From NCBI GenBank assembly GCA_943788755.1, contig CALSRM010000003.1:124001-188000 (forward strand): 64,000 nucleotides of DNA, read 5' to 3'. The notes beneath the pieces were generated by a model. The model had not been told where the DNA came from. It worked only from the letters and a program-made list of their open reading frames with translations, and searched no databases. The translations under genes were made by a program, and so were the position numbers. This document shows, one piece after another, positions 1 through 64,000 of this stretch (the stretch's first letter is position 1; the number at the start of each line of letters is the position of its first letter). The DNA comes from an uncultured Flavobacteriales bacterium. GTDB taxonomy: Bacteria > Bacteroidota > Bacteroidia > Flavobacteriales_D > Parvicellaceae.

Positions 1-636
1 TCTATGGGGCTATCCACCACAACGGTGTTAGAATTGAACTCAAGTAATACCACTAATATTACTGACATTGTTACTCCCACACCAAAGTACTTGTATTTTG
101 AAGCTTCTGGAACATCCAACCCTCTTGGGAATGTTACTACAAACTTCATTACAGATACCAGTAGATTTACTGTGGATGCAGAATTAGAATTACCGCTTGA
201 AGGTTATGCTTATGGCTTCACTTTTTCTGACACCATTCCTTTTACCTTTTCAGAAACCATTGAGAACATTGAAAACATTGAGAGCTTAATGATCCGAATT
301 AATGTAGATAATGGTTTTCCAGTCGAGTTATTGTCTCAAGTGATCTTTTTGGATTCAAACAATGTTACTCTTTTTGACTTAATGGATGCACCGGAGAACG
401 TTATTGAATCTGCTTTAATAGATGCCAATGGCAGGGTCAATCAGAACACGTTGAAGATTACTGACATAAACATAAATGAAACAAAAATTGAGCAAATATC
501 AGAAGCTAGATATATTGTTGTCAATGCCGTTTCCCAATCTCTAGATGGCAATAATGGTACAGTTGTTGAATTTTATGACGACTACAAATTAAATGTTAAA
601 ATAGGGATGCAAGTACAAGGAAAACTAAATTTTTAA
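1..636 (+). CDS. Secreted/surface protein of unknown function, C-terminal part (5' end cut by window)
   Basis: The frame is open from the first base, so the N-terminus lies outside the window; the Met near the edge is probably internal. The visible 211 residues contain no motif I recognise. They look like beta-rich extracellular sequence: short alternating hydrophobic strands, many Asn/Thr/Asp, no Cys and no membrane segment. The gene ends 11 bp before the DUF5723 gene, so the two are probably cotranscribed and may act together at the outer membrane. That partnership is inference from spacing only. Confidence 0.6.
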   Translation, partial: SMGLSTTTVLELNSSNTTNITDIVTPTPKYLYFEASGTSNPLGNVTTNFITDTSRFTVDAELELPLEGYAYGFTFSDTIPFTFSETIENIENIESLMIRINVDNGFPVELLSQVIFLDSNNVTLFDLMDAPENVIESALIDANGRVNQNTLKITDININETKIEQISEARYIVVNAVSQSLDGNNGTVVEFYDDYKLNVKIGMQVQGKLNF

Positions 637-647
637 AATAAAGCTAG

Positions 648-2030
648 ATGAATATTTTAAAAACTACAATAAGTCAAACTCTAGTAGTTAAATCTATTAC
701 TTGTTTACTCATTGGATTTGCACTGAATTCAATTTCTGCTCAAAAAGACTTCCTCCTATATGGATTAGATAATTTAGCACAGTCTCAATATGTAAACCCT
801 GCATTTAGAAATAACTCTAAGGCATATTTTACTTTTCCAGCATTGAATCAAAGTATTGGTTTGTCTCATTCTGGGTTTCAGTTTAATCATTTGGTACACC
901 AACGCGCAGATGATAGCTTAGTCTTGAAGCCAGACATTGCCATTTCAAAAATGAAAGGCATTAATTATATTACCTCAGATATTCAGAATGAACTATTCTC
1001 AATGGGGTTCTCTATCAAAAAGTCTTTTTTCACCTTATCGGTAGTCAATAAATTACAAACTAGATTTATGTACCCCAAAGATCTGTTTACCCTTGCCTTT
1101 GAAGGAAATGGAAAATCATTATTAGGTGAAAGAGCCTCGTTTGATGGGATTGGAGTAGATGCCCTTTCATACCTTGAAATTGGAATTGGATTCAACCGAG
1201 AATTTGGAGATAAATTAAAGCTGGGAGGAAAACTTAAATACCTAAACGGGATAGCAAATATTCATACGCGTAAAAGTAACCTAGGTATTTTTACTGATGA
1301 GCTAACCTTTGATATTGCCGTTGATGGATCTTTTGAGATTAACTCTTCTAATATTATGTCATTAGCGGACGGCAATAACTCCCAGCTAGTTTCGGATTTT
1401 ATCGGAAAGAACAAAGGATTTGGAATTGATTTAGGTGCTGTCTATAAATTGAGTGATAAAATTGAATTGAGCGCAAGTATTATTGATTTAGGAGTTATTT
1501 CCTGGAAATCCAATACGCAAAGCTATGTTTCTAACAATTTTGACTTTCAGTTTGAAGGTGTCGATATGGAACAGTTTCTTTCGGATTCTTCTGATGTGTT
1601 GCAAACTTTCTTAGATAGCTTAGGGAATAGTTTTACCATTAGTGATAACCAACAAAATTACCTTACTGGGTTATATACAAGAATCTATATAGGTGGTAAA
1701 TATAAGGTTACAGATAAAGTTACAGTAGGTGGTGTTTGGTACAGTGAATTTATTAATTCAAAATATAGAGCTGCAATTACCGCTTCTGGAGATATTAAAT
1801 TAACCAATTGGTTTAGTGCTGCTCTAAATTACACTTACTACGGTAGAGGTTACAAAAATGTTGGTCTAGGATTTGCTGTTAATGCAGGGCCTGTTCAGTT
1901 GTTTTTAATGACAGACAATATTATTGGACTCCTTGCACCGCATGCTACTAAAAACTGGCATTTTAGAGTAGGGTTCAACTTCCTAATTGGTAGAAAAAAG
2001 AACGTCAGTAAAGATGCTAGTCTAGAATAA
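648..2030 (+). CDS. DUF5723 family outer-membrane protein
   Basis: This 460-residue protein starts with a signal peptide (about residues 1-31, ending ISA before Gln-Lys-Asp). It then shows the opening typical of DUF5723 proteins: a short mature N-terminus with LYGLDNLAQSQYVNPAF, followed by alternating amphipathic strands to the C-terminus. The family is widespread in Bacteroidota, is predicted to form an outer-membrane beta-barrel, and its function is unknown. It follows the partial gene at the window edge by 11 bp, so they probably share an mRNA. The first Met is chosen because it gives a complete signal peptide. Confidence 0.75.
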   Translation: MNILKTTISQTLVVKSITCLLIGFALNSISAQKDFLLYGLDNLAQSQYVNPAFRNNSKAYFTFPALNQSIGLSHSGFQFNHLVHQRADDSLVLKPDIAISKMKGINYITSDIQNELFSMGFSIKKSFFTLSVVNKLQTRFMYPKDLFTLAFEGNGKSLLGERASFDGIGVDALSYLEIGIGFNREFGDKLKLGGKLKYLNGIANIHTRKSNLGIFTDELTFDIAVDGSFEINSSNIMSLADGNNSQLVSDFIGKNKGFGIDLGAVYKLSDKIELSASIIDLGVISWKSNTQSYVSNNFDFQFEGVDMEQFLSDSSDVLQTFLDSLGNSFTISDNQQNYLTGLYTRIYIGGKYKVTDKVTVGGVWYSEFINSKYRAAITASGDIKLTNWFSAALNYTYYGRGYKNVGLGFAVNAGPVQLFLMTDNIIGLLAPHATKNWHFRVGFNFLIGRKKNVSKDASLE

Positions 2031-2111
2031 ATAATTTCAGTCTATCAAATTGTTAAGTGTTGGTATTTGTTGGCTTTACTATTTATTACCTTAAAAAAAG
2101 GTATAATTTAT

Positions 2112-2119
2112 TACTTTTG
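2112..2119 (+). promoter_or_regulatory. -7 box (TACTTTTG) of the helicase gene
   Basis: TACTTTTG matches the Bacteroidota -7 consensus TAnnTTTG and lies 21 bp before the helicase ATG. No TTG was found at the expected -33 spacing. A small TACCTT/AAGGTA inverted repeat (2087-2103) sits just upstream. Confidence 0.35.
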
Positions 2120-2140
2120 CGACAACAAAATGTTTCGTAA

Positions 2141-3283
2141 ATGCCATTTTCTACTTTCGGTTTATCTCCGTCAATTGTAATTCAATTAATCAACAATAAT
2201 TATGAACATCCCTACCCTATTCAAAAGGAAGCAATTCCCGCGATTTTAGAAGGTAAAGACGTATTGGGAATTGCTAAAACAGGTTCTGGTAAAACAGCTA
2301 GTTATGTATTACCCATTTTAACCAACCTACAAGGTCAAACGAGAACCAAAAACAGACATGTAAATGTGTTGGTTCTGGTTCCTACCAGAGAATTAGCTGG
2401 GCAAGTAAAAGATGTATTTCAGCAATTTGGTTCAACCTTACCAGACCGAGTTAAGACAATAGCAGTGTTTGGAGGTGTATCTATTAATACCCAAATGCAG
2501 GCAATGCAAAACGTAAATGTATTGGTCGCTACTCCTGGTAGATTATTGGAGTTAGTTGAATCGAATGCTGTGCATTTATCAAGTATTTCTGCATTAGTTT
2601 TGGACGAAGCAGATAAAATGCTAAATCTCGGTTTTAAGTCCGAAATGGACAAAATATTCAATTTATTACCCAAAAAACGGCAAAATTTGCTGTTTTCTGC
2701 CACTTTAAGCGAAGATGTCAATACTATCAATCAGGTACTGTTAGACAATCCTGCTGTTATTAAAATAGCTTCTGAAGAAAATAATATTGACCTTATTAAT
2801 CAATCGGCATATTATATTGATGAAGACAAAAAGGGGCCACTACTTCGCTATTTGATTAAGCACAATAACATGCAGCAAGTTTTAGTATTTACTTCTTCTA
2901 CTTATAAAGCAGATAACGTAGCCGATAAATTGCGGAAAAATGGAATCGATGCTTCTGCAATTCACAGTAAAAAAAGCCAGAGCGCAAGAACGGATGCTTT
3001 GCGAAATTTTAAAAACGGAAGCATAAGAGTCCTTGTCGCAACAGATTTATTAGCGCGTGGAATTGATATTGAGTTCCTGCCTGTAGTGATAAATTATGAG
3101 TTACCGCGCTCACCAAAAGATTACATTCACCGGATTGGGAGAACCGGAAGAGCTGATACCCCGGGGGATGCTATTACCATAGTTACACCTGAAGATGAAC
3201 ATCATTTTAAAATTATTCAAAAGAAAATGAAGAAATGGGTGGATAGAGTTGCTTGTGATAATTTGGATTTGAAACATTATTAA
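2141..3283 (+). CDS. DEAD/DEAH-box ATP-dependent RNA helicase (RhlE-like)
   Basis: An ATP-dependent RNA helicase with all core motifs in order: Q motif around residues 20-33 (YEHPYPIQKEAIP), Walker A AKTGSGKT at 45-52, PTRELA, TPGR, DEAD, SAT, then in the second RecA domain ARGID and HRIGRTGR near residues 329-336. At 380 residues it is a minimal two-domain enzyme; the basic C-terminal tail common in RhlE/CsdA proteins is essentially absent. Such enzymes unwind RNA duplexes in ribosome assembly or RNA decay, often in the cold. It stands alone, converging on secA. The exact subfamily cannot be decided from sequence reading. Confidence 0.93.
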   Translation: MPFSTFGLSPSIVIQLINNNYEHPYPIQKEAIPAILEGKDVLGIAKTGSGKTASYVLPILTNLQGQTRTKNRHVNVLVLVPTRELAGQVKDVFQQFGSTLPDRVKTIAVFGGVSINTQMQAMQNVNVLVATPGRLLELVESNAVHLSSISALVLDEADKMLNLGFKSEMDKIFNLLPKKRQNLLFSATLSEDVNTINQVLLDNPAVIKIASEENNIDLINQSAYYIDEDKKGPLLRYLIKHNNMQQVLVFTSSTYKADNVADKLRKNGIDASAIHSKKSQSARTDALRNFKNGSIRVLVATDLLARGIDIEFLPVVINYELPRSPKDYIHRIGRTGRADTPGDAITIVTPEDEHHFKIIQKKMKKWVDRVACDNLDLKHY

Positions 3284-3340
3284 GTTCCAATGCAATATAG
3301 AACCTTACTTTCTATCAATCTATTTTTGATTCAAAATTAG

Positions 3341-3367
3341 GTAGTTTGGAAAAACCTTCCAACCTAC
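3341..3367. terminator. Hairpin between convergent helicase and secA genes
   Basis: An 11-bp stem with one mismatch (GTAGTTTGGAA at 3341-3351, TTCCAACCTAC at 3357-3367) and a 5-nt loop lies in the 102-bp gap between the two convergent 3' ends. Short T and A runs flank it. It could terminate transcription from both sides. Confidence 0.45.
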
Positions 3368-3385
3368 TTTAAAAATTGATTCTGT

Positions 3386-6300
3386 CTAATTCTCAATCAA
3401 CTGCCAAGAACCTGAAACAATTAGTGACTCAGCTTGTTTGAATTTTAGTTCTTTTGTCTCTCCGCTCGTAAGGTTCAATATTTTCACCTTATCGTTTCTA
3501 CCAAACTTTTTTCCAACTGAAACAGGAACGGGTTTTGGAGCTTTGCGCTGTCCACCGCCTTGCTGTTGTTGTGCTTGTTGCTGGTTTTGTTGCGTTGCTT
3601 CTCCTAAATCTGGCTTACTTTCTTTTAACCGACTTAAATCTGGTTTTGGCGCTGCTTGCAAACGTGAACTTGCTTGTTGCTGTTGTTCATCACCAATAGG
3701 TAATTGGGCTTTCATTAAGAATGAGATAACATCTCTATTTAACTCATCCATCATGGTTTTAAACAAATTATAACCCTCTAATTTATAAATTAAAAGCGGA
3801 TCTTTTTGCTCATATTGCGCATGATAAACAGAAGATTTTAAATCGTCCATTTCCCGTAAATGTTCCTTCCATTCGTTGTCTATCAAACCAAGAGCAACAC
3901 TTTTTTCCATTGCTTTTAGCGCACTTGCTCCTTTCGACTCTACAGCCTCTTTCAGGTTAGCAACAATTTTTAATGACTTTCTCCCATCCGTAAATGGTAT
4001 CACAATGTTTTCGAAAGAGTCACCTTGCTTTTCGTACACATCTGTTACAACTGGAATAATTTTGCCTTTAATGATCTGTTCTTTCCTTAGGTAAGAAGCT
4101 TTCGCCTGCTCGTAAACTTGGTTAATTATATCATCTGGATCGCCTTCATTAAAGGTTTCTAAATCAACCGGAGCTTCGATCCCTAAAACACGTATTAACT
4201 CTAACTCGAAACCTTCGTAATCTCTACTTTCTTGAAAGTCTGCAACAATTACTTCAGCTATTTCAAAGAACATGTTATCGATATCTAAGTCTAGCTTATC
4301 TCCGAACAGAGCGTTTTTTCTTCGTGTATAAATTGCTGTACGCTGTGCATTCATTACATCATCAAACTCCAATAATCGTTTACGAATACCAAAATTGTTC
4401 TCCTCCACTTTCTTTTGCGCTCTTTCAATAGACTTAGAAATCATTCCATGCTGGATAACCTCACCCTCTTTATGACCTAACCTATCCATCATTTTTGCGA
4501 TTCTTTCAGAACCGAAAAGACGCATTAAATTATCTTCCAAAGAAACAAAGAACTGAGAAGATCCTGGATCACCTTGACGACCAGCACGACCCCTTAACTG
4601 TCTATCTACCCTTCTTGAATCGTGACGCTCAGTTGCAACAATCGCTAAACCTCCTGAATCTATTACACCAGGCCCTAATTTAATATCTGTACCACGACCT
4701 GCCATATTTGTGGCAATCGTAACGGTACCGGCTTCACCGGCAGCGCGAACCACATCAGCTTCCTTTTGATGCAATTTTGCATTTAAAACTTGGTGAGGTA
4801 TTTTCTTCATATTTAGCATTCTACTAACCAATTCCGAAATCTCAACGTTGGTTGTACCAACTAAAACAGGTCTTCCTGCATTACGAAGCGCTTCAACTTC
4901 GTCGATAATTGCGCTGTATTTTTCACGCGCTGTTTTGTATACTAAATCTTGTTTGTCAATTCTTTGAATTGGACGGTTTGTAGGAACTACAACAACATCC
5001 AATTCGTAAATATCCCAAAGTTCTTTTGCTTCCGTCTCTGCAGTACCGGTCATTCCCGCTAACTTATGATACATACGGAAATAGTTTTGCAAAGTAATCG
5101 TAGCATATGTTTGAGAAGCAGCTTCAACTTTGACATTCTCCTTTGCTTCAATGGCTTGGTGAAGTCCATCTGAATAACGCCGCCCATCCATGATACGACC
5201 TGTCTGCTCATCAACAATTTTCACTTTGTTGTCGATTACGACATACTCTACATCCATTTCGAAAAGAGAATATGCTTTCAACAATTGATTGATTGAATGA
5301 ATTCGTTCCGCTTTAACTGTATAATCAGTTATCATGGCATCCTTCAACTTCAACTGTTCATCTTTAGCAGGTGTACTCTCTTCAATTTCAGTCATCTTCA
5401 GCCCAATATCTGGAAGGATATAGAATTCTGGATCTTCAGCACCTGAAATTAAATCAATCCCTTTTTCTGTAAGATCAATCGTATTATTTTTTTCATCAAT
5501 CACAAAATACAACAACTCATCTGCCTTCGGCATCTCTTTAGCGTTGTCCTGTAAATAATGATTTTCCGTTTTCTGCAATTGAGCTCTCATTCCTGGTTCA
5601 CTCAAATATTTAATAATTGCTTTATTTTTTGGCAACCCCCTAAATGAACGCAATAAGGCTAAACCTCCTTCTTCAAGGTTCTTTTTCGTTTCTTTTTTAT
5701 CTCCACCTTCCGCATTTCCCTTAGCTAATTTACTTTTTGCTTCAGTTATTAAAGTAGTAACTAATTTACGCTGAGCAGCAACCAACTTTTCAATTTTTGG
5801 CTTCAACTCATTGAACTCATGTTCATCTCCTTTTGGAGTTGGTCCAGAAATAATCAATGGAGTTCTTGCATCATCTACTAATACAGAATCTACCTCATCA
5901 ATAATAGCATAATGATGTTTTCGTTGAACTAACCCATCTGGTTCACTTACCATATTATCTCTTAGGTAATCAAATCCAAATTCGTTATTCGTTCCAAATA
6001 CAATATCAGCGTTGTATGCTTTAATTCTTCCTGGTGAATGTGGCTCGTGGTTATCAATACAATCGACTGTCAAACCATGAAACTGATAAATTGGACCCAT
6101 CCATAAAGCATCACGTCTTGCTAGGTAATCATTTACTGTAATTAAGTGAACTCCTTTGCCAGAAAGTGCATTTAAATAAACAGGAAGTGTTGCAACAAGT
6201 GTTTTTCCTTCTCCAGTTTGCATCTCTGCAATTTTTCCTTTGTGAAGAGCAGCGCCACCCAGCAATTGGACATCGTAATGAATCATGTTCCAAATTACTT

Positions 6301-6802
6301 CTGTACCAGAGGCGTCCCATGTTTTATTCCAAAAAGCTTTCTCCCCAATTATTTCTACATTTTCTCTTGATTCAGCAACTTCTTTATCAAAATCATTTGC
6401 AGTTACTTCAACTTTCTCATTCTCTGTAAAACGTTTTGCTGTTTCTTTAACAACAGCGAATGCTTGCGGTAATATATCTAATAAAACTTCTTCTAGAACC
6501 ACGTCAGATTCCTTCTCCAATGTTTCAATCTCTTGAAACATCTGTTCCTTCTCGTCTATAGGTGTATTAGCGTCCGCTGCTTTTTTCTTTAACTCAGAAA
6601 TTTTATCATCTATCTCTTTAAGTCCAGCTGTAATTTTTGCTTTAAGACCAGGTGTAATAGCTCTTAGCTCATCATTGGAAAGCTCTCCTAATTTAGCATG
6701 TTCTACATTTGCAGCCTCTACAAAAGGTTGTAACTCTTTAAGATCTTTTTGACCTTTATCTCCAAATAATTTTTTCAGGATTCCACCAATCATCGCTTTC
6801 AA
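3386..6802 (-). CDS. secA: Preprotein translocase ATPase SecA
   Basis: SecA drives Sec-dependent export through SecYEG. Visible features are Walker A MQTGEGKT, the DEVDSVLVDDARTPLIISG Walker B region, MTGTAETEA, MAGRGTDI and QLRGRAGRQGDPG. At 1138 residues it is longer than the roughly 900-residue Proteobacterial form, mainly from an insertion after the DEVD region (charged, Lys/Glu-rich) and a Gln-rich linker near the C-terminus. The usual Cys-rich zinc motif at the C-terminus is missing. A KFGRND-VKILNLTSGETKELKFKQAE module replaces it, a form I associate with other Bacteroidota SecA proteins. An in-frame Met three codons later (6793) is an alternative start. A TATTTTTG box (6816-6823, minus strand) lies just upstream. 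Confidence 0.97.
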   Translation of the reverse strand: MKAMIGGILKKLFGDKGQKDLKELQPFVEAANVEHAKLGELSNDELRAITPGLKAKITAGLKEIDDKISELKKKAADANTPIDEKEQMFQEIETLEKESDVVLEEVLLDILPQAFAVVKETAKRFTENEKVEVTANDFDKEVAESRENVEIIGEKAFWNKTWDASGTEVIWNMIHYDVQLLGGAALHKGKIAEMQTGEGKTLVATLPVYLNALSGKGVHLITVNDYLARRDALWMGPIYQFHGLTVDCIDNHEPHSPGRIKAYNADIVFGTNNEFGFDYLRDNMVSEPDGLVQRKHHYAIIDEVDSVLVDDARTPLIISGPTPKGDEHEFNELKPKIEKLVAAQRKLVTTLITEAKSKLAKGNAEGGDKKETKKNLEEGGLALLRSFRGLPKNKAIIKYLSEPGMRAQLQKTENHYLQDNAKEMPKADELLYFVIDEKNNTIDLTEKGIDLISGAEDPEFYILPDIGLKMTEIEESTPAKDEQLKLKDAMITDYTVKAERIHSINQLLKAYSLFEMDVEYVVIDNKVKIVDEQTGRIMDGRRYSDGLHQAIEAKENVKVEAASQTYATITLQNYFRMYHKLAGMTGTAETEAKELWDIYELDVVVVPTNRPIQRIDKQDLVYKTAREKYSAIIDEVEALRNAGRPVLVGTTNVEISELVSRMLNMKKIPHQVLNAKLHQKEADVVRAAGEAGTVTIATNMAGRGTDIKLGPGVIDSGGLAIVATERHDSRRVDRQLRGRAGRQGDPGSSQFFVSLEDNLMRLFGSERIAKMMDRLGHKEGEVIQHGMISKSIERAQKKVEENNFGIRKRLLEFDDVMNAQRTAIYTRRKNALFGDKLDLDIDNMFFEIAEVIVADFQESRDYEGFELELIRVLGIEAPVDLETFNEGDPDDIINQVYEQAKASYLRKEQIIKGKIIPVVTDVYEKQGDSFENIVIPFTDGRKSLKIVANLKEAVESKGASALKAMEKSVALGLIDNEWKEHLREMDDLKSSVYHAQYEQKDPLLIYKLEGYNLFKTMMDELNRDVISFLMKAQLPIGDEQQQQASSRLQAAPKPDLSRLKESKPDLGEATQQNQQQAQQQQGGGQRKAPKPVPVSVGKKFGRNDKVKILNLTSGETKELKFKQAESLIVSGSWQLIEN

Positions 6803-7011
6803 TTTTTTGAACCAACAAAAATAACCTAATTGTTGATTTAGATTGCATATTTTATAAGGTTTTTGGGGAGTCAGTAATTATGCCAATCAGATATTTATGA
6901 CATGTTGTCTTGAATGCTGCTTCGAAAATTATATATGTAACGCTGAGAGTAGTAAAGCACTTTTTTTGAGGAGTGGGTTTAAAAAACTTACTAAATCAAA
7001 AAAAATAGACC

Positions 7012-7049
7012 AAAAAAAAGCCACATTTATTTTATAAATGTGGCTTTTT
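7012..7049 (-). terminator. Rho-independent terminator, bidirectional
   Basis: A perfect 10-bp stem (GCCACATTTA at 7020-7029, TAAATGTGGC at 7035-7044) is flanked by eight A on the left and five T on the right, so it can work in both directions. It lies 20 bp past the end of the DUF2795 gene, whose transcripts it most likely ends. Confidence 0.85.
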
Positions 7050-7068
7050 CAATGCTGTAAAATCCTAA

Positions 7069-7290
7069 CTAATATTCATCCTCATTAAAAAAGAAATCCT
7101 CTTTTGTGGGATAATCCGGCCAAATATCTTCGATTGTTTCATATGATTCCCCCTCGTCCTCCAAAGCAGATAGGTTTTCTACCACTTCTAAAGGCGCTCC
7201 TGTTCTCATAGCAAAATCTATTAGCTCTTCCTTAACCGCTGGCCAAGGTGCATCTTCCAAGTACGAAGCAAGTTCTAGTGTCCAATACAT
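7069..7290 (-). CDS. DUF2795 family protein
   Basis: A 73-residue acidic protein that matches DUF2795: MYWTLELASYLEDAPWP, then a helical segment around LIDFAMRTGAPLEVVENL, then an Asp/Glu-rich tail ending DEY. DUF2795 is a small helical domain of unknown function that is nearly universal in Flavobacteriia as a stand-alone protein. Its own promoter (7329-7357) and terminator (7012-7049) suggest a monocistronic gene that is strongly expressed. Confidence 0.85.
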   Translation of the reverse strand: MYWTLELASYLEDAPWPAVKEELIDFAMRTGAPLEVVENLSALEDEGESYETIEDIWPDYPTKEDFFFNEDEY

Positions 7291-7328
7291 AATGTTAACT
7301 TTATTTAATTAATTCTTTTAACGAAACG

Positions 7329-7357
7329 CAAAAGTATATTTTTTAGCAACATATCAA
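7329..7357 (-). promoter_or_regulatory. Promoter of the DUF2795 gene
   Basis: On the minus strand a TTG (7357-7355), within TTTTG, is followed after 18 bp by TACTTTTG (7336-7329). This matches the Bacteroidota TTG-N19-TAnnTTTG promoter within one base of spacing and lies about 40 bp before the start codon. Confidence 0.55.
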
Positions 7358-7422
7358 AATAAAAATAAAATTATTTTTATCAATACATAATAATTTGACT
7401 AACAAGCATTTAACTGCCTCCT

Positions 7423-7971
7423 CTACATCTTAGGCTTCCAAAGGGCTTCTTTTACACCTAAATCCTGGGTGACTTTTCGACTTAAAACAAATAAATAATC
7501 CGATAATCGGTTCAAATACTGAAAAATTAGTGCATCAATTACTTCATCGCGAGCCAATTCTACAACTAATCGCTCGCATCTTCTGCAAACAGTTCTGGCA
7601 ACGTGACAATAAGACACTGTTGTGTGACCACCTGGAAGTGTAAAGTTGGTCATCTCAGGTAAATCAACACTCATTCTATCCATCTCATCTTCTAAAAGCT
7701 GAATGTCTTTCAATTCTATTTTAGGCATTTTTAATTTTGGCTTACCTGGGTCTGCTGCTAATTGAGCTCCAAGCGTAAAAATTCTGTCTTGTATCTCGAT
7801 CAGTACTGAAATATAAGAAGCATCTATTTCCTGGTCCCGCAAGATTCCAATCCAAGAATTTAGCTCATCACTTGTACCGTAAGCATTTATTCGCAAATCA
7901 TATTTTGGCACTCTCTTTCCTCCAAATAAAGAAGTATCCCCTTTATCTCCTGTTTTAGTATATACTTTCAT
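7423..7971 (-). CDS. PduO-type cob(I)alamin adenosyltransferase
   Basis: The enzyme transfers the adenosyl group of ATP to cob(I)alamin, making adenosylcobalamin. The N-terminal signature MKVYTKTGDKGDTSLFGG is the ATP-binding loop of PduO/MMAB enzymes. Later motifs RVPKYDLRINAYGTSDELNS, FTLPGG, ARTVCRRCER and LNRLSDYLFVLSR are typical. The start is placed at the second Met, where the conserved signature begins. This leaves a 1-nt gap to the dusB stop codon, while the upstream Met would overlap it. The length (about 182) is normal. It implies a B12-dependent enzyme, such as methylmalonyl-CoA mutase, elsewhere in the genome. Confidence 0.93.
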   Translation of the reverse strand: MKVYTKTGDKGDTSLFGGKRVPKYDLRINAYGTSDELNSWIGILRDQEIDASYISVLIEIQDRIFTLGAQLAADPGKPKLKMPKIELKDIQLLEDEMDRMSVDLPEMTNFTLPGGHTTVSYCHVARTVCRRCERLVVELARDEVIDALIFQYLNRLSDYLFVLSRKVTQDLGVKEALWKPKM

Positions 7972-7972
7972 A

Positions 7973-8938
7973 TCAAACAATATTATTTAAAATTGAAACC
8001 AACTCATCGTAACTGTCAATGGTAACCAATTGCATACGAATAGGTTTAAAATTCTCTATTCCTTTGAAATAATTAGCATAATGGCGCCTCATTTCTACAA
8101 CTCCCAGGCGATGGCCTTTCCATTCTATTGAAAATTTTAAATGCTCCTTAACGATTTTAACCTTATCCTTTAGACTCGGTTTTTGCAAATGCTCTCCTGT
8201 TTTCATAAAGTGCTTAACCTCATTAAAAAACCAAGGATTCCCGATACTTGCTCTTCCTACCATTATACCATCAACACCGTATCTATTTTTATATTCCACC
8301 ACTTTTTCTGGTGAATTTATATCACCGTTTCCAAATACAGGTATGTGCATTCTTGCGTTGCTTTTTACATCTGCAATCAAACTCCAATCTGCATCACCTT
8401 TATACATTTGAGAGCGCGTTCTTCCATGAATAGAAATAGCTGCAATTCCTACATCTTGCAATCGTTCAGCAACGTCCACAATATATTTTGTGTTGTCATC
8501 CCAACCTAGTCGTGTTTTTACAGTTACTGGCAAACTAGTGGAATTAACAATCTCTTTGGTCATTTCAACCATTTTTGGAATATCTTTTAGTATTCCTGCA
8601 CCAGCTCCTTTTCCAGCGACTTTCTTTACAGGACAGCCGTAATTAATATCAATAAAATCTGGCCCTGCTTGTTCGCAAATAGCCGCAGATTGCCGCATAG
8701 ATTCTATTTCGTTTCCAAAAATCTGAATTGCGATTGGGCGCTCGTATTCAAAAACATCTAGCTTTTGAACACTCTTAGCAGCATCACGAATTAAGCCTTC
8801 TGAAGATATAAATTCGGTGTACATTACATCAGCACCGTGTTTTTTGCAGACTGCTCGAAAAGGCGGATCACTCACATCTTCCATGGGCGCAAGCAACAGT
8901 GGGAACTCTCCAACTTCAATATTTCCAATTTTCACCAT
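7973..8938 (-). CDS. dusB: tRNA-dihydrouridine synthase (DusB type)
   Basis: A flavin enzyme that reduces uridines in tRNA D-loops. Typical features are PLLLAPMEDVSDPPFR at the N-terminus, DINYGCPVKKV with the catalytic Cys, VTVKTRLGWDD, ISIHGRTRSQMYKG, GNGDI and DGIMVGRASIGNPW. The start at the second in-frame Met (MVKIGNIEVG) is preferred over the Met ten codons upstream because the conserved fold begins there and a TATTTTTG -7 box (8945-8952) lies inside the longer version. It is 1 nt from the adenosyltransferase gene and so probably in an operon with it. Confidence 0.93.
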   Translation of the reverse strand: MVKIGNIEVGEFPLLLAPMEDVSDPPFRAVCKKHGADVMYTEFISSEGLIRDAAKSVQKLDVFEYERPIAIQIFGNEIESMRQSAAICEQAGPDFIDINYGCPVKKVAGKGAGAGILKDIPKMVEMTKEIVNSTSLPVTVKTRLGWDDNTKYIVDVAERLQDVGIAAISIHGRTRSQMYKGDADWSLIADVKSNARMHIPVFGNGDINSPEKVVEYKNRYGVDGIMVGRASIGNPWFFNEVKHFMKTGEHLQKPSLKDKVKIVKEHLKFSIEWKGHRLGVVEMRRHYANYFKGIENFKPIRMQLVTIDSYDELVSILNNIV

Positions 8939-9245
8939 TTGGTGCAAAAATAAACGAAAAACTAGCACTACTTAATTGCAAAGGCAGGAAACTTCTGCTT
9001 TTTTAACAGACAAACCATATTCGGCAGTCTTAAAGCGGACTAAAACTCACTCATTAGAGCAGCTAGAAAAGTTTCTTCTTTTAATTTGACTAGCATCTAG
9101 TCAGAGAAAAGAAAGAATCTCTCACCGGAATTAAACCATCACTTTTTTGATCAATCCGCTCGGTTTTTCTTTTACATTGTCCTAAATAAACAAAAGCATT
9201 GTGCGGAATTTTTAATTCCAATTAATTCTTTCAATATTCGCAAGA
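8939..9245. other. Intergenic region between divergent dusB and CPBP genes
   Basis: These 307 bp carry the dusB -7 box at their left end (8945-8952) and a perfect 7-bp inverted repeat TGACTAG-CAT-CTAGTCA at 9087-9103. I see no small gene or RNA. The palindrome could be an operator or an RNA hairpin. No T-run follows it, so it is unlikely to be a terminator. Confidence 0.4.
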
Positions 9246-10172
9246 GTGAAAAATGGAGCCTTACAGTATTTAACTCCTTGGGAGAAAATTGTGCTATTTA
9301 TAGCACTATGCTTTTTGTCGTCTTTGCTATTTGGCTTGCTTGGAGCTAGTATAGCGAGCCCCCTTTTTGGAGTTGATGTTTACAATTCTAATGAGCTTTC
9401 AAACTTAACTGACAAAGATGTTATCCGTACTGGCAAGATGCTCAATTTCTTGTTCCATTTAGGAACATTTATTCTCCCTAGTGTTTTGTTTGCAAAGCTA
9501 GGCGCATTTGAACCCAACGACTATTTGCTAACGAAAAAACGACCCCAATTAAAGCCATTGCTAATTGTAACTTTACTCTTTTTCACCATAATCGTCTTTA
9601 ACGATTGGTTTGCTTCAATAAATGCTCAATTGGATTTAAGTTTTATATCAAAAGACTTACAAGAAGACATTTATTACAATCAAGCTATTCGAGATAAATC
9701 CATCTATGCATATATTGGAACTACTTGGAGAAGTTTTGGGTTAAACATTTTTCTCTTAGCCATTATACCCGCAATTGGAGAAGAACTTGTTTTTAGAGGT
9801 GTGTTACAAAACCTTATTGCCAAAGCTTCACAAAAAATACATTTAAGCGTTTGGTTTACTGCTTTTCTATTTGCCTTTATTCATTTCCAGTTTATGGATT
9901 TTCTCCCTAGATTTTTTCTAGGCGCAGCATTTGGGTATGTTGTGATTTTGACTGGAAAAATATGGTATTCTATGCTTTTGCACTTTCTTAATAATGCTTT
10001 AGCCATCTTTATTCTATTTGGAATTCGAAAAGGATTTATAGATGAATCCAGCTGGTGGATTAACTTTGGTGCAGTGCACCTAATTATAGCTATCGTGATT
10101 GGGGGATTTGCAATCTATACACTTTCTAAAAATTCTAAATTAAACGAAATGAAAGGAATTTACTTTAGATAA
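9246..10172 (+). CDS. CPBP family intramembrane metalloprotease
   Basis: A 308-residue membrane protein with about eight hydrophobic segments and the CPBP/Abi (CAAX protease and bacteriocin-processing) motifs: GEELVFRG (EExxxR) near residue 180, an F..IHFQFMDFLPRFFLG segment with the second motif's His, and a later LLHFLNNA. Members are glutamate-dependent intramembrane proteases. Bacterial substrates are mostly unknown. The start is a GTG (9246): the ATG at 9253 is out of frame and the next in-frame Met would remove the first membrane helix. Its 3' end lies 8 bp from the convergent unknown gene. Confidence 0.88.
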   Translation: MKNGALQYLTPWEKIVLFIALCFLSSLLFGLLGASIASPLFGVDVYNSNELSNLTDKDVIRTGKMLNFLFHLGTFILPSVLFAKLGAFEPNDYLLTKKRPQLKPLLIVTLLFFTIIVFNDWFASINAQLDLSFISKDLQEDIYYNQAIRDKSIYAYIGTTWRSFGLNIFLLAIIPAIGEELVFRGVLQNLIAKASQKIHLSVWFTAFLFAFIHFQFMDFLPRFFLGAAFGYVVILTGKIWYSMLLHFLNNALAIFILFGIRKGFIDESSWWINFGAVHLIIAIVIGGFAIYTLSKNSKLNEMKGIYFR

Positions 10173-10180
10173 AAAAGCTA

Positions 10181-11773
10181 CTATTCCAAAGTCATTGTCC
10201 CAAACTTTTGCCCCTTTTTAGAATAAGAATAAATCAGCATTTCATTTTTTGCTATTTGCTCGCATAGTTTTGGAACGGTGTAAACTTTATCAACGGAATT
10301 GTTGAGTAATATCTCTTTCTCGTACTCTCCTTTATTATCTATGGAGACTAACAATGTAAGATAAGATCGTTTGTCTTTTCCTTTCATTTCACTGCGTTCA
10401 TCTTTGTCAAAATACTGTTTTGCTGATTCATTATAAACCAAGTACATCATATCGTCTTTTACCTGCAAAGCAAAAGAAGACAACCTTCCTCCATCATTTA
10501 CTGAATGTTGATATTTATCAATCTTTGTAGCCCATTCAATGTCTCCGTCAGGATCTATATTAATCACAATTACATCATTGTAATAATAATGGTATGTTGT
10601 TCTTGTACTTGTATTCCCGTTTGCTTCAGTCGTGGTTGTGGTTACAACCCTTACAAAATACTGTTCCGCCAGTAATACCACTCCTCCATCTTTTCTCAAA
10701 ATAAAATCGCGAAGATCATAATTGTACATTTCAATAGCTTTATCTTTTTTTACCTGTTTCTTCTTCGCTTTATTAATTTCCCTATCCGACCATCCTTCTG
10801 TTATAAAAGCTTCGTCAAACTCCTTATAACTTTCCTTATTAATTTTACGAGAAACACCATCTATTGACAAAAAGAAAGCTCCTTTTATTCCTGACCCATA
10901 CCCTTCAGAATAAAACCCAGAACAAATAATGTTTCCATTTGCGTTAATATCAAATGTTACGCTTTTAATAAACTTATCATGCAAGCTTACTTCATAATCA
11001 ACTATTTTTTTACCCTTATTATAATATCCTAAAATGTGGTATTTATAATTCGGTAAATCTCTCATCGCCTTTGAATTTTTATCTTCATTGTATTCTTTAC
11101 CCAACACAAAAACATCTCCTTTACTAGAAACTTCAGAATCTTTAACTGTAAAGAATTGTTCTTTATACGGCAGTTCAACTTCTTGACTCCAAACTTCATC
11201 CAACTTAGAATCCATTACTTTAAAACTGTATCTCTCTGCTGCATCCTTTTCGTAAGGCATTTCAAAAAACAATAACATACTAGAGGAATCTGCTGCAATA
11301 TCGAAACCGAAAGCCCCTTGAAACTTTCTTTTTTCGTAGGGGATTTCTCCAATATTTTTCATGCTTCCATCCAGGGATAAATTGGAAGGGTTTATGACTT
11401 GATAAAACAAATAATTTTTTTTCAGTTTCCTATCATTGAGGGAGGAAAGCATAATAATTTTTTCATTATAATAAACCAAACCTTCCAAATCCATTTCTTT
11501 CTTTTGATAGGCTAATGGTAAAATCATCGAATTTTCAACCATCATGTTATTGTTCAATTTCTCGATGCTTTTTCCTTTTCTTCCGGTTTTTAATATGTAA
11601 CTCCCTGTTTTATCATGCGCCAACACATCTTGAAAACGCATTTTTTTATCAATCTTCATAACAGAGCCCCATTTAAGATCCGCTTTATCTGTCATTTCAA
11701 TCTGCGTACGTGCCTGACTATACATTTGTATGGTCGCAGCTAAAAAGAATAATGCCGTGATAATTTTATTCAT
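10181..11773 (-). CDS. Unknown exported protein, possibly beta-propeller-like
   Basis: A 530-residue protein with a clear signal peptide (residues 1-19, ending MYS before Gln-Ala-Arg). I do not recognise the family. The mature part has recurring short strand-turn-strand patterns with Asp/Asn-Gly turns, as in beta-propeller proteins that report values (for example INIDPDGDIEWATKI and VSIDNKGEYEKEILL). It also has a Lys-rich stretch (about 335-347) and a Thr-rich stretch (about 380-397). There is no T9SS sorting tail. It is transcribed alone. Confidence 0.6.
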   Translation of the reverse strand: MNKIITALFFLAATIQMYSQARTQIEMTDKADLKWGSVMKIDKKMRFQDVLAHDKTGSYILKTGRKGKSIEKLNNNMMVENSMILPLAYQKKEMDLEGLVYYNEKIIMLSSLNDRKLKKNYLFYQVINPSNLSLDGSMKNIGEIPYEKRKFQGAFGFDIAADSSSMLLFFEMPYEKDAAERYSFKVMDSKLDEVWSQEVELPYKEQFFTVKDSEVSSKGDVFVLGKEYNEDKNSKAMRDLPNYKYHILGYYNKGKKIVDYEVSLHDKFIKSVTFDINANGNIICSGFYSEGYGSGIKGAFFLSIDGVSRKINKESYKEFDEAFITEGWSDREINKAKKKQVKKDKAIEMYNYDLRDFILRKDGGVVLLAEQYFVRVVTTTTTEANGNTSTRTTYHYYYNDVIVINIDPDGDIEWATKIDKYQHSVNDGGRLSSFALQVKDDMMYLVYNESAKQYFDKDERSEMKGKDKRSYLTLLVSIDNKGEYEKEILLNNSVDKVYTVPKLCEQIAKNEMLIYSYSKKGQKFGTMTLE

Positions 11774-11819
11774 ACCATTTTATTCTAAACCAATGATAAC
11801 GAATATTGAGGAGATTACG

Positions 11820-11827
11820 TATTTTTG
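11820..11827 (+). promoter_or_regulatory. -7 box (TATTTTTG) of gltX
   Basis: TATTTTTG fits TAnnTTTG and ends 18 bp before the gltX ATG. No well-spaced -33 TTG was seen. Confidence 0.35.
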
Positions 11828-11845
11828 CAAACCAATTTTTGAGTT

Positions 11846-13396
11846 ATGAGTGAAAGAAGAGTACGTGTCCGTTTTGCCCCAAGCCCAACAGGCCCATTAC
11901 ACATGGGTGGTGTTAGAACAGCTTTATACAATTATCTTTTTGCAAAAAAGCATGGAGGAGATTTTCTTTTAAGAGTGGAAGATACAGATCAAACGCGCTA
12001 TGTTAAAGGAGCTGAAGATTATATTTTAGAAGCCTTAAAATGGTGCGGCATAAACCCCGACGAAGGAGTTGGTGCAGGTGGAGATTGCGGACCGTACCGG
12101 CAATCTGAAAGAAAAGAAGCAGGAATTTATAAAGAATATGCTTTTAAGTTGGTTGAAGATGGATTTGCTTATTACGCTTTCGACACTTCGGAAGATTTGA
12201 CAAATATGCGTGAAATGGCCGAGAAGGCAAAAATGCCAAACTGGCAATACAACAACATTACCCGTACTTCAATGAAAAACTCGGTTTCTTTATCCGAGGA
12301 TGAAGTAACAAAGCGTTTAGATGCTGGAGACCCATTTGTTATTCGTTTAAAAATGCCCCGTAACGAAGAGGTGCGTTTTCATGATGAAATTAGAGGTTGG
12401 GTGATTGTGAATACAAACAACATGGATGACAAGGTTATTTATAAAGCGGACGGAATGCCGACTTATCACTTAGCCAACATTATTGATGATCATTTAATGA
12501 ATATTTCGCACGTTATTCGTGGAGAAGAATGGTTGCCATCTGCTCCTTTACACGTGTTACTTTATAGATATTTAGGGTGGGAAGATACCATGCCAAAATT
12601 TGCGCATTTGTCTTTGATTTTAAAGCCCAATGGAAATGGGAAACTGAGCAAAAGGGATGGTGACAAAGGAGGTTTTCCTGTTTTTCCTTTAGAATGGAAT
12701 GCTCCTGATGGCGCGGTTTCTTCAGGCTATAAAGAGAACGGATATTTTCCAGAAGCTTTTATTAATATGATTGCCTTTTTGGGGTGGAACCCGGGTACAG
12801 CGCAAGAAATATTTTCTTTGGAAGAATTAACGGAAGCTTTCACATTGGAAAGAGTTGGGAAAAGTGGTGCGAAATTCGATCCAGACAAAGCAAAATGGTT
12901 TAACCAGCAATATTTAAGAAATAAATCCAATACTGAATTGGCGCAATTGTTAATGCCAATTATTGCAGAAGAAAAATTGGACGTCTGTATAGAATATGTT
13001 GCCGAAGTTTGTGAGCTGATAAAAGAAAGAGCCACTTTTATTACAGATATTTTAGAGGAAGGAAGGTACTTTTTTGAAGATGTAAGTGCATACGACGAAA
13101 AGACGTTGAAAAAGAAATGGAAGGAAGATACGCCTACTATTATGCAAGAACTTTTAGTTGAGCTTAAATCGATAGAGGAATTTACTACCGAGAACATTGA
13201 AACAAAATTTCAAGCGTATTTAGAAAAGAACGAATATGGATTTGGTAAAGTAGGACCAGGATTTAGGTTACTCGTTACTGGAAAAGGAATGGGACCATCG
13301 ATGTTTCATATATGTTCTGTGCTAGGGAAAGAATATGTGCTTGACAGAATGGAAAAAGGTTTAGTTAAAATTGAAGCATTGAAGGCTGAAGCATAA
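11846..13396 (+). CDS. gltX: Glutamyl-tRNA synthetase
   Basis: A class I aminoacyl-tRNA synthetase that charges tRNA-Glu. The N-terminal RVRFAPSPTGPLHMGGVRTALYN contains the HIGH-equivalent HMGG. The LSKRDGDKGG region is the KMSKS-equivalent loop, and the all-helical anticodon-binding half follows. The length (516) is normal for Bacteroidota. The stop codon overlaps the folB start by one base (TAATG), suggesting translational coupling. GatC, a subunit of the Glu-tRNA(Gln) amidotransferase, is also in this window (41374-41664), so a non-discriminating GltX is possible but not shown. Confidence 0.97.
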   Translation: MSERRVRVRFAPSPTGPLHMGGVRTALYNYLFAKKHGGDFLLRVEDTDQTRYVKGAEDYILEALKWCGINPDEGVGAGGDCGPYRQSERKEAGIYKEYAFKLVEDGFAYYAFDTSEDLTNMREMAEKAKMPNWQYNNITRTSMKNSVSLSEDEVTKRLDAGDPFVIRLKMPRNEEVRFHDEIRGWVIVNTNNMDDKVIYKADGMPTYHLANIIDDHLMNISHVIRGEEWLPSAPLHVLLYRYLGWEDTMPKFAHLSLILKPNGNGKLSKRDGDKGGFPVFPLEWNAPDGAVSSGYKENGYFPEAFINMIAFLGWNPGTAQEIFSLEELTEAFTLERVGKSGAKFDPDKAKWFNQQYLRNKSNTELAQLLMPIIAEEKLDVCIEYVAEVCELIKERATFITDILEEGRYFFEDVSAYDEKTLKKKWKEDTPTIMQELLVELKSIEEFTTENIETKFQAYLEKNEYGFGKVGPGFRLLVTGKGMGPSMFHICSVLGKEYVLDRMEKGLVKIEALKAEA

Positions 13397-13746
13397 TGAA
13401 TTGCATTAAAGTATACGGAATACGAACCTTTAGTTACCACGGTTGTTTGCCGGAAGAAACAAAAATTGGAGGCAACTATATTGTAGATGTAGATTTATGG
13501 TGTGATTTCAGCGAGTCTGCTCTTACGGATGATCTATCAAAAACGATTGATTATTGTGATGTAAATAGCGTTGTAGAAGACCAAATGGCGACACCCTGTA
13601 AACTGATAGAAACGGTTGCTTATCGTATTGTGAATCAGTTAAAAAAAGAATTAGACCAACTTGAAAAAGTTCGAGTTGAAATAAAAAAGGTAAACCCTCC
13701 TATTGACGGGGATGTAAATTTTGTTTCGGTTGTAGTTGAGGAATAG
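13396..13746 (+). CDS. folB: Dihydroneopterin aldolase
   Basis: FolB cleaves 7,8-dihydroneopterin to 6-hydroxymethyl-dihydropterin in folate synthesis. The 116-residue protein has the usual features: IRTFSYHGCLPEE near the N-terminus (the YHG segment lines the pterin pocket), the YCDVNSVVEDQM helix, a helix starting KLIETVAYRIV with the conserved Glu, and VRVEIKKVNPPIDG at the end. Its ATG overlaps the gltX stop codon by one base. The usual folK/folP neighbours are absent here. Confidence 0.92.
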   Translation: MNCIKVYGIRTFSYHGCLPEETKIGGNYIVDVDLWCDFSESALTDDLSKTIDYCDVNSVVEDQMATPCKLIETVAYRIVNQLKKELDQLEKVRVEIKKVNPPIDGDVNFVSVVVEE

Positions 13747-13787
13747 ATTCTATTTATTACCTTCGCCAACCAATCGCAACAAAGGTA

Positions 13788-13885
13788 CCCGATAGTTATC
13801 GGGAGGCCTTATTTAAAAAAAGACTCTTGGCCGTCCCGATAGCTATCGGGAGGCCTCGTGTAAAAGTAAAAGGTCTCTTGGCCGA
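13788..13885 (+). repeat. Two-copy tandem repeat with palindrome, running into tRNA-Cys
   Basis: Unit 1 (13788-13834) and unit 2 (13835-13885) both start with the palindrome CCCGATAG-Y-TATCGGG followed by AGGCC, continue with an A/T-rich stretch, and end with CTCTTGGCCG. In unit 2 that last piece is bases 4-13 of the tRNA-Cys gene, so unit 1 carries a copy of the tRNA's 5' end. The units share about 47 bp with some substitutions and a few extra bases in unit 2. The palindrome resembles intergenic repeats I have seen in flavobacterial genomes. Confidence 0.75.
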
Positions 13886-13942
13886 GTGGCTAGGCAGTGG
13901 TCTGCAAAACCATCTACGCCGGTTCGAATCCGGCAGAGACCT
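13872..13942 (+). tRNA. tRNA-Cys (anticodon GCA)
   Basis: The cloverleaf is complete: acceptor stem GGTCTCT pairs with AGAGACC (13935-13941), the anticodon stem GTGGT/ACCAT encloses the loop CTGCAAA with anticodon GCA, and the T arm contains GGTTCGAATCC. Base 73 is T (U in the tRNA), the identity base for tRNA-Cys. The CCA end is not encoded. A terminator follows at once. Confidence 0.97.
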
Positions 13943-13947
13943 CAATA

Positions 13948-13980
13948 AAATCCTTCCTGAGAAATCAGGAGGGATTTTTT
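13948..13980 (+). terminator. Rho-independent terminator of tRNA-Cys
   Basis: A 13-bp stem with one G-T pair (13948-13960 with 13965-13977) and a GAAA loop is followed by a T-run. It begins 5 bp after the tRNA. Confidence 0.85.
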
Positions 13981-14270
13981 GTTTAGGATTGAACCAAATT
14001 CATTTGCGTGAAGGACTAAATAAAAAAGACCAAGCTTTGAAAAAGCAAGATTTTATTGAAGCACCATTTATCGTTATCCGGATCATGCAATAATCCTTAT
14101 CTTATATTTTAAATGAATTCAGCTCTTTAATGAGAAACAATCTACTTACCCCACTTCCTTCTCCATTTAGATTTCTCATACTTCCAAGATGTAGGGCGAG
14201 AGAATAGGCAAATGAATAGTAGTTCAATGTATTTCACTTGGTAAATATAAACATTGGATTGAAAAATTAT
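13981..14270. other. Non-coding gap between tRNA-Cys terminator and LRR gene
   Basis: I see no credible gene or RNA here. An open frame running through the tRNA and into this stretch has no protein-like features. The right end joins the 26-bp element shared with the DUF1566-like gene (14271-14296). Confidence 0.4.
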
Positions 14271-14296
14271 TATCTTTCACTCGCTTAAGCTATTAA
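14271..14296 (+). repeat. Shared upstream element, copy 1
   Basis: A 26-bp element (TATCTTTCACTCGCTTAAGC and six more bases) ends 3 bp before the LRR gene's ATG. It recurs with one mismatch at 15357-15382, before the next gene. It starts with TATCTTTC, one base off the TAnnTTTG -7 box, so it may be a duplicated promoter and leader. Confidence 0.6.
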
Positions 14297-14299
14297 CTT

Positions 14300-15352
14300 A
14301 TGAAAAAACTACTACTACTTTTATTTATTGGAATTGTTGGAATTGGCAATGCACAAAACGTAAACATACCCGATGCTAATTTTAAAGCGTATTTAGTTGG
14401 GAATACATCTATTAACACCAATGGCGATGCTGAAATACAAGTTAGTGAAGCAAATGTATTTAATGGAGAGATAGACTGCCAATCGATGAATATCTCCGAC
14501 TTAACGGGAATAGAAGCGTTTACTAATTTGGAAACATTGAAGTGTAGTAATAATCTACTCACCAATTTAGATGTTTCTCAGAATACTGCTTTAACTCAGT
14601 TGGGTTGTATTGATAACCAATTAACAAGTCTTGATGTAACATGGGGCTAATGCTTTGGAGTCTTTATATTGTATAGTTAACCAATTAACTAATTTAGATA
14701 TAACACAGAATACTGCTTTGTCTTGGCTTTGCTTGTGCTAATAACCAACTAACAAGTTTAGATGTTTCTCAGAATACCGCTATGTGGACTGTTGGGTTGT
14801 TATGGTAACCAATTAACAAGTTTAGATGTTACACAGAATACGGCTTTGGAGAGTTTGAGTTGTGAATAATAACCAATTAACCAGTTTAGATGTTACACAG
14901 AATACTGCTTTGCGGAGTTTGAGTTGTGATAATAACCAACTCACTTGCTTAAATGTAAAAAATGGAAATAATTCCAATTTCACAAGTTTTTATGCTCTTA
15001 ATAATCCAAATTTAACCTGTATAGAAGTAGATGATGTTGCTTATTCTACTGCAAATTGGACAAGTATAGATGCTGGTGCATCATTCAGCACCAACTGCAA
15101 CAACGACTGCTCTGTTGGCATTAATGAAGCAAATACACCAAGTCTATCCATTTACCCCAACCCTTCAAACACTGGTCTTATACAGCTTAATACAAGCATT
15201 GTTAATTCCGATATTAAACGTATATTCTATTGAAGGAAAGCAAATCAACTTTACTACAATCCAATAATGTAATAGACATTTCTGATAATGAAAAAGGTGT
15301 TTATCTTGTTTCTATTGATGGAGTAGTAATAAGGTATGTTTATCAAGATTAA
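14300..15352 (+). pseudogene. Leucine-rich-repeat surface protein with T9SS tail, six +1 frame disruptions
   Basis: If one base is removed at each of six points, a single protein of about 348 residues appears. It has a signal peptide (ends GNA before Gln-Asn), a short domain (NIPDANFKAYLVGN, NGEIDCQSMNISDLTGIEAFTNL), then about six 21-residue leucine-rich repeats of the NNQLTSLDVTQNTALESLSCD type, and a type IX sorting tail (LSIYPNPSNTGLIQLN, then SIEGKQI, ending KGVYLVSIDGVVIRY). The extra bases lie near 14643-14646, 14721-14739, 14785-14803, 14849-14867, 15205-15222 and 15248-15256. Each moves the frame by +1. Sequencing error, decay or frameshifting are all possible. The intact family members are surface-exposed LRR proteins. 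Confidence 0.8.
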
Positions 15353-15356
15353 ATAG

Positions 15357-15382
15357 TATCTTTCACTCGCTTAGGCTATTAA
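15357..15382 (+). repeat. Shared upstream element, copy 2
   Basis: A copy of the element at 14271-14296 with one mismatch (G for A in the middle), ending 9 bp before the next ATG. Confidence 0.6.
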
Positions 15383-15391
15383 AATTGAATT

Positions 15392-16123
15392 ATGAAAAAA
15401 TTACTCTACTTAGGAATTGTATTAATGCTTGCTTCTTGTGGTTCAGATGCAATAGATAGCGCCGCATCAAATGAATCAGATAGCACCGCATCAAATGAAT
15501 CAGAAAGTGCAGTGTCAAATGAGTCAGAAAGTGCAGAAGATAATACACCTGATATTAAAGTTTGTTATGCTGATGCTTACGCATTTGCAGAAAAACAGAT
15601 TGCTGGAGCAGGTCAGAGATTAATTTCGGCAAATGTCACTAAGAATGATGACTCATATTTATATTATTTTATGTCAGCACCTTTAGATATGAGCAATTAC
15701 TGTATTATGGTAATTAGCGAACATAAACTTGAAATAATTTCAACTGATTGCGGCGACCCGTATGATAAGCAAGAACAATGGAAATACATACAGTGGTATG
15801 ATGATCCTTGCAATACGAAGGATGCAACAATAAAAATTGGTGAATTAGAGATAATGACTGAAGATTTAGGACAAATGGAATGGGACGATGCAAAAAAGGC
15901 TTGTGCTGCTTTGGGAGAAGGTTGGAGGTTACCTACAAAAAATGAATTGAATATTTTATTTGAAAACAAGGATGAGATTGGCGGTTTAGATCAAATGTTT
16001 TACGTAAGTTCTTCCGAATTCGACAACGAAAATGTGTGGTGTATGTTATCCCAAAATGGGGTTGTGAATAAATGGGATAACACAGATTTCTTCGGTGTGC
16101 GTGCTGTTCGGTCAATAGAATAA
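15392..16123 (+). CDS. Lipoprotein with DUF1566-like C-terminal domain
   Basis: The 243-residue protein has a lipoprotein signal (MKKLLYLGIVLMLASCGSD), so it is probably anchored by its Cys. A low-complexity linker follows, built from an eight-residue unit ASNESDS/ESES repeated about three times (24-bp DNA repeats). The C-terminal 80 residues resemble the DUF1566/Lcl domain: MEWDDAKKACAALGEGWRLPTKNEL, then YVSSSEFDNENVWCM and VRAVRS, a C-type-lectin-like fold. The middle part (about 55-140) is unrecognised. Acidic residues after the Cys suggest surface export, as in other Bacteroidota lipoproteins. It converges on the next gene with a 2-bp gap. Confidence 0.75.
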   Translation: MKKLLYLGIVLMLASCGSDAIDSAASNESDSTASNESESAVSNESESAEDNTPDIKVCYADAYAFAEKQIAGAGQRLISANVTKNDDSYLYYFMSAPLDMSNYCIMVISEHKLEIISTDCGDPYDKQEQWKYIQWYDDPCNTKDATIKIGELEIMTEDLGQMEWDDAKKACAALGEGWRLPTKNELNILFENKDEIGGLDQMFYVSSSEFDNENVWCMLSQNGVVNKWDNTDFFGVRAVRSIE

Positions 16124-16125
16124 CA

Positions 16126-16710
16126 CTACCGTATTGCATTTAGTATTTCGTGTATTGATATATTGTCAGCTTGATTAATTAATTTATTGAGTTTCAGATA
16201 TCTTTTAGTTGGTTTACCTGCGTAGTATTTTTTAAAGTGTTTTTTGTTTATTTCTTCAAAAACACAATCTATTTTGAAATACATTCCTAATGTTTTATCA
16301 AGTTGTCTGTTTTTCTTGCTCTGCGTTTGACAGTCATACATACAGCCTTTAAACGCTTCACGGTGTAGAAAGTAACCGCCTATTGAATACAGTTTGCGAC
16401 AACGCTTGTTTGTTGTAGGACAAAGGAAATACCAAATAACTCCCTTGCCTAAGTTGGAAGGAATAGAAACCAATTTTACTTTATAGCAACGGGGTTTATC
16501 TCTGAAATTGTATTCCAGTTCAATGTATGGCTGTTCACTTTTCGTGTTTACTTTAATTGAAATACTGCCTATTTGGTTTCCGTTTCTACTCCAAGTAATT
16601 ATGCCACTTTTAACTTGTTCAAGGTCAAAGTACTCCCATTGTTTTAACTTTGTTATTGAAATGAATTTTACATCATTGTATAAAGTGGGGTATGTCGGTA
16701 TTTTTGCCAT
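16126..16710 (-). CDS. Unknown protein with a possible Cys-rich metal site
   Basis: A 194-residue protein, not exported and basic. I do not recognise a named family. The middle has two Cys-containing clusters, FLCPTTNKRCRKLYSIGG and then YFLHREAFKGCMYDCQTQSKK. This pattern is similar to uncharacterised proteins with CP..C and CR.C.L.Y zinc ribbons that occur in accessory regions, but here several Cys are replaced, so metal binding is uncertain. The N-terminal half is beta-rich. It is the only minus-strand gene in the 14-20.6 kb island and its 3' end is 2 bp from the lipoprotein gene. Confidence 0.55.
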   Translation of the reverse strand: MAKIPTYPTLYNDVKFISITKLKQWEYFDLEQVKSGIITWSRNGNQIGSISIKVNTKSEQPYIELEYNFRDKPRCYKVKLVSIPSNLGKGVIWYFLCPTTNKRCRKLYSIGGYFLHREAFKGCMYDCQTQSKKNRQLDKTLGMYFKIDCVFEEINKKHFKKYYAGKPTKRYLKLNKLINQADNISIHEILNAIR

Positions 16711-16774
16711 ATCAAATAATTTTCAGAAACCTAAATAGTTAAGGAACTTGTATTAATTAAATATTGACCTTCAC

Positions 16775-16809
16775 TTTCAAACCCCATAATGTACTGCAAG
16801 TATGTTATT
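16775..16809 (+). repeat. 35-bp dispersed repeat, copy 1
   Basis: This 35-bp stretch (begins TTTCAAACCCCATAAT) recurs at 20564-20598 with three mismatches. The two copies bracket the block of three + strand genes at 16981-20559. A separate 10-bp repeat ATATTGACCT flanks this copy (16761-16770 and 16831-16840). Confidence 0.6.
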
Positions 16810-16873
16810 GGCTCTATTCGTGAACATATCATATTGACCTACTGCTTGTAAATATTTCTTTCTTTCCTTCTTG

Positions 16874-16932
16874 ATACGTTAGATTTACGTTACTTCTATC
16901 TATTGTAAGAATTATTGAAAGTTGTATATTAC
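16874..16932 (+). repeat. Upstream repeat with paired TACGTTA sites, copy 1
   Basis: About 59 bp that recur at 17605-17664 with a few differences. Within it TACGTTA occurs twice, 11 bp apart start to start (16875 and 16886), as expected for a protein contacting one face of the helix. It lies 48 bp before the lipoprotein gene at 16981. Confidence 0.7.
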
Positions 16933-16980
16933 GGACGATTATAAGGTTTTAATGACCTTGAAATGTGTTAAAAGTAAACT

Positions 16981-17556
16981 ATGAAATTAAAATTAATTAT
17001 TATCTTATTATCTGGGGCTATTTTTTCAAGCTGTAATTCTACCACCTTAATTAGTAACGGAGGATTTTCTGATGTATCACTAAATGTTGATTCTGATAAA
17101 TTTGAAATCAAAAGACTAGATGAATTAAACTATAGTGGAACGGCTTTTTGGGGGATTCCACAAAAAACACAAAACACTAAAGGCATTGTAGTTAGATTTA
17201 ATGGAATAGAACTTGGTAGAAATGGTCGGTTAGCTCCAATTCTATCTTTAATTGGATACAATGCTATTTTTACAACGACTATCTACAGTTCTCTTTACTC
17301 ACAAGGGGTGGATGTGCCTCTATTTTGGTCATTACTAATATCAGTGCCGATAAGTGGAGCTCTCAATAATTTTGCATGGAGTAATTCAGCAATGCAGTCA
17401 GCTTCTTGGAATGTCAACCAAAACCTTCTTTTATACAATCCTGATGTAGATGTTTTTTTAAACCCTAAATATGAAGTTAAATCTAGCTTTACTCTATGGA
17501 AACAAGAATCTTGGATAAAAGCTAACGTAATGGGCGCTACTTTGAAGGCAGATTAA
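16981..17556 (+). CDS. Lipoprotein of unknown function
   Basis: A 191-residue protein with a lipoprotein signal (MKLKLIIILLSGAIFSSCNSTT). The mature part begins with a beta-rich region (residues 25-80). A hydrophobic stretch of about 50 residues follows (roughly 87-135, with LAPILSLIGYNAIFTTTIYSS and VPLFWSLLISVPISGALNNF). The rest is a polar C-terminus. The hydrophobic part could form two membrane helices or a hairpin. No family name comes to mind. It is preceded and followed by copies of the same repeat (16874-16932, 17605-17664). Confidence 0.65.
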   Translation: MKLKLIIILLSGAIFSSCNSTTLISNGGFSDVSLNVDSDKFEIKRLDELNYSGTAFWGIPQKTQNTKGIVVRFNGIELGRNGRLAPILSLIGYNAIFTTTIYSSLYSQGVDVPLFWSLLISVPISGALNNFAWSNSAMQSASWNVNQNLLLYNPDVDVFLNPKYEVKSSFTLWKQESWIKANVMGATLKAD

Positions 17557-17604
17557 CAAAGTGCCTAATGGAGTAAAGTTATTTTATAGTCTTTATCAAA
17601 TGCC

Positions 17605-17664
17605 ATACGTTAGATTTACGTTACTTCTATCTATTGTAAGAAAATTTGAAAGTTGTATATTAGG
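17605..17664 (+). repeat. Upstream repeat with paired TACGTTA sites, copy 2
   Basis: The second copy of the element at 16874-16932, with a small difference after TGTAAGAA. It ends 21 bp before the ATG of the truncated gene at 17686. Both copies therefore sit in front of a start codon on the + strand. Confidence 0.7.
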
Positions 17665-17685
17665 ACACTTATTAAACTTCAAACT

Positions 17686-17910
17686 ATGAAACTACTACTA
17701 CTACCGCTCTTATTTATTTCTGTTATTTCTTTTGGGCAAGGTTGGGAGAAAACATCTGGAGGATGTTATAGAGATTATGGCAGTCAAGTCCAACAAACTG
17801 CCGACGGAGAATATATTATTACTGGTGCTTTTGGATTACTTCCCTATTTAGATAGTGATGCATATTTAATAAAACCAACAAGTAAACCAATCACTAAATT
17901 CGATCTATGA
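17686..17910 (+). pseudogene. Truncated remnant of a secreted beta-propeller-type T9SS protein
   Basis: The 74-residue frame has a signal peptide (MKLLLLPLLFISVISFG before Gln-Gly-Trp). It then gives the first repeat of a family common in this phylum: WEKTSGGCYRDYGSQVQQTADGEYIITGAF, then DSDAYLIK. After this the sequence turns into a short unrelated tail and stops. Complete relatives run for several hundred residues with many such repeats and a sorting tail. The stop overlaps the next gene's ATG (ATGA), which would fit coupling, but deletion of the body of the gene is the simpler reading. Confidence 0.6.
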
Positions 17911-20559
17911 AAATTGTATTAACCATATTCTTTATAATCATATCTTATGTATCCCAATCCCAAGTAGATGTTTTAGTTTCAGGCGATGACTTTACAACAT
18001 CTGGTGAGGGTTTATGTGCTTGCGGAACAGACTTTGCCTCTGTTGATCTCTTAAACTTTCACGATACAGGTGGAGATGCCGCTGATTATGAACCTAACGA
18101 GGATGAGTCAATTACCTTTTGTCCGGATGCAAATGGAAATAAAGTATCTGCAACTTTTGGTATTGGTGGAACCGGTTTTGCATTTGATGTAGATGCTTCG
18201 GATACTATATTTATTTATGATGGGTTGTCGGTATCTGATCCTATTTTAGATACTTTTAATAATAACATGTTGCCAGCTGGGTCTCTTTCAGCATCGTTGT
18301 CAAATTTTTCTGGGTGCTTAACAATACGTTTTATTAGTGATGGTGCAAATGAAGGTGCAGGATGGGATGCAAATGTTTCTTGTGGGAATTCTGTCCAACC
18401 ATTTAGTATAGGTATTGAAGGATTTATCAATGGACAAGCCAATGGAGCAAATGATAACGTAAATGATGTTATGCCTATAGATACAGGTTATATAGATGTT
18501 TGTTTAGGAGATTCTGTTTTATTATCAGTTGATGCTTATTTTCCTTATGAGCCTGGAGGCGACTCTGCGGCAACATTTGGAGGAGGATATGATCAAACAG
18601 GAAATCATACTATTGAGTGGACTATTAGTAATGGCATTCTGTCTGATCAGAATACTCTTTGGGTTCTTCCACCGGCCCAGCAAGGGTACTTTGTTTCTTT
18701 AAAAGTAACGGATGCTTTTGGAATGAATATGTATGCTACTTGTAAAATAAGAGTTTCTACCATTCCTAGTTTTATTACTTGCCAAGCTATAGACACCGTA
18801 CTTTGCGTAGATCAGCAAACACTCCTAGTTGGAGGTGTTACTGCTTCAGATACCGCAGGTGTTGAGGCGACAAGTGCAACTTTTCCAATTGGGGGCGAAT
18901 TTGGAACGGCGACTGAATTGCCAGATGGAAATAATCTTCCGCCATACGAAACAGAAATTGATATTGCAGGATATACTCCTGGAGGTACAATTCTTAATGG
19001 GACTGATATACAGCAAATCTGTGTTTCAATGGAGCATACGTGGCTCGGGGATCTAGAAATGTGGTTAACTTGTCCAAATGGGACGGAAGTGGCAATTTTT
19101 AATAGCTACACTAGTGGGTATCTTCCCGGTGGTTTTGGAGGAGGGGGAACCTATGTTGGAGGAGGTAATGATAATAATACAAGCGTTGGTAACTGTGAGG
19201 AATATTGTTTCTCTGAGGCAAATGGAGCATTGCCTTCATGGAATCTTGGGTATAACACTATAGCAGCATCTGGACCTACTTCTGGACAAATGGTTGTTCC
19301 TGGAGAATATAACCCGGAAGGAACCTTTGCAGATTTTGTTGGATGTCCAATAAATGGAACATGGACTTTAAGCGTTCAGGATAATATTTTAGCAGATGAT
19401 GGTTGGATTTGTCAATGGGGAATTTATTTCTTAGATTCTTTGAATCCAAACAATGAAACTTATGCTCCAGAGATATTTGATGAATTTTGGTATTCTGATC
19501 CAACAATTATTGTAGATGGAAATAATGATACAACTATTGTAATTCGACCGGATACCATAGGGCCATTTGGTTATACTTTTGAGGCACTTGATAGTTATGG
19601 GTGTAGTTATGATACTACTGTTTTTGTAAACGTTATCGCACCAGCTTCAATAATTCCGAATGCAACAGCTTGTTTGGGTGATGAGTTTGATTTTACAAAT
19701 ACATATGCTCCTGCGGGAGGTGAATGGTGGGTAGATGGTCCTGGAGCGGTTACTTTTACTCCAAATCAAAATGTTTTAAATCCTACTATATCTGTAATTC
19801 AAGGAGGGTTGTATACGTTTTACTTTACAGATGTACAATGTAGTGACACAAATTCGGTGGAAATATTCTATGGTTTAGGAAATCAAATCACTATAGATGA
19901 AGTTATATGTGACACATCCTACACTTGGGATAATCAAACTTACAATCAAAGCGGAGCCTACGTTAACTCCTATTACAATGTTAATGGTTGTGATTCTGTT
20001 GTAACCCTGAACTTGTCCTTAAATGGAGTACTTCCAGTTGACTTTACGGTTAATCAAAATTTATTTACCGCACCTCCCATTCGCTGCGCAATTTACTAAC
20101 ACAACTCCCAATCCAAGTAATTATAATTTCACATGGGGTTTTAGTGATGGAACAATGCTGCAAAGTAACAACTCAAGTGTTTTTCATGAATACTTGTACA
20201 ATGGATTATACGGTGTAACACTTATCGCAGAAGATATAAATACAGGATGTATCGATACAATGTATAAATCTGATTTTATTTATTGTACGGGTGGACTTGA
20301 CAACCCTGCTATTGATATTACTGAACACAAAAGCAACAGTAACTTAACAATTTACCCCAACCCAACACCCGACCAAATGACCATCGATATAAAGGGTTAT
20401 AATGGAGTTGTTAACATTGAGGTATATGACTTACAAGGAAGGTTATTAGAAACCACCACAAACACCACAGTATCTCTTAAAAAACACGCCAAAGGAATCT
20501 ATGTTCTTAAGGTAAGTTATGGAGAGATAACAGAAGAGGTTAGGGTAATTAGGGAATAG
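17907..20559 (+). pseudogene. Secreted CUB / P-domain / PKD protein with T9SS tail, one +1 frame disruption
   Basis: The first frame (to 20099) starts with a signal peptide (ends YVSQS before Gln-Val). A CUB-like domain follows (GCLTIRFISDGANEGAGWDANVSC), then Ig/PKD-like segments, and a proprotein-convertase P domain (about 355-510: ICVSMEHTWLGDLEMWLTCPNGT, later CPINGTWTLSVQDN). It stops after TAPP. The next frame continues at once with FAAQFTNTTPNPSNYNFTWGF (PKD), TGCIDTMYK, and a type IX sorting tail (LTIYPNPTPDQMTIDI ... GIYVLKVSYGE). Removing one C from the CCC near 20076-20078 joins the two into about 883 residues. Intact relatives are exported adhesins or proteases' accessory proteins; no catalytic domain is visible. 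Confidence 0.75.
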
Positions 20560-20563
20560 GTCT

Positions 20564-20598
20564 TTTCAAACCCCATAATAAACTGCAAGAATGTTATT
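20564..20598 (+). repeat. 35-bp dispersed repeat, copy 2
   Basis: Matches 16775-16809 with three mismatches. It begins 5 bp after the stop codon of the CUB/P-domain gene. Confidence 0.6.
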
Positions 20599-20625
20599 TT
20601 GGATAGGTCAAAAAAAAGCCATTAG

Positions 20626-22602
20626 CTACACCTTAATTCCAATCAGTAAAACATCATCAACTTGTTCTTCTTCACCTTTCCATTGGTTAAAAAAGAAATC
20701 TATCTTTTCTTTTTGCTCGTTAAAGCTTAATGTTTGAATTGAAAGTAAAAATTCTTTTAACCTTCTAAAAAGCAGCTTTTTACCTTTTTCTCCACCAAAC
20801 TGGTCCACTATTCCATCTGTAAAGACGTAAACAGTATCATTTTTTTCCAATTGGATTTTTTCACCGGTAAAATCTTTCTCAATTCCGATGTCTTGGCCAA
20901 TAGGAAATTTATTGCCCTTATAAACAATAACTTCATTGTTTCTTATTAAAACTAAAGGTCTATTAGCTCCGCTAAATTGTATGATATTATCATCTTTATT
21001 ATAAGCACACAAGGCTATATCCATTCCATCTGCCATTCTTTGCTGATCGCTTCCTCCATTGGTACTCCTATTCACCTCTTTATCAATAAAATGAAGTACT
21101 GTTTCTGGATCAGTAACGTCTGTTTTCTTTGTAAAATGATTTAATGCTCCAACGCAAATTACACTCATCATTGCTCCAGGAACTCCATGTCCTGTGCAAT
21201 CGGCGGCAGCAAAAACTATTGAATTGTTAAAATGTTCAAACCAATAAAAGTCACCACTAACAATATCTTTTGGTTTATAGTATATTAGTGAATCTTGGAA
21301 TAAATTACCAAATTCATTAATATCTGGCATAATTGAGTTTTGAATTTTTTTTGCATAATTGATGCTGTCTGTTATGTCTTTGTTTTTCTGCTCAATCAAC
21401 AAATTTTGATCTTCTAAAGACAAACTCAAGGCTTTTTTCTTTTCGAAGTTTTTGTATACAATGATTAAAAATATAATTAAAATGACAACTCCTATAACAC
21501 CAGCGATTATTATAAACCCTAATCTCTTTGCTTTTTCTTCTTTAACAATTAATGATTGAGTTAATTGATTTGCTTTTGCTTTTTCTAATGCTAATAGTTG
21601 TTCTTTATTTGCAACATCAAATTTAATTTGATTAGCCTCAATATTATTAAGTATTTCTTCTCCATTTAACGCTGTATTTAGTGAGTCATATAATTCAAAT
21701 AATTCGTATGCACGTTCAGACTTTATTTGCAAGAGCGCTGTTAAAGCAGTTTCACTACCATTAAGTGTAAAATTTTTAGACTTAACAGAATCTGTGTAAA
21801 TCATTCCCAATGAAGCATATTCATAAGCTTTATTATAATCTTCTAGTAATAAATAGATCGACCCTATATTTATGTATGACCCTCCTATGCCTTTTGTGGC
21901 ATTAATTTTTTTTTTAAATTCTAAAGATTTGTTGAGATATTCTAAAGCTGTTACATAATCACCGCTATGTTTATATACAAGTGCGATATTGTTATAGCTA
22001 TGAGCAATTCCAAGTGTATCATTTTTTATTTCCCTTAATTCTAAAGTTTTATTATGGAAGTATAAAGAGCTATCAAACATTCTCAGCTCTTTGTAAAGTG
22101 TTCCTAGGTGATGATATATCTCAACTGACTTTGCTATGCTATTATTAGCATATTTCAACCCAACAAAAAAGTCTCTTTTTGCTTGCTCATAATTTTCAAT
22201 GTCGAGGTTTATAGCCCCTATATTCATATAGCAATATCTAAGATATGCGGAATCTTGAAGCTCCTCTGCACTTTTTGTAGCGTTTTGAAAGTAGAATATC
22301 GCATCATCATAAGACTCTATCTCATTGTAAGTTGCAGCCTTTAAATACTGCATTTGCATCAACCCTTTTGAGTAATGAAGTTGTTTTGATTTTTCAATCC
22401 CAAAATTAATATAATCTAGCCGTTTACTGAGACTATCAAGGCCATATAACGACATGTACAAAGCATCAATCTGTTCAATGTTTTCACATGCCTTATTTGC
22501 TTTTATTATGCTATCTGTTTTGGATTGAGTGTAATGTTTTGAAGTACTTAACAATAGAATAACGACAACAAGGAGTGATTTGATATAGTTGGATTTTAAC
22601 AC
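20626..22602 (-). CDS. TPR-repeat membrane protein with SpoIIE/PP2C phosphatase domain
   Basis: The 658-residue protein has a signal peptide (about 1-26, ends HYT before Gln-Ser) and about six tetratricopeptide repeats outside the cytoplasm (roughly 55-290, for example YTALEYLNKSLEFKKK). A helical segment follows, then one membrane helix (about 357-383, LGFIIIAGVIGVVILIIFLIIVY), a short coiled coil, and a SpoIIE-type PP2C phosphatase (about 430-658). The phosphatase motifs are visible: KDIVSGDFYW, AAADCTGHGVPGAMMS, VYVFTDGIVDQFGG and DDVLLIG, with the metal-binding Asp residues. Such proteins sense something in the periplasm and dephosphorylate a cytoplasmic Ser/Thr-phosphoprotein, often an anti-sigma antagonist. 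No partner is adjacent. Confidence 0.9.
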   Translation of the reverse strand: MLKSNYIKSLLVVVILLLSTSKHYTQSKTDSIIKANKACENIEQIDALYMSLYGLDSLSKRLDYINFGIEKSKQLHYSKGLMQMQYLKAATYNEIESYDDAIFYFQNATKSAEELQDSAYLRYCYMNIGAINLDIENYEQAKRDFFVGLKYANNSIAKSVEIYHHLGTLYKELRMFDSSLYFHNKTLELREIKNDTLGIAHSYNNIALVYKHSGDYVTALEYLNKSLEFKKKINATKGIGGSYINIGSIYLLLEDYNKAYEYASLGMIYTDSVKSKNFTLNGSETALTALLQIKSERAYELFELYDSLNTALNGEEILNNIEANQIKFDVANKEQLLALEKAKANQLTQSLIVKEEKAKRLGFIIIAGVIGVVILIIFLIIVYKNFEKKKALSLSLEDQNLLIEQKNKDITDSINYAKKIQNSIMPDINEFGNLFQDSLIYYKPKDIVSGDFYWFEHFNNSIVFAAADCTGHGVPGAMMSVICVGALNHFTKKTDVTDPETVLHFIDKEVNRSTNGGSDQQRMADGMDIALCAYNKDDNIIQFSGANRPLVLIRNNEVIVYKGNKFPIGQDIGIEKDFTGEKIQLEKNDTVYVFTDGIVDQFGGEKGKKLLFRRLKEFLLSIQTLSFNEQKEKIDFFFNQWKGEEEQVDDVLLIGIKV

Positions 22603-22709
22603 ATAGCTAAGTTAGTATAAATTCTTTTCCAATAACAACCAATATATTTTCACCCCTTATTAGGGTTATAAAGAATAAGCAAGGTAATTATGAAAAGGTT
22701 TATTCAACA

Positions 22710-23273
22710 TTATAAAATATCCACCTTTCCATTACTTAAGTTATAATAGGCGGGTACTATTTCCAGGCCATTCTTAACTGCATCCCCAATAATTGAAGAT
22801 CTATTCACTAAGTCATTACATGTTAACTTTGCATTCATACGAACTACATCATTCACTTCACTGCTTTCTGATGCAGCAATAGCTGGCACAATATGCGAAC
22901 ACAAATGGTTTAAGTTATACCCGTTATCTCCTCCCGCTAATGCAGCCGTTACAGCGCCACAACTTTCGTGGCCAAGTACAATAATTAGTTTTGTCCCTAA
23001 ATGCGCAACAGCATATTCAATACTAGCTATAGTAGATGTATTTGCTATATTCCCTGCTACTCGCAACACAAATATTTCTCCTGCATTCGCATCAAAAATA
23101 GATTCTGGAACCACCCGGGAATCTGCACAACTTAATACAATTGCATAAGGATCTTGCCCTGTGATTAGGCTTTCTCTAATTTTTTTATCCGTTCCCACAT
23201 GTTCCTTGTCCTGAACATACTGTTCGTTTCCAATTTTAATTTTGTCTAACGCTTCTTTTGCTGAAATACTCAT
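22710..23273 (-). CDS. Beta-class carbonic anhydrase
   Basis: A zinc enzyme that interconverts CO2 and bicarbonate. The zinc ligands are visible: Cys in VLSCADSRVVPE with the Asp-Arg dyad, and His and Cys in LGHESCGAV. LRVAGNI and an IEYAVAHLGTKLIIV strand are also standard. The start at MSISAKEALDKIKIGNEQY is preferred. The open frame continues 48 codons upstream, but that part is AT-rich and hydrophobic, and a good promoter (23301-23331) lies inside it. The resulting 187 residues fit the family. It is transcribed alone. Confidence 0.93.
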   Translation of the reverse strand: MSISAKEALDKIKIGNEQYVQDKEHVGTDKKIRESLITGQDPYAIVLSCADSRVVPESIFDANAGEIFVLRVAGNIANTSTIASIEYAVAHLGTKLIIVLGHESCGAVTAALAGGDNGYNLNHLCSHIVPAIAASESSEVNDVVRMNAKLTCNDLVNRSSIIGDAVKNGLEIVPAYYNLSNGKVDIL

Positions 23274-23300
23274 ATCGATGTATTTATTGTTTAATATTTT

Positions 23301-23331
23301 CAAAATTAATAAAAAAGTTAAAACCAAACAA
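23301..23331 (-). promoter_or_regulatory. Promoter of the carbonic anhydrase gene
   Basis: On the minus strand TTG (23331-23329) is followed after 20 bp by TAATTTTG (23308-23301). This fits the TTG-N19-TAnnTTTG promoter within one base of spacing, 27 bp before the chosen start codon. Confidence 0.5.
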
Positions 23332-23433
23332 CCAATATTATAGATGGCATAGAAATTGTTTAATATCAAAAAAAAAATTACAAGACAAATGCTTTTATTC
23401 AGTTTAAATCGAGTCAATAATCAAAATATTGTA

Positions 23434-23441
23434 TAATTTTG
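23434..23441 (+). promoter_or_regulatory. -7 box (TAATTTTG) of the MORN gene
   Basis: TAATTTTG fits TAnnTTTG and lies 55 bp before the ATG. No TTG is found at the -33 spacing. Confidence 0.35.
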
Positions 23442-23496
23442 AAACTATTGAATCATTAATCTGTATAAAGCACAAATAAAAACTAAATCATAATCC

Positions 23497-23910
23497 ATGA
23501 AACTATTTACTATTACCGCTATTTTATCTTTTGTTACTTGCTTTAATTCTTATTCTCAATGCATTAAAGGGAACTGCTACAAAGGGCATGGAACTTTTCA
23601 ATGGGAAAATAAGGACAGGTACATTGGTGGATGGATTAATGGTCTTCCAAATGGTCAAGGTAAATTTCTCTGGGGTAATGGAGATAAGTATATGGGAAAC
23701 TTTGAAGAAGGTAAAATGTCTGGACAAGGAACCTACAAGTGGGATAATGGAAATACTTATACCGGCCAATGGAAGGAAGACAAGATGAGTGGACGAGGAA
23801 CCTTTTATTGGGATAAAGAAGGTGCTACTTATGAAGGCTTCTTTAGCGAAGATAAAATCGCCAACTCTGAAACAGAAGATTCTCAAGGTGTTCCAGAAAT
23901 CAACCCTTGA
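23497..23910 (+). CDS. Exported MORN-repeat protein
   Basis: The 137-residue protein has a signal peptide (ends SYS before Gln-Cys) and then four to five MORN repeats: CYKGHGTFQWENKDRYIGGW, NGQGKFLWGNGDKYMGNF, SGQGTYKWDNGNTYTGQW, SGRGTFYWDKEGATYEGFF. MORN repeats form an elongated beta-meander used for membrane or protein contacts. Here it would lie in the periplasm or outside. The C-terminal 15 residues are acidic and unstructured. The end overlaps the next gene's likely GTG start by 23 bp, so the two are probably translated together. Confidence 0.85.
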   Translation: MKLFTITAILSFVTCFNSYSQCIKGNCYKGHGTFQWENKDRYIGGWINGLPNGQGKFLWGNGDKYMGNFEEGKMSGQGTYKWDNGNTYTGQWKEDKMSGRGTFYWDKEGATYEGFFSEDKIANSETEDSQGVPEINP

Positions 23911-24850
23911 TTTTCTAATATTTCTGTTGCTTCCCCTTTTTTTTTGTGCTTCTGTAATAGGGCAAAATCAGTCGTATCAAAAACAAAATTTCGGGATTTC
24001 AGCTGGTGCTATCATTAATTTAGGATCACATGTTTCTCAAATAGGAATCTATCTTTCTGGTTATTATTACCAAAGTAGAAACGAATTGGAGTGTCTACAA
24101 ATTAATTCAAATGCTAGGTGGACTTTCAATTATAAGAATTGGGGAGCTACCGGGAAATTTAGAGAAACAAAATTAGGAATTGGAATTGTAGCTGCATGGG
24201 GTCAAAACGAAGTCAGACAAAAATATTTTCATTCGCTGGTAAGTAACCAAACTGGAAGAAATTATAGCATAGGGTATGGCTATAATTTTTACTTTGACAA
24301 TCGAAACACCTCTCAACGAACTGGAACAGTTAGTTTTCAATTCCATGATTTTGAACTGATACATGAAAATGACATTCTTGCAACAAGTGGTTCTGATAGA
24401 TTCAGAACAGCAGCATTAATGGTTGCTTTCAGTAAGGATAGCATTAGAATCGGACTGAACAGTTTATTATGGACCGGGAATTCCAATTCACCTTTAGTAA
24501 AAAGTTATTACGACACCAGCTTTACGCGATATGGCTATAAAGACTTATCCCATACTCCTTATGGAAAATTTGCGAATGGTGTTATGGGCGTTCAAGCTGA
24601 ATATGCTTTAGGTTTTGGTCAAAACCTAAAATTAAGTTCTGGAATCGATAGCGAAAAAATAAGAAATGTTATTCAAAATAAAATTATCCATGATATGTAT
24701 TTTATTCCTGCAAAATGGATAAAGGCGAAAAACCTTCACCTGCCCATGATAGACGAAAAAGGACTACCCTATCTGTACCAAAAAGATCAACAAGTGAAAA
24801 AGAGTAGGTTCTACTATCAGTTTAGTTTGAATGATAATGACTTTTACTAA
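23888..24850 (+). CDS. Exported protein resembling polymorphic toxin type 23 (Ntox23-like)
   Basis: From a GTG at 23888 the protein has 320 residues and a convincing signal peptide (MFQKSTLDFLIFLLLPLFF, cleaved after VIG before Gln-Asn). An earlier ATG in the same frame would put a long charged shadow of the MORN gene in front. The mature part has the pattern I associate with Bacteroidota proteins named polymorphic toxin type 23: FGISAGAIINLGSHVSQIGIY, NYKNWGA, NQTGRNYSIGYGYNFYFD, GTVSFQFHDFELIHENDI, SDRFRTAALMVAF and LLWTG. Toxicity of this domain has not been shown here, and it may be a structural or outer-membrane-linked protein. Confidence 0.55.
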   Translation: MFQKSTLDFLIFLLLPLFFCASVIGQNQSYQKQNFGISAGAIINLGSHVSQIGIYLSGYYYQSRNELECLQINSNARWTFNYKNWGATGKFRETKLGIGIVAAWGQNEVRQKYFHSLVSNQTGRNYSIGYGYNFYFDNRNTSQRTGTVSFQFHDFELIHENDILATSGSDRFRTAALMVAFSKDSIRIGLNSLLWTGNSNSPLVKSYYDTSFTRYGYKDLSHTPYGKFANGVMGVQAEYALGFGQNLKLSSGIDSEKIRNVIQNKIIHDMYFIPAKWIKAKNLHLPMIDEKGLPYLYQKDQQVKKSRFYYQFSLNDNDFY

Positions 24851-25066
24851 ATTATTCTATCTCAAATAACGGATTGTCATTTGGTATCAACTAACAAATT
24901 TGGATTAGCTGTTTCAAAAGTGTAAAATGATATCCATTTTTTAGTACTTCCTTTCTTTTTTTAAAAATGCGATTTTATCGTTGAAATAGCTATCATATTT
25001 AGAAAACTTTTTATACTATTAATGGTTATTTAGTTTAAATAATATACAGCTGACACAATTTTGGAT

Positions 25067-25074
25067 TATATTTG
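25067..25074 (+). promoter_or_regulatory. -7 box (TATATTTG) of the threonine dehydrogenase gene
   Basis: TATATTTG is an exact TAnnTTTG match 46 bp before the ATG. The -33 element is not evident. Confidence 0.4.
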
Positions 25075-25120
25075 TTAGAAGTAAAAACAAACAAACAAGT
25101 TAATACTTACATTTACCGAT

Positions 25121-26062
25121 ATGGGTAAAAATATATTAGTTATAGGTGCTGCTGGACAAATAGGCACAGAGCTTGTCCTAGCGCTTCGGCAATCCAAAGG
25201 TGCTGATAATGTTATAGCTGCGGATTTAAAAGAACCGAACGCAAAGGTTTTAGCCGGAGGTAAGTTTGTTCAACTAGATATTTTAGACGAATCGGCAGTA
25301 AGAAGTGTAATTAATGACAACCGTATAACTGAGGTTTATCTATTGGCAGCACTCCTGTCTGCTACAGCAGAGAAAAATCCAATGTTCGCATGGAAATTGA
25401 ATATGGATGGATTATTTAACATCCTAAACATAGCCAAAGAAGGCATTATAAAAAAAGTTTTCTGGCCTAGTTCAATAGCTGTATTTGGACCTTCTTCTCC
25501 AAAGGAAAATACGCCGCAAACTGCGATAATGGAACCAATTACTGTTTATGGAATTAGCAAACAGGCGGGTGAAAGATGGTGTGAGTACTATTTTAGGCAA
25601 TATGGTGTAGATGTAAGAAGCATTCGATATCCAGGTTTGATCAGTTACAAATCGCTTCCAGGTGGTGGAACAACAGATTATGCTGTAGACATCTATTATA
25701 AAGCATTAAAAAACGCTTCATTTACTTGCTTTTTGGATGAAAACATGAAACTGCCAATGATGTATATGGAAGATGCAATTCGTGCAACAATTGAATTAAT
25801 GGACGCACCAATTGAAAATATAAAAACTAGGTCCAGTTATAATATTGCAGGAATGAGCTTTACGCCCAAAGAAATTGCTCGAAGTATTCAAAATCACATC
25901 TCAGGTTTCAAGATTAATTATTCGGTAGATTACAGGAACAATATTGCCGAAACATGGCCAGACAGTATTTCAGACAGCAATGCAAGGGAAGATTGGAATT
26001 GGAAAGCACGATTCGATTTGGATGAAATGACCAAAAACATGCTAGAAAACCTATCTCAGTAA
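25121..26062 (+). CDS. L-threonine 3-dehydrogenase, SDR (GalE-like) type
   Basis: An NAD-dependent short-chain dehydrogenase/epimerase-fold protein. Visible features are the Rossmann motif GAAGQIG near residue 8, LLAALLSA, the SS...VYG..K catalytic set (SSIAVFG, then VYGISKQAGE), and the segment YPGLISYKSLPGGGTTDYAVDI. That last segment is the hallmark of GalE-like L-threonine 3-dehydrogenases known from Bacteroidota. The enzyme oxidises L-threonine to 2-amino-3-ketobutyrate for cleavage to glycine and acetyl-CoA. It is unrelated to the zinc-dependent E. coli Tdh. The gene for the partner ligase is not adjacent. Confidence 0.88.
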   Translation: MGKNILVIGAAGQIGTELVLALRQSKGADNVIAADLKEPNAKVLAGGKFVQLDILDESAVRSVINDNRITEVYLLAALLSATAEKNPMFAWKLNMDGLFNILNIAKEGIIKKVFWPSSIAVFGPSSPKENTPQTAIMEPITVYGISKQAGERWCEYYFRQYGVDVRSIRYPGLISYKSLPGGGTTDYAVDIYYKALKNASFTCFLDENMKLPMMYMEDAIRATIELMDAPIENIKTRSSYNIAGMSFTPKEIARSIQNHISGFKINYSVDYRNNIAETWPDSISDSNAREDWNWKARFDLDEMTKNMLENLSQ

Positions 26063-26239
26063 ATTATATTAAATTTATATTTGTTTACGAATACTATCCT
26101 TTCGTAATAAGTTAAATTATTTTTATCCTAAGCAAAGCAACCTTTAGCACATTTCCACGTATTTCTTACGTCGAAAGAATTTTTTGTTTTGTCGAAAAAT
26201 AATAAACTGAACCCTGAAATTGAATAGATTAGCACTTCT

Positions 26240-27142
26240 ATGATTATAAAAAGAATTTTAATACTATTATTTGTTTTTATAGTTAGTCTGAATACTAGTG
26301 CATTTGCTTTTGTAATAACAGATCCTCCAGGGGATCAAGAAGGTGATAGTATCAATCAAAAAATAAACGGTAAAAAAGAAGGATATTGGATCATCTGGGC
26401 ACACATGAGGAATCTACCTGATTTTAAACCAAATGATAAAATTGAGGAAGGTAATTACAAAACCAATCGTAAAATTGGGCTGTGGAAGAAATATTGGCCA
26501 AATGGAAACTTAAAAAGCGAAATTGAGTTTATAAATGGCAGAGCAGCTGGAGCTTTCAAAACTTTTTATGAGAATGGCAAACCTGAGGAAGCAGGAAATT
26601 GGGTAGGTCGTTATTATACAAAATCATTTACAAGATGGCACCCTAATGGAAATATTGCACAAGAAAAAACTTTTAATGGTTCTGGAAAAACAGATAGTAT
26701 TGTAAAATACTACCATACAAACGCCCAGTTAGAATTAGAATACAACACAACTAACGGCGTTGAAAATGGCACTGCCACTAGATACTATCCTAATGGAGAC
26801 ATTAAAGAGATTGTTGAATATAGTGACGACGGGAATGTAATTGAAGGTAGCAGACAGGAAAAAGAAAGAGTTAATCCACCCGTTATATTAGAGGAAGATG
26901 TAATTACAGTTAAGGAAGAAGGTATTGAAGCGGATGGTGTAACATTTGACCCTAAAGATATCGGTGAAATTAAAGATGGATATCATAAAACTTACAATGA
27001 AAACAAGGATATCTATATGGATGGAGAATTTAAGGATGCCAAACTTTGGTCAGGTAAGCATTATATCTATGACGAAAATGGACTTCTTGAAAGAATTGAA
27101 GTTTATAAAGACGGTAAGTACGTTGGTAATGGAGTCTTATAA
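26240..27142 (+). CDS. Exported YwqK-like (MORN-variant repeat) protein
   Basis: The 300-residue protein has a signal peptide (about 1-23, cleaved near AFA) and repeats of the YwqK type: GLWKKYWPNGNLKSEIEF, GAFKTFYENGKPEEAGNW, WHPNGNIAQEKTF, ATRYYPNGDIKEIVEY, then HKTYNENKDIYMDGEF and HYIYDENGLLERIEVY. YwqK-family proteins are annotated as antitoxins after Bacillus YwqK, but most Bacteroidota members are exported and have no known toxin. A good terminator follows directly. The nearest possible toxin-like gene is the Ntox23-like one 1.4 kb upstream, with a metabolic gene between. Confidence 0.7.
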   Translation: MIIKRILILLFVFIVSLNTSAFAFVITDPPGDQEGDSINQKINGKKEGYWIIWAHMRNLPDFKPNDKIEEGNYKTNRKIGLWKKYWPNGNLKSEIEFINGRAAGAFKTFYENGKPEEAGNWVGRYYTKSFTRWHPNGNIAQEKTFNGSGKTDSIVKYYHTNAQLELEYNTTNGVENGTATRYYPNGDIKEIVEYSDDGNVIEGSRQEKERVNPPVILEEDVITVKEEGIEADGVTFDPKDIGEIKDGYHKTYNENKDIYMDGEFKDAKLWSGKHYIYDENGLLERIEVYKDGKYVGNGVL

Positions 27143-27163
27143 ATAGACTCAACTAAAAGTATT

Positions 27164-27204
27164 AAAGCCTGAGTTTCGGTATGTATCGATGTTCGGGCTT
27201 TTTT
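27164..27204 (+). terminator. Rho-independent terminator of the YwqK-like gene
   Basis: A 10-bp stem with two G-T pairs (27164-27173 with 27192-27201), then a T-run, 21 bp after the stop codon. Confidence 0.7.
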
Positions 27205-27232
27205 GTGTTGTCTTGTCAGAATTAGCCAAAAA

Positions 27233-27263
27233 AAAGCCTTCCTGAAAATATCAAGAAGGCTTT
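27233..27263 (-). terminator. Rho-independent terminator of the aldehyde dehydrogenase gene
   Basis: Stem AAAGCCTTC/GAAGGCTTT (27233-27241 with 27255-27263). On the minus strand it is followed by a T-run (the A-run at 27228-27235), 21 bp after the stop codon. Confidence 0.75.
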
Positions 27264-27284
27264 AAAGTAAATTAATTATGTCTC

Positions 27285-28844
27285 TTATAATTCAAACTTA
27301 ATTCCTTGGGCTAACGGTAAATCGGTTCCCCAGTTAATTGTATTTGTTTGTCTTCTCATGTATATCTTCCAAGCATCAGAACCAGATTCACGACCTCCTC
27401 CTGTTTCTTTTTCTCCACCAAATGCACCACCAATCTCAGCACCTGACGTACCAATATTTACGTTTGCAATTCCACAATCAGAACCTATGTGTGATAAGAA
27501 CTCTTCTTGCTCTCGCATGTCATTTGTCATAATTGCTGATGATAATCCTTGGGGAACATCATTTTGAATTTCAACGGCATTTGAAACATCTCCAGAATAT
27601 TTAATCAGGTATAAAATTGGAGCAAATGTTTCGTGTTGTACAATTTGGAAATGGTTTTCTACTTCAGCAATAACTGGCTTCACGTAACATCCGCTTTCAT
27701 ACCCTTCCCCTTCCAAAACTCCGCCTTCAACTAAAACTTTTGAACCTTCCGCTTTTCCTCTTTCGATTGCATCTAAATACATACTAACCGCATCTGTATC
27801 GATAAGTGGCCCAACATGATTTGATTCGTCCAATGGATCTCCAATACTCAATTGAGCATATGCTTTTACTAAAACTTCTTTAACATTTTCGTATATACTA
27901 TCATGGATAATTAATCTTCTTGTAGAAGTACATCTTTGGCCGGTTGTCCCGACAGCACCAAAAACTAAGGCAGGAAGCACCATTTTCAAATCAGCACTAG
28001 GCGTAAGAATAACAGCGTTGTTACCTCCTAATTCTAATAAAGAAGTGCCCAATCTAGCTCCAACAACTTCTCCAACAGATTTACCCATTCGAGTAGAACC
28101 AGTAGCAGAAACTAAAGGAACTCTTTTATCAGCTGCCATTGCTTTGCCAATTTCAGCATCTCCAATAACCAATGAACAAATTCCATCAGGAGCATCGTCG
28201 TTAGCAGCAATTACTTTATTCATAATGTTCTGACAAGCCACTCCACAAATAGGCGCTTTTTCAGAAGGCTTCCAAATACAAACATCCCCTGAAATCCAAG
28301 CTAATGCCGTATTCCATGCCCAAACAGCAACCGGAAAATTAAATGCTGAAATAATCCCTACTATTCCTAATGGGTGGTACTGATCATACATTCTGTGCTT
28401 TGGACGTTCAGAATGCAAAGTAATTCCATTTAATTGACGAGAAAGACCAACTGCAAAATCACAGATATCAATCATTTCTTGAACTTCACCTAACCCTTCT
28501 TGATATGATTTACCCATTTCATAAGAAACCAATTTTCCTAGAGGTTCTTTCATAGCTCTTAACTCTTCCCCAAACTGACGAACAATTTCGCCTCTTCTTG
28601 GAGCGGGAACCATTTTCCAAGTTTTAAATGCTTCTTGTGCTTTTACAATACAAGCTTCATATTCTGTTGAAGTTGCACTATTTACGGTTGCAATCAATTT
28701 ACCATCTACTGGCGAATATGATTCAATTACTTCACCCCTAGTAGCGAACCAATGCTCTCCTACAGCTGCTCCACTATTTACCTCCTTAATTCCAAGTTGG
28801 CTTAGTACCTCTTGTATGTTTGTAGCTTCCATTACGTCAGACAT
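27285..28844 (-). CDS. Aldehyde dehydrogenase, ALDH7 type (alpha-aminoadipic semialdehyde / piperideine-6-carboxylate dehydrogenase)
   Basis: A 519-residue NAD(P)-dependent aldehyde dehydrogenase. It has SAFNFPVAVWAWN (cofactor region), ATGSTRMGK, LELGGNNAVI with the general-base Glu, and GTTGQRCTSTRRL with the catalytic Cys. The ELGGNNA and TTGQRCTSTRRL forms are specific to the ALDH7/antiquitin group, which oxidises alpha-aminoadipic semialdehyde in lysine breakdown. The usual length is about 510. A TATCTTTG -7 box on the minus strand (28886-28893) lies 41 bp upstream. No other lysine-degradation gene is nearby, so the physiological substrate is inferred from the family. Confidence 0.92.
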   Translation of the reverse strand: MSDVMEATNIQEVLSQLGIKEVNSGAAVGEHWFATRGEVIESYSPVDGKLIATVNSATSTEYEACIVKAQEAFKTWKMVPAPRRGEIVRQFGEELRAMKEPLGKLVSYEMGKSYQEGLGEVQEMIDICDFAVGLSRQLNGITLHSERPKHRMYDQYHPLGIVGIISAFNFPVAVWAWNTALAWISGDVCIWKPSEKAPICGVACQNIMNKVIAANDDAPDGICSLVIGDAEIGKAMAADKRVPLVSATGSTRMGKSVGEVVGARLGTSLLELGGNNAVILTPSADLKMVLPALVFGAVGTTGQRCTSTRRLIIHDSIYENVKEVLVKAYAQLSIGDPLDESNHVGPLIDTDAVSMYLDAIERGKAEGSKVLVEGGVLEGEGYESGCYVKPVIAEVENHFQIVQHETFAPILYLIKYSGDVSNAVEIQNDVPQGLSSAIMTNDMREQEEFLSHIGSDCGIANVNIGTSGAEIGGAFGGEKETGGGRESGSDAWKIYMRRQTNTINWGTDLPLAQGIKFEL

Positions 28845-28885
28845 GATTTTATGTTATTTATTTGTTTAATGCGTTTTTGCGAGTG

Positions 28886-28893
28886 CAAAGATA
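28886..28893 (-). promoter_or_regulatory. -7 box (TATCTTTG) of the aldehyde dehydrogenase gene
   Basis: An exact TAnnTTTG match on the minus strand, 41 bp before the start codon. No -33 TTG at the right distance. Confidence 0.4.
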
Positions 28894-28928
28894 GGGCTAA
28901 TTGTATGGAATCATAAAATAAATCCATT

Positions 28929-30329
28929 TTATTTAGCACCAGAATCGCCTGTTTTTTCTTCGTTTATATGGTCTTCAGACTGCTGAATCCCTTCTAATTC
29001 GGACAAAGATTCTTCCATATATGTGTCTTCAATTCGGTCAACAATATTATCGTCGCTTTGCTTCATTTTTATTGATTCTAATAGCACATCTTTCACCTTA
29101 TCTCCCCTATCCATAATCAATGATATCGTCATTATTATACTTGAGATAAGAATTGTAAACAACAAAATTCCTTGGTCAAACTGAGGAATTCGATAATCAT
29201 AACCAGGATTATAAACCTCCATCACTTCGCCATGAGCATCAACCATTCCATTGGGAATAGCAAAAAAGAGCAGAACAGTAATCAACCCTCTAGGTGCAAT
29301 CCATAAGAGAGGGTTTAAATCTTTTGAAGCAAATATTTTTAAAAAGAGAAAACGCGCGCCAAACAAAATTCCTACGATACCAAGGCTTATTAAAGCCAAT
29401 TTCCAGTCAACCAATGAAACCAATGAAATTGTTATTCCAAATATTACAAAGAAAAAAGTGCGCAACACGAAAGCTGTTTCCAAGGTAATAACATGCAATT
29501 CGTGTAAGGAGTCTTTTATTTTTTCGCGACTTCCGAAACGGGCCAAAGGACCCCTAAAAAATATTTGTGTATTATTCAATACAAGGCCAAAAAATAGAAT
29601 AATTAATAAGGAAGATAAATGCGCTCTTTTACCCAGTGCATAAAGCAACAATAAAACTGAAAACATTAAAAAATACTTCGCATGCATTTTCAACTGCTGA
29701 AATAACCCTACCAATAAATAGCTAGCGATAGTGGCAATTATCACTGTTATTCCAATATTAAATAGCACACTCCCGACAACCTCTGATGCCCCTGCTGCAT
29801 GACCGTTATCCTTTAAAAAGTAGAAAAACATTATCCCTAAAATATCTGAGAATGTGCTTTCGTATATCATAAACTCCTTCTTATGAGCAACAAGAGATCC
29901 CACGCTTGGAATTATAATAGCACTGCTCATAATAGATAGGGGCACAGCATAAATCAATGCATTAAACAAACTGACCTCCCATAACAAAATAAATAACCAC
30001 GCTATTGCAAAAGCAGAAGCAAATAAGGTAATTAAAGCCATAAAGAAACTTCTGACGATTAAACCTATTTTTTCTCTTTTAAGCTGTAGATCCAACGCAG
30101 CTTCTAGTACAATAAAAATAAGTCCCACATTCCCTAGAATCTCAAGAACAACCATAACCCCATTACCGGGAGCATCTAAATCAGGTTTCCATAAAGTTAA
30201 CTGGATAATTACACCCAATAAAATGAGCATTAAAACACTTGGAATATTCGTTCGCTTAGCTATTATATTAAATAAAAAGCTCAGAATAATTACTGATGAA
30301 GCAGCTATGATGAATAAATACGGATTCAT
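28929..30329 (-). CDS. Cation:proton antiporter (CPA family)
   Basis: A 466-residue protein with 11-13 hydrophobic segments over its first 410 residues. It has the features of monovalent cation:proton antiporters: KRTNIPSVLMLILLGVII at the N-terminus, FIVLEAALDLQ, then a LSIMSSAIIIPSVGSL segment and FSDILGIMFFYF with the conserved Asp in the ion path. The last 60 residues are acidic and cytoplasmic. It lies 23 bp downstream of the histidine kinase gene and so is probably cotranscribed with it. It would exchange Na+ or K+ for H+. The exact ion cannot be read from sequence. Confidence 0.88.
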   Translation of the reverse strand: MNPYLFIIAASSVIILSFLFNIIAKRTNIPSVLMLILLGVIIQLTLWKPDLDAPGNGVMVVLEILGNVGLIFIVLEAALDLQLKREKIGLIVRSFFMALITLFASAFAIAWLFILLWEVSLFNALIYAVPLSIMSSAIIIPSVGSLVAHKKEFMIYESTFSDILGIMFFYFLKDNGHAAGASEVVGSVLFNIGITVIIATIASYLLVGLFQQLKMHAKYFLMFSVLLLLYALGKRAHLSSLLIILFFGLVLNNTQIFFRGPLARFGSREKIKDSLHELHVITLETAFVLRTFFFVIFGITISLVSLVDWKLALISLGIVGILFGARFLFLKIFASKDLNPLLWIAPRGLITVLLFFAIPNGMVDAHGEVMEVYNPGYDYRIPQFDQGILLFTILISSIIMTISLIMDRGDKVKDVLLESIKMKQSDDNIVDRIEDTYMEESLSELEGIQQSEDHINEEKTGDSGAK

Positions 30330-30352
30330 GGTGTAAAATTACTATTTATCTT

Positions 30353-31822
30353 CTATTGTAGAACTATTCTAAAAGTAGTTCCTTTATCTATTTGAGAATG
30401 TTTCACAGTAATTTTACCGTTATGATGTTCTTCAATGATTCTTTTCACTAAAGATAGACCTAAGCCCCATCCTCGTTTCTTGGTGGTATATCCTGGTTCA
30501 AAAACTGTTTTTAGTTTAGAAGAAGGAATCCCCTTTCCTGTATCCGATACATCAATAATGACCGATTGGCTTTCTTTAGAAATTGAATAAATAATTCCTC
30601 CTTCCCCAGCCATTGCATCTACCGCGTTTTTAGTGAGATTCTCAATAACCCATTCAAACAATGAGATATTTAGTAATGAGTAAATCGTTTTATCATCGCA
30701 CTGAATAGATATCTTTACTTTTTTAGAAACTCTGCTCTTTAAATAATCCAAACTATGGTTTATAACATCATAAACATTAGCCTCCTCCTTTTTTGATACA
30801 GAGCCAATTTTAGAAAATCGATCTGATACTGTTTCCAAACGAACTATATCTTTATTCATCTCAACAAGAGAGCTTTCTTCAACCCCTTGAGTTTTTAGTA
30901 TTTCGAGCCAAGCCATTAGTGATGAAAGTGGCGTTCCTAATTGATGAGCTGTTTCTTTTGCCATGCCTACCCAAACTTGATTTTGCTCTGCCCTCCGAAA
31001 AGTGCTAAATAATAAATACCCAACAAACAAAAACAACGTTATTATAGACAGCATAACAAATGGAAAGTACCTTAATTGTTTTAATGTTAATGATTCCTGA
31101 AAGTAAATTTCACCTGTGTTCTCTTCATCTAGCTTAATTTGAATCGGAATATTTTCGCTTTCCATTAAAATTATTTGCTTTTCAATTTGTGCTGTAGAAG
31201 TTAATTCAACATTCTCGATGTTGGTTGCAATTAATTCTTTCGAATTTGCATCAATAAAAATGACTGGAACCAAAGCGGCGTTATCAACCAAATCATGATT
31301 GAACGATGTAATTAAAGAGTCCCTTTTCATTTGCAAATCATAAAAGCTATCAGAATTTCTGTAGTAAATTTTTTGCTTTTTCACTTCAATGTAATTACTC
31401 GCTAAAGCCCAACCTCGTATATACTTTTGCAATGTATCTGGGTGGTTATTATCAATATTTAGAGAAGAGGAAATGTTCCCTTTGTCATCAACTAAAATTA
31501 ACGGAATTGTTGTGTTACTCTGAATTATATTAAGGGCAAAAGTATAATCTGAAAGGTCTTTTTCCAATTCTTTTGTAGCCATTACCCAAAGCTCAACTTT
31601 TTTACGTTCTTCATTTGCCAATGCAGAAAAAGATTGGTTTGTTAACTTAACCAAGTCTGCCTTTTTGCGAATAGTTTTGCTCCACAATTTTACTTTTTGT
31701 CTCTCTTCTTTTTGAACTTTACTAGCAATGTAACTCGTATACCAAATCGTGCCGGATGCAATTAGTAATGCCGCTAACAGAAGTACAATTTTCCAGTATT
31801 GTTTTTTAGAGTATAAGTTCAT
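30353..31822 (-). CDS. Sensor histidine kinase
   Basis: The 489-residue protein has membrane helices near residues 13-33 and 250-270 enclosing a periplasmic sensor of about 215 residues. A HisKA region follows, with the phospho-acceptor His in KETAHQLGTPLSSLMAWLEIL. The ATPase domain has the N box (ENLTKNAVDAM), the G1 box (DTGKGIP) and the G2 box (WGLGLSLVKRI). No response regulator gene is adjacent, so it is an orphan kinase here. It is followed after 23 bp by the antiporter gene, which suggests that signal sensing and ion exchange share one mRNA. Confidence 0.92.
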   Translation of the reverse strand: MNLYSKKQYWKIVLLLAALLIASGTIWYTSYIASKVQKEERQKVKLWSKTIRKKADLVKLTNQSFSALANEERKKVELWVMATKELEKDLSDYTFALNIIQSNTTIPLILVDDKGNISSSLNIDNNHPDTLQKYIRGWALASNYIEVKKQKIYYRNSDSFYDLQMKRDSLITSFNHDLVDNAALVPVIFIDANSKELIATNIENVELTSTAQIEKQIILMESENIPIQIKLDEENTGEIYFQESLTLKQLRYFPFVMLSIITLFLFVGYLLFSTFRRAEQNQVWVGMAKETAHQLGTPLSSLMAWLEILKTQGVEESSLVEMNKDIVRLETVSDRFSKIGSVSKKEEANVYDVINHSLDYLKSRVSKKVKISIQCDDKTIYSLLNISLFEWVIENLTKNAVDAMAGEGGIIYSISKESQSVIIDVSDTGKGIPSSKLKTVFEPGYTTKKRGWGLGLSLVKRIIEEHHNGKITVKHSQIDKGTTFRIVLQ

Positions 31823-31910
31823 TCCTTAACACAAACTTACATATCTTATTTTTATTATAACTTTTTGAAAAAAAGAAAAGATAATAACAATAATTATTGT
31901 GCTGCTTAAC

Positions 31911-32351
31911 CTAAAGAAGATTCGAAAAAACACTAGTAAAATCGGGCATCCGAAGGCTATATTCAGAAACACTAACTGCATCTGATTCATTGGAACTTCC
32001 AACCGTTCCAGGTCCAGCTTCTTGAATAAAAACACTCTCTTCTAACAATGAAGCCTTATATATTCCACCAGCGATTTCATCAACGACCCCTATTAATTCT
32101 TGTGAAGTGACAACGTTATTGTCAAAGTTAATAGTAACCGTTTTTTCTTCATACTCAACGATGCAAGAAATAACTCCATTTGTACTTGTTAGTTTTTGCT
32201 GAATGGTTGTTTTACACCCTTTTTCACACATCATACCCTCAATAGTCAAAGAACAAGATGTATTTGCAATAACCTCAGAATCATCCTTACTTGAATCTAC
32301 ACCACAAGAACTCAACAACACTAATATTAAAGCTAACAAAATTATTTTCAT
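31911..32351 (-). CDS. Lipoprotein with heavy-metal-associated (HMA) domain
   Basis: A 146-residue protein with a lipoprotein signal (MKIILLALILVLLSSCGVDSSKDD, acidic after Cys, which suggests surface export) and one HMA domain (about 30-100: LTIEGMMCEKGCKTTIQQKL, IVEYEEKTVTINFD, VVDEIAGGIYKASL). The metal motif is MMCEKGC, with three residues between the Cys instead of the classical two. I believe this form recurs in Bacteroidota. The domain binds Cu(I) or similar soft metals. The C-terminal 45 residues are polar. A TAAATTTG box lies upstream (32389-32396). Confidence 0.85.
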   Translation of the reverse strand: MKIILLALILVLLSSCGVDSSKDDSEVIANTSCSLTIEGMMCEKGCKTTIQQKLTSTNGVISCIVEYEEKTVTINFDNNVVTSQELIGVVDEIAGGIYKASLLEESVFIQEAGPGTVGSSNESDAVSVSEYSLRMPDFTSVFSNLL

Positions 32352-32388
32352 ATGAAAAATGTTAAAAACCGTATCAAATACAATGATA

Positions 32389-32396
32389 CAAATTTA
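32389..32396 (-). promoter_or_regulatory. -7 box (TAAATTTG) of the HMA lipoprotein gene
   Basis: An exact TAnnTTTG match on the minus strand, 37 bp before the start codon. Confidence 0.35.
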
Positions 32397-32481
32397 CGCA
32401 AAAAAAAGAAACCGGTTAATTTAATATTCTTTATCAATCCACATTGCTGACAAACTCAATTACTCTGATTACTTTCGCGGC

Positions 32482-33378
32482 ATGTATGGAGAAAGGTTAA
32501 AAGCATGGGGATATTTAATCATTCTCTCCACTATTTGGGGAAGCTCTTATTTTTTAATCAAAATAGGGTTAGAAGATTCCTATGGCAACGAAAGGATGCC
32601 TCCGCACCTTTTGGGAGCATTACGAATTAGTTTTGCCTTTTTAGCATTGACTCCATTATTGTATAAATCTTTTAAAAAATTAAAGAAAAAACATGTCCTA
32701 TTTGTAATTATTTCTGGTGTTGTTGGAAATGGTCTTCCTGCCTTTCTATTTGCCTATGCCGAAACAAAACTAGATAGTTCAATTACAGGGATGCTAAATT
32801 CATTAGTCCCCATATTTACCGTTTTAATTGCAACAATTGTTTTTCAATTTAAATTAAAATGGAATCATATCGGAGGTCTTACTATCGGAATTGTGGGAGC
32901 GGTTATGATCGTTTATCAAAAACTCTTTTCAACTAATATCTCAATAGATGATACAATTCCCATATTGATAATTGTTTTGGCAACATTCTGTTATGCCTTA
33001 AGTTTAAACGTAATAAAATATAAATTGCAAGATTTAAATTCAATGGCAATTACTTCAATTTCGTTTGCTGCAATTGGACCGTTTTGTATTGTTTATTTGT
33101 GTACAACAGACTTCTTTGACAGAGTCGTAAGTCAGCCGAATTTTATTGAGGGTATTGGAATTGTTGCAATACTTGCATTTGTAGGAACCGCAATGGCTGT
33201 TTTACTTTTTAACAATATGATTAAAATAAGTACAGCTGTATTCGCATCATCCGTGACTTACTTCATCCCAATTGTTGCCATATTACTAGGGTTTACGCTA
33301 GGCGAAAATGTTTCCATTCTTCAATTATCAGGAATCGGCGTGTTAATTTTAGGAGTATTTCTCATTAACAGAAAATAA
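32482..33378 (+). CDS. EamA/DMT family transporter
   Basis: A 298-residue membrane protein with ten hydrophobic helices arranged as two EamA halves. The first begins LIILSTIWGSSYFLIKIG and the second FCYALSLNVIKYKL. Typical motifs are SSITGMLNSLVPIFTVLIA at the end of the first half and SVTYFIPIVAILLGFTLGE in the second. DMT permeases export amino acids, metabolites or drugs; the substrate cannot be predicted. A near-match -7 box (TACTTTCG, 32470-32477) is 4 bp before the ATG. Confidence 0.9.
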   Translation: MYGERLKAWGYLIILSTIWGSSYFLIKIGLEDSYGNERMPPHLLGALRISFAFLALTPLLYKSFKKLKKKHVLFVIISGVVGNGLPAFLFAYAETKLDSSITGMLNSLVPIFTVLIATIVFQFKLKWNHIGGLTIGIVGAVMIVYQKLFSTNISIDDTIPILIIVLATFCYALSLNVIKYKLQDLNSMAITSISFAAIGPFCIVYLCTTDFFDRVVSQPNFIEGIGIVAILAFVGTAMAVLLFNNMIKISTAVFASSVTYFIPIVAILLGFTLGENVSILQLSGIGVLILGVFLINRK

Positions 33379-33445
33379 TTCATTGTTTTTTTTGAACGTT
33401 TCTTAACTTTGGCTTTACTTCAAATAAATCCATTTTTCGAACTTT

Positions 33446-34474
33446 ATGTCTCTATTTAAAAATTTCCTTGTTTCTATTATAGTTGTTTTATTAATTGGCT
33501 GTCAAGAAACAGAAAGGACCGAAGAGATTGTTAATGTGCCTGTTATTAAACCCGTTGATGAAACTCCAAAAGTTCCCTCTCCTAACTTTAATGCTGACTC
33601 TGCTTATATTTTTATTCAAAACCAACTCGATTTTGGATTTCGAATACCCAACACTCCCGAACATGACAGCTGTGCTGTTTGGATAAAACGAAAGTTGACG
33701 GAATATGGTTTTACACTTACAATACAGACGGGAAAAGTAAAAGCTTGGACCGGGAACACACTGAACATAGAAAACATAATAGCTCAGTATAACCCTGAGG
33801 CAACTAATCGAATTATGCTTTGTACCCATTGGGATACTCGACCATATGCAGATCGTGGATCAGGAAATAAAACCAAACCTATTCCTGGGGCAAATGATGG
33901 AGGTAGTGGTGTTGGTGTTTTACTAGAAATAGCCCGACAAATAAGTCTTTCGGATCCAAAAACGGGAGTTGACTTAATCTTTTTTGATGCCGAAGATTAT
34001 GGTGCTATGAGTACAAATGATGTAATTAGTGATTTAAACACTATGGGTGATTCCTGGTGTTTAGGGTCCCAATATTGGAGTAAAAACCCTCCTATTAAGA
34101 ACTACAAACCACGATATGGGATATTATTAGATATGGTAGGTGCAAAGGATGCTACATTTCCTAAAGAAGGGCTCTCACAAAAATACGCAGGTGCACATGT
34201 TCAAAGAATTTGGAAGGAAGCTGAAGTTCTTGGTTATGGAAAATATTTTGTAAAAAAAATAGCTCCTGCAATAACAGATGATCATACTTATATCAATCAA
34301 ATAGCCGGAATACCCACATTGGATATCGTTCATTATGCGCCAAAAGGAAGCTATGGAAATTTTGATTTTGGACATTTCCATCATACCCAAAAAGATAATA
34401 TGGATATAATCCATAAAGAAACACTAAAGGCGGTTGGGCAAACTGTAATACATATAGTTTATCAAAAAATATAA
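33446..34474 (+). CDS. Glutaminyl-peptide cyclotransferase, M28 family lipoprotein
   Basis: A 342-residue lipoprotein (signal ending LLIGCQETERTEE). The catalytic part matches the M28-type glutaminyl cyclases of Bacteroidota: LCTHWDTRPYAD, GANDGGSGVGVLLE (zinc-binding Asp), FFDAEDYGA (catalytic Glu region), DSWCLGSQYW, LLDMVGAKDATF and DDHTYINQIAGIPTLDIVHY (zinc-binding His). The enzyme converts N-terminal Gln of exported proteins to pyroglutamate. That fits the many exported proteins in this window with Gln at the cleavage site. The polA gene starts 2 bp after its stop codon. Confidence 0.9.
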   Translation: MSLFKNFLVSIIVVLLIGCQETERTEEIVNVPVIKPVDETPKVPSPNFNADSAYIFIQNQLDFGFRIPNTPEHDSCAVWIKRKLTEYGFTLTIQTGKVKAWTGNTLNIENIIAQYNPEATNRIMLCTHWDTRPYADRGSGNKTKPIPGANDGGSGVGVLLEIARQISLSDPKTGVDLIFFDAEDYGAMSTNDVISDLNTMGDSWCLGSQYWSKNPPIKNYKPRYGILLDMVGAKDATFPKEGLSQKYAGAHVQRIWKEAEVLGYGKYFVKKIAPAITDDHTYINQIAGIPTLDIVHYAPKGSYGNFDFGHFHHTQKDNMDIIHKETLKAVGQTVIHIVYQKI

Positions 34475-34476
34475 GT

Positions 34477-37323
34477 ATGGCTGATAAGAAAAAACTATTC
34501 CTACTAGATGCATTTGCATTAATATACCGATCACATTTTGCTTTTATTCGCACGCCAAGAATCAATTCAAAAGGCATGAATACCTCTGCCGTTTTTGGTG
34601 TAACCATGACTATCCTAGACGTCATCAAAAAAGAAAACCCAACGCACATTGCAATGGTTTTTGATGCGCCTGGAGGTAGCATAAGAAATGAACAATATGC
34701 AGAATACAAAGCGCATCGAGAAGAAATGCCAGAAGATATACGCACCTCTATTCCCTACATAAAACAACTGTGTGAAGCTCTAAATATCCCTACACTGCAA
34801 GCTACTGGATTTGAAGCAGATGACGTAATTGGAACCTTAGCAAAAAAAGCCGAAAAAGAAAACTTCGTTACCTACATGATGACTCCTGACAAAGATTTTG
34901 CTCAGTTAGTCTCTGAAAATATTTTTATGTATCGCCCAGGAAGATCCGGAAAACCAAGGGAAATTTGGGGAGTTGAGGAGGTTTGTGAAAAGTTTGAAAT
35001 ATCAGATCCACTTCAAGTAATCGATATTTTAGGACTATGGGGAGATGCCGCGGATAACATTCCAGGCATACCAGGGATTGGTGAAAAAACATCGAAAAAA
35101 TTGGTCGCTCAATATGGCAGTATCGAAGGGTTAATTGAACATGTAGATGAGCTGAAAGGAAAGCAGAAGGAAAATGTAATTAATTTTGCTGAGCAAGGTT
35201 TACTTTCTAAAAAATTGGCAACCATTTTACTTGATGCTCCTGTTGAATTTGATGAAAAAGCATTTATTAGAGAAGAAGCGGACAAAGGTAAAATTCAAGC
35301 ATTATTCACAGAGCTGGAATTCAGACAATTGGCTAAAAGAGTAACTGGAGAAGAAATTGTTGTTAAAAAAATAGCTCCACCTCCACTACCAGACACAACC
35401 ATAAACAAAAATGGACAAATGGATTTGTTTGGACAGCCGATTGAATCATCAAGTACAAATGAAACTGAACATGTCACTGAACAAACACATACAGAAGAAA
35501 TAGAAGTTTTAAATACAATTGAGAACACCAAGCACAACTATAAATTTATTGACAGCGATAAAGAAGTTGAACAACTCATTCAAGAATTATTAAACCAAAA
35601 ATCTGTTTGTTTCGACACTGAAACAAGTGGACTAGACAAGCAAAATACAGAGCTTCTTGGGATTGCTTTTTCTTACAAAGAGGGATCGGGTTGCTACGTC
35701 TCTATTCCTGAAAAACATGAGGACGCCTTGAAAAGAGTAGCCCTTTTTAAACCCGTTTTTCAAAATGATAAAATCGAGAAAATTGCGCATAATTTCAAAT
35801 TTGACGAAACGATTTTGCTTCGCTATGGTATGGAAATTTCTGGCCCTACATTTGACACAATGATTGCTCATTACCTGCTACAACCGGACTTCAAGCACGG
35901 AATGGATTATCTTTCTGAGTCATACTTGGGCTATAAACCCGTTTCAATAGAATCATTAATTGGGCCTAAAGGCAAAAACCAAAAAAGCATGAAAGACCTT
36001 GTGCCATCTGAAATCGCTGAATACGCTAGTGAAGATGCGGATGTTACTTTTCAATTAAAAACACTTTTTGAAAAACAATTTCAGGAAGAAAATATAAAAA
36101 ACTTATTGTACGGTATTGAAATGCCTGTCAGTTCCGTTTTAATGAGCATGGAGTGCGAAGGAATAACTTTAGACACTGTAGCGTTATCCAAATTTTCTAT
36201 TGAATTGTCAAGTAGTTTAGAGAAACTTCATGAAGGAATAATTGAAGACGCTGGAACGGAATTTAATGTCGATTCACCAAAGCAATTGGGTGATATTTTA
36301 TTCAATGTATTACAAATTGATGAAAAGGCAAAAACGACTAAAACAGGCCAATTCAAAACGGATGAAGCTACTTTATCAAAGCTGAAAAACAAGCATGAAA
36401 TAATAGGTAAAATTCTTAACTATAGACAACAGAAAAAATTAAAATCAACCTATGTTGATGCATTGCCAAAATTAGCAAATCCAACTACTAATAAAATCCA
36501 CACTACCTACCTGCAAACAGTAGCTTCAACTGGAAGGTTAAGTTCTAACAACCCAAACTTACAGAACATCCCTATTCGCTCAGAAATGGGCAGAGAGATT
36601 AGAAAAGCTTTTATCCCAAGGGGTCAAGAGTATAAAATATTTGCTGCGGATTACTCTCAAATTGAATTGCGAATTATAGCTGTACTGAGTGACGATGAAA
36701 ATATGAAAAACGCTTTTATCAGTGGCGAAGACATTCATGCAGCAACTGCAGCTAAGGTCTTCAATGTCGAATTAGAAGATGTGGATAGAGAAATGCGTAG
36801 CAAAGCTAAAGCTGTCAACTTTGGAATTATTTACGGAGTCTCTGCATTTGGATTAGCTCAAAATTTAAATATTCCTAGGAGAGAAGCAAAAGCAATAATA
36901 GACAGCTATTTTGAACAATATCCAAAAATTAAAACATTTATGGATCAAAGTATTGAATTGGCCAAAGAAAAAGGATTCGTCGAAACTATCATGCATCGTA
37001 AAAGATACTTGAGAGATATTAACTCGTCTAATGGAATAGTTCGTGGTCATGCAGAGAGAAATGCCATTAACGCCCCAATCCAAGGAAGTGCTGCTGACAT
37101 TATTAAAATTGCCATGATCAACATTCATGATGAAATGAAAAAAAGGAAGCTAAAATCTAAAATGTTGCTCCAAGTTCACGATGAATTGGTTTTTGATTTA
37201 TTCATTCCTGAACAGGATGAAATGATTAAATTGGTTACGGATAATATGGAAAATGCCATTGAATTTGCTGTTCCTTTAAAAGTAGAGTATGGAATTGCAG
37301 ACAATTGGCTTGACGCACATTAA
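34477..37323 (+). CDS. polA: DNA polymerase I
   Basis: A 948-residue three-domain enzyme. The 5'-3' exonuclease (about 1-290) has LLDAFALIYRSHFAF, YKAHREEMPEDI, GFEADDVIGTLA and GDAADNIPGIPGIGEKT. The 3'-5' exonuclease (about 350-540) keeps the active-site FDTETSGLD, YLLQPD and YASEDADVT. The polymerase (about 550-948) has TGRLSSNNPNLQNIP, AADYSQIELRI, SKAVNFGIIYGVS-type motif B (KAVNFGIIYG) and VHDELVFD. The proofreading residues appear intact. Its ATG is 2 bp after the cyclase gene, so the two are probably coupled. Length and order are normal. Confidence 0.97.
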   Translation: MADKKKLFLLDAFALIYRSHFAFIRTPRINSKGMNTSAVFGVTMTILDVIKKENPTHIAMVFDAPGGSIRNEQYAEYKAHREEMPEDIRTSIPYIKQLCEALNIPTLQATGFEADDVIGTLAKKAEKENFVTYMMTPDKDFAQLVSENIFMYRPGRSGKPREIWGVEEVCEKFEISDPLQVIDILGLWGDAADNIPGIPGIGEKTSKKLVAQYGSIEGLIEHVDELKGKQKENVINFAEQGLLSKKLATILLDAPVEFDEKAFIREEADKGKIQALFTELEFRQLAKRVTGEEIVVKKIAPPPLPDTTINKNGQMDLFGQPIESSSTNETEHVTEQTHTEEIEVLNTIENTKHNYKFIDSDKEVEQLIQELLNQKSVCFDTETSGLDKQNTELLGIAFSYKEGSGCYVSIPEKHEDALKRVALFKPVFQNDKIEKIAHNFKFDETILLRYGMEISGPTFDTMIAHYLLQPDFKHGMDYLSESYLGYKPVSIESLIGPKGKNQKSMKDLVPSEIAEYASEDADVTFQLKTLFEKQFQEENIKNLLYGIEMPVSSVLMSMECEGITLDTVALSKFSIELSSSLEKLHEGIIEDAGTEFNVDSPKQLGDILFNVLQIDEKAKTTKTGQFKTDEATLSKLKNKHEIIGKILNYRQQKKLKSTYVDALPKLANPTTNKIHTTYLQTVASTGRLSSNNPNLQNIPIRSEMGREIRKAFIPRGQEYKIFAADYSQIELRIIAVLSDDENMKNAFISGEDIHAATAAKVFNVELEDVDREMRSKAKAVNFGIIYGVSAFGLAQNLNIPRREAKAIIDSYFEQYPKIKTFMDQSIELAKEKGFVETIMHRKRYLRDINSSNGIVRGHAERNAINAPIQGSAADIIKIAMINIHDEMKKRKLKSKMLLQVHDELVFDLFIPEQDEMIKLVTDNMENAIEFAVPLKVEYGIADNWLDAH

Positions 37324-37429
37324 AAAGGCAATATATAATCATTTGTCATATTTTCCCTTGAATTAAACCTATGAAGGTTAAAAGTGTTTTGGATTTATAG
37401 TATATTTGATACAATCAGTATAAGAAGGT

Positions 37430-38317
37430 ATGAATATCAAGCAATACATAGTAATAGCGTCCGTTGGATTTTTAGTATTCAGCTGTGAAGAAGAGGTAGC
37501 AAAAAATGAGGCGAACTTCGACACTCCTTCATACCCAGCTGATCTTGTGGAAAGGTCTGATAAAATTAAGAATATATTTTTCAACATCCCTTCTCCAATG
37601 GAGACGTCACAAATACTTCAAAATGCTGGAGCGACGTATGAATTTACATTACCCAGTAACCCCTCAGCAGTTGAGGACTATCAATCAATTGTGGATCAGT
37701 CGCTAAATATGGGTATTTATGGTGCTGATTTAAATTACGCTACCGTTTTTGATCAAACAACCGAAACAATGCTTTACCTTCAATGTGCTAGGACTTTAGG
37801 AAATGAACTCGGAATGGAGCAAGTTTTTGATGAAGAAACAATAGATAGGATAGAATGGAACTTAGAAATTAAAGATTCAATGCAAGTTATTATTACCGAG
37901 ATATTTTGGGAAATGAACAGCTATTTAGAAGAGGAAGATAGGGAAAGCATTTCTACTTTAATCATTGTAGGTGGGTGGGTTGAAGGAGTATATCTTTCAA
38001 CTCAGTTGGCTAGAATCACTCCTAATAATGATGCGCTAAAATTACGAATTGCTGAGCAAAAATATTCATTAACAAATCTCATCGGGCTTCTTAATTCATA
38101 TGAAGATCGTGATGTTTCGCAAGACATGTTGGAAGAGTTAAACGAGTTAGATGCAATTTTCAGTAAAATCACTGAAGTTAAAACTGCTGGAGAAAACTAC
38201 AAAGATGAAAGCGGTGTAACGACAATTGGAGGAAGTATTCAACTTGGGATGAATGATGCCATATTAGAAGAAATTACAGCAAAGGTTGTAGAAATTAGAA
38301 CAGACATTATTAACTGA
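37430..38317 (+). CDS. Lipoprotein of unknown function
   Basis: A 295-residue protein with a lipoprotein signal (IVIASVGFLVFSCEEEVAKNE; Glu-rich after Cys, which suggests surface export). The mature part is strongly acidic and predicted mostly helical (for example ETMLYLQCARTLGNELGMEQVFDEETIDRIEWN). It has a central hydrophobic segment (ISTLIIVGGWVEGVYLSTQLA, about 180-200) that is probably a buried helix. I do not recognise a named family, though similar helical lipoproteins occur in many Bacteroidota. It is 4 bp from the next gene and heads a run of exported proteins (37.4-39.7 kb). Confidence 0.65.
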   Translation: MNIKQYIVIASVGFLVFSCEEEVAKNEANFDTPSYPADLVERSDKIKNIFFNIPSPMETSQILQNAGATYEFTLPSNPSAVEDYQSIVDQSLNMGIYGADLNYATVFDQTTETMLYLQCARTLGNELGMEQVFDEETIDRIEWNLEIKDSMQVIITEIFWEMNSYLEEEDRESISTLIIVGGWVEGVYLSTQLARITPNNDALKLRIAEQKYSLTNLIGLLNSYEDRDVSQDMLEELNELDAIFSKITEVKTAGENYKDESGVTTIGGSIQLGMNDAILEEITAKVVEIRTDIIN

Positions 38318-38321
38318 AATT

Positions 38322-38747
38322 ATGAAAAATTTAAGCCTAATAATTTTATTATCAGTATTGATCCCGACTGGAATCAATGGACAATGCAGAGGGTTTACAA
38401 AAAAAAAGGGGCGCCCGCTAGTAGAACCATATATTCACAATGGACAGATGAACAGTGCTGTATTGTTCCCTGGTGACAGTGCTGATGTTATGCTTACTTT
38501 TTATAGCGAGCAACAATACAGACTTGTAATTTGTGCAGAAGAACAATTAGGAGATGTTAGTTATACGGTTAGTGATATAGAAAGAAATGTGATTTTTGAC
38601 AGTAAAAATTCGGACTTTAAAGCCTTTGACTTTAAAGTCGAATCGAGCCAGCAACTTGTTATCTCTGTTTCTGTGCCTGAATCTAAAAATACGCACGACA
38701 TCAAAGACCAAGGATGTGTTGCAGTATTGGTGGGTTTTAAAAACTAA
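38322..38747 (+). CDS. Small exported protein of unknown function
   Basis: A 141-residue protein with a signal peptide (ends ING before Gln-Cys-Arg). The mature part is beta-rich (AVLFPGDSADVMLTFYSEQQYRLVICAEEQLGDVSYTVSDIE), probably a small beta-sandwich, with three Cys. A perfect 10-bp inverted repeat (38613-38622 with 38630-38639) falls in its coding part, where it encodes DFKAFDFK; that is a coding coincidence rather than a site. It starts 4 bp after the upstream lipoprotein gene. The family is conserved in Bacteroidota, as far as I can judge, and has no known role. Confidence 0.65.
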   Translation: MKNLSLIILLSVLIPTGINGQCRGFTKKKGRPLVEPYIHNGQMNSAVLFPGDSADVMLTFYSEQQYRLVICAEEQLGDVSYTVSDIERNVIFDSKNSDFKAFDFKVESSQQLVISVSVPESKNTHDIKDQGCVAVLVGFKN

Positions 38748-38859
38748 ATCAAGTCATTCAAGGTTGTTTTTGCTCTTTTCTGATAGCTCTAGAGATCGAA
38801 TGACTACTGTATTCGGCACGCTTATTGCCTTTATTTGGAAAACCTTTTAAAATACAGGT

Positions 38860-39672
38860 ATGAAAAATTTAATCCTTATTGCAATATCCCTATTTACTAT
38901 TGGCAATGTAAATGCTTCTGAAGGCATATATACCTTTCAGAATAATACATCAGCCTTCGAATTCAGAAAAATAGCAAACAACTCTTTTGCTGTTGGGGAA
39001 AAACTTACTTATATTCTGCATTATGGCTTTATAGATGCAGGAAGAGCTACGCTTGAAGTAGAAGAATGCGACAAGAAGATAAACGGGAGAAAATTAGTTC
39101 ATGTTATTGGTAAAGGAGAAAGTTTAGGTGCATTTAACTGGTTTTTTAAAGTTCAAGATAGGTACGAGACATATTTAGATGCTGAAGGAATGTTCCCTTG
39201 GATGTTTATTCGTAGAGTTCACGAGGGAGGTTATGAAATAAGTCAGGACTACACTTTCTACCAGCACAAAAAAGAAGTGAGTGATGGGAAAAAAAAATTT
39301 AATGTTCCACATAACATCCAAGATATGATTTCTTCCTACTACTATGCAAGAACGCTAGATTTTTCCAACGCTAAAATTGGAGACCTGTTTGAATTTAACA
39401 CCTTTATGGATGGAGAGATTTTTCCTTTGAAAATAAAATACTTAGGTAAAGAAACTATTAAAATTAGAAAAGGAAAATACCAGTGTATTAAGTTTTGCCC
39501 AGTAGTACAAACAGGAAGAATTTTTAAAACGGAAGAAGATTTACAAGTATGGATTTCTGACGATGAAAACAAAATTCCACTATTAGCAAAGGCCAACATA
39601 CTATTTGGTTCTATTAAAATGGAGCTAACTAAACATGAAGGGGTGAAAAACCCTATTTCAAAAATAAAATAA
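38860..39672 (+). CDS. DUF3108 domain-containing exported protein
   Basis: A 270-residue protein with a signal peptide (MKNLILIAISLFTIGNVNA). The mature part matches DUF3108: FAVGEKLTYILHYGFIDAGRATLEVEE, YETYLDAEGMFPWMFIRRVHEGGY, FNTFMDGEIFPLKIKYLGKETIK and LQVWISDDENKIPLLAKANI. DUF3108 proteins are beta-rich periplasmic proteins of unknown function, widespread in Bacteroidota and Proteobacteria. It follows two unknown exported proteins in the same direction, 112 bp downstream, and is followed by the 45-residue protein and its sigma-54-like promoter. Confidence 0.88.
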   Translation: MKNLILIAISLFTIGNVNASEGIYTFQNNTSAFEFRKIANNSFAVGEKLTYILHYGFIDAGRATLEVEECDKKINGRKLVHVIGKGESLGAFNWFFKVQDRYETYLDAEGMFPWMFIRRVHEGGYEISQDYTFYQHKKEVSDGKKKFNVPHNIQDMISSYYYARTLDFSNAKIGDLFEFNTFMDGEIFPLKIKYLGKETIKIRKGKYQCIKFCPVVQTGRIFKTEEDLQVWISDDENKIPLLAKANILFGSIKMELTKHEGVKNPISKIK

Positions 39673-39675
39673 GTT

Positions 39676-39690
39676 TGGCACGCAACTTGG
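39676..39690 (+). promoter_or_regulatory. Sigma-54-like promoter (TGGCAC-N5-TTGG)
   Basis: TGGCAC (39676-39681), five bases, then TTGG (39687-39690) match the sigma-54 consensus TGGCAC-N5-TTGC except that the last base is G instead of C. The -24 GG and the -12 element are exactly 12 bp apart. It lies about 36 bp before the ATG of the 45-residue protein. Confidence 0.5.
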
Positions 39691-39694
39691 ATTG

Positions 39695-39709
39695 GTGTAT
39701 AGTATACAC
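39695..39709 (+). promoter_or_regulatory. Perfect 15-bp palindrome downstream of the sigma-54-like promoter
   Basis: GTGTATA-G-TATACAC, a perfect inverted repeat of 7 bp with one central base, spans the expected start of transcription. It may be an operator or an RNA hairpin at the 5' end. Confidence 0.4.
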
Positions 39710-39725
39710 TATAAAAACTACTAAA

Positions 39726-39863
39726 ATGAATGAATTAAAAACGAAATACGAAGCAATAAAATCATTAGCAAAAGAAATGATGAAACTAGGAAATATAGCT
39801 GAATACTTCAGATTAATAAATGAAGCGGCTGCGATAAATAAACTAATGCTCTCAGCTAGGTAA
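39726..39863 (+). CDS. Small 45-residue helical protein, unknown
   Basis: The protein starts at MNELKTKYEAIKSLAKEM and ends NKLMLSAR. It is a single amphipathic helical hairpin (KTKYEAIKSLAKEMMKLGNIAEYFRLINEAAAINKLMLS) with no Cys and no membrane segment. The frame remains open upstream to 39675, but that part covers the promoter-like sequence, so the ATG at 39726 is preferred. I do not know the family. The promoter elements upstream and the clean helical composition make a real gene likely. Possible roles include stress response or a small regulator, but nothing in the sequence decides. Confidence 0.6.
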   Translation: MNELKTKYEAIKSLAKEMMKLGNIAEYFRLINEAAAINKLMLSAR

Positions 39864-40036
39864 GTAAAAGTTTATATAATTTCTTTTAAAGAAAGGGAGA
39901 GCCAATTAGAAGTCTCTTTCTCTATGCCATAATGTATATTTATTTGTTCGGATCGACACAAATAAAATAAACTCTATCTACCACCTAAAAATCACACTTT
40001 CCAATAGTTGAATAACAAAAATTATTGAGTAAAAAA

Positions 40037-40066
40037 AAAGGGCTACTTCTTAAGAAATAGCCCTTT
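40037..40066 (-). terminator. Rho-independent terminator, bidirectional
   Basis: A stem of 15 bp with one G-T type pair (40037-40051 with 40052-40066, essentially no loop when fully paired). It is flanked by an A-run at 40031-40036 and T at 40067-40068. It lies 18 bp past the end of the lipocalin-like lipoprotein gene. Confidence 0.8.
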
Positions 40067-40083
40067 TTAAAATTATGTTTATC

Positions 40084-40770
40084 TTATTCTTGAGTCAAAA
40101 CTATAGCAGCATCCGCTGTTGAAGAGGATGTAGTTGTTCCATTTGAATCAGTAGAAGTAGAAGTAGAAGCACCCACTTGAGACAAGCTCAACTCTTTACT
40201 CTTGCTTTCAACGATTAAGAATGTTTCAGCGTATTCACCTTCTGAATAAGTTTGAGTATCTGTAGAAGTATCTGTAGAAGAAACTCCTCCTACCGTATAC
40301 GTACTATTAACAGTAGAACTCGATGATAACGTACTCATTACAACTCTTTCATTTTTCTTTAAATCAGCGGTTTTGTTCTTTCCTACAAAAGACCAAGTTC
40401 CTGATTCAGTTGTTACATTTTGATTAGAAAAAGAATATGTAGGTTCAGTTACGGTAAAAGTCATATCAATTATTCTTGTCCATGTACCATCTTTTTCAAT
40501 ATTCCAGGTAGCTGCAGCTACAGTTCCATTTTCAGTAGAAGTTACTGCTCCAGCAGATGATGATGATGAAACACTAGTAATAGTAGAACCATTTAAAGTC
40601 ATTACTTCCGTATTCGTTACTGAAGGATTCCCGCTAGTTTGAGCATAGGTTGTACTATATGAATTAATAGTCCACTCTCCTGAAAGCTTACCTTTATTTG
40701 ACTTACTGCATGACGACATTGTTCCAGCTCCCAAAGCAGTAACAAATAATAAAATTAATGTTTTTTTCAT
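40084..40770 (-). CDS. Ser/Thr-rich lipoprotein (lipocalin-like)
   Basis: From the Met ten codons into the frame (MKKTLILLFVTALGAGTMSSC) the protein has 228 residues and a lipoprotein signal. The -7 box at 40795-40802 overlaps the earlier Met (40797), which excludes it. The mature part begins LSGEWTINSYSTT, as in lipocalin-like Bacteroidota lipoproteins, with later strands NIEKDGTWTRIIDMTF, SGTWSFVGKNKTADL and ETFLIVESKSKELSL. Long Ser/Thr stretches lie between (SSSSAGAVTSTENGT, SSTDTSTDTQTYS, STSTSTDSNGTTTSSST). The family role is unknown. A strong terminator follows. Confidence 0.7.
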   Translation of the reverse strand: MKKTLILLFVTALGAGTMSSCSKSNKGKLSGEWTINSYSTTYAQTSGNPSVTNTEVMTLNGSTITSVSSSSSAGAVTSTENGTVAAATWNIEKDGTWTRIIDMTFTVTEPTYSFSNQNVTTESGTWSFVGKNKTADLKKNERVVMSTLSSSSTVNSTYTVGGVSSTDTSTDTQTYSEGEYAETFLIVESKSKELSLSQVGASTSTSTDSNGTTTSSSTADAAIVLTQE

Positions 40771-40794
40771 TTTTTTGTTTTTTTTGTTAGGGCG

Positions 40795-40802
40795 CAAATA
40801 TA
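40795..40802 (-). promoter_or_regulatory. -7 box (TATATTTG) of the Ser/Thr-rich lipoprotein gene
   Basis: An exact TAnnTTTG match on the minus strand 24 bp before the chosen start. It decides against the upstream Met at 40797. Confidence 0.45.
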
Positions 40803-40915
40803 ATTAATTTATTTAAATCGTTGATAACCGGCCCAATAAAACTGTAACCGCCCAATATAAATCGAATAACAAGCTTTAATTAAAATCTATCCATGTATTG
40901 TATCAGTTATATGTT

Positions 40916-40923
40916 TACTTTTG
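40916..40923 (+). promoter_or_regulatory. -7 box (TACTTTTG) of the bacilliredoxin gene
   Basis: An exact TAnnTTTG match 37 bp before the ATG. A TTG (40898-40900) lies 15 bp upstream, shorter than the usual 19. Confidence 0.4.
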
Positions 40924-40960
40924 CAACTGTTAAATTTTTTAATCTTTTAATATAACATAT

Positions 40961-41371
40961 ATGTATCCACCAGAACTGGTAGCTCCAATGAAAGAAGACT
41001 TAACTACAGTTGGCTTTCAAGAGCTTATAACATCAGAAGATGTTAATCAAGCAATAGAGCAAGAAGGAACAACGTTTGTCGTGATTAACTCCGTATGTGG
41101 ATGCGCAGCAGGAAATGCAAGACCAGCTGCGATAATGTCGACGCAACATTCAAAAACACCAAATAATTTTGTTACTGTATTTGCAGGAGTAGATAGAGAA
41201 GCTGTAGATCAAATGAGACGGTTTTGTTTGCCTTACCCTCCTTCATCACCATGTATGGGGCTATTTAAAGACGGTAAATTAGTGCACTTTATTGAAAGAC
41301 ATCATATAGAAGGTAGTACAGCTGAAATTATATCTGAAAGTATAAAAGCTGCATTTGACGAATACTGCTAG
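40961..41371 (+). CDS. BrxA/BrxB family bacilliredoxin
   Basis: A 136-residue thioredoxin-fold protein with the bacilliredoxin signature: MYPPELVAPMKEDLTTVGFQEL at the N-terminus, VVINSVCGCAAGNARPAA with the CGC active site, and PSSPCMGLFKDGKLVHFIERHHIEG. In Firmicutes BrxA/B remove bacillithiol from S-bacillithiolated proteins. Many Bacteroidota also carry these proteins (formerly DUF1094). Whether this organism makes bacillithiol cannot be judged here. It has its own -7 box and converges on gatC with a 2-bp gap. Confidence 0.93.
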   Translation: MYPPELVAPMKEDLTTVGFQELITSEDVNQAIEQEGTTFVVINSVCGCAAGNARPAAIMSTQHSKTPNNFVTVFAGVDREAVDQMRRFCLPYPPSSPCMGLFKDGKLVHFIERHHIEGSTAEIISESIKAAFDEYC

Positions 41372-41373
41372 TG

Positions 41374-41664
41374 TTACTTATTAAGTACTTTTGGAATTTT
41401 AAAATAAGTAGAATCTTTTTTAGGGGCGTTTTTTAACGCCTCTTTTTGCGTTATGGCCGAAACAGCATCATCTGCTCTTAATACATTTACGTCATCTGTC
41501 ATATGTATTAAAGGGGCAATTCCTTCAGTATCTACCTCTTCCAGCTTGCCGATAAAATCCAACATCTTGTTCATGTCATTTTTGATTGCCTCTTTTTGCT
41601 CTCCACTGAAAGATAACTTCGAAAGTGAAGCAATTTTATCTACTGTTTTATCATCTATTTTCAT
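41374..41664 (-). CDS. gatC: Asp-tRNA(Asn)/Glu-tRNA(Gln) amidotransferase subunit C
   Basis: A 96-residue protein with the GatC pattern: MKIDDKTVDKIASLSKLSFS at the N-terminus, MNKMLDFIGKLEEVDTEGIAPLIHM in the middle and VLRADDAVSA near the end. GatC stabilises the GatA-GatB complex that amidates misacylated tRNAs. Its start overlaps the 3' end of the acyltransferase gene by 14 bp, so both are in one transcript. The gatA and gatB genes are elsewhere. Confidence 0.93.
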   Translation of the reverse strand: MKIDDKTVDKIASLSKLSFSGEQKEAIKNDMNKMLDFIGKLEEVDTEGIAPLIHMTDDVNVLRADDAVSAITQKEALKNAPKKDSTYFKIPKVLNK

Positions 41665-42397
41665 ATCCCTCTAATGCCGTTGCGATTATGCTATATGTTT
41701 TCTCACGCAAAGATACCACATCTTTAGAAGAGTCCGGACCAATAGCTTTATGTATTTTTATTTTTGCAATTCCCGGTGATCCCGAACCTAATAGATCCAT
41801 GTGATCCGAAAAAAGCCTCCAATTATTTAAAAATGCAATCGGAACAAGTGGTACTTGATTGTCAATTGCTAATTTAAATGCTCCATTTTTAAACCTGCGT
41901 AATTTATGATTATTGATATCCATTCCACCTTCGGGGAATATGGCAATAGACCTTCCCTCCTTTAGTGCCAAGTCCGCTAAATCCAAACATTCTTTCGCTC
42001 GTTTAACACTTCCTCTATATACAGGAATGTCTATCCCCTTTAAAAAAAAAACATTAATGATAGGCCATTTTAATACCTCCGCTTTTCCTAAAAAAGCAAA
42101 ATCATCAGGCATTATTAAAAACATCAGCAATATATCTAAATAGGATGCATGATTTGCACAAACAACATATGGGCCCTCGTTGGGAAAACCATCAGCATTA
42201 TCCACTTGTACCTTTATTAAGACGAAAACACATATAACTTTAGACCAAATTTGTTTGAGTTTTAATGCGTTTCTATATTTATTTTTTCCGCGAATTAATA
42301 ACAGCATGAAGGGATAAAGCAATATTCCAGAAATTAGGAAAATCACAATAAAATAAACCTTATACAACAGCCTTAATGGACTTAAAAGATACTTCAT
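41651..42397 (-). CDS. plsC: 1-acyl-sn-glycerol-3-phosphate acyltransferase
   Basis: A 248-residue membrane-bound acyltransferase. It has an N-terminal hydrophobic region (LYKVYFIVIFLISGILLYPFMLLLI), the catalytic CANHASYLDIL (HX4D), a KGIDIPVYRG segment and IFPEGGMD. It transfers a second acyl chain to lysophosphatidic acid in phospholipid synthesis. The gene heads a two-gene unit with gatC. A TACTTTTG box on the minus strand (42405-42412) sits 7 bp before the start codon. Confidence 0.88.
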   Translation of the reverse strand: MKYLLSPLRLLYKVYFIVIFLISGILLYPFMLLLIRGKNKYRNALKLKQIWSKVICVFVLIKVQVDNADGFPNEGPYVVCANHASYLDILLMFLIMPDDFAFLGKAEVLKWPIINVFFLKGIDIPVYRGSVKRAKECLDLADLALKEGRSIAIFPEGGMDINNHKLRRFKNGAFKLAIDNQVPLVPIAFLNNWRLFSDHMDLLGSGSPGIAKIKIHKAIGPDSSKDVVSLREKTYSIIATALEGYENR

Positions 42398-42404
42398 GGG
42401 GCGG

Positions 42405-42412
42405 CAAAAGTA
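42405..42412 (-). promoter_or_regulatory. -7 box (TACTTTTG) of plsC-gatC
   Basis: An exact TAnnTTTG match on the minus strand with 7 bp between its last base and the start codon, implying an mRNA that begins at or next to the ATG. Confidence 0.4.
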
Positions 42413-42465
42413 GACTAAACCAAGAAAATATTATCATTATTTAAAAGAAAATCAGAAACTTGTAA

Positions 42466-42495
42466 TTGAAAAACTAAATGCGCACACTACATTTG
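42466..42495 (+). promoter_or_regulatory. Promoter of trpS (TTG-N19-TACATTTG)
   Basis: TTG (42466-42468), 19 bp, then TACATTTG (42488-42495). This matches the Bacteroidota housekeeping promoter exactly in both elements and spacing. It ends 18 bp before the trpS start codon. Confidence 0.7.
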
Positions 42496-42513
42496 TTGAA
42501 AATGCAGTAAAAA

Positions 42514-43485
42514 ATGGCAAGAATTCTAACTGGAATACAAAGTACCGGAACACCTCATTTAGGAAATCTATTAGGGGCAATTCTCCCGGCTATTGAAATG
42601 GCAAATAACAGTGAGAATGATGCTTTTCTATTCATAGCTGATTTACATTCATTAACGCAGATTAAAAATGGGGAAGAAATGCGTAACAACACATATTCTG
42701 TTGCTGCAAGTTGGCTTGCTTGTGGACTGAACCCCGAAAAAATGGTATTTTACAGGCAATCAGATGTTCCTGAATGTGCTGAGCTGTCCTGGTACTTGAG
42801 CTGTTACTTCCCTTATCAAAGGCTTCAGCTAGCCCACTCTTTTAAAGACAAAGCAGATAGACTGAAAGATGTAAACGGAGGCCTTTTTATTTACCCTATG
42901 TTGATGGCAGCTGATATCCTATTATACGATGCAGAATTTGTTCCCGTTGGAAAAGATCAACTTCAGCATCTGGAAATGACACGTGATGTAGCTTCTCGAT
43001 TCAATCATAGCATGGGAGATACATTTGTTGTTCCCGAACCAAAGATTCAAGAACATACTATGCTGGTGCCTGGTACCGACGGCAAAAAAATGAGTAAATC
43101 AAGGAATAATTATATTAACATATTTCTGCCCAAAAACGAGCTAAAAAAAGTTATAAATAAAAACTTTGTTACAGACGATACCCCTTTAGAAGATTCGAAA
43201 GATCCTGAAACCTCTGCTGTTTATCAGTTATACAAATTAATCGCAAATGAGCAACAAGTCACTCAAATGGCTGCCAACTTAAGAGCTGGGGGTTACGGAT
43301 GGGGACACGCTAAAAAAGAATTGCTCGCTTGTATTTTAGAACGATTCAGTAAGGAGAGAGAAAAGTATGATTACTACATGAAAAATACGTCCGAATTAGA
43401 TGAAGTATTATTAAATGGTGCAAATAAAGCAAGAGTCGTTGCTAAAGAAACACTTAAACGTGTACGAAAGAAGTGTGGCTACTAA
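42514..43485 (+). CDS. trpS: Tryptophanyl-tRNA synthetase
   Basis: A 323-residue class I synthetase: MARILTGIQSTGTPHLGNLLGAI carries the HIGH-type HLGN. The middle has MLMAADILLYDAEFVPVGKDQLQHLE, the tryptophan and ATP region, and the KMSKS loop is GKKMSKSRNN. The C-terminal part binds the anticodon. Length is normal. The strongest promoter in the window lies directly upstream. The YkgJ-family gene starts 3 bp after its stop. Confidence 0.97.
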   Translation: MARILTGIQSTGTPHLGNLLGAILPAIEMANNSENDAFLFIADLHSLTQIKNGEEMRNNTYSVAASWLACGLNPEKMVFYRQSDVPECAELSWYLSCYFPYQRLQLAHSFKDKADRLKDVNGGLFIYPMLMAADILLYDAEFVPVGKDQLQHLEMTRDVASRFNHSMGDTFVVPEPKIQEHTMLVPGTDGKKMSKSRNNYINIFLPKNELKKVINKNFVTDDTPLEDSKDPETSAVYQLYKLIANEQQVTQMAANLRAGGYGWGHAKKELLACILERFSKEREKYDYYMKNTSELDEVLLNGANKARVVAKETLKRVRKKCGY

Positions 43486-43488
43486 ATT

Positions 43489-43992
43489 ATGACAAAACCA
43501 TTTGATCATATCGAGCAAATTTCTATGGCCAAATCCCATAAGAAATCCCATAAGAATCTTTTAAAAGAGCTTAAAAAAGAAAAAAATGGAACTGTGGACC
43601 TCCTTTTTAGCCAAGCCCATGACGAAGTATTTGAGTGCACTGACTGCATGGATTGCGGAAACTGCTGCCGAACAACTGGTCCAATGTACACGCAAAAAGA
43701 CATCGAGAGAGTAGCTAATCATCTGAAAATGAAACCAGGTGCTTTTATTGAAAAATACCTACGGTTGGACGAAGATAATTTTTTCGTTTTGCAAGTTGTC
43801 CCCTGTCCATTTTTAGCTGAAGACAATGGTTGCTCCATCTATGAAGCAAGACCTAAAGCCTGTAAAGATTATCCCCATACAGATATGAGACATCAAAAAG
43901 GAATTTTCGATTTAACCTTAAAAAATGCTGAAGTTTGTCCGGCTGTGTTTAATATCTTGGAAAAGATAAAAGCCACTTCTCACAAAAAATAA
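43489..43992 (+). CDS. YkgJ family cysteine-cluster protein
   Basis: A 167-residue cytoplasmic protein with the family's Cys cluster: ECTDCMDCGNCCRTTGPMY, then VVPCPFLAEDNGCSIYEARPKACKDYPH and a later Cys (EVCPAVF). The Cys residues are thought to bind zinc or an iron-sulfur cluster (UPF0153/CxxCxxCC group). The role is unknown. The basic N-terminus (KSHKKSHKNLLKELKKEK) precedes it; a Met at position 13 is an alternative start. It lies 3 bp after trpS, so the two are probably cotranscribed. Confidence 0.88.
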   Translation: MTKPFDHIEQISMAKSHKKSHKNLLKELKKEKNGTVDLLFSQAHDEVFECTDCMDCGNCCRTTGPMYTQKDIERVANHLKMKPGAFIEKYLRLDEDNFFVLQVVPCPFLAEDNGCSIYEARPKACKDYPHTDMRHQKGIFDLTLKNAEVCPAVFNILEKIKATSHKK

Positions 43993-44122
43993 AATTATTT
44001 TGTTTGAATTAGACTATATGCATAAAATATAGTTTAGTCTGTTTCGTTTTTTGAAAATAACAATGTAATTTTACTTGCATAATAAAAGTAATAATTAATC
44101 TTTAATTGAAGAACTTGAAATT

Positions 44123-45379
44123 ATGGCAAGAACTTTATTTTTCATAATTCTATTATTATTTATTGTATTCATTGAAATTTATACCTACAACGGTTTAAAA
44201 TCGGCTTTTCCACAAGGAAGAAAAAAAGTAATTGTTTTCATTATCTACGCTATTAGTATTTTAGTAATAGTTATTGGAATCATTTCCATGGGCTTTTATT
44301 TGAGTGCTAGAAATACCAATATGGGGTATTGGAACAACTTGCTAATTGGAATAACGTTTACTTTGATAATTACCAAAATTGTTTTTGTAGGAACACTATT
44401 TCTTGGTGATTCCTTTAGAATCATTAAATTTTGTTTCCAAAAACTAAGTAGTTGGTTTTCTAACAATTCTGACACTGTAGAAATTGAAGGAAGGAGAAAA
44501 TTCATATCACAAATCGGAATGGGAATAGCAATAATTCCATTTACTGGACTTTTATATGGAATTATCAAGGGAAAATATGACTTTAAAATTCATAGACAAT
44601 CTTTAACTTTTCCTGACTTACCAAGTGCATTTGACAAACTCAAAATTGTTCAAATATCAGATTTTCATTCTGGCAGCTTCGATAATATTGAGTCGGTCGC
44701 AAGAGGTCTCAAAATGGTGCAAGACCAAAATCCAGATTTAATCTTTTTCACGGGAGATTTGGTGAATAATTTTGCACAAGAAATAGAACCCTACATGCAT
44801 TTATTGAAAGATTTAAATGCCCCAATGGGTAAGTTTGCGGTTTTAGGAAATCATGACTATGGAGAATATGTAAATTGGGAATCAGAAGAAAAAAAACTAG
44901 AAAATACTGAATCCATAAAACTACATCTCGCCCAAATGGGTTTTTCTGTTCTAAATAACCAAAGAACCTCTCTAATTAAAAATAATGAGCAAATTCAAAT
45001 AGTTGGCGTAGAGAATTGGGGTAAACCTCCATTCCCATCCTATGGAGATTTAAATAAGGCTCTGGAAGGCATAAATAAAGAAGATTTTACAATCCTTCTT
45101 TCTCATGATCCAGATCATTGGGAAGAAAAAACTTTACCGCATCCTAAAAATATAAACCTTACTCTAAGCGGACATACGCATGGCATGCAAATGGGAATAG
45201 AAATCCCAGGATTTAAATGGAGTCCAGTAAAGTATAGGTATAAAAAATGGGCTGGTCTCTATCAAAAAAATGGCCAATATTTATATGTTAATAGAGGTTT
45301 TGGATACCTCGGATATCCTGGAAGAATTGGTATTTGGCCAGAAATAACGGTAATTGAATTAAAAAGTAATCATTCATAA
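44123..45379 (+). CDS. Membrane-anchored metallophosphoesterase
   Basis: A 418-residue protein with four membrane helices in the first 160 residues and a calcineurin-like phosphoesterase domain after them. The metal motifs are complete: KIVQISDFHSG, FFTGDLVNN, AVLGNHDYGEY, LLSHDPDHW and LSGHTHGMQMG. Similar YkuE/YaeI-type enzymes act on lipid pyrophosphates such as UDP-2,3-diacylglucosamine. The substrate here is not clear. It is transcribed alone between trpS-ykgJ and the AsmA-like gene. Confidence 0.9.
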   Translation: MARTLFFIILLLFIVFIEIYTYNGLKSAFPQGRKKVIVFIIYAISILVIVIGIISMGFYLSARNTNMGYWNNLLIGITFTLIITKIVFVGTLFLGDSFRIIKFCFQKLSSWFSNNSDTVEIEGRRKFISQIGMGIAIIPFTGLLYGIIKGKYDFKIHRQSLTFPDLPSAFDKLKIVQISDFHSGSFDNIESVARGLKMVQDQNPDLIFFTGDLVNNFAQEIEPYMHLLKDLNAPMGKFAVLGNHDYGEYVNWESEEKKLENTESIKLHLAQMGFSVLNNQRTSLIKNNEQIQIVGVENWGKPPFPSYGDLNKALEGINKEDFTILLSHDPDHWEEKTLPHPKNINLTLSGHTHGMQMGIEIPGFKWSPVKYRYKKWAGLYQKNGQYLYVNRGFGYLGYPGRIGIWPEITVIELKSNHS

Positions 45380-45545
45380 AACATTCATTCAATTAATCGC
45401 ATCAGATAATATATCTAAAATACTGTCGTTCAATTAATACTTACTCGTTAATAAGTATACCCACGCTGAAGAAATAAGCCATTTTATCCAAGTAATTTTA
45501 TCGTTCATTACGGTTTAACTAAAAGCTTCTGCTAAATAGATAAAA

Positions 45546-48241
45546 ATGTGGTATAAATGGGCAAAAAGATTAGTAGCTGGAATAGGAATATTCATTGCGT
45601 TAATGTTTGGTATAGCAGCCCTCATTATAAATCTCTACGAGGATGAAATAAAGCAATACGCAGTAGAAGAGCTAAATAAAACCTTAGCAGTTCCTGTAGC
45701 AGTAGAAGAACTCGAGCTGACACTGTTTTCACAGTTCCCTTCTGCTTCATTGCGGTTTAACAAATTGTTTGTAGCGGATACCAACGATAATGACACGTTA
45801 ATTTACGCCGATTACCTGTACATGAATTTTAATTTCTGGAATATGGTCGACGGAAACTATACCGTGAACGAGGTTAAAGCTGAAAATTCGGTGATTAAAT
45901 TACGCATTGATTCTTTAGGTAATGAAAATTATCTAATCCTAAAACAAGATTCTACAGGTAAACAAAACAATAAATTCTCATTTGCTTTAGAAGAAGTAGA
46001 ATTTAATCAAATTCGATTAAGTTATTCTAATAAAACCACTCAACAACATTACAGTATCAACAGTGAAAATATAAACTTCGCCGGAAACTTCTCGCAAAGT
46101 AATTATGAACTTTCCGCAACATCCAATTTTTACATCAACCAGTTAAAAAGCAACTCCATCAAATATGTGGAAAACAAAAATGCTGCTGCAAATATTGTTT
46201 TGAATATTCATAAGGATAGTAGCTTGTATCAACTGAAAAAAGCAGAGCTATCTATTGAAGATTTGTTGTTTGACATGAGCGGAAAGTATACCAACAACAA
46301 AGACTCTTCATTTATGGACTTAAGCATTAAAGGAAGAAATATTGATCTCCAAAGAACCTTTTCTATTTTTCCAAAAGAGTATTTTGACGCACTTTCTGCA
46401 TACAAAGCTCAAGGAATGGTTGTTTTTGAAACGAGAATAAAGGGGGTTATTGCCAAAAATTCTTCCCCCCATGTAATTGCTGACTTTACACTAAATAACG
46501 GCGACCTAATCGAAAAAGAAACGGGAGCACATCTAAAACATTTATCGCTAGCGGGCCATTTCGAAAGTCGAAATAAAAAAAACCACGAAGTAATTGAATT
46601 TAAGAACATCAGTGGAGTTCTTGAAAACGGAAAAATAGAAGGCAATATTCTGATTTCAAATTTTAAAACTCCGTCTATTGAAGCGGAGTTAACCGGAAAC
46701 CTTTCAATGAAAAAAATGAAGCAATTTGTCAACTCTGAAAAGATGGAAACCCTTGATGGAAATGCTTTATTCGAAGTTGAATTTGCCGGAATGTTAAATA
46801 CCGCTAATGGTGCGAAAGCCTAAGATAAAAACTTCTAATGGTTTCATTAAGATTCAAGATGTTTCTCTCAAAACAAAAAGCAGTCATCTAGCCTTCACTA
46901 ATTTAAATGGAAGTCTTTCCTTAAAAAAGAACGACGCAGCTTTCAGTAATTTAACAGGCTCCATATTAAGTTCTCAATTTAAAGCTGATGGGATAATAAA
47001 AAACATTATTCCGTTTTTACTATTCGAAAAAGAACAATTAGTAATCGAAACTGATTTTCGATCAAAATCTGTCAGTTTAAATGAAATAATGGGAAGCGAA
47101 ACAACAGCGAATTCTGAAGAAGCAATTCCTTTGAATTTCCCTGATAACATAAACTTCAATCTCAAGTCTCACATTGGAGAATTGAATTATGAGAAATTTA
47201 CAGCATCTAATCTAAAGGGAATTATTACCTACCAAAATAAAAAACTTTCAGCAAAAAAAATAACCTTCAAAGCCAACAAAGGAAGTTATATTTTGAATTC
47301 AGAGATGGAACAAACGAATATTAATTCATTCTTTTGGACGCTTGATGGCACCGCAACCAACATCGACATTAATAATTTCTTTAGCGAATTTAATGACTTT
47401 GGACAAAAATTTTTGACTCATGAAAATATTAAAGGAAAAACCACGGTTCAACTGGGTTTAGCTACTGTTATTGATGGGTATATGAACATAGACATGAATC
47501 GCTTATACTCTGAAGCAAATTTTTCTATTAAGAAAGGTGAATTAATAGACCAAGCGGCATTACTTGATATTGCTGACTATTTTGAATCTAATAAAATTGT
47601 GAAAACAGTTGTAGACACCAAACTATTAAAGAAAAAGATAAAACATAGTCAAGTTTGCAAACCTTGACAACAAAGTTATTATTGACAAAGGGAAAATTCA
47701 CATACCGCAGATGACTTTATCTACCAATGTTATGGACCTGAACATTTCTGGGATTCACGGCTTTGATGACAACGTAGATTACCACCTTAACTTCAGGTTA
47801 AATGACGTTCTTGTAAGGAAGAAAAATCAAGATGAATTTGGACCTATTAAAGATGATGGATTAGGAGTAAAATTATTTCTTCATATGTATGGAAACCTAT
47901 CTGATCTTAAATTCAAGCTCGACAAGGAAGAAAAGAAAATAGCTCGAAAAGAAGCTATTCAAGAAGAGAAAAAAGAATTAAAATCCATCTTAAAGCAAGA
48001 ATTTGGGCTCTTTAAAAAAGACAGCACAATACAAACTCCGGTTGAAGAAGAAACAAAAACAACTTTCGAGGTCGAATGGGATGAGTTTGATAACGAACCA
48101 GATGTATCAACTGAGAAGGGACCTGACAAAAAAGAAAAGAAGAAGAAAAAGGGGGGAAACAAAGGATTAAACAAATTCTTAAAGAAATTAGGGGTTGAGG
48201 AAGAAGAAAAAAAGAAAGTGGAAATTGAAATTGAAGGGTAG
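45546..48241 (+). pseudogene. AsmA family protein, two +1 frame disruptions
   Basis: Three frames in a row (45546-46823, 46798-47667, 47642-48241) make one protein of about 898 residues when joined. It has an N-terminal membrane helix (about 9-32, LVAGIGIFIALMFGIAALII), then the AsmA N-terminal pattern (YAVEELNKTLAVPVAVEELELTLFSQFPSASLRFN), long beta-rich repeats, and an AsmA C-terminal region (KGTTVQLGLATVIDG, MDLNISGIHGFDDNVDYHLNFRL). The tail is Lys/Glu-rich. Each break adds one base. The first lies between 46798 and 46823, the second between 47642 and 47667 (the family sequence resumes HVKFANLDNKVIIDKG). Intact AsmA-like proteins bridge the envelope and move lipids to the outer membrane. 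Sequencing error cannot be ruled out. Confidence 0.75.
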
Positions 48242-48344
48242 TTTAAAAAACTACCGTGTACTCGAGCAACGCATCAATAACTTTCCTCCAGTTTTTTAAC
48301 TCAACATGTCAAAATGGAACAATAGAGCAAATCACAAAAGAGCA

Positions 48345-49607
48345 TTACTCTGCATCCACTTGTTGCGCTGCTGTTTTTCTAGCTTCAATTTCATCTAATT
48401 CAAGTCGTATAGGAGCAATATACTCCAAATACACTACCAAAGCACTGTCCACTAATGGGTCAGATGAAGGAATGTCAATTTTTAAAGGATCAACAGCTTT
48501 TCCATGAATAAAGATTCTATAATCTAAATGCGGTCCTGTTGAAGCTCCTGTACTTCCAACTTCTCCTATTTTTTGCCCTTGCACTACCGAAGCGCCTTTT
48601 TTTATCCCTGGACCAAACTTACTTAGGTGCATATACTTAGTTACCATGTCTCCGGTTGTATGCTGGATTTTAACTAACCGCCCTGCATCACCAGCCCATC
48701 CAGCATAAATAACTTTACCCGTGCCTGTTGCAACCACTTCGGTTCCTGTTGGTGCTGCATAATCTACACCATGGTGTGGACGATAGTATTTATGAACCGG
48801 ATGAAAACGATTATGTGAAAATTTAGACGAGATACGACTATACTCTAATGGGGCAGACAACAAGGCCCTCTTCATACTTTCTCCTTTCTCAGTATAATAA
48901 CCTAATTCAGCTGTGTCCTCTTCATAGTAAAATACGTAATGGTCATTCCCCATATGATTAAACAAAACTGCATTTACGTTTCCAACGCCTATATTTTCTC
49001 CTTCAACATATTTCGTTTCATACATTACTTTGAAATAATCACCTTTTTGAATCCCAAAGAAATCGATAGACCATGCAAACAATTTGGAAAACTCCATCAC
49101 TAATGCCGGACTCAAATCATTATCAATAAATGCATTCCATAAACTTGATGTGATAACCCCACCAGCTGATTCAGCTATTATTTCTAAATCTTTTTTTCCA
49201 ACAAATACATTTAAGGTATCTTCAAAATCAAAAACAACATATTCTATTGCATTTTTTTCATAAATAAATCGTTTTGTTCTTTTGTTTGAATCCTTGGAAC
49301 AAAAAACATAGTAAGGATGGTTAGGTTTTATTTTACGCACATCAAAAACGGAATCAAAGTCATCAGCTATTTTAAATATTGTTGATTGATCTATCCCATA
49401 TTTTGGAAGAATGTGCGTCAAACCTTGGTTTAGTTCCACGACACCACTGTCCAAGAAAAATTCATCTACATCCAAACCGTACATAAAAATAGTGTCCTTA
49501 ACTACTTCCTCCACAATGTCAACTACTTCCTCTTTTAGCTTTTCCGTCTCTGATTCAGAACAACCTATTAAAATGAATAAGCTAAGTAGGAATAAAGTAT
49601 TTTTCAT
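48345..49607 (-). CDS. M23 family peptidase, lipoprotein
   Basis: From the sixth codon of the frame the protein has a lipoprotein signal (MKNTLFLLSLFILIGCSESETEK; acidic after Cys). It is a LytM/M23 metallopeptidase of 420 residues. An N-terminal domain (OapA/LysM-like linker region, about 45-260) precedes the catalytic domain: FHPVHKYYRPHHGVDYAAPTG (zinc His and Asp), VKIQHTTGDMVTKYMHLSKF, and TGPHLDYRIFIHGKAVDPL. The third zinc site reads HLD where many M23 enzymes have HLH. I have seen the HLDYR form in Bacteroidota. The enzyme would cut peptide cross-links in peptidoglycan. It converges on the AsmA-like gene. Confidence 0.88.
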   Translation of the reverse strand: MKNTLFLLSLFILIGCSESETEKLKEEVVDIVEEVVKDTIFMYGLDVDEFFLDSGVVELNQGLTHILPKYGIDQSTIFKIADDFDSVFDVRKIKPNHPYYVFCSKDSNKRTKRFIYEKNAIEYVVFDFEDTLNVFVGKKDLEIIAESAGGVITSSLWNAFIDNDLSPALVMEFSKLFAWSIDFFGIQKGDYFKVMYETKYVEGENIGVGNVNAVLFNHMGNDHYVFYYEEDTAELGYYTEKGESMKRALLSAPLEYSRISSKFSHNRFHPVHKYYRPHHGVDYAAPTGTEVVATGTGKVIYAGWAGDAGRLVKIQHTTGDMVTKYMHLSKFGPGIKKGASVVQGQKIGEVGSTGASTGPHLDYRIFIHGKAVDPLKIDIPSSDPLVDSALVVYLEYIAPIRLELDEIEARKTAAQQVDAE

Positions 49608-49763
49608 TTTGTAATTAACCATGGTTTATAAATTCGAAAATAAGTAAACCAATCGCTCATTAACAATTGAATAAAATTGGTTTTACACAGTTGCTTGTGA
49701 CAACACAGCAGTAAACAAAACTAATGTCTTCCAATATACATATAATAACCATTTATTATTCGC

Positions 49764-49771
49764 TAAATTTG
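49764..49771 (+). promoter_or_regulatory. -7 box (TAAATTTG) before the orphan signal-peptide ORF and VOC gene
   Basis: An exact TAnnTTTG match 26 bp before the short ORF at 49798 and 125 bp before the VOC gene. Confidence 0.35.
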
Positions 49772-49797
49772 CGCTCGTATTTTAATCTAAAATTCTA

Positions 49798-49893
49798 ATG
49801 AAAACTTTAACCGTATTCTTTACTATATTATTTTCAGCGCAATATTATACGCAGAAAAAATTCCAAATAATTTTTAATTCAATAGTTCAATAA
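49798..49893 (+). pseudogene. Short ORF with an orphan signal peptide
   Basis: A 31-residue frame begins MKTLTVFFTILFSAQYYTQKK, an almost complete signal peptide ending SA before Gln, and then stops. A -7 box lies at the right distance, and the next gene starts 3 bp after its stop. It looks like the 5' end of an exported-protein gene whose body was lost, or a leader peptide for the VOC gene. Confidence 0.35.
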
Positions 49894-49896
49894 AAC

Positions 49897-50316
49897 ATGA
49901 ATTTAAGACCTTTTCACCTTGCTATACCTGTTTCCAACATAGAAAAAGCAAGAGATTTTTACGGTAATACATTAGGCTTCGAAGAAGGTAGGTCATCTGA
50001 AAAGTGGATTGACTGGAATTTTTATGGACATCAATTGGTTACCCATGAAGATAAAACGATGCAGATTAACAACGTGCATAACCCCGTAGATGGACAACAA
50101 GTTCCCATACCTCATTTCGGCGTAGTTCTATCAATGAATGATTGGGATGCAATCGCTGAAAAGTTAAAAAGTATAGACACTAAATTCTTAATCGAACCCT
50201 ATATTAGATTTAAAGGAGAAACAGGAGAACAAGCAACATTATTCTTTTTAGACCCCTTTGGAAACGCGCTCGAATTCAAGGCTTTTAAAAACCTGGAAAG
50301 TCTTTTTGCAAAATAA
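49897..50316 (+). CDS. VOC (glyoxalase/bleomycin resistance) family protein
   Basis: A 139-residue protein with one VOC fold: [26 protein letters not shown] at the N-terminus with a metal-type His, [18 protein letters not shown] in the middle, and [16 protein letters not shown] with a Glu near the end. VOC proteins are metal-dependent dioxygenases, lyases or drug-binding proteins. The substrate is not predictable. The short ORF ending 3 bp upstream is probably on the same mRNA. Confidence 0.9.
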
Positions 50317-50388
50317 GCCCCTATTTACTTCTACCCTCTAAATTCTGCTGAAAAGACTGTTATTTTTACAGCCCTAATTTGGAGAAAC

Positions 50389-51048
50389 TTACCCGTGGTG
50401 GATATCCTCTCGGGTAAAGGCAACATCATAATAAATATTTTTACTTCTCGCTATTGCTTTTAATTGGGCAATAAACGCTTCATTTTGATCTTGCTTGATG
50501 GAGTCAATGTCCAATAAATAGGTCTTATTATTCTTATCTAAGAATCGAATATCTCGATGACTACTTTCAATCTTAACAATCTCTTTCATTGGAATTATGG
50601 TAATGTAATTAGATACAACAGTAATCGCATTTTCTTGAATAAGTGTTCTATAACCTGAACTAAAAAGGTTTTGAACTAAGTTAATAAAGCCTTCTAAAAA
50701 GTAGAATCCAATCAGTATCCCGATAATAAACGCTTCATTTACATATAACAAAAGCATGATAGATAAATACGCATAAAAACCAATGTTTATGGCTTCATAA
50801 ACAATCGCTTTTTTCATTCCTTGCCTGCTAATTATAAAAGAATTTGGTGCTTTTTTAGCAAGGTAAGATGCTTGCCACCTGTAGTTCGCTTTTAAAAATA
50901 ATAAAATGAACATAAAAATAGCAATAGCTAAAAACACCTGTTTCAAGTAAGGGACTACAATATCCATTTCTTCGTGATAAGTAATCCATGCTGTAATTGC
51001 AACTCCGATAAAAACAAATAAAGCAATCCGATTGACGAGTTTTGTCAT
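50389..51048 (-). CDS. Membrane protein of unknown function, PH-like C-terminal domain possible
   Basis: A 219-residue protein with two N-terminal helices (about 8-60) and two more around residues 85-130. A soluble C-terminal part of about 80 residues reads RTLIQENAITVVSNYITIIPMKEIVKIESSHRDIRFLDKNNKTYLLDI. This order of strands resembles bacterial PH-like (YdbT/bPH) domains, but the match is loose. I do not recognise a family. It ends the three-gene minus-strand block with the lytic transglycosylase and aminotransferase genes, 31 bp after the former. Confidence 0.6.
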   Translation of the reverse strand: MTKLVNRIALFVFIGVAITAWITYHEEMDIVVPYLKQVFLAIAIFMFILLFLKANYRWQASYLAKKAPNSFIISRQGMKKAIVYEAINIGFYAYLSIMLLLYVNEAFIIGILIGFYFLEGFINLVQNLFSSGYRTLIQENAITVVSNYITIIPMKEIVKIESSHRDIRFLDKNNKTYLLDIDSIKQDQNEAFIAQLKAIARSKNIYYDVAFTREDIHHG

Positions 51049-51078
51049 ACCGCGAAATTAGGCATTTAAGGCGGATTC

Positions 51079-52020
51079 TTAAAACGCTTTGCATTCAAAA
51101 ATGTAATCGCATTTTTCGTAAATCAATTCTTGTAATTGAAGCAGCGACGCAAGTGCAACCTGAGAATAATTTTGAGAGGCATTTTTAAACCCACCCCATT
51201 CACTTTGCCACATAAGCGTTATGAGTTCCTGACCGCCTTTTTCCGGCTGGAGACTATCCATTAAGCCTCCTACATTTCCAGCCCCAGCATGGTAAATATG
51301 CAGCACAAATAAGCGAAACCATAAATCTGATTCGTTATATAATAAGCTGTGTTTGTCTAATATTCGCCTAGCTGCTGGAACACAAGTAGTGCGCAAAAGA
51401 TGCGCTGCCCCCATTGCCGATTTATCAAAATCTTTTCGTTCATCAACATATTTATTGACTTTCAAGCCATGCGAGCGTGCTACAGATTTCATTAACTGAA
51501 AAGGACCATAAGCACCAACACTGGAATACTGTATTTTACCTGGACTTTCTATTAGTAATATTGCCTGGGCGTACCATGGATCAGTTCTATATTTTTCAAA
51601 AGCATCCACAGCTTTGCTAATACTAGGCATTACTGTTTCGATTTGGTAAAAATGACTTTTTCCTGAAGTCACATAAATTTTCACATCAGTAGCCAACCCA
51701 TACTGTTTGCGGACACTGTCTTTATAAAGTCCTTTTTGTGTTTCTGTTTGTGCTTTCCATGCAACAAAAGACTCTTTTCCTAAAATGGTTCTAGTAGCAG
51801 CAATATTTATAATACAAGAATCTGGAGGTGTAACCATTACTTGCTTCCAAAAATTCGGTTGTGCTAATGTGTCCCATCTTCCAATAAATAAATCATCAGA
51901 TTTAACAAATTGATGATTTGTAGTATCGCGCTTGGTGTAGACATCAATAATATCAGCCTGCTGCCCAAAAGACAGCAAGGAAAATAGAATAAAATTAGCT
52001 ACGAAAATTTGTTTATGCAT
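51079..52020 (-). CDS. Lytic transglycosylase (SLT domain), exported
   Basis: A 313-residue protein with a signal peptide (ends SFG before Gln-Gln). The C-terminal half is an SLT domain: AILLIESPGKIQYSSVGAYGPFQLMKSVARSHG contains the catalytic Glu (IESPG) and the GAYGPFQLM motif, followed by YHAGAGNVGG. The family cuts peptidoglycan glycan strands to anhydro-MurNAc ends. The first 150 residues have no recognised domain. It starts 91 bp after the aminotransferase gene on the same strand. Confidence 0.85.
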   Translation of the reverse strand: MHKQIFVANFILFSLLSFGQQADIIDVYTKRDTTNHQFVKSDDLFIGRWDTLAQPNFWKQVMVTPPDSCIINIAATRTILGKESFVAWKAQTETQKGLYKDSVRKQYGLATDVKIYVTSGKSHFYQIETVMPSISKAVDAFEKYRTDPWYAQAILLIESPGKIQYSSVGAYGPFQLMKSVARSHGLKVNKYVDERKDFDKSAMGAAHLLRTTCVPAARRILDKHSLLYNESDLWFRLFVLHIYHAGAGNVGGLMDSLQPEKGGQELITLMWQSEWGGFKNASQNYSQVALASLLQLQELIYEKCDYIFECKAF

Positions 52021-52111
52021 TACAATAAAGATTAGGTAACTAAATAACGATAAATTGCCCTGATTGTTACCCCGCTTTTCAGAAAAATATTAAGTATGTA
52101 TTGTGCAGAAC

Positions 52112-53269
52112 CTAAACCTTTGCTAAAATCTCTCCTGCTCGTTTTAACGTATCTTCTCCTTTTGCAAAACAAAACCGCAGTACTTTTTCATCCAAAAGAA
52201 CATGGTAAAAAACAGAAACCGGAATGGATGCTACGCCAAACTCTTTGGTCAAACGAATCGCAAAATCTACATCCTTTTCGTCTGTTATTTGATCATATTT
52301 CAGTAATTGGAAATATGTCCCTTCGCAAGGAATTGGTTCAAACCTTGATGTAGAGACAGCATCTAAAAATATATCTCTTTTCTTTTGATAAAATGAACCC
52401 AGGTTGATATAATTATTCTCATCTTCCAAATATTCAGCAATAGCAATTTGAACAGGGTGATTGCAAGAAAAAACATTGAATTGATGCACCTTTCGAAACT
52501 CATGCATGAGATTTTCAGGACCTATACAATAACCCATTTTCCATCCCGTAACATGAAATGTTTTTCCAAAAGAATAAGTTGCTATTGATCGATCAATCAA
52601 TCCTGGATATTTACATATACTTTCATGCTCTTTTCCATCGAAAACAATATGCTCATATACTTCATCGCTTAAGATAATGATTTCGGATCCTGAAGTTATT
52701 TTATCCAACTCCATTAAATCTTCTTTGGACAGCATTGTTCCACTTGGATTATGTGGTGTATTAATGATAATCATTTTGGTCTTACGAGAAATAACCTTTT
52801 TAACCGCTTGCCAATCAATTTTATAGGTTGGTGCATGAAGCTGAACAAATATTGGCCGGCCTCCATTCAACTCAATTGCAGGTTGATAGCAGTCATATGC
52901 AGGAGTGAAAATAATTACCTCATCGTTTTCTTTTACGAAAGCTGAAATTGCTGTAAAAATAGCCTGCGTGGCACCTGCAGTAATCGTTATCTCTGATTCA
53001 GGACTGTATTTAACTCCATAAGCTTTTTCAATTTTATGGCTCAAAGCTTCACGTAACCTTAAAGCACCTTGCATTGGAGCATATTGATTATGCCCTTCCT
53101 GCATATTTTTTGAAACTAATTCAATCAATTTTGGATCAACCTGAAAATCTGGAAAACCCTGCGACATATTAAGTGCTCCTTCTTCGTTTGCTAACGAAGA
53201 CATTACCGTAAAAATAGACGTTCCTATTTTTGGTAATTTTGACGATAAACTATTATTGAAATTTGGCAT
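52112..53269 (-). CDS. Pyridoxal-phosphate aminotransferase, methionine aminotransferase type
   Basis: A 385-residue fold-type I aminotransferase. Features are LNMSQGFPDFQVDPKLIELV, YAPMQGALRLREAL, ITAGATQAIF, IIINTPHNPSGTMLS, LSDEVYEHIVFDG and SFGKTFHVTGWKMGY, where the Lys carries the cofactor. The pattern is of the YbdL/methionine aminotransferase group, which turns 4-methylthio-2-oxobutyrate into methionine. A TATATTTG box (53277-53284, minus strand) lies 7 bp before its start. Confidence 0.9.
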   Translation of the reverse strand: MPNFNNSLSSKLPKIGTSIFTVMSSLANEEGALNMSQGFPDFQVDPKLIELVSKNMQEGHNQYAPMQGALRLREALSHKIEKAYGVKYSPESEITITAGATQAIFTAISAFVKENDEVIIFTPAYDCYQPAIELNGGRPIFVQLHAPTYKIDWQAVKKVISRKTKMIIINTPHNPSGTMLSKEDLMELDKITSGSEIIILSDEVYEHIVFDGKEHESICKYPGLIDRSIATYSFGKTFHVTGWKMGYCIGPENLMHEFRKVHQFNVFSCNHPVQIAIAEYLEDENNYINLGSFYQKKRDIFLDAVSTSRFEPIPCEGTYFQLLKYDQITDEKDVDFAIRLTKEFGVASIPVSVFYHVLLDEKVLRFCFAKGEDTLKRAGEILAKV

Positions 53270-53276
53270 GCGGGCG

Positions 53277-53284
53277 CAAATATA
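53277..53284 (-). promoter_or_regulatory. -7 box (TATATTTG) of the aminotransferase gene
   Basis: An exact TAnnTTTG match on the minus strand with 7 bp to the start codon. Confidence 0.4.
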
Positions 53285-53440
53285 GTTGAATCTTTACTAA
53301 TGAAGATTAATTATTTTCTTTAAGTTTTTTAATGAACAACTGTTTATTCAAAAGATAAAAATTCTTGTCGTACTTTTACCCTAGCCTCTTTTTGGAGCCT
53401 ATTAATTTCAGTTACAAAATTATTCTAACTTCACCCGTCC

Positions 53441-54790
53441 ATGAATACACGAAAAATAATAAGAATTATGGCTGTTATTTTACTATTGGGGATTCTGTTT
53501 GGTTTCTACTACCTTTATATTAGGCTACCTATTATCAATGGATATGCAGCTAAAAACATGTGCTCTTGTGTTTTTGTTGCAGGCAGAGAACAAAAAGAGA
53601 TTGAAGCCAAAGACTTAAATTTTTCTTTCATTAAATACGTTTCAAACACTATTGATTATCAAAACAAAACTGTTACAAGTTCTTTTTTAGGCATGCGTTC
53701 TCAAAAGGCCTTTTACAATGAAAAAACGGGTTGCTCTTTGGTTAACCATGGACAACCTTTTAATACAGAAAGTATTGACATCCCACTTTCAAAAAAGTTA
53801 ACTGGTTCTTCAGCATTTGTAGATTTTGATTCTAAAAAAGATATTCCCGCCAACATTAATAAAGAAAAAATACAAAATGGCATTGAGAATCACTTCATAG
53901 AAGTTGAAGGGGAAAACCCCAAAAACACAAGGGCTATTGTAGTACTTTATGGCAATCAGCTAATAGCGGAAAAATATGCCGAAGGGTTTGACAAAAACAC
54001 AAAACAGCTAGGTTGGTCCATGGCAAAAAGTATAATGAGCACATTAACCGGAATATTAGTGCAAAAGGGTAAAATTGATATTAATCAAACTACCGGAATT
54101 GAAACATGGCAAAATGATGAACGAAAAAACATTACTTGGAAGCATTTGTTACAAATGAATAGTGGATTAGCATGGGAGGAAAATTACGGCGCTATTTCAG
54201 ATGTCACCAAAATGCTTTACACTGAAGATGATGTTTATTCCTTTGCTATAAATCATAACTTAGATGGCACAATAGGAAAGACATGGAAGTATTCATCAGG
54301 AACTTCCAATATTTTATCTGGATTAATTCGAAAACAACTTGATAATGATGAAACTTATTTAAGTTTTGCTAATAAAGAATTATTCAATTGGATTGGAGCT
54401 GAAAGCATGGTTTTAGAATCAGATCCTGCCGGTACTATTGTGGGATCTTCGTATGCTTGGGCAACACCGAGAGATTGGGCAAAATATGGTTTACTATACC
54501 TACAAAATGGTAAAGTCGCAGATCAACAAATTTTTCCAGATTGGTGGGCTGAATTCACCGCTTCACCCGCGGAAGGATCAGAAAATAAATACGGAGCTCA
54601 ATTTTGGAAACAAAACGACGAGGAATTTCCCAACGTACCCAAAGACATGTATTTCGCAGACGGTTTTCAAGGTCAAAGAATATTCATTATCCCCTCTAAA
54701 AATTTAGTAGTTGTTCGTTTTGGATTATCTAATAAAGGTGACATCTCTTACGACAAGTTATTGAAAGAGATAATTGAGGCTGTTGAATAA
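53441..54790 (+). CDS. Serine hydrolase, class C beta-lactamase-related
   Basis: A 449-residue protein with one N-terminal membrane helix (about 8-28) and no clear signal cleavage. The hydrolase domain starts near residue 180: GWSMAKSIMSTLTGILVQKG has the SxxK motif (SMAK), WKYSSGTSNILSGLI corresponds to the YxN region (here YSS), and FADGFQGQRIFIIPSKNLVVVRFG near the end is the HxG/KTG position. These enzymes are beta-lactamase fold esterases or peptidases (6-aminohexanoate-oligomer hydrolase type). The residues 30-170 are unrecognised. Confidence 0.85.
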   Translation: MNTRKIIRIMAVILLLGILFGFYYLYIRLPIINGYAAKNMCSCVFVAGREQKEIEAKDLNFSFIKYVSNTIDYQNKTVTSSFLGMRSQKAFYNEKTGCSLVNHGQPFNTESIDIPLSKKLTGSSAFVDFDSKKDIPANINKEKIQNGIENHFIEVEGENPKNTRAIVVLYGNQLIAEKYAEGFDKNTKQLGWSMAKSIMSTLTGILVQKGKIDINQTTGIETWQNDERKNITWKHLLQMNSGLAWEENYGAISDVTKMLYTEDDVYSFAINHNLDGTIGKTWKYSSGTSNILSGLIRKQLDNDETYLSFANKELFNWIGAESMVLESDPAGTIVGSSYAWATPRDWAKYGLLYLQNGKVADQQIFPDWWAEFTASPAEGSENKYGAQFWKQNDEEFPNVPKDMYFADGFQGQRIFIIPSKNLVVVRFGLSNKGDISYDKLLKEIIEAVE

Positions 54791-54867
54791 TAAACCCGTT
54801 TAAGTCCTCAAAAACAATATAAACGTACGAAACACTTTTAAAAAAATAACACAAATAGTATTAATCC

Positions 54868-54875
54868 TAAGTTTG
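54868..54875 (+). promoter_or_regulatory. -7 box (TAAGTTTG) of the flavoprotein gene
   Basis: An exact TAnnTTTG match only 4 bp before the start codon. Confidence 0.35.
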
Positions 54876-54879
54876 TTTT

Positions 54880-56067
54880 ATGAAAAAACGAATTGCAATT
54901 ATAGGTAGTGGGCCATCCGCTTTTTTATTAGCAGCATTCTTAGATACTGAAAAATTTTCGGTTACAATCTATGAAAAAAACAAAACGGCTGGCCGTAAGT
55001 TTTTAGTTGCCGGGAAAGGTGGTTTTAACCTAACGCATTCCGAACCCATTGATCAACTTATTAAGCGATACACCCCAAATGACTTTTTAAACAAAGTGCT
55101 TCTTGACTTTACCAATATTGATTTTAGAGATTGGCTAGACAAAATTAAGGTTCCGACATATATAGGCAGTAGCAAAAGAGTTTATCCTAAAGAAGGGATT
55201 AAACCAATCGAATTACTGAATTCAATCCTAAACCACCTCAAAGAAAAAGGAATTAATATTAAATATGAACATACTTTTTCTAACTGGGACAATAACGATA
55301 ATCCCATTATTAATAACAAAACGATACAAACAGATTACACCGTCTTTGCTTTAGGAGGAGGAAGTTGGAAAGTTACCGGTTCGGATGGGAATTGGCTCGA
55401 TAATTTTTCTAAAAACGGAATCAAAACAAAACCATTTCAAGCATCAAACTGCGGTTATCAAATTGCTTGGAATCCAATTTTTATTGAGAAAAACGAAGGA
55501 AGTCCTTTGAAAAATATTACCATCTCTTGCAATAATAGAATTCAAAAAGGAGAAGCAGTAATTACTAAATTTGGGTTAGAAGGAAATTCCATTTATGGAC
55601 TTGGACCACAAATTAGAGATCAGTTGCTTACGGATTCCAAAGCAACCGTTTTTATCGATTTTAAACCTTCGCTAACAGCAGAAAAAATCCATTCTAAAAT
55701 AACATTGTCTAACCATAAAAACACTACTGAAATCTTAAAAAAAGAACTGAAACTAAGTCCGCCTATAATCGAGCTATTAAAAACAAGCACATCTAAAGCG
55801 GCGTATTTAAATGCAGAATCATTATCAAAAAAAATCAAGAAATTTCCTTTACAAATAGTGAATACAGCATCCGTTGATGAGGCAATTTCTACAGTTGGAG
55901 GAATTGATTTAAAAGCAGTTTCTGTAAACTTTGAACTTAAAAAAATGTCCAATCAATTTTGCATTGGAGAGATGTTGGATTGGGACGCTCCAACTGGCGG
56001 ATACCTTTTACAAGCTTGTGCAAGCATTGGGGTGCATTTAGCAAAACATTTAAATGAAATTGATTAA
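54880..56067 (+). CDS. FAD-dependent flavoprotein, HI0933-like (TIGR03862 type)
   Basis: A 395-residue flavoprotein with an N-terminal FAD motif (RIAIIGSGPSAFLLAAFL), then NKTAGRKFLVAGKGGFNLTHSE, YIGSSKRVYPKEGIKP, ALGGGSWKVTGSDG, AVITKFGLEGNSIY and GEMLDWDAPTGGYLLQACASIG at the end. This combination matches the HI0933 family (subgroup TIGR03862). The chemical role is unknown; it is a putative oxidoreductase. It precedes the PhnA gene by about 25 bp. Confidence 0.9.
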   Translation: MKKRIAIIGSGPSAFLLAAFLDTEKFSVTIYEKNKTAGRKFLVAGKGGFNLTHSEPIDQLIKRYTPNDFLNKVLLDFTNIDFRDWLDKIKVPTYIGSSKRVYPKEGIKPIELLNSILNHLKEKGINIKYEHTFSNWDNNDNPIINNKTIQTDYTVFALGGGSWKVTGSDGNWLDNFSKNGIKTKPFQASNCGYQIAWNPIFIEKNEGSPLKNITISCNNRIQKGEAVITKFGLEGNSIYGLGPQIRDQLLTDSKATVFIDFKPSLTAEKIHSKITLSNHKNTTEILKKELKLSPPIIELLKTSTSKAAYLNAESLSKKIKKFPLQIVNTASVDEAISTVGGIDLKAVSVNFELKKMSNQFCIGEMLDWDAPTGGYLLQACASIGVHLAKHLNEID

Positions 56068-56091
56068 ACTTGTGCTCTAAACATGATTACT

Positions 56092-56667
56092 ATGAGCGTC
56101 CAAAGAGAATTATTAGCAAGAAGTGTTACCTGTGAATTATGTGGAGGAGAAAATAATTTAAGAGCTTATCCTGTGCCTCCAAATTCGAATGGAAGTGCAG
56201 CACAAAGTGTGCATGCTTGCGAAACTTGCATAGACCAATTAGATAATCCTGAAAAGGTTGATGCTACTCACTGGAGATGCTTAAATGACAGTATGTGGTG
56301 TCAGGAACCGGCAGTTCAAGTTGTGGCCTGGAGAATGTTAAACCGCTTGAAAGACGAGGGTTGGCCAGTTGATTTATTGGACATGATGTATATGGAAGAA
56401 AATACATTAAAATGGGCAAAAGCAACTGGAGAAGGCGAAACCGATGAGGATGCAATAATCCATAAAGATGTGAACGGAGTTGTTTTATCTGCAGGTGACA
56501 CCGTTGTCTTAATCAAAGATTTGCACGTTAAAGGAAGTAGTATGATTGCTAAACGCGGAACAGCTGTAAGAAACATCTCATTAGACAGAGATAACGCGGA
56601 GTACATTGAAGGAAAAGTTGATAAACAAACAATTGTTATTATTACAGCGTACGTAAAGAAATCGTAG
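56092..56667 (+). CDS. PhnA family (zinc-ribbon) protein
   Basis: The protein of about 191 residues starts at MSVQRELLARSVTCELCGGENNL (an earlier Met three codons upstream is possible). It has a zinc ribbon (CELCGG, later CETCI), the segment WRCLNDSMWCQEPAVQVVAWRML, and a C-terminal PhnA domain (GDTVVLIKDLHVKGSSMIAKRGTAVRNISLDRDNAEYIEGKVDKQTIVI, in parts). PhnA (YjdM) proteins are small conserved proteins without phosphonate activity. The C-terminal part forms an SH3-like barrel. It ends 2 bp from the convergent ABC exporter. Confidence 0.88.
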   Translation: MSVQRELLARSVTCELCGGENNLRAYPVPPNSNGSAAQSVHACETCIDQLDNPEKVDATHWRCLNDSMWCQEPAVQVVAWRMLNRLKDEGWPVDLLDMMYMEENTLKWAKATGEGETDEDAIIHKDVNGVVLSAGDTVVLIKDLHVKGSSMIAKRGTAVRNISLDRDNAEYIEGKVDKQTIVIITAYVKKS

Positions 56668-56669
56668 TT

Positions 56670-58433
56670 TTATATTCTGCTCTGGTAAGTAAACAAATCG
56701 TAATACCTTCCTTTCTTTTGAAGTAATTCATGGTGTTTGCCACTTTCGATGATTTTACCTTCTTCAATAACTAAAATTTGATCCGCTTTTTGGATAGTAC
56801 TTAATCGATGAGCAATGACAAAAGTTGTTCTGCCCTTCATCAAAATACCTAAACTTTTTTGAATAAAGGATTCACTTTCTGTATCTAAATTAGATGTTGC
56901 CTCATCCAAGATAATAATTCGAGGATCTGCCAATAAAGCTCTTGCTATAGAAATTCGTTGACGCTGACCACCCGATAATTTAACTCCGCGTTCACCAATA
57001 ACAGTATCCAAGCCTTTCTCAAAACGGTTCGTAAATTCATCAACATAAGCTCCTTTTACAGCTTCTAATAATTGTTCTTCGGAAGCATCAGGTCTTGGAA
57101 ACAATATATTTTCCCGAATAGTTCCTTCATATAAAAAATCATCTTGTAATACGACTCCCAATTTACTTCTATAGCTACTTAGGTTAACGGTTGCTAAATC
57201 AATATTATCTAAGGTAACTTTTCCTTCTATTGGATTCAAAAAAGTTGCAGCTAAACCAGCTATAGTCGACTTCCCGGAACCAGATGAACCAACTAATGCA
57301 GTAACACTTCCAGATGGAGCGTTAAATGAAATATTGTGCAATACATCTTTGCTTTCTTCATAACGAAAAGAAACATTGTCAAAAATAATATCTCCTTTAA
57401 CCTCAGAAAGGTTTACTGTCCTAACCGCTGGATTATCCTCTTCTTCCATTTCCATCAGTTCTTGCGTTCTATCCAAGCCAGCAAGAGCATCTGTTAATTG
57501 ACTCCCAATATTTCCCATTTGAACCAATGGAGCCAACATAAATCCTAACAACACAGTAAATTGTATAAATTGACCCGCTGTCATACCGTTTCCATCCATC
57601 ATATAATAGCCTCCTATACCCATTATTCCAGCGGATGCTAAACCAATTAGTAAAGTAGAAGAACTGGTCATTAGTGCAGTAGCTGTTAAACTTTTCTTCA
57701 CGTTTTGATACAGGCGATCAACACCCTTTTCAAATTCAGCGTTCTCTTGTTTTTCAGCATTAAAGCCTTTAATAACGCGTATTCCATTCAATGTTTCTGT
57801 CAACCGACCTTTAACTTCTGCATTTATTTTACCTCTATTTCTAAATATTGGACGGATATAGCCAAAAGCTTTCAATGCTACAAATGCAAATACCCCTACG
57901 GGAACCAATACAAACAGCGTCATCATAGCATTAATGTTAATCAATAATACTAGTGTTATTACTGAAGTTATCAATCCGCCGATTAATTGCACAAACCCTG
58001 TTCCAACCAAATTTCTTACCCCGTCAACGTCCGTCATTACTCTAGAAACTAATGCTCCAGATTTATTATTATCAAAAAAACTTATAGGTAAAGTCAATAA
58101 TTTCTTTTGAACCTTTGCTCGTAAGATAGAAATCAAATGCTGCGCTTCTACGCTTAAGAGTCTGGTAAGAGAAAAAGAAGATAAGGCCTGAACCAAAATA
58201 GCTAAACTTACAATAATTAATATCTTATACAATGCCCCTATATCTCCGGCTGGGACAACAACATCTAGTAATTCCTTAATTTCCATTGGAGCTACTAAAC
58301 CTGACAAACTCCTAATTACAATAAGCAATAAACCCAGAAAAAGAATTTTTTTTCTAGGCCAAATAAATTCTTTAAATGCCCACCTGAAAGATACTTTCTT
58401 ATTGTCTTTTGACTTGATATTGGTTTCTGCCAT
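56670..58433 (-). CDS. ABC exporter, fused membrane and ATPase domains
   Basis: From the Met at codon 13 (MAETNIKSKDNKKV) the protein is 587 residues: six membrane helices in about 40-330, then an ATP-binding domain with Walker A VGSSGSGKST, Q loop (VLQDDFLYEGTI), signature KLSGGQRQRISIARALL, Walker B IIILDEATSNLDTESE and the His loop FVIAHRLSTIQ. It is a homodimeric exporter of the MsbA/lipid or multidrug type. The substrate is unknown. It is followed (upstream on the chromosome, minus strand) by the PBP1A gene 65 bp away. Confidence 0.93.
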   Translation of the reverse strand: MAETNIKSKDNKKVSFRWAFKEFIWPRKKILFLGLLLIVIRSLSGLVAPMEIKELLDVVVPAGDIGALYKILIIVSLAILVQALSSFSLTRLLSVEAQHLISILRAKVQKKLLTLPISFFDNNKSGALVSRVMTDVDGVRNLVGTGFVQLIGGLITSVITLVLLININAMMTLFVLVPVGVFAFVALKAFGYIRPIFRNRGKINAEVKGRLTETLNGIRVIKGFNAEKQENAEFEKGVDRLYQNVKKSLTATALMTSSSTLLIGLASAGIMGIGGYYMMDGNGMTAGQFIQFTVLLGFMLAPLVQMGNIGSQLTDALAGLDRTQELMEMEEEDNPAVRTVNLSEVKGDIIFDNVSFRYEESKDVLHNISFNAPSGSVTALVGSSGSGKSTIAGLAATFLNPIEGKVTLDNIDLATVNLSSYRSKLGVVLQDDFLYEGTIRENILFPRPDASEEQLLEAVKGAYVDEFTNRFEKGLDTVIGERGVKLSGGQRQRISIARALLADPRIIILDEATSNLDTESESFIQKSLGILMKGRTTFVIAHRLSTIQKADQILVIEEGKIIESGKHHELLQKKGRYYDLFTYQSRI

Positions 58434-58498
58434 ATTTCTCATACTCTTGTATGACGAATAGCAATCCAAAATATTTTAAATGGCTGTTCGGCAAAAAT

Positions 58499-60865
58499 TC
58501 AATCTCCCCAACCAGAATCGTTAAAGGCGCCTGTTGCTTCACATTCAATAGACCTAGGATAGCCTTCATAAGGAGGTTTGAAATCTCCATGAGAAATCTT
58601 GATTTTCTTGTCTTTATAAACCTTACTCATGTAATAACCCCAAATGGGTAAAGCTGTATTAGCCCCCTGACCTAAAGCAGTAGTCGAAAAATGCACCCCT
58701 CGATCTTCTGCTCCTACCCAAACTCCAGTAACTAAATCTGGTGTATGCCCCATAAACCAACCATCTGAATTATTCTGGGTAGTTCCCGTTTTTCCTGCCA
58801 TAATTCCCGAAAACGCATACGGTTTTCCTGTTCTTAATCGCGCAGCGGTTCCTCCTCTTTTCCCATCAGATGGCCGTTTAGCTCCAGTTACTCCTTTCAT
58901 CATTTTGATTACTTCATAGGCCGCTTCATCTTGTATAATTTGCCGCACTTTTGGTTGCGCCTCGTACAATACTTTTCCATTTTTATCCTCTATTCGTATA
59001 ATAGCAGTTGGCTCATTATAATAGCCTAAATTAGACAAAACGCAATGTGCAGTGGTCATATCTAAAACGGACATGTCGCAAACTCCCAGACCGAGTGATG
59101 CAACAGCTTCAATTGTCTTGTTTTTTAACCCCATGTTTTCAAAATAACCTACTACCCTAGAATTATCACCTCCACTCATAGCTATTATTTTAGCAGTAAT
59201 ATTATTCATTGAATTAGCCAAAGCAAAGTAAACTGGTGTCAACTCTTGCCCATAATTTTTTTGTCCTCCAGGGCACCATTGTTGAGTTGCACTCCCGTAA
59301 GGAATATCTACACAATATTTAATATCTGGAAATTCAGTACAAGGACTAACTACTTTATCTTGAATAGCAGCAGCATAAATAAAAGGTTTCATAGTCGAAC
59401 CAACTTGTCTTTTTGCTTTATAAACATGATCATATTTGAAATCTTTGTAATAAGGTCCTCCTACCCAAGCTTTAATATAGCCTGAGCTTGGATCAATAGA
59501 AACAAGACCAACCTGAAGCATTGATTTATAATGGTAGATAGAATCTATTGGAGAGAACTTAACTTCTTTTCGGTAGTTTTTAGCATTCCAATCAAAAACT
59601 TCCATCGTAATCTTTTTCTTGAAATTTTTCATAATTTCATCTTCAGAAAAGCCTTGCTTTTTTAGGTTCCGGTACCTCTCCGAGCTTTTAATTGACCTAT
59701 TCAAACTATTATCTCTTGCTCTTTTCGAAACCTCATTTGAATAAGGATTGTGTTTATATTTTTTAATGTTTTTATCAAAAGCTGTTTGTAATTCGCCTCC
59801 TAAATGTTCTTCAACTGCCCATTCTGCATACTTTTGCATTCTCGAATCCAAAGAGGTGTATATTTTAACGCCATCTCTATAAATATCTATTGGCTTTCCA
59901 TATTCATTCAGAATTCCATTTTGCTTGAAAACTTTCTTTACTTTCAACCTGACGTACTCTCTAAAATAAGGAGCTAAACCGCTTGTATGTGTCTCTGGAT
60001 TATAATCTAGTCCCAATGGAAGGATTCTCAATGAATCATATTCTGATTGTGACAGTTTCTCATTTCGCAGCATTTGAGATAAAACCACCTCCCTTCTTTT
60101 CAATGTATTTTCAGGTTTTCGAACTGGGTTGTAAATAGTTGGGTTTTTAGCCATACCAACTAACATTGCGGCTTCCTGAATATTTAACTCCTGCGCTTCT
60201 TTATTAAAATATACCCGAGCAGCAGCGTGAATACCTACAGCTGTATTCAAAAAATCAAACTCATTAAAATACATGGCAATAATCTCCTCCTTGGTATATC
60301 TCTTTTCTAATCGAACAGCAATTACCCATTCATTGAGTTTCTGATCTATTCTTTCCCATTTAGTTTTTGGGCGTTTATGAAACATCATTTTAGCCAATTG
60401 CTGAGTGATCGTACTTCCTCCACCTGCTTTCATTCCTAATAAGCCTTTTCCTATGGCTCTCGCTAAAGCTTCTCCATCAATTCCGGAATGCTCAAAATAA
60501 CGTTCATCCTCTGTTGAAACTAAGGCATCAACCAAATGAAGAGAAAGTTCGTCAAAATCAACTTTGGTACGATTAGCAATATAAAAACTACCCAAAATTT
60601 CTCCATCGGAAGAATACACCAATGAAGCTTCATCACTTCTAGGATTTTCTAGTTGCTCAATAGAAGGTAAACTATCTTCACTCGTTATAAAAATCATTCC
60701 GTAAACAAATATGAGCGGTAGCATTCCCCCAGCCCATAAAAGAATGATTGTCCATTTTTTTGCTTTTTTAGGTAACTCTAGGAACTCAGAAGGTTTTCCT
60801 GCTCTTTTTTTTGCGGGCGATGTTTTTGCTTTTGGCTTTATATTTTTTAAGGGGTTTTTCTTCAC
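58499..60865 (-). CDS. Penicillin-binding protein 1A (bifunctional)
   Basis: A protein of about 788 residues starting at GTG (60865; the upstream TTG coincides with the -7 box at 60872-60879). A basic tail, one membrane helix (about 40-65), then the glycosyltransferase domain: STEDERYFEHSGID, STITQQLAKMMFHKRP, KRYTKEEIIAMYFNEFDF. The transpeptidase domain has VGSTMKPFIYAAA (SxxK), LANSMNNITAK (SxN) and GKTGTTQNNSDGWF (KTG). It polymerises and cross-links peptidoglycan. Length and order are normal for Bacteroidota PBP1A. Confidence 0.95.
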   Translation of the reverse strand: MKKNPLKNIKPKAKTSPAKKRAGKPSEFLELPKKAKKWTIILLWAGGMLPLIFVYGMIFITSEDSLPSIEQLENPRSDEASLVYSSDGEILGSFYIANRTKVDFDELSLHLVDALVSTEDERYFEHSGIDGEALARAIGKGLLGMKAGGGSTITQQLAKMMFHKRPKTKWERIDQKLNEWVIAVRLEKRYTKEEIIAMYFNEFDFLNTAVGIHAAARVYFNKEAQELNIQEAAMLVGMAKNPTIYNPVRKPENTLKRREVVLSQMLRNEKLSQSEYDSLRILPLGLDYNPETHTSGLAPYFREYVRLKVKKVFKQNGILNEYGKPIDIYRDGVKIYTSLDSRMQKYAEWAVEEHLGGELQTAFDKNIKKYKHNPYSNEVSKRARDNSLNRSIKSSERYRNLKKQGFSEDEIMKNFKKKITMEVFDWNAKNYRKEVKFSPIDSIYHYKSMLQVGLVSIDPSSGYIKAWVGGPYYKDFKYDHVYKAKRQVGSTMKPFIYAAAIQDKVVSPCTEFPDIKYCVDIPYGSATQQWCPGGQKNYGQELTPVYFALANSMNNITAKIIAMSGGDNSRVVGYFENMGLKNKTIEAVASLGLGVCDMSVLDMTTAHCVLSNLGYYNEPTAIIRIEDKNGKVLYEAQPKVRQIIQDEAAYEVIKMMKGVTGAKRPSDGKRGGTAARLRTGKPYAFSGIMAGKTGTTQNNSDGWFMGHTPDLVTGVWVGAEDRGVHFSTTALGQGANTALPIWGYYMSKVYKDKKIKISHGDFKPPYEGYPRSIECEATGAFNDSGWGD

Positions 60866-60871
60866 GAGATT

Positions 60872-60879
60872 CAAATGTA
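60872..60879 (-). promoter_or_regulatory. -7 box (TACATTTG) of the PBP1A gene
   Basis: An exact TAnnTTTG match on the minus strand with 6 bp to the GTG start. It overlaps the alternative TTG start and argues against it. Confidence 0.4.
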
Positions 60880-61033
60880 AAAATAGTAGCTCATTTTTTT
60901 ATTCAAAAAAAACATTCTTTTGCACGGACAAAGGTTAGAACAAACTAGCTATTATTCTATACACAAAAAATATTGGGGTTCTACAATTTATTATTCGTCT
61001 ATCGTTATTACTTTTAAGATGTAAGAAGATAAC

Positions 61034-62044
61034 CTAAAAACTATTCTCTTTGCAGTAATCTTCAACACGAGCAATCACGTCTTTCTTTTGATTCCCATTT
61101 AAGAAACTCGCTTCAAATGCATTCTTAGCCAATTGACATATTTCCTCTTTCGTCAGGCTTAACGCTTCAGCTACTTCAATATAGTTTGCATTCATATATC
61201 CACCGAAATAAGCAGGGTCATCTGAATTAATGGTAGCTAATAATCCTTTTTGCAACATCTCTCTTAAAGGATGTTTTTTCAAATCCTTCACCACTTGTAG
61301 TTTTAAGTTCGATAATGGACAAACTGTTAATGGCATTTTTCGGTCTACTAATTCCTGTACGAGGATTTCATCATCCAAAGAATTGTTCCCATGATCAACT
61401 CTAGATACGTTTAATAAATCAAGTGCTTCCCAAACATATTCTGCTGGTCCTTCTTCTCCAGCATGAGCAACAGTTAAAAAACCTTCCGCTTCTGCTTTTG
61501 CAAAAACTTGTTGAAATTTTGAAGGCGGATTTCCTACTTCTGAAGAATCCAATCCAACTGCAGTGATTAATTTTTTATAAGGAAGTGCATCTTCTAAGGT
61601 TTTGAAAGCCTCCTCTTCACTTAAATGGCGAAGAAAACTCATAATTAATTTGGTTGTCATTCCAAATTTAGCCTCTGCTTCTCTTAATGCATTGCTAATT
61701 CCAATAATTACTGTTCCAAAAGGAATACCTCTATCCGTGTGTGTCTGGGGGTCAAACATAATCTCAGCATGGAGAACATTTTCAGAATGAACTTTTTCTA
61801 AATACGCCCATGTTAAATCGAAAAAATCTTGTTCTACCATTAAAGCGCCAGCACCGGAATAATAGATGTCTAAAAAATCTTGAAGATTATCAAAAGCATA
61901 TGCTGCTTTTACTTCTTCTACAGATTTATACGGTATTTCAACGTTATTACGTTTCGCTATTTTGAACATTAATTCTGGTTCAAAAGAACCTTCTATATGT
62001 AAATGCAACTCTGCTTTGGGCAGCCCTTTGATAAATTCAATCAT
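61034..62044 (-). CDS. add: Adenosine deaminase
   Basis: A 336-residue amidohydrolase: LPKAELHLHIEGSFEPELMF (zinc HxH and substrate region), VAHAGEEGPAEYVW (catalytic His and Glu), VDHGNNSLDD and CPLSNLKL, then INSDDPAYFGGYMN (zinc Asp pair). It converts adenosine to inosine in purine salvage. Some members prefer adenine or other nucleosides, so the substrate is not certain. It lies 7 bp from mfd, on the same strand, and is probably translated from the same mRNA. Confidence 0.92.
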   Translation of the reverse strand: MIEFIKGLPKAELHLHIEGSFEPELMFKIAKRNNVEIPYKSVEEVKAAYAFDNLQDFLDIYYSGAGALMVEQDFFDLTWAYLEKVHSENVLHAEIMFDPQTHTDRGIPFGTVIIGISNALREAEAKFGMTTKLIMSFLRHLSEEEAFKTLEDALPYKKLITAVGLDSSEVGNPPSKFQQVFAKAEAEGFLTVAHAGEEGPAEYVWEALDLLNVSRVDHGNNSLDDEILVQELVDRKMPLTVCPLSNLKLQVVKDLKKHPLREMLQKGLLATINSDDPAYFGGYMNANYIEVAEALSLTKEEICQLAKNAFEASFLNGNQKKDVIARVEDYCKENSF

Positions 62045-62051
62045 AGAGTTA

Positions 62052-64000
62052 TTATATCATTGTTAATTTATTGATTGCCTCTTCAACAGAAGAAACGTTA
62101 TCAAACCGTAAACGCAATTTACCCTTTTTCTCCGCCATACTTGCCGCTTGAGGCTTGCTTTTTATAAAATTCAGAACCTTTGTAAACTTATTAGATTGAT
62201 AATACACCGAGTTCTGGTCAGTAATAAAAGTGCCTATTAGAATGTTTTTCTTTAGAACTAATTTTTCAAAACCAATGTCTTTAGCCAACCAACGCAAACG
62301 AATAGCATTCATTAATTCGTGTGTTTCCGATGGAACTTCTCCAAAGCGGTCTATCAAACGTTTTTCATAACCCTTTAAGTCTTCTTCATGTTCAATATTA
62401 TCCAATTCACGGTACAGGCTTAACCTTTCGGTAATTTCGTTGACATATTCACTCGGAATAATGATTTCAAAATCAGTCTCCAAATGACACTCTTTTACAA
62501 ATTCTCCTTTAGCAATTTCTTCTTTAAAAAGTTCTTTAAATTCTGTCTCTTTTAATTCCTGAATGGCCTCATCTAGAATTTTTTGAAAAGCATCGATTCC
62601 AATTTCACTAATAAAACCACTTTGATCAGCTCCTAATAAATCTCCTGCTCCCCTTATATCTAAATCACGCATAGCAATACTCATTCCGCTACCTAAATCC
62701 GAAAACTGCTGAATAGCATTTAATCTTTTTCTTGCATCATCTGTTAAATGATGCGCTGGAGGAGTAAACATATAAGCAAATGCCTTTTTATTGGAACGAC
62801 CTACCCTACCTCTTAATTGATGCAAATCACTCAACCCAAAATGATTGGCATTATTAATAATAATTGTATTTGCATTGGGAATATCAATCCCAGATTCTAC
62901 AATTGTAGTTGCTATTAAAACATCATACATTCCGGCCATAAAATCCAATACAATCGCTTCCAGTTGTTTTCCTTCCATTTGCCCATGGCCGATGGCCACT
63001 CTTACATCTGGACATAAACGTTGAACCATTCCTGCAACCTCCTGAATGTTTTGTACCCGATTGTTAATGTAAAAAATTTGACCTCCTCTCTGCACCTCAT
63101 AGTTGATAGCATCCCGAACTGTTTCCTCACTAAATGATTGAACGATTGTATCTACTGGATAGCGATTTGCCGGGGGAGTTCTCATAACAGACAAGTCACG
63201 TGCATTCATCATACTAAATTGGAGCGTTCTAGGAATAGGTGTTGCCGTCAGTGTTAGCGTATCTACATTTTCCTTTAACGTTTTCAATTTGTCTTTTACC
63301 GAAACACCAAACTTTTGTTCTTCATCAATAATCAACAAGCCTAAGTCTCCGAACTTCACATCCTTACCAGCTAATCGATGCGTTCCTATTATTATATCAA
63401 CTTTTCCCTCTGCAAGTCTTTTTAACGTTTCTTTATTTTTGCTTACTGATTTAAATCGGTTAACATAGTCAACAGTGCATGGAAAGGTCTTGAGTCGTTC
63501 GCTAAAAGTTTTATAATGCTGAAATGCCAAAACGGTTGTAGGGACCAATATTGCAACTTGCTTACTGTCGCAAACCGCTTTAAAAGCAGCACGAATCGCG
63601 ATTTCGGTTTTTCCAAAACCAACATCACCACAAACCAAACGATCCATAGGAGCATCTGACTCCATATCTTGTTTTACAGAAAGAGTTGTAGAAGCCTGAT
63701 CCGGAGTGTCTTCGTACATAAAAGATGCCTCTAGTTCATGTTGAAGATACGTGTCGGGGGCAAAGGCAAAACCTTTACTAGCCTTTCTTTTGGCATACAA
63801 CTTTATCAAGTCAAACGCCATTTCTTTAATACGGACTTTCGTTTTCGCTTTTGCGGCAGCCCAAGCTGGAGCTCCTAGTTTATGCAATTTTGGTTGACTT
63901 CCTTCTTTACTTGTAAATTTCGAAATTCGATGCAAAGAATGGATGCTGACATACAAAATATCTCCACCTTTATAAATTAAGCGAATTGCTTCTTGCTCTT
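62052..64000 (-). CDS. mfd: Transcription-repair coupling factor Mfd, C-terminal part (5' end cut by window)
   Basis: The frame is open to the window edge, so the first third of the protein is missing. The visible part covers the RNA-polymerase interaction domain (GGDILYVSIHSLHRISKFTS), KVRIKEMAFDLIKLYAKRKASKGF, the helicase (DRLVCGDVGFGKTEIAIRAAF, DEEQKFG, TLTATPIPRTL), TIVESGIDIPNANTIII, LRGRVGRSNKKAFAYMF (TRG region) and the D7 domain. Mfd removes stalled polymerases and recruits UvrA. It is followed by add after 7 bp. Confidence 0.96.
   Translation of the reverse strand, partial: EQEAIRLIYKGGDILYVSIHSLHRISKFTSKEGSQPKLHKLGAPAWAAAKAKTKVRIKEMAFDLIKLYAKRKASKGFAFAPDTYLQHELEASFMYEDTPDQASTTLSVKQDMESDAPMDRLVCGDVGFGKTEIAIRAAFKAVCDSKQVAILVPTTVLAFQHYKTFSERLKTFPCTVDYVNRFKSVSKNKETLKRLAEGKVDIIIGTHRLAGKDVKFGDLGLLIIDEEQKFGVSVKDKLKTLKENVDTLTLTATPIPRTLQFSMMNARDLSVMRTPPANRYPVDTIVQSFSEETVRDAINYEVQRGGQIFYINNRVQNIQEVAGMVQRLCPDVRVAIGHGQMEGKQLEAIVLDFMAGMYDVLIATTIVESGIDIPNANTIIINNANHFGLSDLHQLRGRVGRSNKKAFAYMFTPPAHHLTDDARKRLNAIQQFSDLGSGMSIAMRDLDIRGAGDLLGADQSGFISEIGIDAFQKILDEAIQELKETEFKELFKEEIAKGEFVKECHLETDFEIIIPSEYVNEITERLSLYRELDNIEHEEDLKGYEKRLIDRFGEVPSETHELMNAIRLRWLAKDIGFEKLVLKKNILIGTFITDQNSVYYQSNKFTKVLNFIKSKPQAASMAEKKGKLRLRFDNVSSVEEAINKLTMI

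Follow-up and report, generated by a model that had tools for sequence, protein, structure and literature searches.

A conserved sigma-54-type promoter before a family of small, predicted two-helix hairpin proteins in Flavobacteriales and their relatives

The window analysed here, a stretch of 64,000 nucleotides from an uncultured Flavobacteriales bacterium, contains two adjacent genes on the forward strand: one for a DUF3108 protein (38860..39672; PF11306, E 1.1e-47) and, directly downstream, a gene of 45 codons (39726..39863), identified as a conserved gene for a two-helix hairpin protein by homology, dN/dS and an AlphaFold2 model. Right after the DUF3108 stop codon (39670-39672) begins a predicted sigma-54 (-24/-12) promoter, TTTGGCACG-N4-TTGG (39674..39690, forward strand), whose N4 is CAAC (TTTGGCACG-CAAC-TTGG). 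An earlier note had described a TGGCAC-N5-TTGG element with exact spacing before the 45-residue frame, and the window sequence bears this out: TGGCAC occupies 39676-39681 and, after five bases, TTGG occupies 39687-39690, with GG at -24 and G at -12 at the fixed interval. The site departs from the consensus at -12, having TTGG instead of TTGC; natural sigma-54 promoters tolerate other bases in place of this C. If base 39690 is taken as -12, sigma-54 geometry predicts transcription to start (+1) at 39702 on the forward strand. This base is also the central G of a perfect 15-bp palindrome, GTGTATAGTATACAC (GTGTATA-G-TATACAC, 39695..39709), which the note had rightly placed at the expected start and which is discussed below as a probably incidental feature. 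On the reverse strand, convergent with the small gene, lies a Ser/Thr-rich lipoprotein-like ORF (40084-40770) with a weak resemblance to lipocalins (Pfam E 0.034).

The strict form of the promoter, TTTGGCACRN4TTG, has a single match in the window, where shuffling gives a mean of 0.04, and a single match in the 3.17-Mb genome (one forward, none reverse; none for the reversed-pattern control). The looser form TTGGCAYN5TTG is neither rare nor enriched, with 8 matches in the genome versus 18 for the reversed pattern, so that a single such site means little unless comparative evidence supports it. Most other promoters of the window had been noted to be of the TAnnTTTG type, and this holds, the element being found in 17 of 34 upstream gaps versus 3.6 after shuffling; we take this element to be the usual Bacteroidota -7 element. 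Two side observations belong here. The 1.5-Mb genome G047 (family f12) carries 12 TTTGGCACRN4TTG sites versus 1 in the control, several of them nearly identical, which may represent an expanded regulon or a repeated element. In the genome of the window, TTGCAACGGCAGTTGC occurs eight times, exactly 237 bp apart, at G000:C3:528675-530349, a tandem array whose unit would correspond to 79 codons if coding.

Used as a query, the 45 residues of the small protein found a match at E<=1 in 26 of 60 relatives, a few of them by chance; the weakest single-sequence matches, such as L024 and L025, lie inside long ORFs and are chance hits. A profile search matched 69 of 249 genomes of the order at E<=0.1, and 55 of these matches, short ORFs at about E<=3e-4, were accepted. 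With a wider profile 61 of 396 genomes of the class matched at E<=0.1, many of the weak ones by chance, and 20 new members were accepted. Finally, 35 of 392 genomes drawn from the whole phylum matched at E<=0.1, of which the convincing ones comprise two genomes from the home order and five from a single other family in the same class; in most of the examined genomes outside the home order the profile search did not detect the family. Homologues with a name (13 loci) come from Flavobacteriales, Cryomorphaceae and Crocinitomicaceae MAGs and one genome labelled Chryseobacterium, names that point to this part of Bacteroidota for the window too. Three loci of one genus (L013, L014 and L015) share TAGTTAGTAGGTTAAATAAAGGT downstream of the small gene, the only genus to do so among the loci compared. 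Family f8 contains two 32-residue versions (L107 and L108) with perfect sigma-54 promoters that the profile sees only weakly, and may hold further members that it does not see; none appeared in 40 other f8 regions with the promoter pattern. These 40 belonged to a promoter-first search of 60 fetched regions away from known small genes, the other 20 coming from f1 and other families, and no further small ORF with the core motif was found in the 60. Among the 40 strict-pattern matches fetched from f8, 19 fall inside one coding sequence, presumably hemE.

The 79 homologues of the final set are 41-52 residues long (median 47) and have net charges of +1 to +9; Cys is present in five and Trp in one. 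G22 and Y27 are invariant (79 of 79), A15 occurs in 76 (Ser in 3) and M19 in 76 (Leu in 3), and 88% of 49 aligned proteins have a basic residue at position 12. Among four congeners, changes fall mainly at third codon positions and dN/dS is 0 to 0.11 (L003-L005: 11 synonymous versus 5 non-synonymous codons); judged from these codon changes, the small gene appears to be under purifying selection in the congeners. Four other close pairs gave dN/dS values of 0, 0.08, about 0.36 and 0.48, the signal being less clear in the last two, which have few changes. AlphaFold2 predicts a two-helix hairpin with helices at residues 2-21 and 24-44 and a mean pLDDT of 92.9, in keeping with the unknown helical peptide of the earlier description, which can now be assigned to a conserved family. 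Neither the small protein nor the members of its family (49 tested) matched Pfam or NCBIfam at the cut-off; one of the 49 matches an unnamed PHROG (E 4e-4), and a sequence search of the PDB returned one match, at E 0.19. A fold search gave no match at E<=0.001, the best being E 3.1 and all above 3, so that these matches inform us of the hairpin shape only. A mobile origin was considered and rejected, since one query against phages and one against plasmids, the latter with a relative's protein, found no match.

Homologues were gathered by protein similarity first, and the DNA upstream was read afterwards. To count the promoter we chose 80 loci at about E<=1e-3 in short frames, with no filter for GGCA or a core motif, and dropped L095 because its upstream DNA reads N; matches inside long ORFs (for example L034-L036 and L180), L037, which lies inside a 943-aa ORF, and the weak 32-residue matches L107 and L108 (E 0.03-0.05) stood outside it. 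TGGCAY-N5-TKG is present within 110 bp upstream in 73 of the 79 homologues with readable upstream DNA, at a median of 49 bp from the ATG (range 38-84). Four of the others have degraded promoters (CGGCAC in L063 and L076, TTCGC at -12 in L094, TGGTAC in L096), and in two, L164 and L169, no similar site was found within these 110 bp. As a control, 183 other ORFs of 150 aa or more were taken from these loci, any ATG frame on either strand being admitted and some frames being spurious; none is preceded by the motif. We also built a logo of 50 rows, requiring the core motif and, at loci with several candidates, keeping the ORFs with GGCA upstream. It was anchored on the -24 GGYAY, which is therefore invariant by construction; the T and G of the -12 element are invariant at their fixed distance, the flanking bases vary, TTT usually precedes the -24 element, and the base after TTG is T in 27, A in 10, C in 8 and G in 5.

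The promoter is retained in G+C-rich genomes (L166-L179) and stays with the small gene across differing genomic surroundings. In the fetched flanks of the 79 loci the neighbours are nadD in 34, DUF3108 in 7, serS in 4, rluB in 3, an NtrC-type regulator in 3, an FAD oxidoreductase alone in 3, ffh in 2 and udk alone in 1, and 22 loci have none of the neighbour signatures searched. A search of 61 non-redundant upstream regions for 8-mers and gapped inverted repeats gave no convincing sign of a shared activator-binding repeat: the best gapped inverted repeat occurs in 3 regions, where shuffles reach 2-3, and the commonest 8-mers, in 12 regions versus 7-8 in shuffles, are A-rich runs. At the level of sequence, comparison establishes both the protein family and its conserved promoter.

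The earlier note had suggested RpoN control of the small gene and had proposed looking in the genome for rpoN and enhancer-binding regulators. An rpoN gene is present, as nearly everywhere in the order (240 of 249 genomes, and all 176 of the better ones), and two full enhancer-binding AAA+ activators are found (E 3.7e-73 and 1.1e-67). One (L110) is an NtrC-type response regulator; the other (L111) has no receiver domain and is flanked by what we take to be miaB and an lptE-like gene. Seven weaker activator matches, above the family cut-off, cover the domain only partly, and we take them for other AAA+ proteins. With rpoN, the activators and a promoter kept across differing surroundings, the proposed RpoN control is strongly supported by sequence comparison, and we infer that RpoN is used here.

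Sites of the same type precede other genes. The DUF3108 gene has its own, TCGGCACGCTTATTGC (38813..38828, forward strand), 47 bp before its start, which makes it a likely co-regulated neighbour; in this position GGCAYGCTTATTGC is kept in four congeneric species, three species of another genus have a related, altered site, and in one more genus (genome G012, L215) a consensus site precedes the DUF3108 gene by 50 bp. Among the eight TTGGCAY-N5-TTG sites of the genome, those outside long frames include one 60 bp before dnaK, one 165 bp before lon and one 50 bp before a thioredoxin-like gene; the site 74 bp upstream of an OmpH/Skp-like gene overlaps a 507-codon stop-free frame, and three (L119, L122 and L124) are within long frames. 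Each of the three listed matches to TTGGCACGNNNNTTGC with one mismatch stands before a gene: one lies 47 bp before DUF3108, one belongs to the small gene, and one lies 59 bp before an FKBP isomerase. Allowing up to two mismatches gives 131 matches in the genome versus 90 in the control, mostly noise. Chaperone and protease genes of this genome (dnaK, lon, FKBP and OmpH-like) are among those preceded by sigma-54-type sites. The dnaK frame itself (L125, G000:C3 near 1904943) stops after 84 codons, the HSP70 sequence continuing in another frame and breaking again, probably because of assembly indels.

Across the order, TGGCAY-N5-TKG occurs 25-55 bp before the dnaK start in 157 of 249 genomes, and in 126 of 176 better ones, where base composition would lead one to expect about 0.06 genomes of 249; the reversed-pattern control for dnaK, which gave zero, is uninformative because reversal also reverses the dnaK codons. 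A site lies 131-171 bp upstream of lon in six relatives. As the pattern is not enriched and several sites lie in long frames, the regulon, which we infer from these sites, rests on their position, and its support from conservation is confined to dnaK, lon and DUF3108.

Other explanations of the locus have to be weighed against sigma-54 control of a functional protein. An ordinary vegetative promoter, TTGGCA-17-TATAGT, matches 10 of 12 positions at 39675-39703, overlapping the sigma-54 site, which would make the sigma-54 resemblance accidental. Three such matches were found in a 651-bp stretch where three are expected, the supposed -10 positions are not conserved whereas the sigma-54 -12 is, and the element enriched in the window is TAnnTTTG, so that we give this explanation hardly any credence. 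Better, if still very improbable, is the proposal that the palindrome is an operator at which a repressor or activator sets the start site. In its favour, the perfect 15-bp repeat has its centre at the predicted +1 and is found in the sister species L002 as well as in L003, which is the window. It does not occur in L004 and L005, the other two of the four congeneric species, nor in the rest of 51 non-redundant leaders in which L002 stands for the window; the only other perfect repeat with 7-bp arms there is an unrelated one in L096. The window contains 32 perfect inverted repeats with 7-bp arms and loops of 0-3, and the share of 35-bp stretches with such a repeat, 0.9% overall and 1.6% in A+T-rich stretches, makes the palindrome only mildly unusual after the fact. 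With a start at its centre, moreover, the RNA would hold only half of it. The palindrome had been offered as an activator site or a structured 5' end; non-conservation and the chance rate led us to reject it as a conserved operator or RNA structure, and on these comparisons it is probably incidental and looks like a coincidence. Of the triad of promoter, palindrome and ORF that was to be sought in relatives, promoter and ORF do recur together, while the palindrome was seen, among the leaders checked, in two of four congeners only.

The transcript rather than the protein could be the functional product, a sigma-54-dependent small RNA in which the ORF is incidental. Its transcription unit is short, and a 3' sequence is common to three species of genus g2. 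By a loose test of our own, 45 of 79 members have a hairpin with T's after it in the 200 bp downstream, the window's copy not being among them. Against this speak the dominance of synonymous changes among congeners and the near-invariance of G22, Y27, M19 and A15 described above, and a comparison of 38900-40800 with Rfam gave no match at the gathering score; we regard a small RNA as highly improbable. A more serious rival, though still an unlikely one, accepts the protein and makes it a feedback regulator of the sigma-54 system, binding RpoN or an activator and damping the response. The small gene has a sigma-54 promoter of its own, and in family f7 it follows an NtrC-type regulator resembling one activator of the window's genome (L020, L021 and L023); such a neighbourhood is however confined to 3 of 79 loci, nadD being the commonest neighbour (34 of 79).

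We consider it likely that the small gene encodes a sigma-54-dependent two-helix hairpin protein of a proteostasis or envelope-stress regulon, which probably serves as a binding adaptor or modulator. Under this proposal the RpoN-containing RNA polymerase would wait as a closed complex at 39674-39690 to be opened by an activator, either the NtrC-type response regulator or the activator beside the lptE-like gene, and transcription would start near 39702. The sigma-54 promoter would thus drive a gene whose predicted product is a soluble, basic, antiparallel two-helix hairpin of roughly 45 residues. The sites before dnaK, lon, the OmpH/Skp-like, FKBP and thioredoxin-like genes and DUF3108 make expression under protein-folding or envelope stress most likely. 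The protein would then most likely act by binding, as an adaptor or modulator that serves a chaperone or protease: given the constant promoter, the chaperone and protease co-targets and a fold too small for obvious catalysis, a stress-induced binding protein is the most economical account. Taken on its own, the adaptor role is the least certain part of this proposal and is rather doubtful.

A bolder version, to which we lend only tentative credit, is that hairpins of 41-52 residues (32 in one more family) form, in several families of one class, an almost unvarying target of a stress regulon under sigma-54 and a dedicated proteostasis adaptor or modulator, the same regulon controlling dnaK and lon in Flavobacteriales-like bacteria. 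If true, the protein would be the counterpart of a small heat-shock regulator in bacteria that rely on sigma-54 for their stress response. Teaching usually presents sigma-54 as a factor for nitrogen and flagella; for a large group of Bacteroidota, the comparison made here points to a role in protein-quality stress. Being a very constant sigma-54 target in its clade and part of an apparent protein-quality regulon, the small gene is more interesting than it first seemed. It offers a testable reporter of RpoN activity where the role of RpoN has hardly been studied, and a small-protein family whose nearly invariant residues A15, M19, G22 and Y27 can be dissected.

How does the locus compare with known systems? 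Among protein families, DUF6435 (PF20027) is likewise short, and one member aligns over profile positions 11-52 of 53; two members score 17.1 and 16 bits versus a cut-off of 26.9, and at E<=0.01 the profile matches 5 of 49 members, but not the window protein. Membership was rejected, as the scores stay below the gathering cut-off. The C-terminal (UVR) hairpin of UvrB, 1qoj, is similar in length and hairpin shape (TM 0.94/0.92) but differs in having a Foldseek E of 5.8 and 14% identity, and UVR membership was also rejected, no Pfam UVR match at E<=0.01 being found among 49 members. With known sigma-54 promoters the small-gene family shares TTGGCAC(G/A)-N4-TTG at fixed spacing, in a genome with rpoN and AAA+ activators, whereas at -12 most members have T, A or G in place of the C, which 8 of 50 show. 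Within the library and terms of our literature search, no account of the small protein was found, and the portions of PMC12316311 (PLoS One 2025) considered here do not mention the family. In those portions, predicted sigma-54 promoters are enriched before DnaK, GrpE and GroES in Flavobacteriia, ATP-dependent proteases, COG0466 among them, are likewise predicted targets, and GrpE and GroES of named Bacteroidota are stated to be sigma-54-dependent. Chaperone control by sigma-54 in Bacteroidota has thus already been predicted in print, and our results agree with that regulon as far as those portions describe it, sites before dnaK and lon being seen directly here; compared with it, the small-protein family would be the new element, an additional and very constant target.
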